This document shows positions 1-48,324 of a stretch of DNA of 48,324 nt, piece after piece. A program made the translations under genes and the position numbers. The DNA comes from Patescibacteria group bacterium (lineage in GTDB: Bacteria; Patescibacteriota; Microgenomatia; UBA12405): the NCBI GenBank assembly GCA_013387215.1, contig WARW01000010.1, positions 1 to 48,324 of the forward strand. Direction: 5' to 3'. Under the pieces are notes generated by a model, which saw only the letters and a program-made list of their open reading frames with translations, was not told the DNA's origin and ran no database searches. Position 1 is the stretch's first letter, and each line of letters begins with the position of its first letter.

Positions 1-463
1 ATTCTCCCACAAACTTATCTCTATCTATTCTATCTTCATATTCATGTGTGGAATCATCAAGTTCAATTGCAAAAACAGGAGATTGTGTTTCTTTTTTAAC
101 TACTAAAAAATCTACAGATTTTTGATTAATTCTTCTTAACCATCCAAGATAATATTTATATGCCTTTTGACGCTCTACACAAAAAATCTTATCTAAATTA
201 ACCTGAGGATAAATATCAAATTTAGATCCAAGCACAACCCTAAGACCTTCAAACAACAACCTCTCATGTTCAGACATCATAGTCCTTTTAAGTTTATAAG
301 GTAAATAATAATTGGGAATTTTTACATCCTCTTTTTCAATATCAAGATTTTTTAAGTATTCTTCTTTTTCAGACTCATTTCTCCGAATTTCTTTTCTCCT
401 AAAAATATCATCAAAAACCAATACTACACCGATTACTATTAAGATAAAAATTATAAAATTCAT
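1..463 (-). CDS. DUF2726-like protein, 3' end beyond window
   Basis: Minus ORF from ATG at 463 (MNFIIFILIVIGVVLVFDDIFRRKE...) reading off the left edge; N-terminal TM and FAIELDDSTHEYEDRIDRDKFV typical of DUF2726 nuclease-like proteins. Absent from the ORF track because it is partial. Confidence 0.75.
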   Translation of the reverse strand, partial: MNFIIFILIVIGVVLVFDDIFRRKEIRRNESEKEEYLKNLDIEKEDVKIPNYYLPYKLKRTMMSEHERLLFEGLRVVLGSKFDIYPQVNLDKIFCVERQKAYKYYLGWLRRINQKSVDFLVVKKETQSPVFAIELDDSTHEYEDRIDRDKFVGE

Positions 464-502
464 TAATAAATTTACATAAAAATCATGAACAAAAAATGAC
501 AA

Positions 503-529
503 AAAAAATCCCCTGAAAAGGGGATTTTT
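503..529 (-). terminator. Rho-independent terminator after tRNA-Asp
   Basis: AAAAATCCCC-TTTTCA-GGGGATTTTTTTT on minus strand. Confidence 0.75.
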
Positions 530-536
530 GTGTCTG

Positions 537-610
537 CGGGCCCAATGGGATTCGAACCCACGATCTTTCGCGTGACAGGCGAATGTGCTAGACCGCTGCA
601 CCATGAGCCC
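537..610 (-). tRNA. tRNA-Asp (GTC)
   Basis: Cloverleaf GGGCTCA...CTGTCAC...GGTTCGAATCC...TGGGCCC; anticodon GTC; no encoded CCA. Confidence 0.95.
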
Positions 611-667
611 AATAGATACTTTGATACTATATCAAAACTCCATTAAATAAACAATGCGAGATTTTGC

Positions 668-1297
668 CTAATTAAACCCGATAGTATCTTGCCAATTCTT
701 TCCGTTTACTGGAATACCGTATTGCCCAATATTTAAGAACAAGAATTTGTCTGGGTGTTTTTTATCCATCACAAAATAAGCGGCTCCATTGGTTTCTGTA
801 TAAGTCTTTGGACACTTATCAGCATTCTGCCACCAAGGACCAGCATTATTATTTTGGCTGTTTGAAACAGGGAAGGCGATAATAGCACCTTCAAAGTTTC
901 CACTGACTTTGTCTCGAGACACTGTTTGTGGATAACAATTTTTTTCGGAATATTTTTTCAAAAATTTATTTTTTATAGCTTCTTGCAAAGTAAGTTTTGG
1001 ATCTTTGGAAAACACTTCCACATATTGAGCATTATCTAGATCTTTTTTGCCTCGATAAACATAAATTTTATCTCCTTTTTCTTCCACACCTGTATTACTG
1101 GAATCATATTTAAAATTGATCCCTAAACTTTTTGAGGAATAAGTATTTTTATCGGTTGCGCTTGTTGGCTTTACTACTTCAGCATTTGGGTTTGTACTGA
1201 CTACCATTAAGTCTTTATCTTTGGGTTTTACAATAAACCACATATAGGCCAAAGAAACACCTAACACTAAAATGATGACGACTTCTTTCATGTTCAT
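668..1297 (-). CDS. Hypothetical membrane-anchored protein
   Basis: 209 aa ORF with N-terminal hydrophobic anchor; no family recognised. Confidence 0.7.
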   Translation of the reverse strand: MNMKEVVIILVLGVSLAYMWFIVKPKDKDLMVVSTNPNAEVVKPTSATDKNTYSSKSLGINFKYDSSNTGVEEKGDKIYVYRGKKDLDNAQYVEVFSKDPKLTLQEAIKNKFLKKYSEKNCYPQTVSRDKVSGNFEGAIIAFPVSNSQNNNAGPWWQNADKCPKTYTETNGAAYFVMDKKHPDKFLFLNIGQYGIPVNGKNWQDTIGFN

Positions 1298-1368
1298 ATT
1301 GCTACTATTTTTTCAGAAAAATTAATCAATATATATAGATAATATCAATAGACTATAATAAATAGTAT

Positions 1369-2415
1369 ATGGCAGACAAAGCTAAAATATACTCAAATGC
1401 TGAAATCGCTGAATTCTTAACCAACATTGCTACCGCTTACCAAATTAAAAAGAAAAATTTCTTTAGAATTGTGTCTTATCAAAATGCCGCTGAAACAATT
1501 TTAACCTATCCTAAGCCAGTTCAAGAAGTATGGGAAAAGAATCGGGAAGAGTTGGAAAATGTTCCCAGTATTGGCGAACATATTATGGAAAAGCTTGATT
1601 ATTTATTTAAATACAATAAATATCATCCTCAAGTTGAAAAGGCTTTTAAAGGAATTCATCCAGCAGTTTTTACATTTACCAAAATTAACGGCGTTGGTCC
1701 AAAAATGGCATACGTTATTACTAACAATTTAGAATTTTCAGAAGAACCGCTTGAGGCGCTTGATCAACTAATTAAATACTGCAAAGAAGGAAAAATCAGA
1801 GATCTGCCTCGGTTTGGACAAAAATCAGAAAATTTAATTTTAGAAAACACTCTTCACTTTTTAGGCCAGCATCGTCGGATGACTTATGAGGAAGCCAATA
1901 ATATTGCTCGAGGTGTAATTGATTATTTAAAAAAAGATTTTCCTGAGGTTGAATTTATTCCGCTTGGAAGTTTGCGCCGGCATTCACCCACAGTGGGGGA
2001 TATTGATATTGCTGCCAAGAGTACTCGAACCGAAGAAATATTAAATTGTTTTATTACATACCCTAATAATGTTCAGACTATTACTAAGGGTCCCAAAAAA
2101 GCTTCCATCCGCATTTATCATGATATTCGCGTCGATTTAATGGTCCAACCCAAAGAAAGTTTTGGTTCTCTTTTGCAGCATTTTACCGGCTCCCGACAGC
2201 ACAATATTTTATTAAGGCGTTATGCCCAAGAAATAGGGCTTTCAATTTCAGAATATGGCATAAAAGACCTTAATACCGGTGAATTACATACTTTTGAAAA
2301 TGAAACTGATTTGTATCATTTTTTAAAATTAGAATACATCGAACCTGAAAAAAGACTGGGTGAAAATGAGATCGAAGAGTCTAAAAAATGGTATAATAAA
2401 AAAATTAAAGTTTAA
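1369..2415 (+). CDS. polX: DNA polymerase X family protein without PHP domain
   Basis: GSLRRHSPTVGDIDIAAKS nucleotidyltransferase motif, N-terminal HhH region; ends at 348 aa. Confidence 0.9.
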   Translation: MADKAKIYSNAEIAEFLTNIATAYQIKKKNFFRIVSYQNAAETILTYPKPVQEVWEKNREELENVPSIGEHIMEKLDYLFKYNKYHPQVEKAFKGIHPAVFTFTKINGVGPKMAYVITNNLEFSEEPLEALDQLIKYCKEGKIRDLPRFGQKSENLILENTLHFLGQHRRMTYEEANNIARGVIDYLKKDFPEVEFIPLGSLRRHSPTVGDIDIAAKSTRTEEILNCFITYPNNVQTITKGPKKASIRIYHDIRVDLMVQPKESFGSLLQHFTGSRQHNILLRRYAQEIGLSISEYGIKDLNTGELHTFENETDLYHFLKLEYIEPEKRLGENEIEESKKWYNKKIKV

Positions 2416-2422
2416 ATAAATA

Positions 2423-3010
2423 ATGACACCTTTGATAATAATTGCGATCGTTGTAGTTTTAATCGGTTTATATATTTTTGGATTTTACAACAGACTCAAG
2501 ACCACTCAAGTCCGAATTGGTGCCTCGATTCAGGAAATTGGCAATCAACTTAAAAGACAAGCTAATTTAATTCCTAATTTAGTCGAATCGGTCAAAGGCT
2601 ACATGGCTCATGAAAAGGGAATTTTCGATGATTTAGTTTCCGCTCGAAAAACTATTACCGAAGCCGTTTCCACTAATGATTCAAAAAAAATTGATGATGC
2701 TCAAAATTTAATCAATAGAGCTTTGGGTGCTTTAAAAGTAATTGTCGAAAGCAATCCGCAAATTCAAGCTTCAGGCCTAGTTACTGATTTAATGAATGAA
2801 CTTCGAGATACTGCTGATAAAGTTATGTATGCAAGACGCACTCTTATTGATCTAACTGCCGACTTTAATACTGCCATCGAAACTATTCCTGGTGTTTGGC
2901 TTGCCCCAATGTTTGGATTCACTAAACAAAAAGGTCTCGACACTCCCGTTGAGTCAGACCAACTCTCAGTTTCCGAAGAGGAAATGAAGAACCCCAACGT
3001 CAAATTATAA
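2423..3010 (+). CDS. lemA: LemA family protein
   Basis: N-terminal TM, YNRLKTTQVRIGASIQEIGNQLKRQANLIPNLVESVKGYMAHEKG. Confidence 0.92.
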   Translation: MTPLIIIAIVVVLIGLYIFGFYNRLKTTQVRIGASIQEIGNQLKRQANLIPNLVESVKGYMAHEKGIFDDLVSARKTITEAVSTNDSKKIDDAQNLINRALGALKVIVESNPQIQASGLVTDLMNELRDTADKVMYARRTLIDLTADFNTAIETIPGVWLAPMFGFTKQKGLDTPVESDQLSVSEEEMKNPNVKL

Positions 3011-3048
3011 GCAAAATCTTTTATTAACTTGATAAATTTAATTCATAT

Positions 3049-3942
3049 ATGCTTAACGTATACGAACAAGTAGCACGAAATAAACTCAGATCAACCGTAA
3101 TTATCGGCCTATTTGTGGTTTTTATTGTTGCAGTTGCTTATATTATTTCTCAAGCTTTCGGACTAGGTGATTCATTTTTAATCTTTGCATTCATAATTTC
3201 ACTTTTCATGTCTGGTATCAGTTATTTTTATGGTGACCAAATTGTTTTAGGTCTTAATCATGCCAGATCAGCCGACCGCAAAGAATTTTTTGACTTTTAT
3301 ACTGTGACTGAAAATTTAGCCATGGCCGACCAGCTTCCCATGCCTAAAATTTATGTGATTGATAGCGCCGCTCCCAATGCTTTTGCCACTGGCCGCGATC
3401 CGCAACACGCCATCGTCTGTGCCACCACCGGACTTCTCGCCAAACTTAATCGCACTGAACTTGAAGCAGTGATTGCTCATGAACTTTCCCATGTCAAAAA
3501 TTATGATATCCGTTTGATGATGATTGTCAGTATTTTGATTGGCACCTTATCTATATTAATTAATATTGCTTCAAGAAGTTTTTTCTTTGGCGGGGGACGA
3601 CGGGATAATGACCGCAACAATGAAGGTGGCGCAATTCTCGCTATTATTGGCATCATTTTAATAATATTTGCTCCGCTTATTGCTCAATTAATTCAGTTGG
3701 CCATTTCTCGCCGACGTGAATATTTAGCCGATGCTTCGGGGGTAAAACTAACCAGACAACCACAAGGCTTAATTGATGCCTTAATCAAAATTTCTGATGA
3801 TCCTAGCAAATTAGAAACTGCCTCAACTGCCACGGCTTCGCTTTATATTGAAAACCCTTTCAAGGGCCAGAAGCTTGCCAGCCTTTTTTCCACCCATCCT
3901 CCAATTGAGGATAGAATCAAGGCTCTTCAACAAATGCTCTAA
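3049..3942 (+). CDS. htpX: HtpX-like M48 membrane metalloprotease
   Basis: HELSHVKNYD zinc motif, NAFATGRDPQHAIVCATTGLL, RRREYLADASG. Confidence 0.95.
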   Translation: MLNVYEQVARNKLRSTVIIGLFVVFIVAVAYIISQAFGLGDSFLIFAFIISLFMSGISYFYGDQIVLGLNHARSADRKEFFDFYTVTENLAMADQLPMPKIYVIDSAAPNAFATGRDPQHAIVCATTGLLAKLNRTELEAVIAHELSHVKNYDIRLMMIVSILIGTLSILINIASRSFFFGGGRRDNDRNNEGGAILAIIGIILIIFAPLIAQLIQLAISRRREYLADASGVKLTRQPQGLIDALIKISDDPSKLETASTATASLYIENPFKGQKLASLFSTHPPIEDRIKALQQML

Positions 3943-3996
3943 TAAGCGATAGTACGTTATCTTGGTTTTTTAAAATAGTCGTTTAAAATAAGTCAT

Positions 3997-6900
3997 ATGC
4001 CGCAATTTGTTCATTTGCATGTCCACACTGAGTATTCACTCTTGGATGGACTGCAAAAGATAAAAAAATTAGTTCCAGCCGTCAAAGAAATGGGCATGAA
4101 TGCTGTTGCCATTACTGATCATGGCAACATGTATGGCGCGATTGAATTCTACAAAGCTTGCAAGAAAAACGAAATAAAACCTATTATTGGATGCGAAGTC
4201 TATATTGCTGGAAATGGTCGATTTGATAAATCTCCCAATAATAGGCGAAACCAGCATTTAATTTTATTAGCCAAAAATTACACTGGATATCAAAATTTAA
4301 TGAAGCTGGTCAGTATTGGCCATATTGAAGGTTATTACTACAAACCAAGAATCGACTGGGAAATCTTGCAAAAATATCATGAAGGTTTAATCTGTACCAG
4401 TGCTTGTGTTGAAGGTGAAATCTCTCAATATATTCTCGACAATAAATATGAAAAAGCTGTTGAACGGGCCAAAGAATTCCAAAAACTTTTTGGTGAAGAT
4501 TATTATTTGGAAATTCAACGCCACCCAGGATTAAAAGATCAAGATATTGCCAACGAAGGTATTATAAAAATTAGCCGTGAACTAGGCATTCCTTTAATTG
4601 CTGCCAACGATGCTCATTATCTTAAAAAAGAAGATGCTTTTGCTCAAGATGTTTTGATCATGATCAATACTCAAACAAACGTTAACGACACTAAACGTAT
4701 GAGTATGATGCAATGGCCAGACTTCTACATGAAATCTCCTGAAGAAATGGCCGAACAATTTGCTGATTTGCCAGATGCTTTGGAAAATACTCAGAAAATT
4801 GCAGATAAATGTAATGTTGAAATTGATTTAGGCAAATGGGATTTTCCACAATTTCCACTAGAGCCAGGCAAAACTGCTGAAACAACTTTGCGTGAACTTG
4901 TTTATGGCTGTGCTAAAGACCATTACGGTGAACTCAATCAGGATATTATTGATCGTCTCGAATATGAATTAGACGTTATCTGCACCAAAGGTTACGCACC
5001 CTACTTCTTAATCATGCGTGATTTTATTCAATGGGCTGAACAAAACGACACTCCAACCAACACTAGAGGTTCTGCCGGCGGCTGTTTTGTGGCATTCGTA
5101 CTTGGAATTACTTCAGTAGATCCATTAATTTATCAACTTCCATTCGAAAGATTTTTAAACAAAGACCGTCCATCACCTCCAGATATCGACTTAGATATTT
5201 CCGATACTAAACGACAAGGGATGCTTTATCATATTATCGATCAATACGGTAAAGACATGGTCGCTCAAATCTGCACTTTTGGTAGAATGATGGCCAAAGG
5301 TGCTGTCCGCGACACGGCTCGTGCCCTCGGTTACGAATATGCCATTGGTGATCGAATTAGTAAATTGATTCCCATGGGTTCACAAGGCTTTCCTATGTCA
5401 ATCGACAAAGCCTTGCAAACTACTCCCGATCTTAAGGCAATTTACGATTCTGAACCAGATGCTAAAAAAATAATTGACATGGCTAAACAGATTGAAGGCT
5501 GCGCCCGCCACATCAGTGTTCACGCCTGTGCTATCGTTATTTCTCCAAAAGATATTAATGCCTATACTCCAACTCAGTTGGAAACTGGTGGCGACAAAAC
5601 CATTACTCAATATGAAATGCATGCTGCCGAAGAAGTGGGTTTAATCAAATTCGATATTCTTGGAATCCGCAATTTATCATTTTTGGGAGAAGCTGTTGTT
5701 AATGTCAGAAAAACCCGTGGTGTTGAAGTTAATTTAAGAAAATTGCCGCTTGATGATAAAAAAACTTTTGACATGTTATCCCGTGGCGACACTATGGGCG
5801 TTTTCCAACTTTCCGGCGAAGGCATGACCAAATGGCTTAAAGAGCTAAAACCAAACCGGGTTGAAGATTTAATGGCAATGGTAGCATTATATCGTCCAGG
5901 TCCAATGGCTATCATCCCAGAATATATTGCCCGCAAAAACGATCCGTCAAAAATTGAATATTTTGACCCAAAAATGGAGAAATATTTAAAAGCATCTTAT
6001 GGACTTTTGGTTTACCAGGATGACTGTTTATACACCGCTATTGAACTTGCTGGTTACAATTGGACTGAAGTTGATAAGTTTAGAAAAGCTATCGGTAAAA
6101 AAATTCCGGAAGAAATGGCTATCCAAAAGGAAAAGTTTTTTCAAGGTTGTATTAATAATGGTTACACAGAAGAAAAAGCCAAAGAAATCTTCTCTTTTAT
6201 CGAACCATTCACTTCTTACGGTTTCAACAAGGCTCACGCTGCCTCTTACGGCATGTTGTCCTATCGTACTGCCTACATGAAGGCCAACTATCCGGTGGAA
6301 TACATGTGTGCTCTTTTAACTGCTGAATCTGGTGACACTGAAAAAATCACCGACGGGGTTGAAGAATGCCGCAAGATGAAAATAGTTGTCGGCCCACCAG
6401 ACATAAATAAATCAAAAAGTGGTTTTGAGATGGAAGAAAATAAAGAATCATTTGGTGGCATGGCAATTCGTTTTGGTTTCAGCGCTATTAAAAATGTCGG
6501 TGATGCCGCTATCGAAAATATTATTAAAGAACGCGAAGCCAATGGTCCATTTATAAGTTTTACTGATTTTTGTTTAAGAGTTGATGGTCAAAAAGTAAAC
6601 AAAAGAGTTTTGGAAAGTTTAATTAAAGTCGGCGCCATGGATCAATTCGGATCTAGAAATGCAATTCTGGCCTCTATTGATCTTATCCGCCAAAACTGCG
6701 AAAAAATAAACGGCAAAAGAAATAATAATCAATTCGGTTTATTTGATGATCCAAAAGAAGACCGCAGCAAGCCAGTTGCTCCCCCTGATAATTTCCCTCA
6801 AGTTGAAGAAATGACTGAACGGGAAAAACTATCTTTGGAAAAAGAACTCTTGGGAATTTTTGTTACCGAAAACCCAATTGCTAAAATTTTAGATGCTTTT

Positions 6901-7413
6901 AAAACTCTTGGTCTTCCAAAAATCAGCGATGTTCTTCAAAAAGAACCAAATTCAAATGTAAAAATCGCTGCTTCTGTCGCCAAGTTTAAAGTTATTCGCA
7001 CTAAGAAAAATAATGCCAAAATGGCTTTTATTACTCTTGAGGATGAAACTGGTCGAATCGAAGCTGTCACTTTTCCAAAAACTTTCGAAGAAATCGAACC
7101 AATTCTTGCCGAAAATAAGGCATTCTATATCGAAGGAAAACTTAATGAACGCGATGGTGCTATTTCTATCCTAGTCGACACTGTAAGTGAAAAGGCCCCA
7201 GATAATACACCTAAATTTGATTTTACTGTCACAGTTCCCAAAGGTGCCAGTCAAACTCAATTAATGGAACTAAATAGTCTTTTGAAACGTAATCCAAACG
7301 GGCATAGGGGATTAATTATCCTGCCTAACGGCAAAAACGTAATTCTAAGTTACGGCGTCAACTATACTCCTGAACTTCAAAAGCAAATCGACGCCATTCT
7401 CAAAATTACTTAG
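3997..7413 (+). CDS. dnaE: DNA polymerase III subunit alpha
   Basis: 1138 aa; PHP HLHVHTEYSLLDG, catalytic PPDIDLDISD, YGFNKAHAASYG, OB domain. Confidence 0.97.
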   Translation: MPQFVHLHVHTEYSLLDGLQKIKKLVPAVKEMGMNAVAITDHGNMYGAIEFYKACKKNEIKPIIGCEVYIAGNGRFDKSPNNRRNQHLILLAKNYTGYQNLMKLVSIGHIEGYYYKPRIDWEILQKYHEGLICTSACVEGEISQYILDNKYEKAVERAKEFQKLFGEDYYLEIQRHPGLKDQDIANEGIIKISRELGIPLIAANDAHYLKKEDAFAQDVLIMINTQTNVNDTKRMSMMQWPDFYMKSPEEMAEQFADLPDALENTQKIADKCNVEIDLGKWDFPQFPLEPGKTAETTLRELVYGCAKDHYGELNQDIIDRLEYELDVICTKGYAPYFLIMRDFIQWAEQNDTPTNTRGSAGGCFVAFVLGITSVDPLIYQLPFERFLNKDRPSPPDIDLDISDTKRQGMLYHIIDQYGKDMVAQICTFGRMMAKGAVRDTARALGYEYAIGDRISKLIPMGSQGFPMSIDKALQTTPDLKAIYDSEPDAKKIIDMAKQIEGCARHISVHACAIVISPKDINAYTPTQLETGGDKTITQYEMHAAEEVGLIKFDILGIRNLSFLGEAVVNVRKTRGVEVNLRKLPLDDKKTFDMLSRGDTMGVFQLSGEGMTKWLKELKPNRVEDLMAMVALYRPGPMAIIPEYIARKNDPSKIEYFDPKMEKYLKASYGLLVYQDDCLYTAIELAGYNWTEVDKFRKAIGKKIPEEMAIQKEKFFQGCINNGYTEEKAKEIFSFIEPFTSYGFNKAHAASYGMLSYRTAYMKANYPVEYMCALLTAESGDTEKITDGVEECRKMKIVVGPPDINKSKSGFEMEENKESFGGMAIRFGFSAIKNVGDAAIENIIKEREANGPFISFTDFCLRVDGQKVNKRVLESLIKVGAMDQFGSRNAILASIDLIRQNCEKINGKRNNNQFGLFDDPKEDRSKPVAPPDNFPQVEEMTEREKLSLEKELLGIFVTENPIAKILDAFKTLGLPKISDVLQKEPNSNVKIAASVAKFKVIRTKKNNAKMAFITLEDETGRIEAVTFPKTFEEIEPILAENKAFYIEGKLNERDGAISILVDTVSEKAPDNTPKFDFTVTVPKGASQTQLMELNSLLKRNPNGHRGLIILPNGKNVILSYGVNYTPELQKQIDAILKIT

Positions 7414-7738
7414 TTAATCGATGTTCGTGCCTAGTCACGATACCGATTAAATACAAGTTACTGAAATGGTTTGGAACATCAAGCTTCTCACCATCTCTTA
7501 AAGTAATAGTATTAGGACAAGCAGGAGTATTAATCATTTCCTGGCACTTACCTCTAAAAAAAGCTTCTGGACCTCCGCCGTTTCCCAACATCATTCTAAC
7601 CGGATCATTACCACACGCCTTTTCACCATCCAGCATATTACACATACATCCAGTACAGTTCTCCTCTCTCTTTTCTCTTAAAACTCGTTCTTCCTCATGA
7701 ACTTTTTTTAACAAGGCAGCCTGTTTTTCAGGATTCAT
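7406..7738 (-). CDS. Small cysteine-rich protein
   Basis: 110 aa; CTGCMCNMLDGEKAC...GKC...PAC; strong SD (CGGAGGATGTATG). Confidence 0.7.
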   Translation of the reverse strand: MNPEKQAALLKKVHEEERVLREKREENCTGCMCNMLDGEKACGNDPVRMMLGNGGGPEAFFRGKCQEMINTPACPNTITLRDGEKLDVPNHFSNLYLIGIVTRHEHRLTK

Positions 7739-7783
7739 ACATCCTCCGTTTTAAATTAATAATTTTAAATTTTAAGGTCAAAA

Positions 7784-7803
7784 AAACCGCCACAAGGCGG
7801 TTT
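7784..7803 (-). terminator. Intrinsic terminator hairpin in the leader of the 7406-7738 gene
   Basis: Minus strand AAACCGCCTTGTGGCGGTTTTTTT. Confidence 0.7.
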
Positions 7804-7861
7804 CCAAAAAACTAGCTATAAAAATTTTGTAATTAATATTAGTTTTAACAAGGTAAAATTC

Positions 7862-7890
7862 ATCTTATACCTCGATTTAGCCCTTGTCAA
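7862..7890 (-). promoter_or_regulatory. Sigma70-type promoter
   Basis: Minus strand TTGACA-N17-TAAGAT. Confidence 0.6.
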
Positions 7891-7962
7891 ATTTAATTTA
7901 AGTCGCTAGACTACCAAAGTTTTGTTTGATATAATTTCAAAGCATTTAATTTAACACCTAAT

Positions 7963-8274
7963 ATGTCCTTAAAAATAACATTCAAAGAAAATGAGTTTTC
8001 TGTAGGCGATTCCGTCAAAGTAAACTACAAAATCAAAGAAAAAGATAAAGAAAGAGTTCAAGCTTTCGATGGCGTAATTTTAGCCATCCAAGGTCTTGGT
8101 GAAAACAAAAACTTTATCGTCCAAAAAGCTGCCTCTGACGGAGTTAAAGTTGAAAGAATTTTTCCAGTAAACTCTCCTTGGATTGACAGCATTAAAAAAT
8201 TACGTGGTCCAAAAACCAAAATTAGAAGAGCTAAACTATATTATCTACGCAGTCCAAAAGCTAGAACAATATAA
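7963..8274 (+). CDS. rplS: 50S ribosomal protein L19
   Basis: GDSVKVNYKIKEKDKERVQAFDGVILA...VERIFPVNSPWIDSI...RRAKLYYLR. Confidence 0.95.
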   Translation: MSLKITFKENEFSVGDSVKVNYKIKEKDKERVQAFDGVILAIQGLGENKNFIVQKAASDGVKVERIFPVNSPWIDSIKKLRGPKTKIRRAKLYYLRSPKARTI

Positions 8275-8341
8275 GATTAGCCGTCCTTAGTCCTTTCTTC
8301 CTTAATCATGTTAAGATTTAAAGACTAAGGTTTAACAATTT

Positions 8342-8415
8342 GGGTCCTTAGCTCAGTTGGTTAGAGCATCTGCCTTTTAAGCAGGTGGTCGCGAGTTCGA
8401 TTCTCGCAGGACCCA
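8342..8415 (+). tRNA. tRNA-Lys (TTT)
   Basis: GGGTCCT...CTTTTAA...AGGACCCA; anticodon TTT. Confidence 0.96.
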
Positions 8416-8442
8416 CAAAATTAAAGCTTGGTAAAATAAACC

Positions 8443-9138
8443 ATGTCTATTTATGGTTTATTAATCGGAATCGCTTTTGCAATTGGTGCTGAATATTTCT
8501 CCCGACACAACAAAATAATTCCTAAAAACAAAGAAACTTTATTCATTTTTTTGCTTTTCTTTTCCTCAGTTATTGGCGCCAGGACTTATTCGGTCATTAG
8601 CGATTGGGCTTATTATTCCCAAAATTTATCTCAAATACTTAATACCCGAGCAGGTGGTCTAGGAATTTTTGGCGGATTTTTAGGAGGAGTAATTTTTATT
8701 TTGATTTATTCAAAAATATTTAAAATTAATTTTATTCAGATTTCAAATATATTAGCTCCCATTATTCCTCTTGGACAAAGTATTGGACGTTGGGGAAATT
8801 TTTTTAACAAAGAAGTTTTTGGGGTGCCAACTTATATTAATTTTGGCCAATATATACCCGAAAATTTAAGACCAAATCAATATATAAATTTTTCATATTT
8901 TCATCCTGTTTGGCTTTATGAATCTATTTTAGATTTATTATTATTCCTATTCTTAATTAAAAGAAATTCAAAACAAACAGCTTTTTATCTAATTGGCTAT
9001 GGTTCTATCCGATTTTTTCTAGAGTTTCTTCGATGGGACACTTTTACTGTTAACCAAATTAAAATTGGTCAAGTTTTAGCATTTATTTTCATCTTAATAG
9101 GCATTATTCTCGCCCAGAACAAATCTTCTAGCGCTTAG
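8443..9138 (+). CDS. lgt: Prolipoprotein diacylglyceryl transferase
   Basis: GRWGNFFNKEVFG, RAGGLGIFGGFLGG, multi-TM. Confidence 0.93.
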   Translation: MSIYGLLIGIAFAIGAEYFSRHNKIIPKNKETLFIFLLFFSSVIGARTYSVISDWAYYSQNLSQILNTRAGGLGIFGGFLGGVIFILIYSKIFKINFIQISNILAPIIPLGQSIGRWGNFFNKEVFGVPTYINFGQYIPENLRPNQYINFSYFHPVWLYESILDLLLFLFLIKRNSKQTAFYLIGYGSIRFFLEFLRWDTFTVNQIKIGQVLAFIFILIGIILAQNKSSSA

Positions 9139-9910
9139 TTATCTTTATGTTATTTTTTATAGTTTGGTTGTTTGTGCCAATACAGGTTGCACTAATTGTA
9201 TTAATACCATTCGCAAATTGGCTGGCAAACTTTAATACTCGGCAATTTGGTGTTTTTAAACATTTATAAGCAAGTTTGTCGTTCAAATATATGTCGGTTG
9301 ATTTTATCGAATCAAAACCGCTGCATTCGGTTTCAATTAAAACATTACCTGATCTGCTTATTACTGAGTTATTCGCTGGTGTTTTAAAATTCAATACAGG
9401 TTTTTTAATATTATAAATTCCAGTTGTCTTTGTTTGATAACCAATATCTGAATCGGAAATACCTTCTCTTGCTAATTCGATAAACTGATGAGCACCTGGT
9501 TTTGCATCTGGCGCCGATTTAATTTGAATCGTCTTATTTGCTGTCTGGCCAGGGCTTAAAGGAATTTCAAAATATTTTGGATCTTGAGTCCAATTACTTT
9601 CCAGTTGAAAATAACTGACATAAAAATAAGAAGGGGAACAAAGTGAATTATCGTTATTTTTAATTGTTAAATTGTAAGTCAACGCTTTGCCTGGAGATCC
9701 ACTTTGCTCTTTTGGAGAAATAATTAAAGACGGATTTGCCCTAACGCATTTTGTCTTATCTACTGTTTCTTTGGTCATTTCAGCTGCTTTTGATCGTAAA
9801 TCTTCAGTATTTTTTTCCACATAATTTGATAGTGCAATAACTGTAACAGCTAAAACTAAAATTAATGGTATGTAATATTTATTACTTTTTTTCATAATTA
9901 ATGACATCAT
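9128..9910 (-). CDS. Membrane-anchored NEW3/Ig-like domain protein (start may be 9895)
   Basis: N-terminal TM, PGKALTYNLTIKNNDNSLCSPSYFYVSY...PGQTANKTIQIKS...PGAHQF, then Ig-like region. Confidence 0.7.
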   Translation of the reverse strand: MMSLIMKKSNKYYIPLILVLAVTVIALSNYVEKNTEDLRSKAAEMTKETVDKTKCVRANPSLIISPKEQSGSPGKALTYNLTIKNNDNSLCSPSYFYVSYFQLESNWTQDPKYFEIPLSPGQTANKTIQIKSAPDAKPGAHQFIELAREGISDSDIGYQTKTTGIYNIKKPVLNFKTPANNSVISRSGNVLIETECSGFDSIKSTDIYLNDKLAYKCLKTPNCRVLKFASQFANGINTISATCIGTNNQTIKNNIKITKR

Positions 9911-10022
9911 GAAAAAATTAAAAAATCAAGTCTCACCACATCAAAATTAGTCAATTTTCAAATTTATCTTTTATTTTGCTTTAAAACATGATAATTTCAC
10001 ATAACAAGAAAAAATAAAAAAT

Positions 10023-10394
10023 ATGCCAGAAACATTTAATTCTCAAGGTGATACTTTTGAACAATCAGGCGAACTTATAAAATTGACAGAATCTAAAGCC
10101 CAAGAAATTGAATCTGCTATTCTCAATCTTGAAAATCCAACTAGTCCAATACTTCTCGAAAATACCCAAGCTTTTGATTTTGATCCTCGTATCGGTCAAA
10201 AATTAAAAGAAAAATATCAAGTTAACGAAGAATTTCCCGACATTATTGAACCATATATTCCCGGTGTTACCACAGAAATTTATGGTTTTGGAACCAACAA
10301 TCCTTCTCTTAAACTAATTAAGATTAAATACACTGATGGTCAAGTCGAAGAAAAATTTGGAGTCAGCAAACTTTATCCAAAACTGAAATCATAA
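10023..10394 (+). CDS. Hypothetical protein
   Basis: 123 aa ORF, no recognised family. Confidence 0.6.
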   Translation: MPETFNSQGDTFEQSGELIKLTESKAQEIESAILNLENPTSPILLENTQAFDFDPRIGQKLKEKYQVNEEFPDIIEPYIPGVTTEIYGFGTNNPSLKLIKIKYTDGQVEEKFGVSKLYPKLKS

Positions 10395-10521
10395 TCTAAT
10401 TAATCTGTCCCTTATCATAAAATCTCCAGATACATTTTAAATAAAGTGGTATAATTCGCTAAATTGTACATTTACAATTAGGTGGAATTCCACGTTTCCG
10501 TGTTGTGAAAGGAGTGTTTTT

Positions 10522-10827
10522 ATGTGTAAAAGCAAGCTGGTTAACCAAGCATCTTTGTCACTATCCCAAAGAATCGGCAAAATTTTTGGTGGTTTTTTTG
10601 ATCAATTAGATCAGTCTTACATTCAAAATCAATGTTATCTCTGCGGCGAACCGAAATGGTATTTTGAAACATCTTTTATCGGTTGCCCTCCGCTTTATAT
10701 GCCATGTTTTGTAAACTTAAACTCACCCTGCTTTATTTGCGGCAAAATGACTTGTTTTTTTCACCAAGATAAGAATGGTGTCTGTGAAATTTGTCAAAAA
10801 TTACCTCCACAAATAGAAAAAATATAA
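10522..10827 (+). CDS. Cys-rich zinc-finger-like protein (cross-brace pattern)
   Basis: C-x2-C...C-x2-C-x4-C-x2-H-x6-C-x2-C; preceded by AAAGGAGTG SD and TATAAT. Confidence 0.7.
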   Translation: MCKSKLVNQASLSLSQRIGKIFGGFFDQLDQSYIQNQCYLCGEPKWYFETSFIGCPPLYMPCFVNLNSPCFICGKMTCFFHQDKNGVCEICQKLPPQIEKI

Positions 10828-10843
10828 AAATGGAGTGATTTTT

Positions 10844-11230
10844 ATGTGGTTATTAGACTTATTATTAAAAATACTTTTTATTATTTTTCTTTATTTATTG
10901 TTTGTTTATTTAAGCATGGAAATGAAGAAGAACCGGAAATACAGCTATTACCAACAAAGCCACGCCAAACTTACAAACGACTCAGCCAATTCAAAATATC
11001 ATTCTCCTGATGAATATTTTAAGTATCGAACTTTACTTCAAATTCATCGAGAAAAGTACTTTTGTCATATTTGCAATAAAGGCAGTACTCCCTTAAAAAT
11101 ATTCAATATTACGTTTTGGAATCACTACACTGGTCTTAAAAAATGCAGAAAATGTAAAAAACTAACTTGCCAAAAACACATACACTCAAGAATCTGCGAA
11201 AACTGTTCTAATTCCACCAAAAAGTCATAA
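10844..11230 (+). CDS. TM-anchored Cys-rich zinc-finger-like protein, paralog of preceding gene
   Basis: C-x2-C...C-x2-C-x4-C-x2-H-x5-C-x2-C; ATG at 10844 fits the GGAGTG SD better than GTG at 10835. Confidence 0.7.
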   Translation: MWLLDLLLKILFIIFLYLLFVYLSMEMKKNRKYSYYQQSHAKLTNDSANSKYHSPDEYFKYRTLLQIHREKYFCHICNKGSTPLKIFNITFWNHYTGLKKCRKCKKLTCQKHIHSRICENCSNSTKKS

Positions 11231-11283
11231 ACTCATTATTATCAACTGCGATAAGAATGTCTTTGTGACTTTTCTATATAACA

Positions 11284-11328
11284 AGAGGGGAACCTATATT
11301 TAATTTTATTTAAATACAAGCCCCTCTT
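11284..11328 (+). terminator. Intrinsic terminator (long loop)
   Basis: AGAGGGG...CCCCTCTTTTTT. Confidence 0.65.
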
Positions 11329-11343
11329 TTTTATTTTATGAGG

Positions 11344-11349
11344 TATAAT
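11344..11349 (+). promoter_or_regulatory. -10 box of leaderless buk transcript
   Basis: TATAAT with 7 nt to the ATG at 11357. Confidence 0.6.
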
Positions 11350-11356
11350 CACCTTT

Positions 11357-12445
11357 ATGAAAATACTAGTCATCAATCCTGGCTCAACTACCACCAAATT
11401 AGCTGTTTATGATAATCAAGAACTTGTCTTTGAACACAAAATTGATCATGCTCAAGATCCTGAATTCCAAACAAAATATACCAGCGCCGAAGGTAATGTG
11501 TTTGATCAATTTGAATACCGTCTAAATTTAATTACTGAAATTTTAAAACAACACAATATTAACGATCTACAAGGCATTGTGGGTCGAGGCGGCATGATGC
11601 CTCCTGTTGTTTCTGGCACTTATCAAGTCAATGAAAAAATGGTTGATGATTTAAAAAATCGACCTCTTGCTAATCACGCTTCCAACCTTGGTGCTGCTTT
11701 AGCTTTAGAGTTAGCTAAAAAATTTAATCTTCAAGACAATGCTTTTATCGTTGATCCTGTAACTACTGATGAACTAGAAAATAAACACCGAATTACTGGT
11801 GTTCCTGGAATTAATCGTTATTCTGCTTGGCACGCTTTAAACCAAAAGGCTGTTTCTCGTGAATATGCCTCATCTATCGGCAAAAAGTATGAAGACTTAA
11901 ATTTAATTGTTGCTCATTTAGGTGGCGGTTTTTCTTTTGGTGCCCACAAAAAAGGTCGAGTAATCAATGTTTATAATGCTCTAGCTGGTGAAGGTCCTTT
12001 TTCTCCAGAAAGAGCCGGTGCTCTTCCTGCTCAAGGGTTAGTTGAACTATGTTTTTCAGGTCAAAAAAGTAAAGAAGAAATTATCCATTTAATTGCTGGC
12101 GGCGGCGGTTTATTTGCTCATCTTGGTACTAAAAACTTAATGGAACTTGAAAATAACTACGACATATTACCACAAGATCAAAAAGATGTTGTCGATTCAA
12201 TGATTGCTGGTATTTCTCGAGCTATCTGTTCATTAGTTCCAGATTTTGAAGGTGAAAAAGTTGATCAAATTTTAATTACCGGCGGAGTTGCTCGATGGAA
12301 ATCACTCATTGAAAAGATAAAAAGCAACTTAACCACTCTTAATATTGGAATTTCGATTTATCCTGGAGAAAAAGAATTAGAATCTCTCCGCGATGGCGCA
12401 CTAAGAGTTTTAAACAACGAAGAAAAACCAAGAATCTACGGCTAA
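11357..12445 (+). CDS. buk: Butyrate kinase family protein
   Basis: MKILVINPGSTTTKLAVY, GRGGMMPPVVSGTYQVN, HLGGGFSFGAH. Confidence 0.92.
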   Translation: MKILVINPGSTTTKLAVYDNQELVFEHKIDHAQDPEFQTKYTSAEGNVFDQFEYRLNLITEILKQHNINDLQGIVGRGGMMPPVVSGTYQVNEKMVDDLKNRPLANHASNLGAALALELAKKFNLQDNAFIVDPVTTDELENKHRITGVPGINRYSAWHALNQKAVSREYASSIGKKYEDLNLIVAHLGGGFSFGAHKKGRVINVYNALAGEGPFSPERAGALPAQGLVELCFSGQKSKEEIIHLIAGGGGLFAHLGTKNLMELENNYDILPQDQKDVVDSMIAGISRAICSLVPDFEGEKVDQILITGGVARWKSLIEKIKSNLTTLNIGISIYPGEKELESLRDGALRVLNNEEKPRIYG

Positions 12446-13098
12446 ATCAGTAAGTGGCCAGTATCAAAATAATAAAAATTGTCCAGTTTACAGCCTTTTT
12501 CTTTGGCCGCTGAGGTTAAGCATCTTACTTTTTTTCGGTCCACCAGACTGCTGCCAATCACGACTAATTTTTTATCTGATTCTAAAGTTTTTAAGGCCAT
12601 TTCATTAAAATCATCTTCCATTCCAAAACAACTTCTCATTTTTCTAAATCCAATTTGAGAACTTACTTGGCAATCAGGATTGGCATTTCTGGCAAACTTT
12701 TCTAGTCTTTCCACTGATTTATCAGTTAAAAACGGAAAGTGACAAACCTTGGTACCTGAAAAAATAGGTGCAATTGCTTTCCAGGCAATATTATCTTCAT
12801 CTATTTTTATTCGGCTCGACCAAAATACAAATTCTTCCGATCTTTTAACGATATTTCTTAAAGTGCACAATCGGCTCACATTGCTTTCATGGTTATTTTC
12901 TGAACCATAATTCAAAAACACTCCATCCAAATCAGTAAAAGTTACTACCTTCTCTGTGCTGCAAAAAGGTTCTTTTTCTATAATCCGATTAAAGTCCACC
13001 ACTCGTTCTTCCCACACAGGAATTTTTGTTTCCGGAGTCTTTTTTACCCGCAAAAAATTAATTTCATTAAAATCTAACGCTTGGATAATTTCGCGCAT
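12442..13098 (-). CDS. HAD-like protein
   Basis: FTDLDGVFLNYG HAD motif I; FVFWSSR and KKLVVIGSS. Confidence 0.55.
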   Translation of the reverse strand: MREIIQALDFNEINFLRVKKTPETKIPVWEERVVDFNRIIEKEPFCSTEKVVTFTDLDGVFLNYGSENNHESNVSRLCTLRNIVKRSEEFVFWSSRIKIDEDNIAWKAIAPIFSGTKVCHFPFLTDKSVERLEKFARNANPDCQVSSQIGFRKMRSCFGMEDDFNEMALKTLESDKKLVVIGSSLVDRKKVRCLTSAAKEKGCKLDNFYYFDTGHLLI

Positions 13099-13148
13099 AT
13101 TATTTAGTCTTATACTTGCGAAAAATCATTCGAAAAATTTGTTTTATC

Positions 13149-13814
13149 TTACCAATCTATCGGCTCTTCATTATTGAATATTAAATACGCGTTAGCTTGA
13201 GAAAATGGTTTAGATCCAAAAAAACCACTATGAGCAGAAAAAGGGGACGGATGGGCAGATTTTATAATTAAATGTTTTGATTCATCAATCATGCTGCCTT
13301 TTTTCTGAGCATAATTTCCCCATAAAATAAACACTAAATGTTCTTTTTGATCCGATAATACTTTAATAACTGCATCTGTAAACTTTTCCCAGCCTTTATT
13401 TTGATGTGAACCAGCTAAATGAGCCCTAACAGTTAAGGTGGCATTCAACATTAATACTCCCTGTTTTGCCCAATTTTCCAAATCACCGCTCATGCTTGAT
13501 GGTTTTTTGCTTAAATCTGTTTCGATTTCTTTATAAATATTTTGAAGAGATGGTGGAAGTCTAATTCCCTTATTAACAGCAAATGCCAACCCGTTGGCTT
13601 GATTTGGTCCATGATACGGATCTTGTCCTAAAATCACCACTTTAACTTTATCAAACGGAGTCAAATCAAATGCGTGAAAAATAAATTTAGCTGGAGGATA
13701 AACCGTTGTTTCTTTGTATTCGGATCTGACAAATTCGGCTAGCTCTTTAAAATATTCTTCATCAAATTCTTTTTGTAAGGCTTTTTTCCAGGATGGTTCA
13801 ATTTTAACTTCCAT
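13149..13814 (-). CDS. ung: Uracil-DNA glycosylase, family 1
   Basis: VILGQDPYHGPNQANGLAF, HPSPFSAHSGFFGSKPFSQAN. Confidence 0.96.
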   Translation of the reverse strand: MEVKIEPSWKKALQKEFDEEYFKELAEFVRSEYKETTVYPPAKFIFHAFDLTPFDKVKVVILGQDPYHGPNQANGLAFAVNKGIRLPPSLQNIYKEIETDLSKKPSSMSGDLENWAKQGVLMLNATLTVRAHLAGSHQNKGWEKFTDAVIKVLSDQKEHLVFILWGNYAQKKGSMIDESKHLIIKSAHPSPFSAHSGFFGSKPFSQANAYLIFNNEEPIDW

Positions 13815-13842
13815 GTTTGATTTTAAACATATTTTTTCTCTA

Positions 13843-16227
13843 TTAGCTAGTTATTTTAAAAAATCTGCTAATAAATTTTATAAATTTCATTATTGAAAAC
13901 CTTGTTGTTTTCACCTGATTTTCCATATCTTTTAAAGGGGTATATTCGCAAGCTCCTATATCTGGCTGTTCCGTAATTGAATTACCAACAAAGTCAGTTT
14001 TTAAACCGACATTACTTCCATTATTAACAGCAGGGGATAATTCTTTAATTCTCAAATCTGAATTACTCACATCTTCAAACAAAGGGTCTAAATAAATTGA
14101 ATTTTTATCTTGATTTGTCACCAGTTTCCAATTATCAAAATTATATTCAACTCCTTTCCAAATAAAACTAGGATTCAAAAATTTATTTATTACCAAAGCT
14201 GAAGGTCTTTCTTTTCCATTTGCATCATATATTCCATAAGCATCGCCTTCTTTAAGCGTGTATACGCAAGCGACACTCACATAATCAGAATATAAATCTC
14301 TTAAAATTTCAAAAGCATTTTTAATATATGACGCCTGATTTTTCAAACTTACCATATCAAGACCCCAGCCAAATTCAGTAATCCATATTTTTTTATCTGA
14401 TTGACCATTATCAACCATAATTTTTCTGATGGCGGCAATACTGCCAAAACTATTATTATCCTTAAGATTAGGAGGATTTGCAATGTCGTCGGTATAAACG
14501 TGATATGAGACTGCATCAGGATAAATGTTGTTTTCATAAAATTTTTGCAAAAATTCTCCTCCATGAGCGTCACTGCTCGATCTTTTCCAAGCACCTATTT
14601 GAACAGCCACTTCAGCCGATGGATCAATCGCGTGAATTGCTTCCGAAACCGCTGAATAAAGTTCCATGTATTGATAAATATTGGGCATTGGTTTCCAAAA
14701 ATAAGTCAAACTGGCTTCATTCCATACTTCATATTTATGCATTTTTCCTTTATATCTTTTTGCCGCCTCTCTGGCAAAATCAACAAAACCAGATTTCCAT
14801 GCTTGAAATGTCGGACCCGTCATCTCATAAGCATGAATATCGTCAATATAAAGATAATTTCCAAGAGAAAGAGGTCCATAAAAAGAAACTTCTACTTGAG
14901 TGCAGCCCTCAGGCGCCTTAAACAATATTTCTTTTTGAACATAAGTATCACCCCAATTATCGCCATTTCTTTTACTGATTATTTCCGAATTATGGGAGAT
15001 ATCTTTAACTTCATATGTCTCCGCATCATGTCTAGTCCAAAACTGAACTGAATAACTCATACCAGGCTTTACGTTAATAGTTTGTTTTATAGAACTATTA
15101 TTGGTAATCTTCACTGCCTTAAAACCGCCATGAACTAATTTCGTTTCACTCTCCACATTCCCATCTGTTTTCCAATCTGATGAAAGCTTATCAATTTCAA
15201 AATCTCCCGACTTTAATAAATCCGTTATTTCATATGGAACATGATGGATATCCGAATTTTTATTGGCCCATGCTGGCGAATTATCTAAAACGGCCAAAGG
15301 CTCAATATTATTTTCAACTAATTTATTAATAAAATAGTCGGTATGACTCCAATCCCGAGAACCTTTATTTGTCTCTATTCTTGACCAATCAAAATCGTCC
15401 CGCGAAACAGTAACTCCAAGCTGTTTCATTCTGGCCACATATTTATCAACATCATTATTGCCAATACTTGCCAAAGAACTATTAATTCCATATTGAATGT
15501 TTTTGGTTGTTCCATAGTAAAGGTTATTGTTAACTTCTGGTCCTTTCGACACTTTTGGGTCAACATTTATAAAAACATTTGCGCTCGCATAATTGCTATA
15601 CACAATATTATTTTTCGCCACATTATCATTTCCCAAAATAGAAATCGGTGTATAAGAATTATTTATTAATGTATTGTTGTATAAAGCATTCGATGACCCG
15701 GTAACAGTAATAGTATTTCCTAAAGAATAATTAGAAACTATATAATCAATTTGATTGTTATTTCCATTTAACTTAATTGGTCCGTTTACATGAAGTTGGG
15801 TTAGTCTAATATAGTTTTTAAAATTGAAATCCACACCTGAATTCTCGTCTCCCAAAATCATTGGCTGATCTCCATTACTTCCGTAAGATCCATAAGTAAT
15901 TAAGTTTCCTTCAACTCCCGAAGATGAGATGGTAAGTTTTTCCAAAAACCTTTGTCCTTTTTTCAGAAAAATATTATCACCGCCAACGTATCCATTTGGT
16001 TTTTCTTGCATTTTAGCAATCGAATTAAATGGTCCAGCTTTTCCAGAATCAGAAGCACAAACACAGGAAGGGGAAGTGCCATTACAAGTTCCATCACCGC
16101 TATTTAAGCAACTACTATCAATATAATAAGAACTGGCGTATGTTTTGATAGGAAAAACAACCAGAAATACGGTTAAAACTACAACCGATTGGCTTAATTT
16201 CAAAAAATATCCCCACTTTTTCATCAA
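13843..16227 (-). CDS. Secreted beta-helix protein with inserted TIM-barrel glycoside hydrolase and CBM-like module
   Basis: Signal peptide; beta-helix N-term; VSRDDFDWSRIE, VWNEAS, WITEFGW barrel motifs; C-term DPLFEDVSNSDLRIKELSPAVNNGSNVG...PDIGACEYTP beta-helix ending. Confidence 0.85.
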   Translation of the reverse strand: MMKKWGYFLKLSQSVVVLTVFLVVFPIKTYASSYYIDSSCLNSGDGTCNGTSPSCVCASDSGKAGPFNSIAKMQEKPNGYVGGDNIFLKKGQRFLEKLTISSSGVEGNLITYGSYGSNGDQPMILGDENSGVDFNFKNYIRLTQLHVNGPIKLNGNNNQIDYIVSNYSLGNTITVTGSSNALYNNTLINNSYTPISILGNDNVAKNNIVYSNYASANVFINVDPKVSKGPEVNNNLYYGTTKNIQYGINSSLASIGNNDVDKYVARMKQLGVTVSRDDFDWSRIETNKGSRDWSHTDYFINKLVENNIEPLAVLDNSPAWANKNSDIHHVPYEITDLLKSGDFEIDKLSSDWKTDGNVESETKLVHGGFKAVKITNNSSIKQTINVKPGMSYSVQFWTRHDAETYEVKDISHNSEIISKRNGDNWGDTYVQKEILFKAPEGCTQVEVSFYGPLSLGNYLYIDDIHAYEMTGPTFQAWKSGFVDFAREAAKRYKGKMHKYEVWNEASLTYFWKPMPNIYQYMELYSAVSEAIHAIDPSAEVAVQIGAWKRSSSDAHGGEFLQKFYENNIYPDAVSYHVYTDDIANPPNLKDNNSFGSIAAIRKIMVDNGQSDKKIWITEFGWGLDMVSLKNQASYIKNAFEILRDLYSDYVSVACVYTLKEGDAYGIYDANGKERPSALVINKFLNPSFIWKGVEYNFDNWKLVTNQDKNSIYLDPLFEDVSNSDLRIKELSPAVNNGSNVGLKTDFVGNSITEQPDIGACEYTPLKDMENQVKTTRFSIMKFIKFISRFFKITS

Positions 16228-16289
16228 TCAATGAATTTATCACATATTTCCAGTCTGAAACAGTCCTACGAAGTATAATTATGGTATTT

Positions 16290-16751
16290 ATGTCTTTTCT
16301 TATCAAGAAAACACAGGATACCGAAAAAGTTATGGAAATAACCAAATCGCTTGGCACTTATTTTGACGAAGATGCATACAATGAAATCGAAAGTGATGCT
16401 CAAAATTTTCCTCTTTTCGGGGGTTTTATTGGAAATATTATGGTGGGATATATTATTTTTTACGAAATAAATCCACAGGTCGTAGAAATTAAGTGGATGG
16501 CAGTGAAAAAAGATTATCAGAACCAAGGTCTAGGCGGAAAACTGATAAATAAAGGACTAAAGATAATTAACCAGAATAAAAACTATAAAATCTGTGAACT
16601 GAAAACTATTGGAGAAGGGGACAAAGATAAAAAATTCATAAAAACTCGAAAATTCTATCTTAAGAACGGATTTATACCCTTAGAATCGCTTCAATCTTTT
16701 CCTGGGTGGAACAAAAATAATTATGTCCAAATCTTCATTAAGTGTATATAA
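16290..16751 (+). CDS. GNAT family N-acetyltransferase (start moved from 16281)
   Basis: VEIKWMAVKKDYQNQGLGGKLINKGL acetyl-CoA motif; TATAAT at 16274-16279 favours the second ATG at 16290. Confidence 0.85.
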   Translation: MSFLIKKTQDTEKVMEITKSLGTYFDEDAYNEIESDAQNFPLFGGFIGNIMVGYIIFYEINPQVVEIKWMAVKKDYQNQGLGGKLINKGLKIINQNKNYKICELKTIGEGDKDKKFIKTRKFYLKNGFIPLESLQSFPGWNKNNYVQIFIKCI

Positions 16752-16852
16752 ACTTGTAATTTGAATATCCCGAAGTTCAAACACCAAGTTGAATATTTAT
16801 ACATTTTACACTTACTTGTATTTTTCAGTAATTATGGTGAAATAATTAGATT

Positions 16853-17635
16853 ATGTTTGTTCATGAAAGTGGTCCAATAAACGGTGAGATAATTTTATTT
16901 TTACATGGTAATGGCGCCAGTGGAGCCATGTGGCGACAGCATTTTAAGTATCTAAAAGATTTTAATTGTCTGGCCCCCGACTTTCCTGGTTTCGGCAAAA
17001 GTAATCAAGAAAAATGGATTTCTCTTGAAGATACCGCCGACAAAATTATTGATTTAATCGATAAGTCTAATTATAAAAAGGTTAATTTAGTAGGTTTATC
17101 GCTTGGCAGTGGTGTAGCTTTTACTTTGCTTGGCAAAAGACCGGATCTCTTTAATCATGTAATTATTGACGGAGCAGGGCTTCAAGGCACACCCGCACTT
17201 CCTCTTGTAAAAATTGGCTTTTATCTCATGGAACCGTTTCTCCATACTGAATTCTTAATTAAAACTATAGCCAACTCAATCAAAATAAATCCGGCCAATT
17301 ATTCCGAGTTTAGGACAGACATGCTTCAAATGTCACCTTCAGCATTTCGCCGCGCCTTTATTCAAGCCTTATCACTAAAACAACCACAAGGATTAGAAAA
17401 TTTTCCAGGATCAGTATTGTTCGTATGCGGGGAAAAAGAGTTGGCAGGTGTCAAAAAATCAAATCAAATATTGGCAAATCTCATGCCTCATGCAGCATCA
17501 AGAATCGCTCCTAAAGTAGGGCATGGCTGGTTGGCAGAAAAACCAGAGCTTCACTATCGTATGGTCGAAGCCTGGTTAACCGACAAACCATTACCAAGTG
17601 AATTAATTAATAATTTGTGTGAGGACAATAAATAA
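16853..17635 (+). CDS. Alpha/beta hydrolase
   Basis: LFLHGNGASGAMWRQH, GLSLGSGVA nucleophile elbow, VGHGW. Confidence 0.9.
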   Translation: MFVHESGPINGEIILFLHGNGASGAMWRQHFKYLKDFNCLAPDFPGFGKSNQEKWISLEDTADKIIDLIDKSNYKKVNLVGLSLGSGVAFTLLGKRPDLFNHVIIDGAGLQGTPALPLVKIGFYLMEPFLHTEFLIKTIANSIKINPANYSEFRTDMLQMSPSAFRRAFIQALSLKQPQGLENFPGSVLFVCGEKELAGVKKSNQILANLMPHAASRIAPKVGHGWLAEKPELHYRMVEAWLTDKPLPSELINNLCEDNK

Positions 17636-17712
17636 AATCCTTGGTAATTTACGATTCAAATTTTAATAATACCCAAAAAATTGGCAAAATCTATTAACCA
17701 AAAATTATAAGG

Positions 17713-18372
17713 TTAATTAAATCTTAAAAATTTTTTTCCAATTAGAATAACCCAAATCCAAAGAGGAAATACTGATGTTACTGATAACATCATTCCAATA
17801 TTTCCAGTTGTTGGCGGAATTAGCATTAATATACCTATAATTAGAGTAAGATAATTAATAGTTTTGCCAAAGATATTTTTTTGAAACATCACAATCGATA
17901 TCAGTAAAAAGGCAATCCCCGATATTACATAAGCAACGTCAAATGCAGTTCCTTGCCAATTAGACAGTGCTAATTCGCCACCCATAATTGCGAGTGATCG
18001 CTGAGCCTCTGTTGTTGCGCTAGTATACATATTGCTAAAATGGAGCATTTCAAAAGCAGAACCAGAAGCAAGATAAGTCGCTACACCAATAAATCCCAAT
18101 GCCACGGCAATTTTCATAAACGATTTGTTAATTTTTCTTAATGCTTCATACATTGCTAGATAAAGAAAAACTGTGAGCACTTGATCGACAATTAGTAACA
18201 AGTCCATATCTAATAATCCAACAAACTTATTCGTTTGGAAAAGGTGAAACCAATCTACTGCAGCCTTCGGTGGTGGTGAAACAAAAAATATTATCATCTG
18301 AAGAGGTATAAACGCCGCAATCAAAAACGCCGACAAAGCCCCAGCTTTATAAATTATTTTTGATGATTTCAT
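17713..18372 (-). CDS. Multi-TM membrane protein, DUF4386-like
   Basis: 219 aa with several TM helices; overall pattern resembles DUF4386. Confidence 0.6.
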   Translation of the reverse strand: MKSSKIIYKAGALSAFLIAAFIPLQMIIFFVSPPPKAAVDWFHLFQTNKFVGLLDMDLLLIVDQVLTVFLYLAMYEALRKINKSFMKIAVALGFIGVATYLASGSAFEMLHFSNMYTSATTEAQRSLAIMGGELALSNWQGTAFDVAYVISGIAFLLISIVMFQKNIFGKTINYLTLIIGILMLIPPTTGNIGMMLSVTSVFPLWIWVILIGKKFLRFN

Positions 18373-18453
18373 AAAATCAGTATATCAAATTACTTCGTTA
18401 AATTTTTTACACATCCCGTTGTTACATACATAATACTTTTAGATTCTTCTTTG

Positions 18454-18527
18454 TGACTCCAGCGGGAGTCGAACCCGCGATTACCTGGATGAAAGCCAGG
18501 TGTCCTAGGCCACTAGACGATGGAGCC
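18454..18527 (-). tRNA. tRNA-Glu (TTC)
   Basis: GGCTCCA...CCTGG-CTTTCAT-CCAGG...TGGAGTCA. Confidence 0.95.
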
Positions 18528-18621
18528 GTCAATGACAAGTCATATTTTACCAATAGAAAGAAAGATTTTCCACTATCTAACTTAGTAAGATTAAAAACCT
18601 TTGACTTGATAAAATATTATC

Positions 18622-19242
18622 ATGATTTATATTTTCCACGGCGATAATCAGTTTGAAAGCCGGGCTGCTTTTAATAATCTCTTGGATAAATATGCTAATA
18701 CTGAAAACCTTCGTCTCGACAGCAAAAATCTTGATCCAGAACTAATAAATGTTTTTCTTCAAAGCAGTTCTTTGTTTAATGAACAAAAAGTTCTGGCAAT
18801 CACCAATCTTTTTTCCGCTCCAAAAGCCAATCTTGATAAAATCCTAAAAGTTATCAATAAATCCCCAAATTGTGATGTCGTCATTTGGCAGGACAAAAAA
18901 TTAACTCTTGCCCAAACAAATCTTCTTCCAAAGTCAAAAATTCAAGCGTTTGCGCTAGATAATAAATTATTTGCTTGTCTCAATGCTATTAAACCAAAGA
19001 ATCTAAAAACTTTTATTCCCATGTATGAGGAATTAATGAAAACTGGCGTCTATGATTTATTTTTATATTTATTTAAAGGCAACATCAGAAAGCAATTAAC
19101 ATCATATTCCCGTTTTTCTGAGAGTTCTCTAAAACGCACCTATCTGACCTTAATCGAATTAGATTATCAAAATAAAACTGGCCAACTATCCATACCTAAA
19201 GAAATGGCACTGGAAAGAATCATCATCAATCTAATAAAATAG
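18622..19242 (+). CDS. holA: DNA polymerase III delta subunit-like protein (short)
   Basis: MIYIFHGDNQFESRAAFNNLL, SSSLFNEQKVLAITN, C-terminal helical region; 206 aa. Confidence 0.75.
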   Translation: MIYIFHGDNQFESRAAFNNLLDKYANTENLRLDSKNLDPELINVFLQSSSLFNEQKVLAITNLFSAPKANLDKILKVINKSPNCDVVIWQDKKLTLAQTNLLPKSKIQAFALDNKLFACLNAIKPKNLKTFIPMYEELMKTGVYDLFLYLFKGNIRKQLTSYSRFSESSLKRTYLTLIELDYQNKTGQLSIPKEMALERIIINLIK

Positions 19243-19297
19243 TTTGGTACAAATTCTTTTAAGTGATAAAATTTGTCAATTAAAAGTTAACCTAAAA

Positions 19298-19756
19298 ATG
19301 TTTACTCCATATTTTACAGATATTCACGACGATATAATCATTCCAAAACCTTGGGGAGAAGAAAGAATTTTTACTCCAGAAAATCTTAATTACACTTTTA
19401 AACTATTACTTATAAAGAAAGATTGTCGAATATCTCTTCAATCACACACTGAAAAGGTCGAAACCTTCGTTTTAGTCTCTGGCAAAGCCCATTTAGTGGT
19501 AGGAACAGATATTAATGCACTTGAAACAATCGAAATGGAACCAATGAGAGGCTACACCATTAATGTCAACACAATTCATCGAATGATTGCTATTGATGGC
19601 GATGCTCAAATCATGGAAGGCTCCACTCCAGAAACTGGTATCACTGTCAGATATCAAGACGATTATGGCCGTCCTGATGAAACTGAACAAATGAGAAAAA
19701 CAAAAAACAGAGGTTGGACTTCTACTCAAGAAGAAAACGATCGGACAAAAGAATAA
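19298..19756 (+). CDS. Cupin, mannose-6-phosphate isomerase type II-like (ORF opens at 19244)
   Basis: KPWGEERIFTPENLNYTFKLLLIKKDCRISLQSHTEKVETFVLVSG; ATG at 19298 precedes the conserved region. Confidence 0.85.
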   Translation: MFTPYFTDIHDDIIIPKPWGEERIFTPENLNYTFKLLLIKKDCRISLQSHTEKVETFVLVSGKAHLVVGTDINALETIEMEPMRGYTINVNTIHRMIAIDGDAQIMEGSTPETGITVRYQDDYGRPDETEQMRKTKNRGWTSTQEENDRTKE

Positions 19757-19808
19757 ATTTAATCGCAATTCAGTTGCGAAAATGTTATTAAAATAACAAC
19801 CTATAATA

Positions 19809-19835
19809 ATAACATGTTTTAGAACGACATGTTAT
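19809..19835. promoter_or_regulatory. Perfect 9-N9-9 inverted repeat (operator candidate)
   Basis: ATAACATGT-TTTAGAACG-ACATGTTAT, beginning 1 nt after TATAAT 19802-19807. Confidence 0.5.
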
Positions 19836-19917
19836 GATATATTACGATTTCTACTGTACACATATGATACACATTGATTATGTCTAAAAATCCAGATATT
19901 TCATTAAACTCTACCTT

Positions 19918-19944
19918 TTAGCACTCATGACACTTGACTGCTAA
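19918..19944. promoter_or_regulatory. CIRCE-like element (HrcA operator candidate)
   Basis: TTAGCACTC-ATGACACTT-GACTGCTAA; consensus TTAGCACTC-N9-GAGTGCTAA, one mismatch. Confidence 0.65.
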
Positions 19945-20024
19945 AATTAAGCGTGCCTAACATATTAACCTATAATATGATAATTTACTAGTATAATTAA
20001 CCAGTAGTCTGCTATTATTAATGT

Positions 20025-22307
20025 ATGACAACAAAAGACATTTTATGGTTCAAAGAAATTAGCCACGATGATATTCCAATCGCTGGTGGAAAGGGTGCAA
20101 ATCTAGGTGAAATGTATTCAATTGGCATTCCAGTTCCCAACGGTTTCGTTGTCACTTCTCAAGTCTACTTTAAATTTATTGAAGAAAATAAGTTACGGGA
20201 AAGAATTAAAGATATTTTAAAAACCGTTAACATTGACGAACCAGATCAACTCCACGAAGCTTCGGTCAAAATTAAAAAAATAATTCATTCTGGCAAGATT
20301 AATGAACAAACTGGTATTGAAATTATGAAGTCCTACAAAAAACTTTCTGATTATGGCGGCCTTAAAGATGTTCCGGTTGCAGTTCGTTCTTCAGCTACTG
20401 CTGAAGATTTGCCAGACGCTTCTTTTGCTGGTCAACAAGAAACTTATTTGAATGTTGTTGGGGCTTCTAACGTTTTAAATCGCGTTCGTGATTGTTGGGC
20501 CAGTCTTTTTACTCCAAGAGCAATTTTTTATCGGGAAAAAAAGAAGTTTGACCATTTTAAAGTTGGTATTGCCGTCCCTGTTCAAAAACTTATCAACTCC
20601 GAAATCTCGGGCATCTGTTTTACGGTCAATCCAGTCACTAATGAAAAAAACCAAATCATTGTTGAAACAATTTGGGGCCTTGGTGAATATATTGTTCAAG
20701 GTCGAATTACTCCAGATCAACATATTATTGATAAAAATGAATGGAAAGTAGCTTCTTATAACCATATTGATCAGGATGTTCAGCTGGTCAAATCAGACAA
20801 TGAAACCAAAGAAGTTGCTGTTCCAAAATCGAAACAAAAGAAAGCAAAAATTGATAATGCTACAGCCCTTAAGGTTGCTAAAATTGGACAAAAATTACAC
20901 AATCATTATGGCAAGCCACAAGACATTGAATTCGCCATTGAAAAAGGTAAAGTTTATATTGTTCAAACCAGACCAATCACTACAATTGTTTCCAACCAAA
21001 AAACCATTGACCAGCAAACCCACATAACCCAAAAACCAGACTTAACTGGAGAACAAGCTAGTCCAGGAACTGCCACCGGTGTTGTTGTTATTATCAAAAG
21101 CCCAAAAGAAATTAATCGCGTTCAAAAAGGTCAAATCATGGTCACTCCTATGACCACGCCAGACTTTGTTCCAGCCATGAAAAAAGTAAACGGCATTATT
21201 ACCGATAAAGGTGGTCAAACTTCCCATGCAGCTATTGTTAGTCGTGAATTGGGAGTACCTTGTGTTGTTGGTACTAAAACCGCTACAAAATTTTTCAAAG
21301 AAGGCGATATTGTCACCATGAATGGCACTACTGGAGAAATATGGAAAGGGGATTTGACTAAATCTGATGGAAGTTTCAAACCAGAAGTCAGCAAACAAAT
21401 TTTAACTAACTTTAAAACTGCTACTCATGTTTATGTAAACTTAGGCGAGCCAGAACTCGCCGAAGAAATTTCCAAAAAGAATGTTGATGGTGTTGGACTT
21501 TTAAGAGCCGAGTTTATGCTTGCTAATATTGGTATACATCCAAAAAGAGTTATTGCTGAAGGCCGCCAAAAAGAATATATCGAAAGATTGGCTAATGATT
21601 TATTGAAATTCTGCAAAAACTTTAATCCGCGTCCAGTTGTATACAGAGCCACCGACTTTAAAACAAATGAATATCGTTCGCTTCATTATGGCAAACTTTA
21701 TGAACCAGAAGAACCAAATCCATTGCTAGGTTTCCGAGGCGCTGCTCGCTACATCAACTGTCCTGACGTTTTTTTAATGGAACTTGAAGCCATAAAATTA
21801 GTCAGAAATAAACACAATCTCAAGAATCTTTCTTTAATGATTCCATTTGTCAGAACTCCTCAAGAACTTGCCGAAGTAAAAAAAATAATTGCCAGTGCTG
21901 GCCTTTTAAGATCACCTTCATTTAAATTACTTATGATGGTCGAAATTCCAAGCAATGTTATTCTTTTAGACAAATTTATAGATGTTGGTATCGATGGTAT
22001 TTCTATTGGAAGCAACGATTTGACTATGTTAACCCTCGGTCTCGATCGGGATAATAATGAAGTTGCTAAAACCTTTAATGAACTCGATCCTGCTGTCCTC
22101 TGGTCACTTAAAAGAGCCATTACTAAGGCAAAAGAACGAGGAATAACTAGCTCTATTTGCGGACAAGCACCAAGCAACCATCCGGATCTAGTCGAAAAAT
22201 TAGTTAAATGGGGGGTAACCAGCATTTCCGTAAGTCCTGATGCCATTAATTCAACCAGAGAAATAGTTGCCTGGGCCGAAAAAAGAAAACTTCAAAAGAA
22301 ATTTTGA
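20025..22307 (+). CDS. ppsA: Phosphoenolpyruvate synthase
   Basis: GGKGANLGEM, AVRSSATAEDLPDASFAGQQETYLNV, GGQTSHAAIVSRELGVPCVVGT, C-terminal PEP-binding barrel. Confidence 0.97.
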   Translation: MTTKDILWFKEISHDDIPIAGGKGANLGEMYSIGIPVPNGFVVTSQVYFKFIEENKLRERIKDILKTVNIDEPDQLHEASVKIKKIIHSGKINEQTGIEIMKSYKKLSDYGGLKDVPVAVRSSATAEDLPDASFAGQQETYLNVVGASNVLNRVRDCWASLFTPRAIFYREKKKFDHFKVGIAVPVQKLINSEISGICFTVNPVTNEKNQIIVETIWGLGEYIVQGRITPDQHIIDKNEWKVASYNHIDQDVQLVKSDNETKEVAVPKSKQKKAKIDNATALKVAKIGQKLHNHYGKPQDIEFAIEKGKVYIVQTRPITTIVSNQKTIDQQTHITQKPDLTGEQASPGTATGVVVIIKSPKEINRVQKGQIMVTPMTTPDFVPAMKKVNGIITDKGGQTSHAAIVSRELGVPCVVGTKTATKFFKEGDIVTMNGTTGEIWKGDLTKSDGSFKPEVSKQILTNFKTATHVYVNLGEPELAEEISKKNVDGVGLLRAEFMLANIGIHPKRVIAEGRQKEYIERLANDLLKFCKNFNPRPVVYRATDFKTNEYRSLHYGKLYEPEEPNPLLGFRGAARYINCPDVFLMELEAIKLVRNKHNLKNLSLMIPFVRTPQELAEVKKIIASAGLLRSPSFKLLMMVEIPSNVILLDKFIDVGIDGISIGSNDLTMLTLGLDRDNNEVAKTFNELDPAVLWSLKRAITKAKERGITSSICGQAPSNHPDLVEKLVKWGVTSISVSPDAINSTREIVAWAEKRKLQKKF

Positions 22308-22336
22308 ACTAAAAAAACAGAGTGATACAATTTAAT

Positions 22337-22537
22337 ATGGCAACCAAAGAAGAGATTCGAGCCGCAATCAGCAGGGAGCACGTGAAGTTAACTGAAATCA
22401 GATCTCATCAACAGATTCATGTTTCAAACCACCCAGAAAAAAAACCAGAAGATTGCGCAGAATGCTTAGCCGATTTAGTGAAAATTGAGCAGACAAACAA
22501 TCGGATAAAAAGTCTGGAAAAATATCTTTCGGACTAA
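22337..22537 (+). CDS. Small hypothetical protein
   Basis: ATG at 22337 (MATKEEIRAAISREHVKLTEIRSHQQ...). Confidence 0.55.
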   Translation: MATKEEIRAAISREHVKLTEIRSHQQIHVSNHPEKKPEDCAECLADLVKIEQTNNRIKSLEKYLSD

Positions 22538-23199
22538 CAAAATACGACAACAATCTCACCTTTAATGGTTCTTTTATTGATTTCTTGAGATACCTCAACT
22601 GCTGTTCCAGTAATAACTTCTTCAAATTTTTTTGTTAACTCTCTGCAAATAGCTATATTTGTAGTTTCTCCATAAACCTTAGCAATTTCTTCAACTAATT
22701 TGTTGATTCTAAAAGGCGATTCGTAAACAATTTTTGCTCCATCAATTTGTTTATATTGTTCTAAAATCTTTTTTCTTTCTCCATCCCTTTTTGGTAAAAA
22801 TCCAAGATAAGAAAATCTTCCGCTTGGTAAACCAGACAAAACCAAAGCATCGATTAAAGCGCTTGGACCGGGAATTGAAGTCATCAAATATCCTAATTGT
22901 CGGCATTTTCTTACCAATTTAAATCCTGGATCAGAAATTATGGGCGTTCCGGCATCACTAACCAAACCAACCTCAACTCCACTTTCTAAAAGTTTTATTA
23001 CTTCTGGTATTTTTTGTTCTTCAACCTCATCATAAAACGAAATTAATTTAGGTGAGTTGGAAAGATTTAAAAGTTTCAGAAACTGACCGGTATTTCTTGT
23101 GTCTTCACACAAAAGATAATCGACTTTTTCTAAGACTTCTTTAGCCCGAATTGATATGTCACCTAAGTTTCCAATTGGAGTAGCAATTATGTAAAGCAT
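22534..23199 (-). CDS. rsmI: 16S rRNA (cytidine-2'-O)-methyltransferase
   Basis: MLYIIATPIGNLGDISIRAKEVL, CEDTRNTGQFL, SDAGTPIISDPG. Confidence 0.96.
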   Translation of the reverse strand: MLYIIATPIGNLGDISIRAKEVLEKVDYLLCEDTRNTGQFLKLLNLSNSPKLISFYDEVEEQKIPEVIKLLESGVEVGLVSDAGTPIISDPGFKLVRKCRQLGYLMTSIPGPSALIDALVLSGLPSGRFSYLGFLPKRDGERKKILEQYKQIDGAKIVYESPFRINKLVEEIAKVYGETTNIAICRELTKKFEEVITGTAVEVSQEINKRTIKGEIVVVFC

Positions 23200-23828
23200 T
23201 AATTAAATTGTCTAATAACTGCCACTACTTTACCTCTAATTTCCACATCTGTCACATAGATAGGGGACATAGTTGAATTAGCCGGCTGCAATCTTATTCT
23301 ATTAACTTCTTTATAATATCTTTTTAAAGTTGCAAAGCCATTCTTTAAAATAGCCACTACGATATCACCATTATTTGCCACATGTTGTTCTTTAATAACC
23401 ACATAATCGCCGCTAAAAATTCCATCATCAACCATTGAGTCTCCTTTAGCCTGCAATATATATGATCGGTCACCAGGTTTAATTAAACTTGAATTAACAG
23501 CAAAAGTAGCATTTGGATCATTGTATGGTTCAATTGGCTCACCGCAAGCAATAAAACCCAAAACTGGCAACTCAATCATAGTTGCATTTTTATATGGCAT
23601 TGGTAATTCCTCACTTCCAAGGACTTCGATTCCTCTTACTGCTCCCCGATATCTTCTGATTAAACCTTTCTTTTCCAACACTGCTAAATGTTCGTGCACA
23701 GTAGCCAATGAAGACAAACCCAAATGAGTTGCAATCTCAGTTAAAGTAGGGGCGTAGCCATATTTAGCGATATTTTCGTTAATATAGTCTAATATCTGTT
23801 TTTGTCTTTTATAAAGCACTGTTGCCAT
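23199..23828 (-). CDS. lexA: LexA repressor with Cys-Gly cleavage site
   Basis: N-terminal wHTH, FIACGEPIEP, GDSMVDDGI Ser, FATLKRY Lys; ATG at 23828 (MATVLYK). Confidence 0.93.
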   Translation of the reverse strand: MATVLYKRQKQILDYINENIAKYGYAPTLTEIATHLGLSSLATVHEHLAVLEKKGLIRRYRGAVRGIEVLGSEELPMPYKNATMIELPVLGFIACGEPIEPYNDPNATFAVNSSLIKPGDRSYILQAKGDSMVDDGIFSGDYVVIKEQHVANNGDIVVAILKNGFATLKRYYKEVNRIRLQPANSTMSPIYVTDVEIRGKVVAVIRQFN

Positions 23829-23909
23829 ACCCAAATGATACGCGAATAATACCCGAAGTCAATAAACCAAATTATACACAATAGAAATAAAAGTAATTAA
23901 GCACAAGTA

Positions 23910-25709
23910 ATGTTATATTTAAATAAGCCTATGCTATTTTTTCTGTCTTTATTTTTATCCCTTTTTTCGGTTAAACCTGCATATGCAGCCGGAGAATTTA
24001 ATGCCGTCCAAACAATAAACTATACCATTGATAACAACGGCGATGCATCTGTTAGTCAAGATATAGAACTTTCCAATAATTATTCCGAAATTTATCCTAA
24101 AGAATATCAAGTCAGTCTTTCTGGTCCGAGTATTACCAATATTCAAGGAAACGATGATAAAGGCAACATTGTGGTAAAAAGCGACCAAATGAATGAAACG
24201 ACTGTCATTTATCTTAAATTTAATCAAGCCAACGTTGGACAACACAAAGTTACCAAATTCAAACTAAATTACACCATACCTAAGCTTGCCACACACAAAG
24301 GTAATGTCTGGGAATTACCGTTGCCTGAATATAAAAATACTCAAGCAACCGATACGATCAATATAAATTTATTAGTGCCGGAAAGTTTTGGTACCATGTC
24401 TTTTTCTTCCGTAAATACCACCAACTCAGTAATTTTAAATCAACAAACACAAATCCAATTTAATCTAAATAATATTACTGACAAAAAAATATTATTTATT
24501 TTTGGTAATTACCAGGTTTTTGATTTTAATTTTAAATATTTTTTAAATAACACCACAGATAAGATAAGTCACACAGAAATCGCTATTCCACCAGAAACCG
24601 ACAGTCAAAAAGTAATTTTTAAAGACATTAACCCTAGGCCTGTAAAAGTTAACATTGATTCAGATGGCAACTGGCTGGCACAATATGACCTTCCACCACA
24701 GGAAAAAATCGAAGTAAATGTTTCCGGACAGGCTAAAATATTTTCCTCGACCATAAACGACCCAAACATTGATAAAAAAAGTCTGCTCCAATCAAAAAAT
24801 TTTTGGCCAGTAAACGACCCAACTATTCAAGAAATCGCCTCCACTTTAAAAAGCCCTAAAGATATTTACAATTATGTAATCAATAATTTAAATTACGGCT
24901 ATGATTCTTTTAATACTGCTACTAGAAAAGGGGCGTTGGGAGCTTTAAATGATCCCGCTAATTCACTTTGTACTGAATTTACCGATCTTTTCGTAACATT
25001 GGCTCGTGCTAAAGGTATTCCCGCTCGAGAAATTGAAGGTTTTGCTTATACTAATAATCCTAAAATTAAACCCATAAACTTGAATGCCGATATTCTTCAT
25101 GCTTGGCCTCAATATTACAATTCCATTTCTCAAAAATGGGTTTCTATCGATCCCACTTGGGCTAAAACCACCAATGGTATAGATTATTTTAGCGACTTGG
25201 ATTTGAATCACTTTATATTTGTAATCCACGGAAAAGACAGTCAATATCCATCTCCGCCAGGGTCTTACAAAAATAATCAGAATATCAAAACTGTATCTGT
25301 TGAATTTGCTACCAAAGATTTAAAAGAATCCTATTTACCGCCTAAATTGACTAGTGAAAAAACAAGAATAAACGAAAATCCAGAAATTGTTTTAACCAAC
25401 ATCAACCCAAATGCCCTAACTGATTTAAAAATAACTTTAGATAATCAAAACTGGAGTTATCAGATTCCTGTTATTCCGCCTTACGCCTCGGTCACTCTAA
25501 AAATCCCTAATTTAAATTTTGTAAAAACTCTTCTTCCGCAAAGTCACAATCTAAATTTCAAGGTCGATTATAAAAATAGCGATAAACCAGCCACTTATGC
25601 TGTTTTTTATCCGACTCATTATTTAAATCTATCTATAGTAATCGCTCTAGCTATCGTTATTCTCTCTACAGGCGGTATAATATTAACTGGAAAATTTAAA
25701 CATAAATAA
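23910..25709 (+). CDS. Secreted/membrane transglutaminase-like protein
   Basis: Signal peptide, SLCTEFTDLFVTLARAKGIPAREIEGFAY...HAWPQYYNSISQKWVSIDPTWAKT, C-terminal TM. Confidence 0.9.
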   Translation: MLYLNKPMLFFLSLFLSLFSVKPAYAAGEFNAVQTINYTIDNNGDASVSQDIELSNNYSEIYPKEYQVSLSGPSITNIQGNDDKGNIVVKSDQMNETTVIYLKFNQANVGQHKVTKFKLNYTIPKLATHKGNVWELPLPEYKNTQATDTININLLVPESFGTMSFSSVNTTNSVILNQQTQIQFNLNNITDKKILFIFGNYQVFDFNFKYFLNNTTDKISHTEIAIPPETDSQKVIFKDINPRPVKVNIDSDGNWLAQYDLPPQEKIEVNVSGQAKIFSSTINDPNIDKKSLLQSKNFWPVNDPTIQEIASTLKSPKDIYNYVINNLNYGYDSFNTATRKGALGALNDPANSLCTEFTDLFVTLARAKGIPAREIEGFAYTNNPKIKPINLNADILHAWPQYYNSISQKWVSIDPTWAKTTNGIDYFSDLDLNHFIFVIHGKDSQYPSPPGSYKNNQNIKTVSVEFATKDLKESYLPPKLTSEKTRINENPEIVLTNINPNALTDLKITLDNQNWSYQIPVIPPYASVTLKIPNLNFVKTLLPQSHNLNFKVDYKNSDKPATYAVFYPTHYLNLSIVIALAIVILSTGGIILTGKFKHK

Positions 25710-26128
25710 TGAAAAAATTTTTAAAATATACGTTGCTTTTTATTTTTGCCCTGATTACTGAAAATCAACTTTGGCATAATTTAACTTTTGATAATATTCC
25801 TTTAACCATTATAAAAGTGGCTCTGATTTTAGCCCTTTTCGAACTCGTGCTAAAACCTATAATTAAGATACTTTTGCTACCTATAAATATTCTAACTTTA
25901 GGCACAATTAGAATTGTTATTGCAACTGTTGGTCTCTATCTTGCCACTTTCTTTTTAGATGATTTTCACCTAGATGACATTTTTTCAGTCAGCACCACTT
26001 TTCAAGGTTTTCAAATCCCACAATTCCACTTTACTGGGTTTTTGGGATATTTAGTTAGTTCCTTTACGTTAAGTTTTTTGATATATATTTATAATCTGAT
26101 TTTAATTAAAAAAGAGGTTAAAAAATGA
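25709..26128 (+). CDS. Phage holin family 4-like membrane protein
   Basis: Four predicted TMs; KPIIKILLLPINILTLG typical of this family. Confidence 0.75.
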   Translation: MKKFLKYTLLFIFALITENQLWHNLTFDNIPLTIIKVALILALFELVLKPIIKILLLPINILTLGTIRIVIATVGLYLATFFLDDFHLDDIFSVSTTFQGFQIPQFHFTGFLGYLVSSFTLSFLIYIYNLILIKKEVKK

Positions 26129-26337
26129 AAACTATATTGATTATTGTTCAAATTATTCTGTCTTTGATACTGACAGCGTTAATATTTCTTCAATCAAACG
26201 GCGACACTGATTCCAGATCAAACATTATGTCGACTGTTAATTTTGAAAAAAGAGGTTGGGAAAAGGTTATGTTTAATGTTACCATTTTCGTTTTAGTACT
26301 TTTCCTTATTTCTTCGGTTATTCAAACATTAATTTAA
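26125..26337 (+). CDS. secG: Preprotein translocase subunit SecG (divergent)
   Basis: Two TMs, ALIFLQSNGD...FEKRGWEKVMFNVTIFVLVLFLISSVIQ. Confidence 0.8.
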   Translation: MKTILIIVQIILSLILTALIFLQSNGDTDSRSNIMSTVNFEKRGWEKVMFNVTIFVLVLFLISSVIQTLI

Positions 26338-26341
26338 ATCC

Positions 26342-27676
26342 TTGATTACTAAACTTCAATTTAAAATTGAACTTTTAGTCTCTTACATCAAAAGCAAATT
26401 CTTATTTATTTTAGTAGGAGTTCTTTTAGGTTCAGCTATTTTTGTTTTTCATAACCAGATTATTGCTTTTTATTACACTCCAAAATTTCATACTAAAATA
26501 ATCGGTGTCGAAGGGCTTTATTCTTTTAACAGTCTTCCAGAAGAAATTGTTTCCAAGATAAGTTATGGCCTCGCTATTAATTCAGAAGATGATAAGCCAA
26601 TTTTATCTCCTATAGTCAAATCCTACAAAATGGAAAATAATAATCTGGATTATATTTTTACACTCAATGATGGTTTTTCTTGGCAAAATGGTAAAAAATT
26701 AACTGCCTATGACATTAATTATCAAATTGAAGGAGCTACTATTTCTCCAATGTCGGAAAATACTGTCAAAGTATCGGTTAAAAATCCGTTTTCGCCTTTA
26801 ATGTCGGCCTTAAGTAAACCATTATTTAAGAAAAATTTTATTGGCATCGGTGATTACAAAATCCAATCAATTACCTATAAAGAAGGCAATGTAAATACAA
26901 TTAAACTTAAGCCAAATATTAGTAGCAACCCAACTTTGTTATATCGTTTTTATTCCAATGATAAAGACTTAACTGATGCCTATAAATTAGGAACAGTGGA
27001 TGAAATTCAGATATATTCTTTGCCATCGGATCTGGAAAAATGGAATAAAACTAAAATTATCCAAGAAATTGAAACCAATAAAAAATATTCTGCCATCTTT
27101 TTCAACACTCAAAAAATAAGCAATAAACAAACACGGCAGGCATTGGCATATGCAACTCCAAAGTCAGATGATAAAAACGAGCGTTGTATAGGTCCGATTT
27201 CTCCAACTTCTTGGGCCTACAATCCAACCATAAAAACTTATGACTTTAGTCCTGATCACGCTAAAGAATTATTCAGTAAAAATAAAATCGATAGTATTAA
27301 TTTAGCTGTCACCGATCGCAACTTATTGCCTTTAGCTGAACAAATTAAAAATGCTTGGCAAACCAACCTAGGCTTAAATACCACCATAACCATGGAGAAC
27401 CAAATTGATTTAAACAATTTTGAAGCCGTCCTTTCGTATGGTTCAATTCCTCATGATCCTGATCAATATTTATTCTGGCATTCAACCCAAACTGAAACTA
27501 ATGTCACTAAAATAAATAATTCTCGTATCGATAAATTATTAGAGCAAGGGAGAGCTTCTTTTGATCCGCTTGAACGAAAACAAATTTACCAAGATTTCCA
27601 AAAATATTTACTTGAAGAATCTCCTGCTATCTTTTTATCTTATCCAACAAAATTTACTATCACTCGGGTAAAATAG
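26342..27676 (+). CDS. ABC-type peptide substrate-binding protein, family 5, TM-anchored; TTG start
   Basis: FTLNDGFSWQNGKKLTAYDINYQ; DPDQYLFWHSTQ; PLERKQIYQDFQKYLLEESPAIFLSYP. Confidence 0.85.
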   Translation: MITKLQFKIELLVSYIKSKFLFILVGVLLGSAIFVFHNQIIAFYYTPKFHTKIIGVEGLYSFNSLPEEIVSKISYGLAINSEDDKPILSPIVKSYKMENNNLDYIFTLNDGFSWQNGKKLTAYDINYQIEGATISPMSENTVKVSVKNPFSPLMSALSKPLFKKNFIGIGDYKIQSITYKEGNVNTIKLKPNISSNPTLLYRFYSNDKDLTDAYKLGTVDEIQIYSLPSDLEKWNKTKIIQEIETNKKYSAIFFNTQKISNKQTRQALAYATPKSDDKNERCIGPISPTSWAYNPTIKTYDFSPDHAKELFSKNKIDSINLAVTDRNLLPLAEQIKNAWQTNLGLNTTITMENQIDLNNFEAVLSYGSIPHDPDQYLFWHSTQTETNVTKINNSRIDKLLEQGRASFDPLERKQIYQDFQKYLLEESPAIFLSYPTKFTITRVK

Positions 27677-27680
27677 AACT

Positions 27681-27908
27681 ATGAAATCTGAGAAAAATGA
27701 CTTATTTGGCAACCTGATTATTGCTACCTTATTAGGTCTTCTCGCTATCGCCGCCTTTATCTCTTACAAAAGTATTGATTGGGCAGTACTTAAAAGAATG
27801 GAAGCTACGCCTTTAAATATACCTACCCCCGCCACAAATTCCAGTACTTTAAACACAAAACCAGCCACTCCATCTGCAGCAGCGACTGCACCAGCAAGCA
27901 AAAAATAA
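27681..27908 (+). CDS. Small membrane protein with Pro/Thr/Ala-rich tail
   Basis: One TM and low-complexity tail; directly follows the SBP gene. Confidence 0.55.
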   Translation: MKSEKNDLFGNLIIATLLGLLAIAAFISYKSIDWAVLKRMEATPLNIPTPATNSSTLNTKPATPSAAATAPASKK

Positions 27909-28223
27909 CTACAAATTTTTTCGCGGTATTAATTTATAAGCCATTGTTATATCTTTTGGCTCATCTTTCTGTTTATAAATAAAGGCTAATTTCCTTCTGT
28001 CAAAAATTTTAAAGAAATCTTTCCATGACACTTCTTTTGTTTGAACCGCATCGTTCATAAATCGTTCGTCATTTTTACCTCCGAAATCAATCCTAATTCC
28101 CAGTTTATCTGCTCCAGCATTTGGATCATCAAAAACTGCCGGTCGACCATGGTGGTTTTCTGCCCACTTTATTATTTCTTTATGATCCCAAGTTACCTTA
28201 TCATCCGGATTTGAAAAAAACAT
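27909..28223 (-). CDS. Conserved hypothetical protein
   Basis: WAENHHGRPAVFDD...LGIRIDFGG...VSWKDFFKIFDRRKLAFIYK pattern familiar from small uncharacterised bacterial proteins. Confidence 0.65.
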   Translation of the reverse strand: MFFSNPDDKVTWDHKEIIKWAENHHGRPAVFDDPNAGADKLGIRIDFGGKNDERFMNDAVQTKEVSWKDFFKIFDRRKLAFIYKQKDEPKDITMAYKLIPRKNL

Positions 28224-28227
28224 AATT

Positions 28228-28398
28228 TTAACGAATACTTAATACTATCCACAAAGCATGAACTATTCCCGGAACATAACCCAAAAGAGTTAATATTACA
28301 TTCAACCAAAATTGTGAAGTTAAACCAACTTTTAAATATACTGCGGCTGGCGGCAAAACAATAGCTAATATTAATTCAAGTAAATTTACTGTCACCAT
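28228..28398 (-). CDS. YqaE/Pmp3 family membrane protein
   Basis: 56 aa below ORF-track cutoff: MVTVNLLELILAIVLPPAAVYLKVGLTSQFWLNVILTLLGYVPGIVHALWIVLSIR. Confidence 0.9.
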   Translation of the reverse strand: MVTVNLLELILAIVLPPAAVYLKVGLTSQFWLNVILTLLGYVPGIVHALWIVLSIR

Positions 28399-28537
28399 AA
28401 TTTATAATTAATATCACCAATATTAATTTTTGTTTGTCATAAGATCGTTAGATTTACGTAAGAGTTAAATGAAATATTATTTGGTAATTCTCAATAATTT
28501 GCACTCAAAGATAATTTAATTTAAACTATATCAATAT

Positions 28538-29095
28538 ATGACAAAGAAAATTTTTGCTTTGATCCTTGTTTTGACTATTATTTATACGATTTTTAAAATT
28601 CACGAATTCACCCAACCTTCACCCACAGCCATTCCCTCGACATCAACTCCAACTTTAGCATCGATAAATTATTGTAAACCTCAAGATCTTGCTGCATCAG
28701 TAACTCTAGGACCTGCAGCAGGAAATATTTATGGAGATTTTCAAATCACCAATTCTTCAAATCAAATGTGTCAAATAGTAGGCACTAATTATGTTTTAAT
28801 AAGTTATGACCAAATAAGAAACAACAATATAAAAGTTGTTCATCAACCTCAGACTATGCAAAGTATTTTTCAATTAAAACCAAATGATTCTGTATATGCC
28901 AAAATTCATTATCCAAACGGTCCACAATGCAACGGTCCAACAAAATCAGTTAATATTAGCTTTTCATATCAAATTTCTCCAGACCAAACTGTAATCTTTA
29001 AAAATCCTAATCAAAACTTTCCTCTTCAAGCCTGTGTTTCAGCCGACATAACACAAATCGATCTGTCTGGATTTTCCACCCAAAGTCCTCAGTAG
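28538..29095 (+). CDS. Secreted protein, possibly DUF4232-like
   Basis: Signal anchor, CKPQDLAASVTLGPAAGNIYGDFQITNSSNQMCQI. Confidence 0.6.
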   Translation: MTKKIFALILVLTIIYTIFKIHEFTQPSPTAIPSTSTPTLASINYCKPQDLAASVTLGPAAGNIYGDFQITNSSNQMCQIVGTNYVLISYDQIRNNNIKVVHQPQTMQSIFQLKPNDSVYAKIHYPNGPQCNGPTKSVNISFSYQISPDQTVIFKNPNQNFPLQACVSADITQIDLSGFSTQSPQ

Positions 29096-29112
29096 TTAGG
29101 TATAATTGAATC

Positions 29113-29397
29113 ATGAAAAAAGAAGTGTTCCAAATATCCCTTATCGTCTTTATTTTCGCGCTATTTTTAAGTCTTTATTCAATATGGCAAATTTCTCCCA
29201 TATCTTTCAGATTATTTAATGGTATATGCGAAAAATTCAGCTATAACGATTGCATGGTTTTTTATTGGAATCAAAAATCATACTACCGAATTCTAATGTA
29301 TATTTTCTCCAGTATTACTGTTATTAGTGCTGTTTTAGCTCTTGTTTCTTTTTTCAAAAGAAAACCGCAAAACCTACCCAAACATGCTAAAAAATAA
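29113..29397 (+). CDS. Small two-TM membrane protein
   Basis: 94 aa; TATAAT 6 nt upstream of ATG. Confidence 0.55.
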   Translation: MKKEVFQISLIVFIFALFLSLYSIWQISPISFRLFNGICEKFSYNDCMVFYWNQKSYYRILMYIFSSITVISAVLALVSFFKRKPQNLPKHAKK

Positions 29398-30010
29398 GTT
29401 ATTCTTAAAAGCTGCAATTTCATTAGGGCTTTTTTTGTGTCTGAGTTTATTTTTGATGCTCTCTCCTCACCAACAACTGGACCTTGATTTAACAGAATTT
29501 ATTCAGAATCACACCCCTATGGCTATTGATAATATTCTAGCCTTGTTCAGTATTTTAGGAAATTTTGAAATAATCACCATTCCTTTTCTTTTAAGCTTAC
29601 TCTTATTTAAAAACATTCGCACCAAAATAGGCATCTTCATTGTCTATGTAATTGGTTTATTGATTGAAGCTTTTGGGAAATATTTTCTTAATCACCCTGG
29701 CCCTCCTTTGAATTTCTATCGAAACGATCTTCATGTTATTTTGCCAACCTCTCGGGTAATTTTAAATTATTCTTATCCTTCTGGCCATAGTTTTCGGATT
29801 AGTTTTTTAGTTATGTTGCTTTTTTATTATTTGCAGCAAAAAAAACCAAAACACCTCTGGATCTATAACTCCTGTTTATATGTTTTGCTTATCGTTATGT
29901 TGTTGTCTCGCGTCAGCCTTGGCGAACACTGGTCAAGTGATGTGCTTGGTGGTTTTCTGCTCGGTTCAGGTCTAGCTTGGTTAAGCTTATATCTCTATAA
30001 TAAGGCATGA
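29384..30010 (+). CDS. PAP2 family phosphatase (ORF opens at 29342)
   Basis: SYPSGHSFRISF and SLGEHWSSDVLGGFLLG. Confidence 0.9.
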   Translation: MLKNKLFLKAAISLGLFLCLSLFLMLSPHQQLDLDLTEFIQNHTPMAIDNILALFSILGNFEIITIPFLLSLLLFKNIRTKIGIFIVYVIGLLIEAFGKYFLNHPGPPLNFYRNDLHVILPTSRVILNYSYPSGHSFRISFLVMLLFYYLQQKKPKHLWIYNSCLYVLLIVMLLSRVSLGEHWSSDVLGGFLLGSGLAWLSLYLYNKA

Positions 30011-30582
30011 CCATTAAATCCAATAATATTTTCACTCCCCAAGGGATTCTAGAAGAAGTTGAAAAAGATCCAAAATTAGACTTTTTAATGAATATTTTTA
30101 ATATCCCTAGAGCCTTTGGTGTCAGCGGTTTTGGTGGCAATTGGGATGTTGGCCGCCACTCCTACGCTACAGCATTAGTAGCTATTTTCTGGTCGAAATT
30201 CAATGAATATGCTGATGAAAAAAGAAATAAATTAGTTGTCATGGCGCTTTTGCACGATCTTCACGAAGCCGTAACAGGGGACATCTTACCTATGTTCAAA
30301 ACCGATGAATTAAGAAACAAACTTGACGATATTCAAAATAATATTTTAGCCGCTCTAAAAGTTGATTTCGATCATGCCTTAGAACCCGATCTAAAAATTT
30401 GTGATTTAGTTGCTTTTTATTACGAAATCAAACAAGTATCACCCAATATTCTTCATCCCAACAAACTTAATCTAGCCAATCTTATGGCTACAAAACAAAT
30501 TGATACTATCTTGGCTTATTGTGAAAAGAACAATCTCGAAACTAAAAAAATCAAAAACTTTTTGAAATATTTAGAAGTATAA
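30007..30582 (+). CDS. HD domain phosphohydrolase, YfbR-like
   Basis: GRHSYATALVAIFW...ALLHDLHEAVTGDI. Confidence 0.85.
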   Translation: MTIKSNNIFTPQGILEEVEKDPKLDFLMNIFNIPRAFGVSGFGGNWDVGRHSYATALVAIFWSKFNEYADEKRNKLVVMALLHDLHEAVTGDILPMFKTDELRNKLDDIQNNILAALKVDFDHALEPDLKICDLVAFYYEIKQVSPNILHPNKLNLANLMATKQIDTILAYCEKNNLETKKIKNFLKYLEV

Positions 30583-30658
30583 AAATCACTGATCTCATAA
30601 TCAAGTTTTTACAAAATATTTACGAAAATATTATTTTTGTTTAATAGTATAAACAAAT

Positions 30659-30961
30659 ATGATTTTTAAAGAAAAGGTCTACGAAATAACCAAGAAAATT
30701 CCTAAAGGGAAAGTTGCCACTTATGGTCAAATTGCCAGAATTGCCGGCAAACCAAAAGCCTCTCGGGCAGTTGGTTTATTTATGAAAACTAATCCTAATG
30801 CACCACTTACTCCCTGTCATCGAGTGGTCGCTTCCGACGGCAAATTAACTGGTTATTCTGCTGGAAAAGGCATTACTACTAAAAAAGAAATGCTGATTTC
30901 TGAGGGAGTTAAATTTATTGGCGACAAAGTTGATTTAAAAACTTCTCAATGGCAAAATTAA
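30659..30961 (+). CDS. MGMT-family DNA-binding domain protein with active-site Cys
   Basis: IPKGKVATYGQIARIAG...NAPLTPCHRVVASDGKLTGYSAG; 100 aa. Confidence 0.92.
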   Translation: MIFKEKVYEITKKIPKGKVATYGQIARIAGKPKASRAVGLFMKTNPNAPLTPCHRVVASDGKLTGYSAGKGITTKKEMLISEGVKFIGDKVDLKTSQWQN

Positions 30962-31206
30962 CCTGAAATCATTTTTTCTTTTTCTTTCTTGGTCATTCTT
31001 TTTATTTCCCATTCTCTTTTTAAAGCCAAAGATCTTGTCAGCCATTCTTCCAAATAAACAAGCTCAAAATCATTAAAACATTTCATGTATTTAGCCGACT
31101 TTACGGTTTTACTTTGATGCTCTTTCAATCTTCTTTCCAGATTATTCGTTTGCCCGGTATACAACGTATTTTTTGAAGTTCTCAAAATATATACAAAAAA
31201 GCTCAT
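30958..31206 (-). CDS. GIY-YIG nuclease family protein
   Basis: FFVYILRTSKNTLYTGQTNNLERRLKEH. Confidence 0.94.
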   Translation of the reverse strand: MSFFVYILRTSKNTLYTGQTNNLERRLKEHQSKTVKSAKYMKCFNDFELVYLEEWLTRSLALKREWEIKRMTKKEKEKMISG

Positions 31207-31254
31207 CTAATTTTCTTTACTCAACCACTCTAAAATATTTTTTTATAATAATAT

Positions 31255-31722
31255 TTAATAACCCTTTGGTGGCCGTTGTAATGCTCCAAATGTTTTAACT
31301 TGTAAAGCACAAGTGAAATCATAAATTTTCTTTACTTCTCTTCGGACAAATTCCACATCTTCACCATTTCTTTTCATTTCTCCTAAAACATATTTTATGG
31401 ATTTATCATAATCATTTTTGAATTTTTGATTAATATTTTTCCAATATATCTCTTTAAATATTTGCAATAAACTTTTTTCGTAGGGGATTCTGCCGATTAG
31501 CATTAAATAGGCAATCATCGGGTAACTTAAAGTTTTCGTAAAAAAAGCAGCGTTATCATTTGACATGATACTTCCTATCTTTGGATCATATTTTATGTCA
31601 TACACTTTTTCTCCCGAAGAGGAATAACACTTAGCATTATTGCCGTTTATTTCAATTCTATTGTCGGCAATAGCTGTCAATGCTTCATAAACTTTTGAAA
31701 TATGCGGCTTTTTCCAGATCAT
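31255..31722 (-). CDS. Hypothetical protein, last gene of ABC/radical SAM operon
   Basis: 155 aa; 8 bp downstream of the ATPase gene, same strand. Confidence 0.65.
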   Translation of the reverse strand: MIWKKPHISKVYEALTAIADNRIEINGNNAKCYSSSGEKVYDIKYDPKIGSIMSNDNAAFFTKTLSYPMIAYLMLIGRIPYEKSLLQIFKEIYWKNINQKFKNDYDKSIKYVLGEMKRNGEDVEFVRREVKKIYDFTCALQVKTFGALQRPPKGY

Positions 31723-31730
31723 TACTTATT

Positions 31731-32501
31731 TTAGTTCAATAATTCCAAAATTCTTGCTTCTAGTTTGGCAAACTCTGGCAACAGCCTTGTCTTTAAAAGA
31801 CTTTCTTTTTTAATCAATTTTATGGAAAACTTTTTGATTATTTTTCCGGGGCTTCCTGACAATACAATTATTTTATTTCCTAAAAATATGGCTTCTTCGA
31901 TATTGTGGGTCACAAATATCATGGTTTTTTTAGTTTTTTGAGAAATATCAATTATTTCCTTATAAATTGAAGCTTTTGTAATTGGGTCTAATGAAGCAAA
32001 TGGTTCATCAAACAAAAGAACATCCGGATCGCAACTTAGGGCTCTGGCAATTCCAATTCGTTGCTGCATACCACCCGATAATTCGTGAGGATAATTATCC
32101 TTAAACTTTTCTAATTTAACTAAACGCAAATATCTTAATGCTTCAGTCTGAATTTGGTTCTTGGGAATTTTTTTTGACTTTAAAACAAATTCAATATTTT
32201 GGAGAGCCGTCTTCCAAGGAAACAAAGAATAATTTTGAAAAATAATCACTCTTTGATTGGAAGGTTTTGAAATCAATTTGCCTCTATGATAAATTTCTCC
32301 ACAGCTAGTTTTATTTAAACCAGAAATCAAGGATAAAAGTGTTGATTTGCCACAGCCAGATGGTCCCAAAATACATACAATTTCACCCTCTTTAACTTTA
32401 AAACTCACACCATCCAATGCTTTTACGGTTGTCTGATTATTATTTTTATATATCAAACCAACATTTCTGACATTAATAATTGATTTTTTCTTTAAGACCA
32501 T
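31731..32501 (-). CDS. NitT/TauT-type ABC transporter ATP-binding protein
   Basis: GPSGCGKST, Q-loop FQNYSLFPW, LSGGMQQRIGIARAL, LLFDEPFASLD. Confidence 0.95.
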   Translation of the reverse strand: MVLKKKSIINVRNVGLIYKNNNQTTVKALDGVSFKVKEGEIVCILGPSGCGKSTLLSLISGLNKTSCGEIYHRGKLISKPSNQRVIIFQNYSLFPWKTALQNIEFVLKSKKIPKNQIQTEALRYLRLVKLEKFKDNYPHELSGGMQQRIGIARALSCDPDVLLFDEPFASLDPITKASIYKEIIDISQKTKKTMIFVTHNIEEAIFLGNKIIVLSGSPGKIIKKFSIKLIKKESLLKTRLLPEFAKLEARILELLN

Positions 32502-33232
32502 TTGACTAGTTTATTTTTTAATAAAACCATTAAATTATCCATCAAAAGACCGATTAATCCAATTGTAATCATGCCCACAATCACCTGATCCAATCTCAGC
32601 ATTTGCTGTCCAATCGTAATAAGATAGCCCAAACCAGTAAATGATGTCACCATTTCTGCTGCCACTACTGCCATCCAGGAAAAACCAATTCCCACCCTAA
32701 CTCCAGATAAAATATAAGGCAGTGAAGAAGGAACAATAACGTTTGTTAAAATCATCAATTTATTCGCTCCAAAACAACGTGCCACATCAAGATGTTGCTT
32801 AGATACATTTTCAACACCTGTTAAAGTGTTAAGGAAAACAGGGAAGAAAGCTGCAATCATAGTAATAAAATAACTCAGCCGGTCGCCCACCCCAAACCAC
32901 AAAATTGCCAATGGAATCCACGCAATTGGAGGAATAGGACGCAAAAAATTTATAAAAGGCGAAAAAATTGCTTTAGCTTTCTTATTCACTCCTAAAAATA
33001 AACCCAATGGCACTCCTGTAATTAACGCAATGATTAAACCGACTAAAACTCTCTTTAAACTAAATAAAATATCCAAGCCCATTTCGCCGCTTAAAACCAT
33101 ATTTACAAATGTTAAAAATATGGTTGAAGGTGAAGGCAAAATTAACTGGTTAAGAAGATGGGCTCGACTTGATATTTCCCAAATAGTTAATACTAATATA
33201 ATCAAAAACCCTCTCCAAAAGGTATTTTTCAT
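32492..33232 (-). CDS. NitT/TauT-type ABC transporter permease
   Basis: BPD_transp_1: RVLVGLIIALITGVPLGLFLG; FRPIPPIAWIPLAILWFG; GFSWMAVVAAEM. Confidence 0.95.
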   Translation of the reverse strand: MKNTFWRGFLIILVLTIWEISSRAHLLNQLILPSPSTIFLTFVNMVLSGEMGLDILFSLKRVLVGLIIALITGVPLGLFLGVNKKAKAIFSPFINFLRPIPPIAWIPLAILWFGVGDRLSYFITMIAAFFPVFLNTLTGVENVSKQHLDVARCFGANKLMILTNVIVPSSLPYILSGVRVGIGFSWMAVVAAEMVTSFTGLGYLITIGQQMLRLDQVIVGMITIGLIGLLMDNLMVLLKNKLVKWS

Positions 33233-34701
33233 TTTATTTTTCTTGATTCTTCTAGAGCTTTGCCTTTTTTAAATTCGACAGGTTTATCAAGATAAACATT
33301 TTCCTCAAGCTCGTAATTGTATGGTCTTTGTTCAATCATGGTATTGACCGCATGATAGGCATATCTCAATTGTTCTTTAGTTAAATACTTCGACATGCTG
33401 ATAAAACCAGGTCTATCAATATCTTCTTCAACTGATTCTTCAGTCGACAGCCAATACAAATGAGCCAATTCATCTTTTATAATTCCGTCTTTAAGGGCCT
33501 GACGATAAAGTGCAGTTCCAGGAATAATTGATAAATATTTTACTCGGGTAATTTCCTTAAATTCTTTACAAAATTCGATTAAATTATCTATCATTTCCTG
33601 TGTTTCGTCTGGTGCGCCTACAATTAAAAGTCCACCGCATTTTATGCCTGATTCACGGGTAAGATTAATAGTATTCAAAATTGCATGTTTTGTGGTGCCT
33701 TTACGGTAACAATCTAAAACGTCTTGTGTAATTGATTCAAATCCATACAAAATCAAATCGCAGCCTCTTTCCTTCATGTGTTTCAAAACTGGCAAATCCA
33801 CTCCAACTGCTCTAGCAAAACAAATCCATCTATGTGGATGCGCAGGAAAAGCTTCATCTAATAGTTTGTGGACAAATTCTTTGTCTGTCACAAAAGTTAA
33901 ATCATTCCACCAAGCAAACTTAAAGTTATATTTTCCTAAATATTCAAGTTCGCGTTTAACCCGGTCAATTGATTTATATTTTAACTTTGGCATTGGCCGA
34001 TAACAAAATGCACAATTGCAAACACATCCGCGAGAATAACTCAAAAATATTTCTGGAATATCTTTTCCTTCATACATTTCCCAAACAGAAAAATCTTGAA
34101 AGGGGACTGCATCTAAATTATCCATTTGTTCTCGCTCTTTATTTAAAACCAATTTATGATCTTTGTCATACCATGCAAGTCCATCAATTTCCTCAATTGC
34201 TTTGGCAAATTCATTTTTAGAAAGATAGTCCATTAATTCAGTCAATGTTAATTCGCCTTCGCCAACTACAGCATAATCAGCCACCGTATTCTTCATTATC
34301 AATTCTGGAGCCGAGGTCACTAAAGGACCACCTAAAATAATCGTACAGTTTGGATTTTCTTTTTTAGCAATCTCACAAGCTGCCTTAATATAGGGGAAAT
34401 TATCCTCATAAGTAGAAATTCCAATAATATCGTAATCCTTAAGCTTTCCCACTAAATCGTTTGCATCTTTAATCGCTCTTTGATCAAAAAGTCTAAAACC
34501 ATAACCAAGTCCTCTAATTAATGAGGCAATAATAGATGGACCTTCAAATGGTGCTCTATGAGCCCATTCCCATCCACAAGGCATCACAAAAGGTGATGGG
34601 GGAACAATTAATCCATACTTAATTTTACTAGTTACTTTGGCTTTATCTGGCAATGGCAAAGCCAATAACCTTTTATAAGTTAACGTTTCAGATGGCAACA
34701 T
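33229..34701 (-). CDS. B12-binding-domain radical SAM protein
   Basis: YSRGCVCNCAFCYRP (CxxxCxxC) after a Rossmann region with LGGPLVTSAPE and VVGEGELTL; SD AAAGGAGGATTTATG. Confidence 0.92.
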   Translation of the reverse strand: MLPSETLTYKRLLALPLPDKAKVTSKIKYGLIVPPSPFVMPCGWEWAHRAPFEGPSIIASLIRGLGYGFRLFDQRAIKDANDLVGKLKDYDIIGISTYEDNFPYIKAACEIAKKENPNCTIILGGPLVTSAPELIMKNTVADYAVVGEGELTLTELMDYLSKNEFAKAIEEIDGLAWYDKDHKLVLNKEREQMDNLDAVPFQDFSVWEMYEGKDIPEIFLSYSRGCVCNCAFCYRPMPKLKYKSIDRVKRELEYLGKYNFKFAWWNDLTFVTDKEFVHKLLDEAFPAHPHRWICFARAVGVDLPVLKHMKERGCDLILYGFESITQDVLDCYRKGTTKHAILNTINLTRESGIKCGGLLIVGAPDETQEMIDNLIEFCKEFKEITRVKYLSIIPGTALYRQALKDGIIKDELAHLYWLSTEESVEEDIDRPGFISMSKYLTKEQLRYAYHAVNTMIEQRPYNYELEENVYLDKPVEFKKGKALEESRKIK

Positions 34702-34712
34702 AAATCCTCCTT

Positions 34713-35738
34713 TTATTGCTGTTTAGTGTATGTTGGCACATCAACTAGCTTATTTATTAATTTTTGATCGAATAAGAATTTGGAAGTATCTTGCAATTTT
34801 GCAGTCAAAGCTGGTGAAATTGAAATATTAATATCTTCCGCCTTAGTGACATTGTAATTCACATTTTTAGGCGAGACTTGCATGATTAAGTTCTTGTCTA
34901 ATTTTGAATTATCGCTATACCATTGAGCCACTTGGTCTTTGTTTTGAGTCAAATAAAATGCAGCATCTTTAAGTGAGGCATTTAATTGAGCCACAGCTTC
35001 AGGATGTTTGTCTGCAAAATCTTTAGACATAACTGTCACCAGATCCATATCCGTATCTTTCAAAACTCGATATTGGTCTTTGTTGAGACCATCGGTCACA
35101 AACGGATCCCATAAAAGAGCCGCATCAATTTGTTTTGAGGCCAAAGCGGCTCTGATTGAAGCAGCATCAGGAAGATTGACCAAATCAATATTTTTTCCAG
35201 GTGTTAATCCAGCTTCTTCGACCCATTGAACAGCTGGTTTATGTGGAGAAGTTCCAAAGATTGTTCCAAGCTTTTTATTTTTTAAATCTTTAATTTCTTT
35301 AAACTTAGAATCTTTATTGACAACTAATGCCATTTTACCGTCAGCACCGAGCGAATCTATAGCATATGCATCAAAACCTTGTCCCACTAAAACTAAATAA
35401 ACCGATTCGCTGCAAAGCATTACATCTGCTTGATTGGAAACCATAGCCACTTTCATTTCTTTTCCTGTTCCATAAGCAGTAACTTTTGCATCTAATTTAT
35501 TATTTTTTAAAATTTCTGACTTTTGCAAAATAGTTCCAATTTGTCCAGTATAAACCGTTCCTAAAGCAGGATATGCAACATTTATTTTTGTTAAATCAGA
35601 TTTAGGAGGTACTTGTTTAGTCTTATAAGATTTATTGTCATTAAATTTTATAAATCCGACTATTGCAGCTAAAATTAATATAACCGCAAAAATACGAAAA
35701 TTATTTTTTGGAGGGGTTTGTATTATTTCATTTTCCAT
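34713..35738 (-). CDS. NitT/TauT-type substrate-binding protein, TM-anchored (ORF opens at 35768)
   Basis: NMT1/SsuA-like: INVAYPALGTVYTGQIGTILQ...DVMLCSESVYLVLVGQG...LKNKKLGTIFGTSPHKPAVQW; ATG at 35738. Confidence 0.88.
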   Translation of the reverse strand: MENEIIQTPPKNNFRIFAVILILAAIVGFIKFNDNKSYKTKQVPPKSDLTKINVAYPALGTVYTGQIGTILQKSEILKNNKLDAKVTAYGTGKEMKVAMVSNQADVMLCSESVYLVLVGQGFDAYAIDSLGADGKMALVVNKDSKFKEIKDLKNKKLGTIFGTSPHKPAVQWVEEAGLTPGKNIDLVNLPDAASIRAALASKQIDAALLWDPFVTDGLNKDQYRVLKDTDMDLVTVMSKDFADKHPEAVAQLNASLKDAAFYLTQNKDQVAQWYSDNSKLDKNLIMQVSPKNVNYNVTKAEDINISISPALTAKLQDTSKFLFDQKLINKLVDVPTYTKQQ

Positions 35739-35795
35739 ATTTCCCAATATATACCTTCTATATATCAATGTCTAGCCCTTCTCTATTTTGATAAA

Positions 35796-36359
35796 TTAAT
35801 TACACTTCAAACTTGAAATAAAGTCATCAATTTTTTTATTTATATCAGAAGAATTTTTGTCTAAAAAATATTCTATTTGATACATACTTTTATTTTTTTG
35901 GCAGTAAATATATCCGATAGCTCCCTGATAAACCAACTGATCTTTTATACATGATCCAAATTGATAGCGGCTATTTAAATATGCTTTAAAAAATAAATTA
36001 TTATTTATATATACTTCTCTCGGTTTAAATTCATCTGCACATCCAGTTACATTTGATACCTCTCCAGGATATGGAGCAATATCATTTTGAAATAATTTTT
36101 GAAATTGATTTGCTTTTGTTTTTATCAAAGAATCAGCATCTTTAGCCTCAATTTTTTTATTAATTTCCAATCTCACATAATCGTTATCGAATTGATAAAG
36201 ACCTCTAAATGCTTCGGAGGAATTTTCATAAACATCATTAAGCTTATATTTTTTTTGATCAAGAAAATATATTCCGGATTTATTATCCATTTTATATAGT
36301 ACAAATGATATAACAGTAATCAACAGGATTAAAACAACTATTATCTTTTTTATATTCAT
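35796..36359 (-). CDS. Hypothetical membrane-anchored extracytoplasmic protein
   Basis: ATG at 36359 (MNIKKIIVVLILLITVI); upstream TTG at 36371 is less likely. Confidence 0.65.
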   Translation of the reverse strand: MNIKKIIVVLILLITVISFVLYKMDNKSGIYFLDQKKYKLNDVYENSSEAFRGLYQFDNDYVRLEINKKIEAKDADSLIKTKANQFQKLFQNDIAPYPGEVSNVTGCADEFKPREVYINNNLFFKAYLNSRYQFGSCIKDQLVYQGAIGYIYCQKNKSMYQIEYFLDKNSSDINKKIDDFISSLKCN

Positions 36360-36360
36360 A

Positions 36361-37674
36361 ATGGTAATCAAGAAACGCTACTATTGCCTAATTATATTAC
36401 TATTTATTTTAGTACCTGTTTTGGCGTTATTTTTTAAGAATAAAAACGACATAAAAGCTTTAGAAAACTATCGTTGTCCTGATTGTAATGTCGTTTTAAT
36501 TTCCGTCGACACTCTCCGAGCCGATCATTTATCTTCATACGGATATCATCTTAACACTACTCCTAATATCGATAATTTTTTTAAAAACGGCGTTTACTTT
36601 AAAAACAATACATCAGCTAGTTCTTGGACACTGCCCGCCACAATGAGCATTATGACTGGATTGTTACCCAGCAATCATCATTTAACCAACAAACTTACGA
36701 TTGATGATAAAAACGGCAATGTTGAAGATATGACTTTAAAACCAGGTATTAAAACCATTGCTGAAATATTAAAAGATAATGGCTATAAAACTGGTGGTTT
36801 TACAGGAGGAGCTGGAGTTGATCATAGTTTTGGATTTGACAGGGGATTTGATGCTTATTTTGATAAAAATAATTTTGGCGGATTTTCTGATTCAATTAAC
36901 GAATCACTGAAATGGTTAAAAGAAAACAAGGATAATAAAACTTTCATTTTTTTGCATGGCTACGATGTCCACGGACAATTCCCAGTAAACTATGACAAAA
37001 GATTCGTCAAAAATTATAAAGGTAATTTAACTGGCTGTATTGAAGAGCAAAAATCCCTAAGAGAAGAAGGTTTATTTAATAAAAAAATTTCCCTGACTAA
37101 AGACGATGTTAAATTTTTGGTTGCACTTTATGATGAAAAAATCCAAAGGATGGATGAAAACTTAAATCGTTTTTTTGAAGAATATTCAAGAATCACCAAC
37201 AATAAAAAAACTATTTTTATTCTTGTTTCAGATCACGGTGATGAATTTTATGAACATGGTGAAATCGATCATGGACACAGTTTATATGACGAACTAATTA
37301 ACGTTCCTCTAATAATAAAACTACCCGATCAAAACAATAAAATAGAAATCACAAAAAGAGTCAGTTCACTTGATATTCTTCCCACTATCACCAATATTTT
37401 GAAAATCTACACACTCGACAAAATCGACGGCATTAATTTATTTTCCAACACCAAAAACAACCGCCAGATAATATCAGAAACTGAATATCGATATGTAGTA
37501 AATTTAAGGTCAGTAAAATCTGAAAATGGCTGGAAACTAATCGAAGATCTCACCAACAGAAAAAACCAGCTTTTTAATCTTATCTTCGATAAAAAAGAAA
37601 ATAACAATATTTATAGTACAGTTAAAAAATACGACAGGCAGCTAATTGACAAACTTAACACTTACTTTTTTTGA
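36361..37674 (+). CDS. Membrane-anchored sulfatase-fold (alkaline phosphatase superfamily) hydrolase with Thr at nucleophile position
   Basis: NVVLISVDTLRADHLSSYGY...SWTLPATMSIMTG...VSDHGDEFYEHGEIDHG. Confidence 0.88.
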   Translation: MVIKKRYYCLIILLFILVPVLALFFKNKNDIKALENYRCPDCNVVLISVDTLRADHLSSYGYHLNTTPNIDNFFKNGVYFKNNTSASSWTLPATMSIMTGLLPSNHHLTNKLTIDDKNGNVEDMTLKPGIKTIAEILKDNGYKTGGFTGGAGVDHSFGFDRGFDAYFDKNNFGGFSDSINESLKWLKENKDNKTFIFLHGYDVHGQFPVNYDKRFVKNYKGNLTGCIEEQKSLREEGLFNKKISLTKDDVKFLVALYDEKIQRMDENLNRFFEEYSRITNNKKTIFILVSDHGDEFYEHGEIDHGHSLYDELINVPLIIKLPDQNNKIEITKRVSSLDILPTITNILKIYTLDKIDGINLFSNTKNNRQIISETEYRYVVNLRSVKSENGWKLIEDLTNRKNQLFNLIFDKKENNNIYSTVKKYDRQLIDKLNTYFF

Positions 37675-38593
37675 TTATTTTAGAAACAAAGAAAGGGCTG
37701 AACAAAACTGAATGGGCAACAAATCCTAATGCTGGAGCAATAGCCGCCTTCGGGCTATAAAGAAGTAATACTGTGGACGCAATAGCAATATTTTTCATTG
37801 ATGTTGAAATCACCATCGAAAGACCTGTTTCATTAGATTTAAATAAACTGGAAATTGGTTTTAAAAATAAAAATAAATAGAAGTCCTGAACAAATGAAAT
37901 TAATAAAATAAATATAATATTTTGAATATCAGCATGTCCTAAAGGTAAGCGTTTAAACGAACTGCCAAATTGGATAAAAATTAAAGTGGATAGGATAAAA
38001 AAGTTCAATATTGGTAATGAATTTTTTATGAAATTGAAAATTACCGGAAGAAATTTTCTAATAAGAATAGACAATAAAATAGGCAAGGGGACTAAAATTA
38101 AAATATCCTTAAAAAGTAAAATACTAGGGATGTTTAGGTTATTTCCCATAAGTAACAACAGAATCAAAGGAATAACAATTGGTGATAAAACCATTGATGA
38201 AATCAAAAATAAAAACGAATTATTTTTATCGGCTTTGTAGTGGTTGGTAAAAAATGGAGCGACAGCTGCAGCCGGAGTTAATGCTGAAAAAACCAGACCA
38301 TATATGTATTGATCATCGGTCAGCAAAAGTTTGGCAAAAATCCAAACCACAAACGGACTTAAAATAAATATTAAAAAATTCGTAAAAAGTAATGGTTTGA
38401 AACCTGGAAAATTTTGTTTTAGCTGTTTTATATCAATAGTAAATCCGCTTAAAAACATTAAAAAGAATAATAAAAAAATTCCGTATGGGCTAAGAGAAAA
38501 AGCGGTATACTGAAATTTGAAACCTAAAATAATCGCCAAAAAAACGCCCAGACCGAAATATTTAGATAATAAATTATTTAGTTCTTTATACAT
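37655..38593 (-). CDS. Bile acid:sodium symporter (BASS) family transporter
   Basis: Multi-TM; FLMFLSGFTID, VFSALTPAAAVAPFFT, GLSMVISTSMKNIAIA. Confidence 0.75.
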   Translation of the reverse strand: MYKELNNLLSKYFGLGVFLAIILGFKFQYTAFSLSPYGIFLLFFLMFLSGFTIDIKQLKQNFPGFKPLLFTNFLIFILSPFVVWIFAKLLLTDDQYIYGLVFSALTPAAAVAPFFTNHYKADKNNSFLFLISSMVLSPIVIPLILLLLMGNNLNIPSILLFKDILILVPLPILLSILIRKFLPVIFNFIKNSLPILNFFILSTLIFIQFGSSFKRLPLGHADIQNIIFILLISFVQDFYLFLFLKPISSLFKSNETGLSMVISTSMKNIAIASTVLLLYSPKAAIAPALGFVAHSVLFSPFFVSKIIKKSKC

Positions 38594-38621
38594 GCAACGA
38601 ATTGATTATAATTGATTCCAA

Positions 38622-40673
38622 ATGATAAAGACATTAAGAATTGTATTTTTAATTGTTTTGGTTATGGGAAGTGTTTTTGCTTTTACTAAAAATAACAGCA
38701 ATAATAACGATCGAAAATTAAAATTATATTGGTTTATACCTGATGGTTTAAGAAACGATCCTGATATTTTTACTGTCTACAAATGGGCTCAAGAAGGTAA
38801 ACTTCCCAATATAAAAAAGATGATGGATAAAGGTTCTTATGGTTATTCGATTCCTGACTTTCCATCTCATACACCCACAAATTTCTCAACATTATTAACA
38901 GGGGATCATCCTAATACTCATGGTATTTCCGACGGAGCTATTCGGGTTGAAGGTTATCCACTAAATGTCTCTGCCATTAGCGGTTTTAAGGCAAATTCTA
39001 AATGGACAGATGCTGCTTGGACAATATTTGAAAAAAATAAATTAAAAACATTTTTATTATCGATTCCTGGTTCAACCCCTCCTGAGATGTCAAAAGGTTG
39101 GACAGTCAGAGGCAGATGGGGTGGTTGGGGAGCCGACTTTTACGCTATAAATTTCCAAGATAATTCCGATATAAATGATAATCAGTTAACCAATAAAAAT
39201 AATCGTCTTTTTAAAAATGGACCAGAATTAACCGAAGTCACCAATTCTTATCCTCAAAAAACTCAAATTGAAAATCTGAAATCGTTTTCGCCTGTTAAAG
39301 AAATCTCTCTAGATGCTTGGGATAATAATGCTCTGGGTTTTATTACCGATTCCACTGATGATAATAAAATTAATTACGATACTTTATCTATTTCTTTTGA
39401 TAAAAAACAAATTGCTGTTTCATTAAAAGCTGATCAATGGTCAGACTGGACACCTATAAAATTAAAATGGCGCACCAGAGATGATTTTAATTTATACACA
39501 CCCCAAAAAACTGAACTGGAAAAAGAATATGCCACTATTGATATTAATACCAACGTAAAAATAAAATTAATTCGATTAACTGAAGACGGTAAATTTAGAA
39601 TTAGATTTCTTTATAGTATTTTGAATAATACCCTTACTTCTCCTGCAAATTTAGCCGACGATCTTAATAAAAATGTTGGGCCGATGGTGGATTTTGCTGA
39701 TAATTTTCCGCCTCAGCTTGTATATTATCCCGAAGACAAACAAACCTTTTTAGACGAAGCCAATATGTCTTTAGATTGGCACAAGAAAGCCGCTTCTTAC
39801 ATAATTGATAAATATAAACCAGAAGTATTTATTCAAGATACTTACACTTCTAATCAAATGTTAACTTCCAAATGGTGGACAGGTTATCTCGATCCGGCCA
39901 GCCAAAGATATAAAGATATTACCGATGCTGACAGAGAAAAATTATGGAATGAAGTTAAATATATGTACCAAAAACTTGATGCCGTTATTGGTGAAGCCAT
40001 GAGTAAGGCTGATGATAAAACCACAATTGTATTTTCCTCAGACCATGGAGTGGCTGCTCTAAACAAAGAAGTTTATTTGAACAATTTATTTGCTCAAAAA
40101 GGCTGGTTAACAATTAAATATGATGAGAAAAATAAGATCTACGACATTGATTGGGATAAAACCAAAGTCGCCTTTTTAGAAAATACAAACATATATATTA
40201 ATCCAAAAGGTCTAGGTGGAAATTGGAAAAGAGCCTCTGGCGATGATTATGAAGCCTTAAGAAATGAGGTCATAAAAACACTCACCGAACTGAATGATAA
40301 TAATAATTTTCCTTTGGATAAATATGCTAAATGGGAAGACAGTGAAACTGTTTTTGGTCTGCCAAAATCACAATCAGGCGATATTGTTCTTGCCAACAAA
40401 ATCGGTTATCAATGGACAGAAGAAGTAACTAAAAATGGTGAACTGTTCAAAACACCATTGAAGTCTGGCTACAAACAGGGGATTATGGCAAAAGATCAAA
40501 AAGCTCTTTGGACTTCTTTTGTCATCATGGGACCAAATATAAAAAATAATTACGAAATAAAAAATCCCATTTCCAATGCCGACCAATTACCGACGATACT
40601 AAAATCAATCGGTATTAAAAGTAATGATAAATTTGATGGAAAAGTAATCGAAGAAATATTTAAAAACAACTAA
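38622..40673 (+). CDS. Type I phosphodiesterase/nucleotide pyrophosphatase family (alkaline phosphatase superfamily)
   Basis: YWFIPDGLRND, PDFPSHTPTNFSTLLTGDHPNTHGI, VFSSDHGVAAL. Confidence 0.88.
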   Translation: MIKTLRIVFLIVLVMGSVFAFTKNNSNNNDRKLKLYWFIPDGLRNDPDIFTVYKWAQEGKLPNIKKMMDKGSYGYSIPDFPSHTPTNFSTLLTGDHPNTHGISDGAIRVEGYPLNVSAISGFKANSKWTDAAWTIFEKNKLKTFLLSIPGSTPPEMSKGWTVRGRWGGWGADFYAINFQDNSDINDNQLTNKNNRLFKNGPELTEVTNSYPQKTQIENLKSFSPVKEISLDAWDNNALGFITDSTDDNKINYDTLSISFDKKQIAVSLKADQWSDWTPIKLKWRTRDDFNLYTPQKTELEKEYATIDINTNVKIKLIRLTEDGKFRIRFLYSILNNTLTSPANLADDLNKNVGPMVDFADNFPPQLVYYPEDKQTFLDEANMSLDWHKKAASYIIDKYKPEVFIQDTYTSNQMLTSKWWTGYLDPASQRYKDITDADREKLWNEVKYMYQKLDAVIGEAMSKADDKTTIVFSSDHGVAALNKEVYLNNLFAQKGWLTIKYDEKNKIYDIDWDKTKVAFLENTNIYINPKGLGGNWKRASGDDYEALRNEVIKTLTELNDNNNFPLDKYAKWEDSETVFGLPKSQSGDIVLANKIGYQWTEEVTKNGELFKTPLKSGYKQGIMAKDQKALWTSFVIMGPNIKNNYEIKNPISNADQLPTILKSIGIKSNDKFDGKVIEEIFKNN

Positions 40674-40685
40674 AACCTTCTCTAA

Positions 40686-41471
40686 ATGTTATATTTATAT
40701 AACATGAAATCAATAATTAATTGGCGAATCTTTTTTATTCTTCTAAGTTTAAGTTTATTAAGCGTTCTGGCAGTTTTACCATATGTAATAACACTCCAAG
40801 GTGATACCATAAAACAGTTAAATATACCCATATCTACCATAATAACTGCTCAAACATTTCAATGCTTGATTCTATTTTCTATTACAATCTTTCTAGGATT
40901 ATTTTTAACTAAAAAAAATAATTTCAAGCTTCCATTGCTGGAGGCAATCGCCAATCATAAAGATTATAAAAAAATTCTCCAATCCATTACTGGCAGATCC
41001 GTTCTTTTTGGTGTTGGTGCAACCCTAGCAATTTACGAAACAGACCGCCTCTTTGGAAAATTTGGCGCCTTAATTAGTACCAGTCAAAACCCAGCTCCAA
41101 TCTGGCAGAAACTTCTGGCAGCCATTTATGGCGGTACTACAGAAGAAATATTAATGCGTCTATTTTTAATGTCACTATTTGTCTGGATCAGCACTAAAAT
41201 TATTAAAACCAAACAAAACCAGCCAACTCAAATCGGAATAATAGTCTCCATCGTTCTTGCTTCAATAATCTTCGGCCTCGGACATTTACCAATAACTGCC
41301 TCGTTAACTGCAATCACCCCAATTATAGTTACTAGAGCTGTTATTCTAAACGGAATTGGCGGAGTCGCATTTGGTTGGCTCTTTTGGAAAAAAGGGCTTG
41401 AATCAGCTATGATTGCGCATTTTACTGCTGATATCTTCTTGCTTACAGTTTTACCGCTAGTCTTAAGCTAA
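40686..41471 (+). CDS. CPBP family intramembrane metalloprotease
   Basis: GGTTEEILMRLFLMSLFVW, GLGHLP, multi-TM. Confidence 0.9.
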   Translation: MLYLYNMKSIINWRIFFILLSLSLLSVLAVLPYVITLQGDTIKQLNIPISTIITAQTFQCLILFSITIFLGLFLTKKNNFKLPLLEAIANHKDYKKILQSITGRSVLFGVGATLAIYETDRLFGKFGALISTSQNPAPIWQKLLAAIYGGTTEEILMRLFLMSLFVWISTKIIKTKQNQPTQIGIIVSIVLASIIFGLGHLPITASLTAITPIIVTRAVILNGIGGVAFGWLFWKKGLESAMIAHFTADIFLLTVLPLVLS

Positions 41472-41474
41472 CGA

Positions 41475-42080
41475 TTAAGCATTTTTGATTATCTTTTCTA
41501 TTTCCGGAAAATATTCTTGGCTAAAATGACCTTTATTCTCAAAACTTACTAGTTTTGCCAAAGGTAAGGCCTTTTTATATTTCAGCACCTGCTCATACAA
41601 AACTTCAGTATCATCTTTGCTTTGAAGCAAATAAATATTTTTGCATTGATCAGTCATTTTTGATGACAACTCAAACTCAAAATCTCCCAACGACTCTTCA
41701 CTATTGGCTCCATCAAAAGGTGCTGCTACTAAAATAATCGCTTTAATTTTTTTGGGAATAATATTTTCCGACAAATATTTGCTCAAAAATATTCCTCCCA
41801 AAGATTTTCCGATTAATATCAAATCATCATCCAGTTGAGAAATAAGATTATTAAAACATATTGCCCATTCCAAATATTTGGCATTATTTTTGTTTGGCAT
41901 TTGAGCCAGTATCACATCAAAATTATCACCTAAATCTTCTTGCAAATTCTCTTTCCAGTCTTTTTTAAAACGTAATCGATCAAGATAAATTTCGTCTTTT
42001 CGAAGATAATCTATATAGTCATCATAACTATCAAAAGCCATCCCGCCATGTATTACGACCACTTGTTGTTTTGTGTTCAT
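41475..42080 (-). CDS. Alpha/beta hydrolase, RBBP9/YdeN-like
   Basis: LIGKSLGGIFLSKYL nucleophile elbow, FENKGHFSQEYFPEI. Confidence 0.85.
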   Translation of the reverse strand: MNTKQQVVVIHGGMAFDSYDDYIDYLRKDEIYLDRLRFKKDWKENLQEDLGDNFDVILAQMPNKNNAKYLEWAICFNNLISQLDDDLILIGKSLGGIFLSKYLSENIIPKKIKAIILVAAPFDGANSEESLGDFEFELSSKMTDQCKNIYLLQSKDDTEVLYEQVLKYKKALPLAKLVSFENKGHFSQEYFPEIEKIIKNA

Positions 42081-42181
42081 GTTTCAATACATTTTCTCAC
42101 AATTCAATTATTTTTGTTGATTATTTTGGACGATATCGAAACATTTATTGTTAATAATGAAACAAAATTGTATACTTTTTT

Positions 42182-42688
42182 ATGATTTTAACTCAAAAGA
42201 TCATAAAAGCTTTACATATTGCCGCAAAACAACACGAAGGTCAAAAAAGAAAAGATAATATTACTCCTTTCATCGTTCACCCAATTGAAGTGGCATGGTT
42301 AGTTAGCGAGTACTCAAACAATGAAGATATTATTTCAGCTGCTTTACTACATGATGTGGTTGAAGATACTCTCGGTTATTCCTTCAAACAAATGACTTCC
42401 GATTTTGGTGATATGGTAACAACAATTGTCTCTACTATTACTGATCCACCTCATAATAATATGACCTGGAATGAATTGCATAAAAAATGTCTTGAAAAAC
42501 TTAAATCAGGAAATAATGAGTCAGTGTTAATTTTTCTAGCTGACAAATATACCAGTATCAATACTAAGCCAATAGATTTAGATAGAGTTTGGTATTACAA
42601 AGAAATAATTGAAATTGCCAAAAACAGGGAATTTACAAAAAATACGAAATTACTAAAAGAGTTTGAAAAATTAATTCAAAATTATTAG
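42182..42688 (+). CDS. RelA/SpoT-like HD domain protein (hydrolase domain only)
   Basis: HEGQKRKDNITPFIVHPIEVAWLV...AALLHDVVEDT. Confidence 0.88.
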   Translation: MILTQKIIKALHIAAKQHEGQKRKDNITPFIVHPIEVAWLVSEYSNNEDIISAALLHDVVEDTLGYSFKQMTSDFGDMVTTIVSTITDPPHNNMTWNELHKKCLEKLKSGNNESVLIFLADKYTSINTKPIDLDRVWYYKEIIEIAKNREFTKNTKLLKEFEKLIQNY

Positions 42689-42759
42689 TTGCCCCGCATG
42701 GATTCGAACCACAGTATACAGCTCCAAAGGCTGTTGTCCTACCATTAGACGACGGGGCA
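42689..42759 (-). tRNA. tRNA-Gln (TTG)
   Basis: TGCCCCG...ACAGC-CTTTGGA-GCTGT...CGGGGCAA. Confidence 0.94.
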
Positions 42760-42791
42760 ATGTGCCGTTTCTTGCTCCTAGTCCCTTTAGG

Positions 42792-42803
42792 GACGACGGG
42801 GCA
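42792..42803 (-). repeat. Duplicate of the tRNA-Gln 5' end
   Basis: TGCCCCGTCGTC, identical to the first 12 nt of tRNA-Gln (42748-42759); adjoins hairpin GTCCCTTTAGGGAC 42781-42794. Confidence 0.7.
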
Positions 42804-42818
42804 GTAACGTGTAATATT

Positions 42819-43187
42819 TTATCCTACAATTTCGCCTTCTTCAACATGCTCTTTAATATCCGATTTCTCCATATGTTCTTTAATAATTTTCCAATTCATT
42901 TGATTAGATCTAAAGAAAACATCTCCAGTTACACCAGCAATAGGCACTAGTCCAATTGCAAAATCCAAAACAAGATTTAAAAGCATTTTATTTACCTTAG
43001 GTTTGGGTAAATTTAATATTTTGGCCACGTAAATTAAATAAAAACCAACCGCTGAACCGATAATATCACCAAATCCGGGAATTAAACTTAAAATAGGATC
43101 TAATCCAAATCTGATTCCAAAAATCTTGAATCTATTGTCTAATAAATCGGCTAAATTCTTTGCTAACCGATAATGAATATCTTTCAT
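42819..43187 (-). CDS. DUF4112 family protein
   Basis: LADLLDNRFKIFGIRFGLDPILSLIPGFGDIIG...VLDFAIGLVPIAGVTGDVFF. Confidence 0.9.
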   Translation of the reverse strand: MKDIHYRLAKNLADLLDNRFKIFGIRFGLDPILSLIPGFGDIIGSAVGFYLIYVAKILNLPKPKVNKMLLNLVLDFAIGLVPIAGVTGDVFFRSNQMNWKIIKEHMEKSDIKEHVEEGEIVG

Positions 43188-43198
43188 TTATTAATAAG

Positions 43199-43280
43199 TG
43201 CCGAAGGAGGGACTTGAACCCCCACGCCTCGCGGCATACGCACCTCAAGCGTACGTGTATACCAATTTCACCACTTCGGC
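43199..43280 (-). tRNA. tRNA-Leu (GAG)
   Basis: GCCGAAG...TACGC-TTGAGGT-GCGTA...CTTCGGCA with long variable arm. Confidence 0.94.
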
Positions 43281-43293
43281 TTATTTTTTAATG

Positions 43294-43366
43294 TGGTCAC
43301 TGAGGGACTCGGACCCCCGACATCTTCGATGTAAACGAAGCGCTCTACCAACTGAGCTAAGTGACC
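43294..43366 (-). tRNA. tRNA-Val (TAC)
   Basis: GGTCACT...CTTCG-TTTACAT-CGAAG...AGTGACCA. Confidence 0.95.
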
Positions 43367-43385
43367 GAGTACCTTAATTTTAATG

Positions 43386-43458
43386 AGCGGGAAACGGGAT
43401 TCGAACCCGCGGCCTTCTCCTTGGCAAGGAGACGCTCCACCAATTGAGCTATTCCCGC
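43386..43458 (-). tRNA. tRNA-Gly (GCC)
   Basis: GCGGGAA...TCTCC-TTGCCAA-GGAGA...TTCCCGCT. Confidence 0.95.
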
Positions 43459-43492
43459 AATACGGTTTATTGTACCAAATAAATTGTTAATG

Positions 43493-43565
43493 TGCCGAAG
43501 GTTGGAGTCGAACCAACATCCCAGGTTTTTCAGACCAGTGCCGTGACCACCTTGGCTACTTCGGC
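43493..43565 (-). tRNA. tRNA-Phe (GAA)
   Basis: GCCGAAG...CTGGT-CTGAAAA-ACCTG...CTTCGGCA; one U-U mismatch in anticodon stem. Confidence 0.85.
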
Positions 43566-43622
43566 TTACAAGTGTGTTTATTATACCAACTTTCTTGAAA
43601 ATGTTACTTTTTAATTTTAAAA

Positions 43623-43656
43623 GAAAAAAGCGGTTTTGCAATGATGCAGGTACCGC
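43623..43656 (-). terminator. Intrinsic terminator of the PurM-like gene
   Basis: Minus strand GCGGTACCTGCATCATTGCAAAACCGCTTTTTT. Confidence 0.7.
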
Positions 43657-43708
43657 CTGGACCCAAACTGATTTTTTCTCAATTCATCCAAATAATATAG
43701 AGTTTTTT

Positions 43709-44830
43709 CTACCTAACTTTTAAGGATGATCCTTTGTATATTAGATTCATTGGATTAATTACGACTCTCTTTTGTTTTGTTTTAGCCATATCAACATAGC
43801 CAGCATTAATCGCTTCTAATCCGCATTTGTTTGCAATATCAATTACTGAAGCAATGTCTAGTTCATTAACATAAATTGCAAACCCGGCACCCATATTAAA
43901 ATTGCCATACATTTCTTTTGTTTTTACAGGTCCATTTTTCTGAATGAATTTAAACACTTCATGAGGTTCAAAAATTTTGTTGATTACATAATCGTACGTT
44001 TCCCCAGCTCTCATTAATTTTCTCCACCCATGACCCGTAATGTTTACAGCATAATTAATTTTTATGCCTTCATCCACACACTCGTCAATAAAAGGTACAT
44101 AAATTGTTGTTGGATCTAAAAGTGCTTCTCCAAACATTCTTCCGTCATTCATTTCTGTCATAAATCCATTAGGCAATTTTCCTGCAATTTCTCTAGCCAT
44201 AGTCAAACCATTAGCATGAATGCCGGAACTTCTGATTAGTATGATTGCATCACCAACTTTGATATTTTCTGAATTAATTATCCTATTTTTAGGACTAATT
44301 ATTCCAGTTGCTGAACCTGCCAAAACTACTGTATGAGGATTAACGATTCCTTTTAGTGTGGGTGTTTCGCCGCCTCCCCAAGTGCATCTCGACATTTCAC
44401 AAGCTTTTTTCCATCCAGATATTAATTCTTGATACCGATATTTGTCTTTAAACCAATCTGAGCTGCCGGCAGCCAAATGCATTGCAACTGATAAAGGCAT
44501 TGCACCCAAAGTAATCAAGTCATTCACAATCATTGCCACAGTGTCTTGAGCAACCTGATCATAATAACTTTTTCCGGTTATTCGATACATTTCATCAGCC
44601 ACTAAGTTCTTTGTTCCCAATCCTTCTTCCACATGAGCCAAATAAAAGTACCGCTGTTCCATTAAAAAAGCGCTTTCCCCGCGGCTTTTTTCAACCACTT
44701 TAAACCCATATTTCGGATTTATTGTGGTTTTTAATGCTGCTTTTTGAGCTTCTTTTTTAAATTTATCCATTGTGCCATAAACCACACCGGTTCCTTCATA
44801 AGTCATTCCTTTTACAGTCATCAGAATCAC
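43709..44830 (-). CDS. AIR synthase (PurM)-like protein
   Basis: DTVAMIVNDLITLGAMPL, CTWGGGETPTLKGI, LIRSSGIHANGLTMAREI; SD AGAAGGAGTGATT. Confidence 0.88.
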   Translation of the reverse strand: MILMTVKGMTYEGTGVVYGTMDKFKKEAQKAALKTTINPKYGFKVVEKSRGESAFLMEQRYFYLAHVEEGLGTKNLVADEMYRITGKSYYDQVAQDTVAMIVNDLITLGAMPLSVAMHLAAGSSDWFKDKYRYQELISGWKKACEMSRCTWGGGETPTLKGIVNPHTVVLAGSATGIISPKNRIINSENIKVGDAIILIRSSGIHANGLTMAREIAGKLPNGFMTEMNDGRMFGEALLDPTTIYVPFIDECVDEGIKINYAVNITGHGWRKLMRAGETYDYVINKIFEPHEVFKFIQKNGPVKTKEMYGNFNMGAGFAIYVNELDIASVIDIANKCGLEAINAGYVDMAKTKQKRVVINPMNLIYKGSSLKVR

Positions 44831-44932
44831 TCCTTCTATATTATTGTGTTAAAGTTCAGATCGCTTCGATCTTTATTTACAAGCGTATTTTAGCACCATT
44901 TCTCAATATTTAGGTCTTATTTATTTTATATG

Positions 44933-45016
44933 TGCCACGGGTGGGACTTGAACCCACACGCCCTTGCGGGCACGCCGTTCTGAGCGACGCCTGTATACCA
45001 ATTTCAGCACCATGGC
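44933..45016 (-). tRNA. tRNA-Leu (CAG)
   Basis: GCCATGG...CGTCG-CTCAGAA-CGGCG...CCGTGGCA with long variable arm. Confidence 0.94.
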
Positions 45017-45044
45017 AAAAACCTAATCTTATGTATTTTAACCT

Positions 45045-45536
45045 ATGTTAGACTATCTCATGGTTTCTAATCCAAATGATAGGCCAAAAGTTGTTTTAGT
45101 CAATCGCTCTGTCATTATCAATTCCAAAGGCAAAATCCTTCTGATACAGAGAGCAAAAAATGATCGGAATAATGCCAACCTTTGGGAATTACCTGGAGGC
45201 AAGCTTGATGAAGGCCAAGATATTTCTCATGCTCTCGAAAGAGAAGTTCTTGAAGAAACCGGGCTATTAATAAATCCTGTTTCCCGTTCCGCCTATTTTG
45301 AAAGTCTAGTCATCTCCAGTGGACCATATATTGGTCTTCCTTATATTGTCATTATTGGCATCAGTCTTCTGGAAGAAGGTAAAGTCAAATTATCCGAAGA
45401 ACACCAAGATTTTGTATGGGTAGAACTAAAAAACGCCAATAAATACGAGCTAACTTCAGAAACAGAAAAAGCTCTTTTAGTTTTAAAAAAACCAATAACT
45501 AAAATCATTAAAAAATATGAAACTGTCCGAATATAA
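45045..45536 (+). CDS. Nudix hydrolase
   Basis: Nudix box GGKLDEGQDISHALEREVLEETGL. Confidence 0.94.
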   Translation: MLDYLMVSNPNDRPKVVLVNRSVIINSKGKILLIQRAKNDRNNANLWELPGGKLDEGQDISHALEREVLEETGLLINPVSRSAYFESLVISSGPYIGLPYIVIIGISLLEEGKVKLSEEHQDFVWVELKNANKYELTSETEKALLVLKKPITKIIKKYETVRI

Positions 45537-46017
45537 AAAACTAAATAATTTTCGGTTTAAGGAAACAACGATTTCTTTTTTAGTCAAAAATAATCAAGTT
45601 TTATTGGCCATGAAAAAACGAGGTTTTGGTGTTGGTAAATGGAATGGAGTTGGTGGCAAAAAAATGCCCAATGAAAGTATTTTGCAGACTGCAACAAGAG
45701 AAGCCAAAGAAGAAATCATGGTTGAACCAATTACCATTCGTCATTGTGCCACAATTTATTTTTATTTACCTCACGATCCAGAACATAATCAAAAAACTTC
45801 TATTTTTATTGTTAATAAATGGAAAGGCAAACCCACTGAAACTGAAGAAATGAGTCCTCGCTGGTTTAATAAATTTCAAATTCCCTACGAATCAATGTGG
45901 TCTGACGATTCAATTTGGCTGCCAAAACTTCTAAACAACGAAAATTTTACCGCCGAGTTCTTGTTTGATAAAGACAACAAAGTTGCCGACTACCTCATCA
46001 CCGATAACGTTAAATAA
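45517..46017 (+). CDS. MTH1-like Nudix hydrolase
   Basis: MKKRGFGVGKWNGVGGKKMPNESILQTATREAKEEIMV, SPRWFNKFQIPYESMWSDDSIWLPKLL. Confidence 0.92.
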   Translation: MKLSEYKKLNNFRFKETTISFLVKNNQVLLAMKKRGFGVGKWNGVGGKKMPNESILQTATREAKEEIMVEPITIRHCATIYFYLPHDPEHNQKTSIFIVNKWKGKPTETEEMSPRWFNKFQIPYESMWSDDSIWLPKLLNNENFTAEFLFDKDNKVADYLITDNVK

Positions 46018-46055
46018 AAAACCGGCAGACGCACAAATTGTGTCGACCCACCGGT
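46015..46055 (-). terminator. Intrinsic terminator of the 46079-46483 gene
   Basis: Minus strand ACCGGTGGGTCGACACAATTTGTGCGTCTGCCGGTTTTTT. Confidence 0.65.
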
Positions 46056-46078
46056 AAAACAAAAAAGAAAGGGGGTGA

Positions 46079-46483
46079 TCAATAAACGTACTCACATATT
46101 TTAAATAAAGATTTTCTATAGCCCAAATCGAGTTTAGTTGAATCTAGTTTCCGACTCATATCTTGTATTCTTTGCCACGGCAAATTTTCCACCAATTTAT
46201 AGAAATTCCAAAATTCATCAAAGTTTCTTAACCTAATTGAGTTAATTCGTGAAAGCATTTGATTGCAAATTTGAATGTAATAATTTTCAAAATGAAAAAC
46301 CATATCTTTTCTTTCCAGAATTCGATTTTTTTCTTTAGTTAAATTATTAAGACGATAAATTAAAATGTTTTTAGTTAAAAACAAAGCGGCTTTTTCACCA
46401 CCTTCTTTGTTTCTAAAGAGAACATCAATGGCATGAATACCATCCCTCAACATAATGATGTCAAAATTTAATTCGTCCATCAT
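46079..46483 (-). CDS. Hypothetical helical protein with strong SD
   Basis: 134 aa; leader AAGAAAGGGAGGTTTTTTTATG. Confidence 0.65.
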   Translation of the reverse strand: MMDELNFDIIMLRDGIHAIDVLFRNKEGGEKAALFLTKNILIYRLNNLTKEKNRILERKDMVFHFENYYIQICNQMLSRINSIRLRNFDEFWNFYKLVENLPWQRIQDMSRKLDSTKLDLGYRKSLFKICEYVY

Positions 46484-46620
46484 AAAAAAACCTCCCTTTC
46501 TTGATTTTAAAAGTACTAAAGCGTTTACGACTCATGCAGTTTGCGTCAAAACACCCAAAGTACTGGAAGTATACTACTAAAAATTTTTATTGGAGAATCA
46601 AATTATTACAAAAACGTTGG

Positions 46621-46691
46621 AGCGGGTAGGGGGAATCGGACCCCCGCCAAAAGATTGGAAATCTTTTGTTCTACCACTAAACTATACCCGC
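46621..46691 (-). tRNA. tRNA-Gly (TCC)
   Basis: GCGGGTA...AAAGA-TTTCCAA-TCTTT...TACCCGCT. Confidence 0.94.
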
Positions 46692-46782
46692 AAATCTTTA
46701 AAATTTTACAAGCAGAGTCGGGTTGAGAATCGAAATTTCCATTCGATTCGAAATCCAGCGAAGTTTTGCTTGCAAAACTGAG

Positions 46783-46856
46783 TCGGGGATATAGGATTCG
46801 AACCTACAGCCTCACGGTCCCAAACCGTGCGCGCTAGCCAATTGCGCCAATCCCCG
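46783..46856 (-). tRNA. tRNA-Pro (TGG)
   Basis: CGGGGAT...CACGG-TTTGGGA-CCGTG...ATCCCCGA. Confidence 0.95.
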
Positions 46857-46861
46857 TATTG

Positions 46862-46948
46862 TGTGCCGCTGGCGGGGGTCGAACCCACACGCTTTTTGAG
46901 AGCACAAGATTTTAAGTCTTGCGTGTATACCAATTTCACCACAGCGGC
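46862..46948 (-). tRNA. tRNA-Leu (TAA)
   Basis: GCCGCTG...CAAGA-CTTAAAA-TCTTG...CAGCGGCA with long variable arm. Confidence 0.94.
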
Positions 46949-47014
46949 AAACAGTGCGTTTATTATAGCAAGATAAAAATAATATTAAATACCATAAAGC
47001 GCTGAAAAAAACCA

Positions 47015-47070
47015 AAAAAAAGACCGCTAGTGTTTTAATAGCTTGCGCTATCAAAAATGCGATCTTTGTT
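47015..47070 (-). terminator. Intrinsic terminator downstream of sipW-like gene
   Basis: Minus strand GATCGCATTTTTGATAGC-GCAA-GCTATTAAAACACTAGCGGTCTTTTTTTT. Confidence 0.65.
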
Positions 47071-47169
47071 TTTTTGTTCAATTGTCTCCTTTTACAGGTG
47101 TTTCAGTTGGTGTTGGACTGGCGTAGGAGTCGGTATCATAGCTCTAATTTCATTATTAGTACTCGTTAC

Positions 47170-47631
47170 TTATCTTTTAAGCAAAGCTCCAGCCACAGTT
47201 TCATGCAAAAATCTATTCCACCAAGAAATTGGATATCCAATTTTAGGAATTGAAAAAAGATAAATTCCATTCACTCTTCTTAATTTCCATCCGTCATTCC
47301 AAGCATCATTTGCATTGTTTGCATCACCTTTGGTAATTATTTCACCATTGTTAATCTTAACAACTCTGTGAGTTATGAATCCACCCTCATTAGTTTGAAA
47401 AACAACTATGTCACCAGGTTTAAGCTTAGAGTTGTCAACTTTGGTAATACAAATCAAATCTCCAGCTTTAAAAACTGGATTCATACTATCACTAGTAATA
47501 ATCAATAATTTATACCAGCGATTGCTAATACCAATTCCATAGCCAATAAAAAGCAAAAATAAAAGTATTATTATTCCAATTACTGTCAGAGATCTTTTCA
47601 ACCATTTAATTTTAGTTACACTTTTTTCCAT
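47170..47631 (-). CDS. sipW: Signal peptidase I, SipW-like (S26B); ORF opens at 47703
   Basis: TSDSMNPVFKAGDLICITKV, LKPGDIVVFQ, THRVVKINNGEIITKGDANNANDAW; ATG at 47631 with SD AAAAAGGAGAATTAAAATG. Confidence 0.88.
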   Translation of the reverse strand: MEKSVTKIKWLKRSLTVIGIIILLFLLFIGYGIGISNRWYKLLIITSDSMNPVFKAGDLICITKVDNSKLKPGDIVVFQTNEGGFITHRVVKINNGEIITKGDANNANDAWNDGWKLRRVNGIYLFSIPKIGYPISWWNRFLHETVAGALLKR

Positions 47632-47665
47632 TTTAATTCTCCTTTTTAACCCATAGTTAACATAA

Positions 47666-47722
47666 GAAAAAAGCCACGGTAAATATAAATGCCTAATTGG
47701 CATAAATAAATAGCACGTGGCT
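47666..47722 (-). terminator. Terminator/attenuator between TasA-like and sipW-like genes
   Basis: Minus strand AGCCACG...ATGCC-AATTA-GGCAT...CGTGGCTTTTTT. Confidence 0.65.
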
Positions 47723-47757
47723 CTGTTCAGTTCAGTTCTCGCAATAATTACAAGTGT

Positions 47758-48324
47758 TTAATGAATTTGATCCAATACAAATTGCAGATCGAAATTAACA
47801 CTATCACCTTGAGCTAAATTGTCATGATCCGTTGGATTCCATTGAGTATTGAGTTGGAATTGCATTGATTCGCCTGGTTGTAAAATCGGTTGTGGGCTGC
47901 CAGTCATTGTTGAAGTAGATAACGTTGCTCCGTCACTTAAGCCAGTCATATACTGAAAACTATCATAAGGAGCAAAGTTTTGCTTAACAATTACACTAAG
48001 CATTGGGCCAAGATCACCAACAATATTATTCGGTGATTCACCAGCAGCAATCTCAGGAGCAGAAACTCCATTCTCATTGTTTTTAATATTAAGAACGTTT
48101 ACAGATAATTTGCCGGGAAGATTACCAATGTTTTTAATGGTTACGACACCAGCACCCCGATATTCTCCAGGAGCAAGCTTGTCAGCACTCATTTTCATAG
48201 GAACTGTAGCACCATTATTATCATCAATTGTCAGATCAAGCGTACCGCCTGTGATGATGTTACCAGCAGAAGTGCCAGTATCTTTGTACCAAGCTCCACT
48301 ACCAATTGTCCCAAAAGCCGCAAC
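47758..48324 (-). CDS. TasA/camelysin (CalY)-like protein, 5' end beyond window
   Basis: Frame open to right edge (VAAFGTIGSGAWYKDTGTSAGNIITGGTLDLTIDDNNGATVPMKMSADKLAPGEY...); C-term LAQGDSVNFDLQFVLDQIH; sipW-like gene downstream. Confidence 0.75.
   Translation of the reverse strand, partial: VAAFGTIGSGAWYKDTGTSAGNIITGGTLDLTIDDNNGATVPMKMSADKLAPGEYRGAGVVTIKNIGNLPGKLSVNVLNIKNNENGVSAPEIAAGESPNNIVGDLGPMLSVIVKQNFAPYDSFQYMTGLSDGATLSTSTMTGSPQPILQPGESMQFQLNTQWNPTDHDNLAQGDSVNFDLQFVLDQIH

Follow-up and report, generated by a model that had tools for sequence, protein, structure and literature searches.

The gene described here lies on the minus strand between positions 13843 and 16227 of the window, by which we mean the whole stretch of 48,324 nucleotides analysed, from a Patescibacteria group bacterium with a genome of 1.3 Mb. 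The open reading frame is unbroken over this whole range, as the original prediction had stated, and codes for a protein of 793 aa from the ATG at 16224. The limits given earlier for the inserted domains were also close, within a few bases of our refined values (nt 15498-14173 for the outer insert and 15222-14815 for the carbohydrate-binding module, CBM). The genes beside it code for a uracil-DNA glycosylase, a GNAT acetyltransferase and an acetate-kinase family protein (Pfam) and give no hint to its function. Elsewhere in the window (42688-46948, minus strand) nine tRNA genes are clustered. The parts of this protein, referred to below as the nested protein, are the following:

13846..16224, minus strand: complete CDS of the nested protein, 793 aa (open frame; a TTG stands one codon 5' of the ATG)
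16135..16224, minus strand: predicted Sec-type signal peptide, aa 1-30, MKKWGYF...VVVLTVFLVVFPIKTYASS (by eye from the sequence)
15499..16134, minus strand: right-handed beta-helix, N-cap and rungs, aa 31-242 (N-cap match to beta-helix ORFs of relatives; AlphaFold strands)
14173..15498, minus strand: outer insert, aa 243-684, GH39 barrel with its CBM (splice scan and GH alignment)
15223..15498, minus strand: GH39 barrel part 1 (beta1-beta3), aa 243-334 (alignment A1; GH profile match at aa 241-326; pLDDT)
14815..15222, minus strand: CBM_4_9 jelly-roll in the beta3-alpha3 loop, aa 335-470 (Pfam; modelled beta-strands)
14173..14814, minus strand: GH39 barrel part 2, aa 471-684 (Pfam Glyco_hydro_39; phmmer and Foldseek matches to PslG)
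14716..14718, minus strand: predicted acid/base E503, in WNEAS (aligned with PslG E165; invariant in A1)
14374..14376, minus strand: predicted nucleophile E617, in WITEFGW (aligned with PslG E276; invariant in A1)
13930..14172, minus strand: beta-helix closing segment of choice-of-anchor Q type, aa 685-765 (NF041518 match at aa 725-761; own closing profile)
13846..13929, minus strand: basic amphipathic C-terminal tail, aa 766-793 (modelled helix 768-788; hydrophobic moment up to 0.55)

Inspection of the signal peptide (aa 1-30) revealed no lipobox. The last 28 residues form the basic amphipathic helix at a place where relatives have a dockerin or a linker.

The beta-helix and its closing segment

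According to the original prediction, the protein starts as a beta-helix and finishes with the closing segment of the same family, two pieces that would be contiguous in ordinary members. In the unsplit beta-helix proteins of related genomes an NNLYY or NNLWY motif is indeed followed within ~10-40 residues by W..F..W, DPxF and SPAI(D/N)xG...DIGAxEY, whereas in the nested protein 443 residues intervene between the NNLYY-type motif and the closing motifs. When the insert was spliced out, the query matched L141 (genome G008, same taxonomic family, the closest unsplit relative) through the junction with phmmer (7.9e-08). When the splice points were varied over a 50 x 41 grid against this unsplit relative, the optimum fell exactly at 242/686, and a sliding deletion of 443 aa gave a single peak at residue 242, with a score of 150 (median 98 over 280 positions). 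Both the grid optimum and the lone deletion peak argue that the outer nesting signal is not due to chance. Splicing added at least 16 score units for 15 of the 22 unsplit beta-helix ORFs. The closing segment matched NCBIfam NF041518 (choice-of-anchor Q) at aa 725-761, scoring 23.5 bits when the protein was scanned, just under the cut-off of 25, and 27.3 bits when the genome was, and also matched our own closing-segment profile, in which the query sequence was included, at aa 681-764 in the numbering of the stop-to-stop ORF (1.7e-35). This sequence evidence supports the prediction that the two outer pieces, contiguous in ordinary relatives, have been split in the nested protein. It likewise supports an insertion site that is not mid-helix but in the loop leading from the final beta-helix rung to the closing segment.

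An AlphaFold model had been suggested together with the prediction as a check, and its answer was divided: the barrel was strongly supported and the join of the beta-helix pieces had low confidence. The full nested protein was modelled from a 35-sequence alignment (A4), the best of several compositions tried; in a mixed fragment alignment the beta-helix fragments were misplaced by MAFFT. The barrel had pLDDT values mostly >85, with many blocks at 90-98 and >90 for most of aa 260-320, and the CBM was modelled as beta-strands with medium confidence. Strands of the N-terminal beta-helix appeared at aa 60-150 (pLDDT ~75-90), confidence was low past residue 165, and pLDDT fell to <50 at aa 176-253 and over most of aa 686-765. 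Because the flanks of the insert are of such low confidence, the model neither confirms nor refutes the join, and it is from the homologs that we infer the physical continuity of the beta-helix. The unsplit relative L141 was modelled as one complete beta-helix (mean pLDDT 84, pTM 0.89), with the parallel beta-helix lyase Pel9A as its best PDB match. The equivalent of the junction in this model, placed from the phmmer alignment of the spliced query with L141, is T367/G368 of the folded stretch, within a low-confidence loop (364-388) straight after the last rung strands.

The same protein could be read as a tandem of a short beta-helix, a GH39 barrel with its CBM and a small independent choice-of-anchor Q module, with no outer nesting at all. 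Choice-of-anchor Q is a separate domain in NCBIfam, the closing segment is unplaced in the full-length model and a tandem beta-helix-GH39 fusion is present in genome G082 (L004/L011). Furthermore, locus L151 carries the closing motif after repeats that are not of beta-helix type, so that the motif might be an independent small domain, and this keeps the tandem arrangement alive. We nevertheless regard it as unlikely, since splicing restores the similarity to L141 across the junction, rung residues 177-242 included, with its optimum at exactly 242/686, and since the closing motif stands directly behind the rungs in nearly all other loci that have it.

The GH39 barrel and the module inside it

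Pfam PF01229 (Glyco_hydro_39) matched the whole nested protein with 37.3 bits (cut-off 26). PslG came top in a phmmer search of PDB sequences (1e-07) and was also the best Foldseek match of the full-protein model (7.6e-09), the first four ranks being shared by PslG entries and a GH39 protein from Bacteroides. The barrel belongs to GH39 as a PslG-like member, so the "clan-A-like hydrolase" of the original prediction was right as to the hydrolase barrel and can be narrowed to this family by Pfam and Foldseek. Membership of GH10 was considered and rejected, given that the GH10 profile of Pfam reached 15.9 bits, below its cut-off of 22.1 and only once the CBM had been removed, and that GH39 scores best. 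The barrel is likened to the split-barrel enzymes of the GH10/CBM4 and GH148 types in its putative working mode and, on the GH10 score, not as a member.

PslG of Pseudomonas aeruginosa is a retaining endo-beta-glucosidase with E165 as acid/base and E276 as nucleophile (PMC11912335). E503 and E617 of the nested protein align with this pair, in agreement with the earlier choice of VWNEAS and WITEFGW as candidate acid/base and nucleophile motifs, and both N502-E503 and T616-E617 are invariant in alignment A1 (11 relatives). Going by these conserved catalytic residues, E503 and E617 would carry out a retaining endo-hydrolysis of a beta-linked polysaccharide. A different view would make the barrel a non-catalytic glycan-binding relative that serves adhesion only, as beta-helix and CBM domains often just bind and the beta-helix of ChiW (CBM-54) is non-catalytic, binding cell-wall polysaccharides without cutting them (PMC5132251). 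We find this quite improbable, because both catalytic glutamates are conserved together with their motifs and are aligned with the experimentally assigned pair of PslG.

The barrel was also predicted to be split by a jelly-roll or CBM-like module, and the sequence evidence supports this. Pfam CBM_4_9 matched with 27.6 bits within the protein and 33.4 bits when the module was taken alone (cut-off 25.9). In alignment A1 the barrel is unbroken in 11 of 11 GH39 relatives and split in the nested protein, after the beta3 motif SPAWAN. With aa 335-470 cut out, the GH39 score went up from 37.3 to 46.9 bits and a single Pfam match spanned the junction. Homologs lacking each of the two inserts have thus been found, L141 for the outer one and the 11 GH39 relatives for the CBM. 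A barrel profile, scored on ORFs from 127 loci, aligned one half of the nested protein to profile positions 3-89 and the other to 97-311, with ~148 residues in between, and no other of the roughly 130 barrel ORFs had a large insert at the same point. The nesting of a CBM in a barrel has known precedents: in the GH10 enzyme Pm25 a CBM4 is looped out between beta3 and alpha3 (PMC7848910), in the GH148 enzyme EngU a CBM4 is inserted in the barrel (PMC5725463) and in the GH5 enzyme MtGlu5 the barrel is split by a CBM29-like module (PMC9063844). The inserted CBMs of the GH10 and GH5 enzymes add to substrate binding (PMC7848910, PMC9063844).

Other barrels of this family showed features of their own. 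Three PslG/GH39-like barrels from gut Kiritimatiellae and Thermoguttaceae (L102:3908-5833, L080:1517-3583 and L127:3911-5869) have ~225-245 extra residues soon past the nucleophile motif, another insertion site in the family. A disaggregatase-related protein on plasmid pMETHO01 of Methanomethylovorans hollandica (L044:4617-7169) contains PKD and disaggregatase repeats beside a GH39-like barrel, which connects this type of barrel with archaeal sheath proteins.

Distribution and origin of the layout

None of 34 further genomes of the family had the same layout, nor did any in the samples of 374 genomes from the class and 380 from the phylum, and it was not found among the best 80 GH39-like loci from named genomes. 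A search with this one protein gave no relative in genome or viral contigs, and no Phrogs profile matched it. None of 30 further choice-of-anchor Q loci of the phylum contained an inserted enzyme. In a Deltaproteobacteria genome (L119:573-3341 and 3356-4969) a beta-helix gene is immediately followed by a GH39-like one, the two coding for separate proteins. Dockerin-like repeats were seen at the end of several GH39-like or beta-helix proteins of these small genomes (L016, L017, L140, L141, L144 and L146; those of L016 and L140 matched Pfam Dockerin_1), which may be a sign of surface complexes.

A beta-helix protein of the same class (L138:3556-5598, G148:C22) has an insert of ~340 aa between DPKF and a SPAIN-type closing motif. 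Searches of this insert gave no Pfam match and no useful PDB match, and its assignment as a polysaccharide deacetylase, which came from visual resemblance alone, was dropped. L138 may be a further, independent example of such an insertion, with the site lying close by in the closing segment.

Third-position G+C was uniform over all modules of the nested protein (0.19-0.27; 0.21-0.31 in the other window genes sampled), and a signature of recent transfer was sought in it and not found. Direct repeats that could be a trace of insertion were also looked for, and none above background length was placed exactly at the module junctions. One reading frame together with a uniform third-position G+C speaks against the modules having been joined recently or as a chimera. 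An assembly or gene-model artefact fusing parts of different genes is extremely improbable: the layout has been seen once, in one draft genome with no relative alike, but the frame is intact across four junctions, each of them at a domain boundary, third-position G+C matches in all modules and no repeat above background length sits exactly at the junctions.

Proposed function and likeness to known systems

Taken together, we consider it very probable that the gene codes for a secreted PslG-like GH39 polysaccharide hydrolase carried inside a right-handed beta-helix, with a CBM_4_9 inside the barrel. The architecture is well supported; function and substrate are predictions. The signal peptide would export the protein, the barrel would protrude as a loop from the flexible stretch that connects the last rung to the closing segment, so that both of its ends would be tied to one beta-helix, and the CBM_4_9 would in turn be looped out of the beta3-alpha3 loop of the barrel, beside the active-site end. 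The beta-helix would anchor the protein on a glycan matrix or on the cell surface, perhaps helped by the basic amphipathic tail; the CBM, judging by the inserted modules of the GH10 and GH5 enzymes, would catch a glycan chain next to the cleft, where E503 and E617 would cut it. The nested protein is probably an endo-beta-glycanase, secreted and held at the surface, on a beta-helix platform. By analogy with ChiW the host beta-helix could be a binding platform, and the tail may help to hold the protein at the surface.

The individual parts of the nested protein are ordinary. Beta-helix proteins usually gain catalytic domains in tandem. Here a host domain has apparently taken up a whole barrel that contains a binding module in its turn, giving two levels of nesting in one secreted glycanase. 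The novelty is in the outer level, since no described case of a barrel inside a beta-helix was found in a partial coverage of the literature; the earlier statement that no described enzyme has this layout stands for the outer nesting and fails for the inner one, already known from the GH10, GH148 and GH5 enzymes cited above. Should the inferred fold prove correct, the closing loop would be an insertion site usable for the rigid mounting of enzymes, and the nested protein would test the folding order of nested domains. It also points to polysaccharide processing in a reduced-genome bacterium, probably of a candidate phylum, to judge by the 1.3 Mb of its genome and by relatives such as L060 and L069. 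A more far-reaching idea is that the closing loop serves these bacteria repeatedly as a place where whole enzyme domains dock, with the barrel held at both ends in a rigid, double-nested surface enzyme; L138 is a second protein with an insert, a different and unassigned one, at a neighbouring point of the closing segment. We put this idea forward tentatively, as conceivable and rather doubtful.

Among known systems, PslG has the closest solved structure to the barrel by sequence and fold, with acid/base E165 and nucleophile E276 aligned, but it has neither a beta-helix host nor a CBM in its barrel, and with an identity of at most ~30% its substrate cannot be transferred. The GH10/CBM4 xylanases (Pm25, Xyn10C type) share a CBM4 in the beta3-alpha3 loop of a clan-A barrel, the position being equal by alignment (PMC7848910). 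They differ in belonging to GH10 and in having no outer host domain, and Pm25 has two tandem CBMs. EngU (GH148) and MtGlu5 (GH5) likewise have a clan-A or GH5 barrel interrupted by a CBM (PMC5725463, PMC9063844), although the insert of EngU comes after beta4, that of MtGlu5 is CBM29-like and neither enzyme lies inside another domain. ChiW, a cell-surface chitinase of Paenibacillus, likewise joins beta/alpha barrels to a right-handed beta-helix (CBM-54) (PMC5132251), but its domains are in tandem, its barrels are GH18 and its anchoring is by SLH. Finally, the choice-of-anchor Q beta-helix proteins such as L141 have the same order of N-cap, rungs, NNLYY/NNLWY, W..F..W, DPxF, SPAI(D/N)xG and DIGAxEY as the nested protein, but in them it is contiguous, with no inserted enzyme, and L141, L140 and L144 end in dockerin-like repeats.
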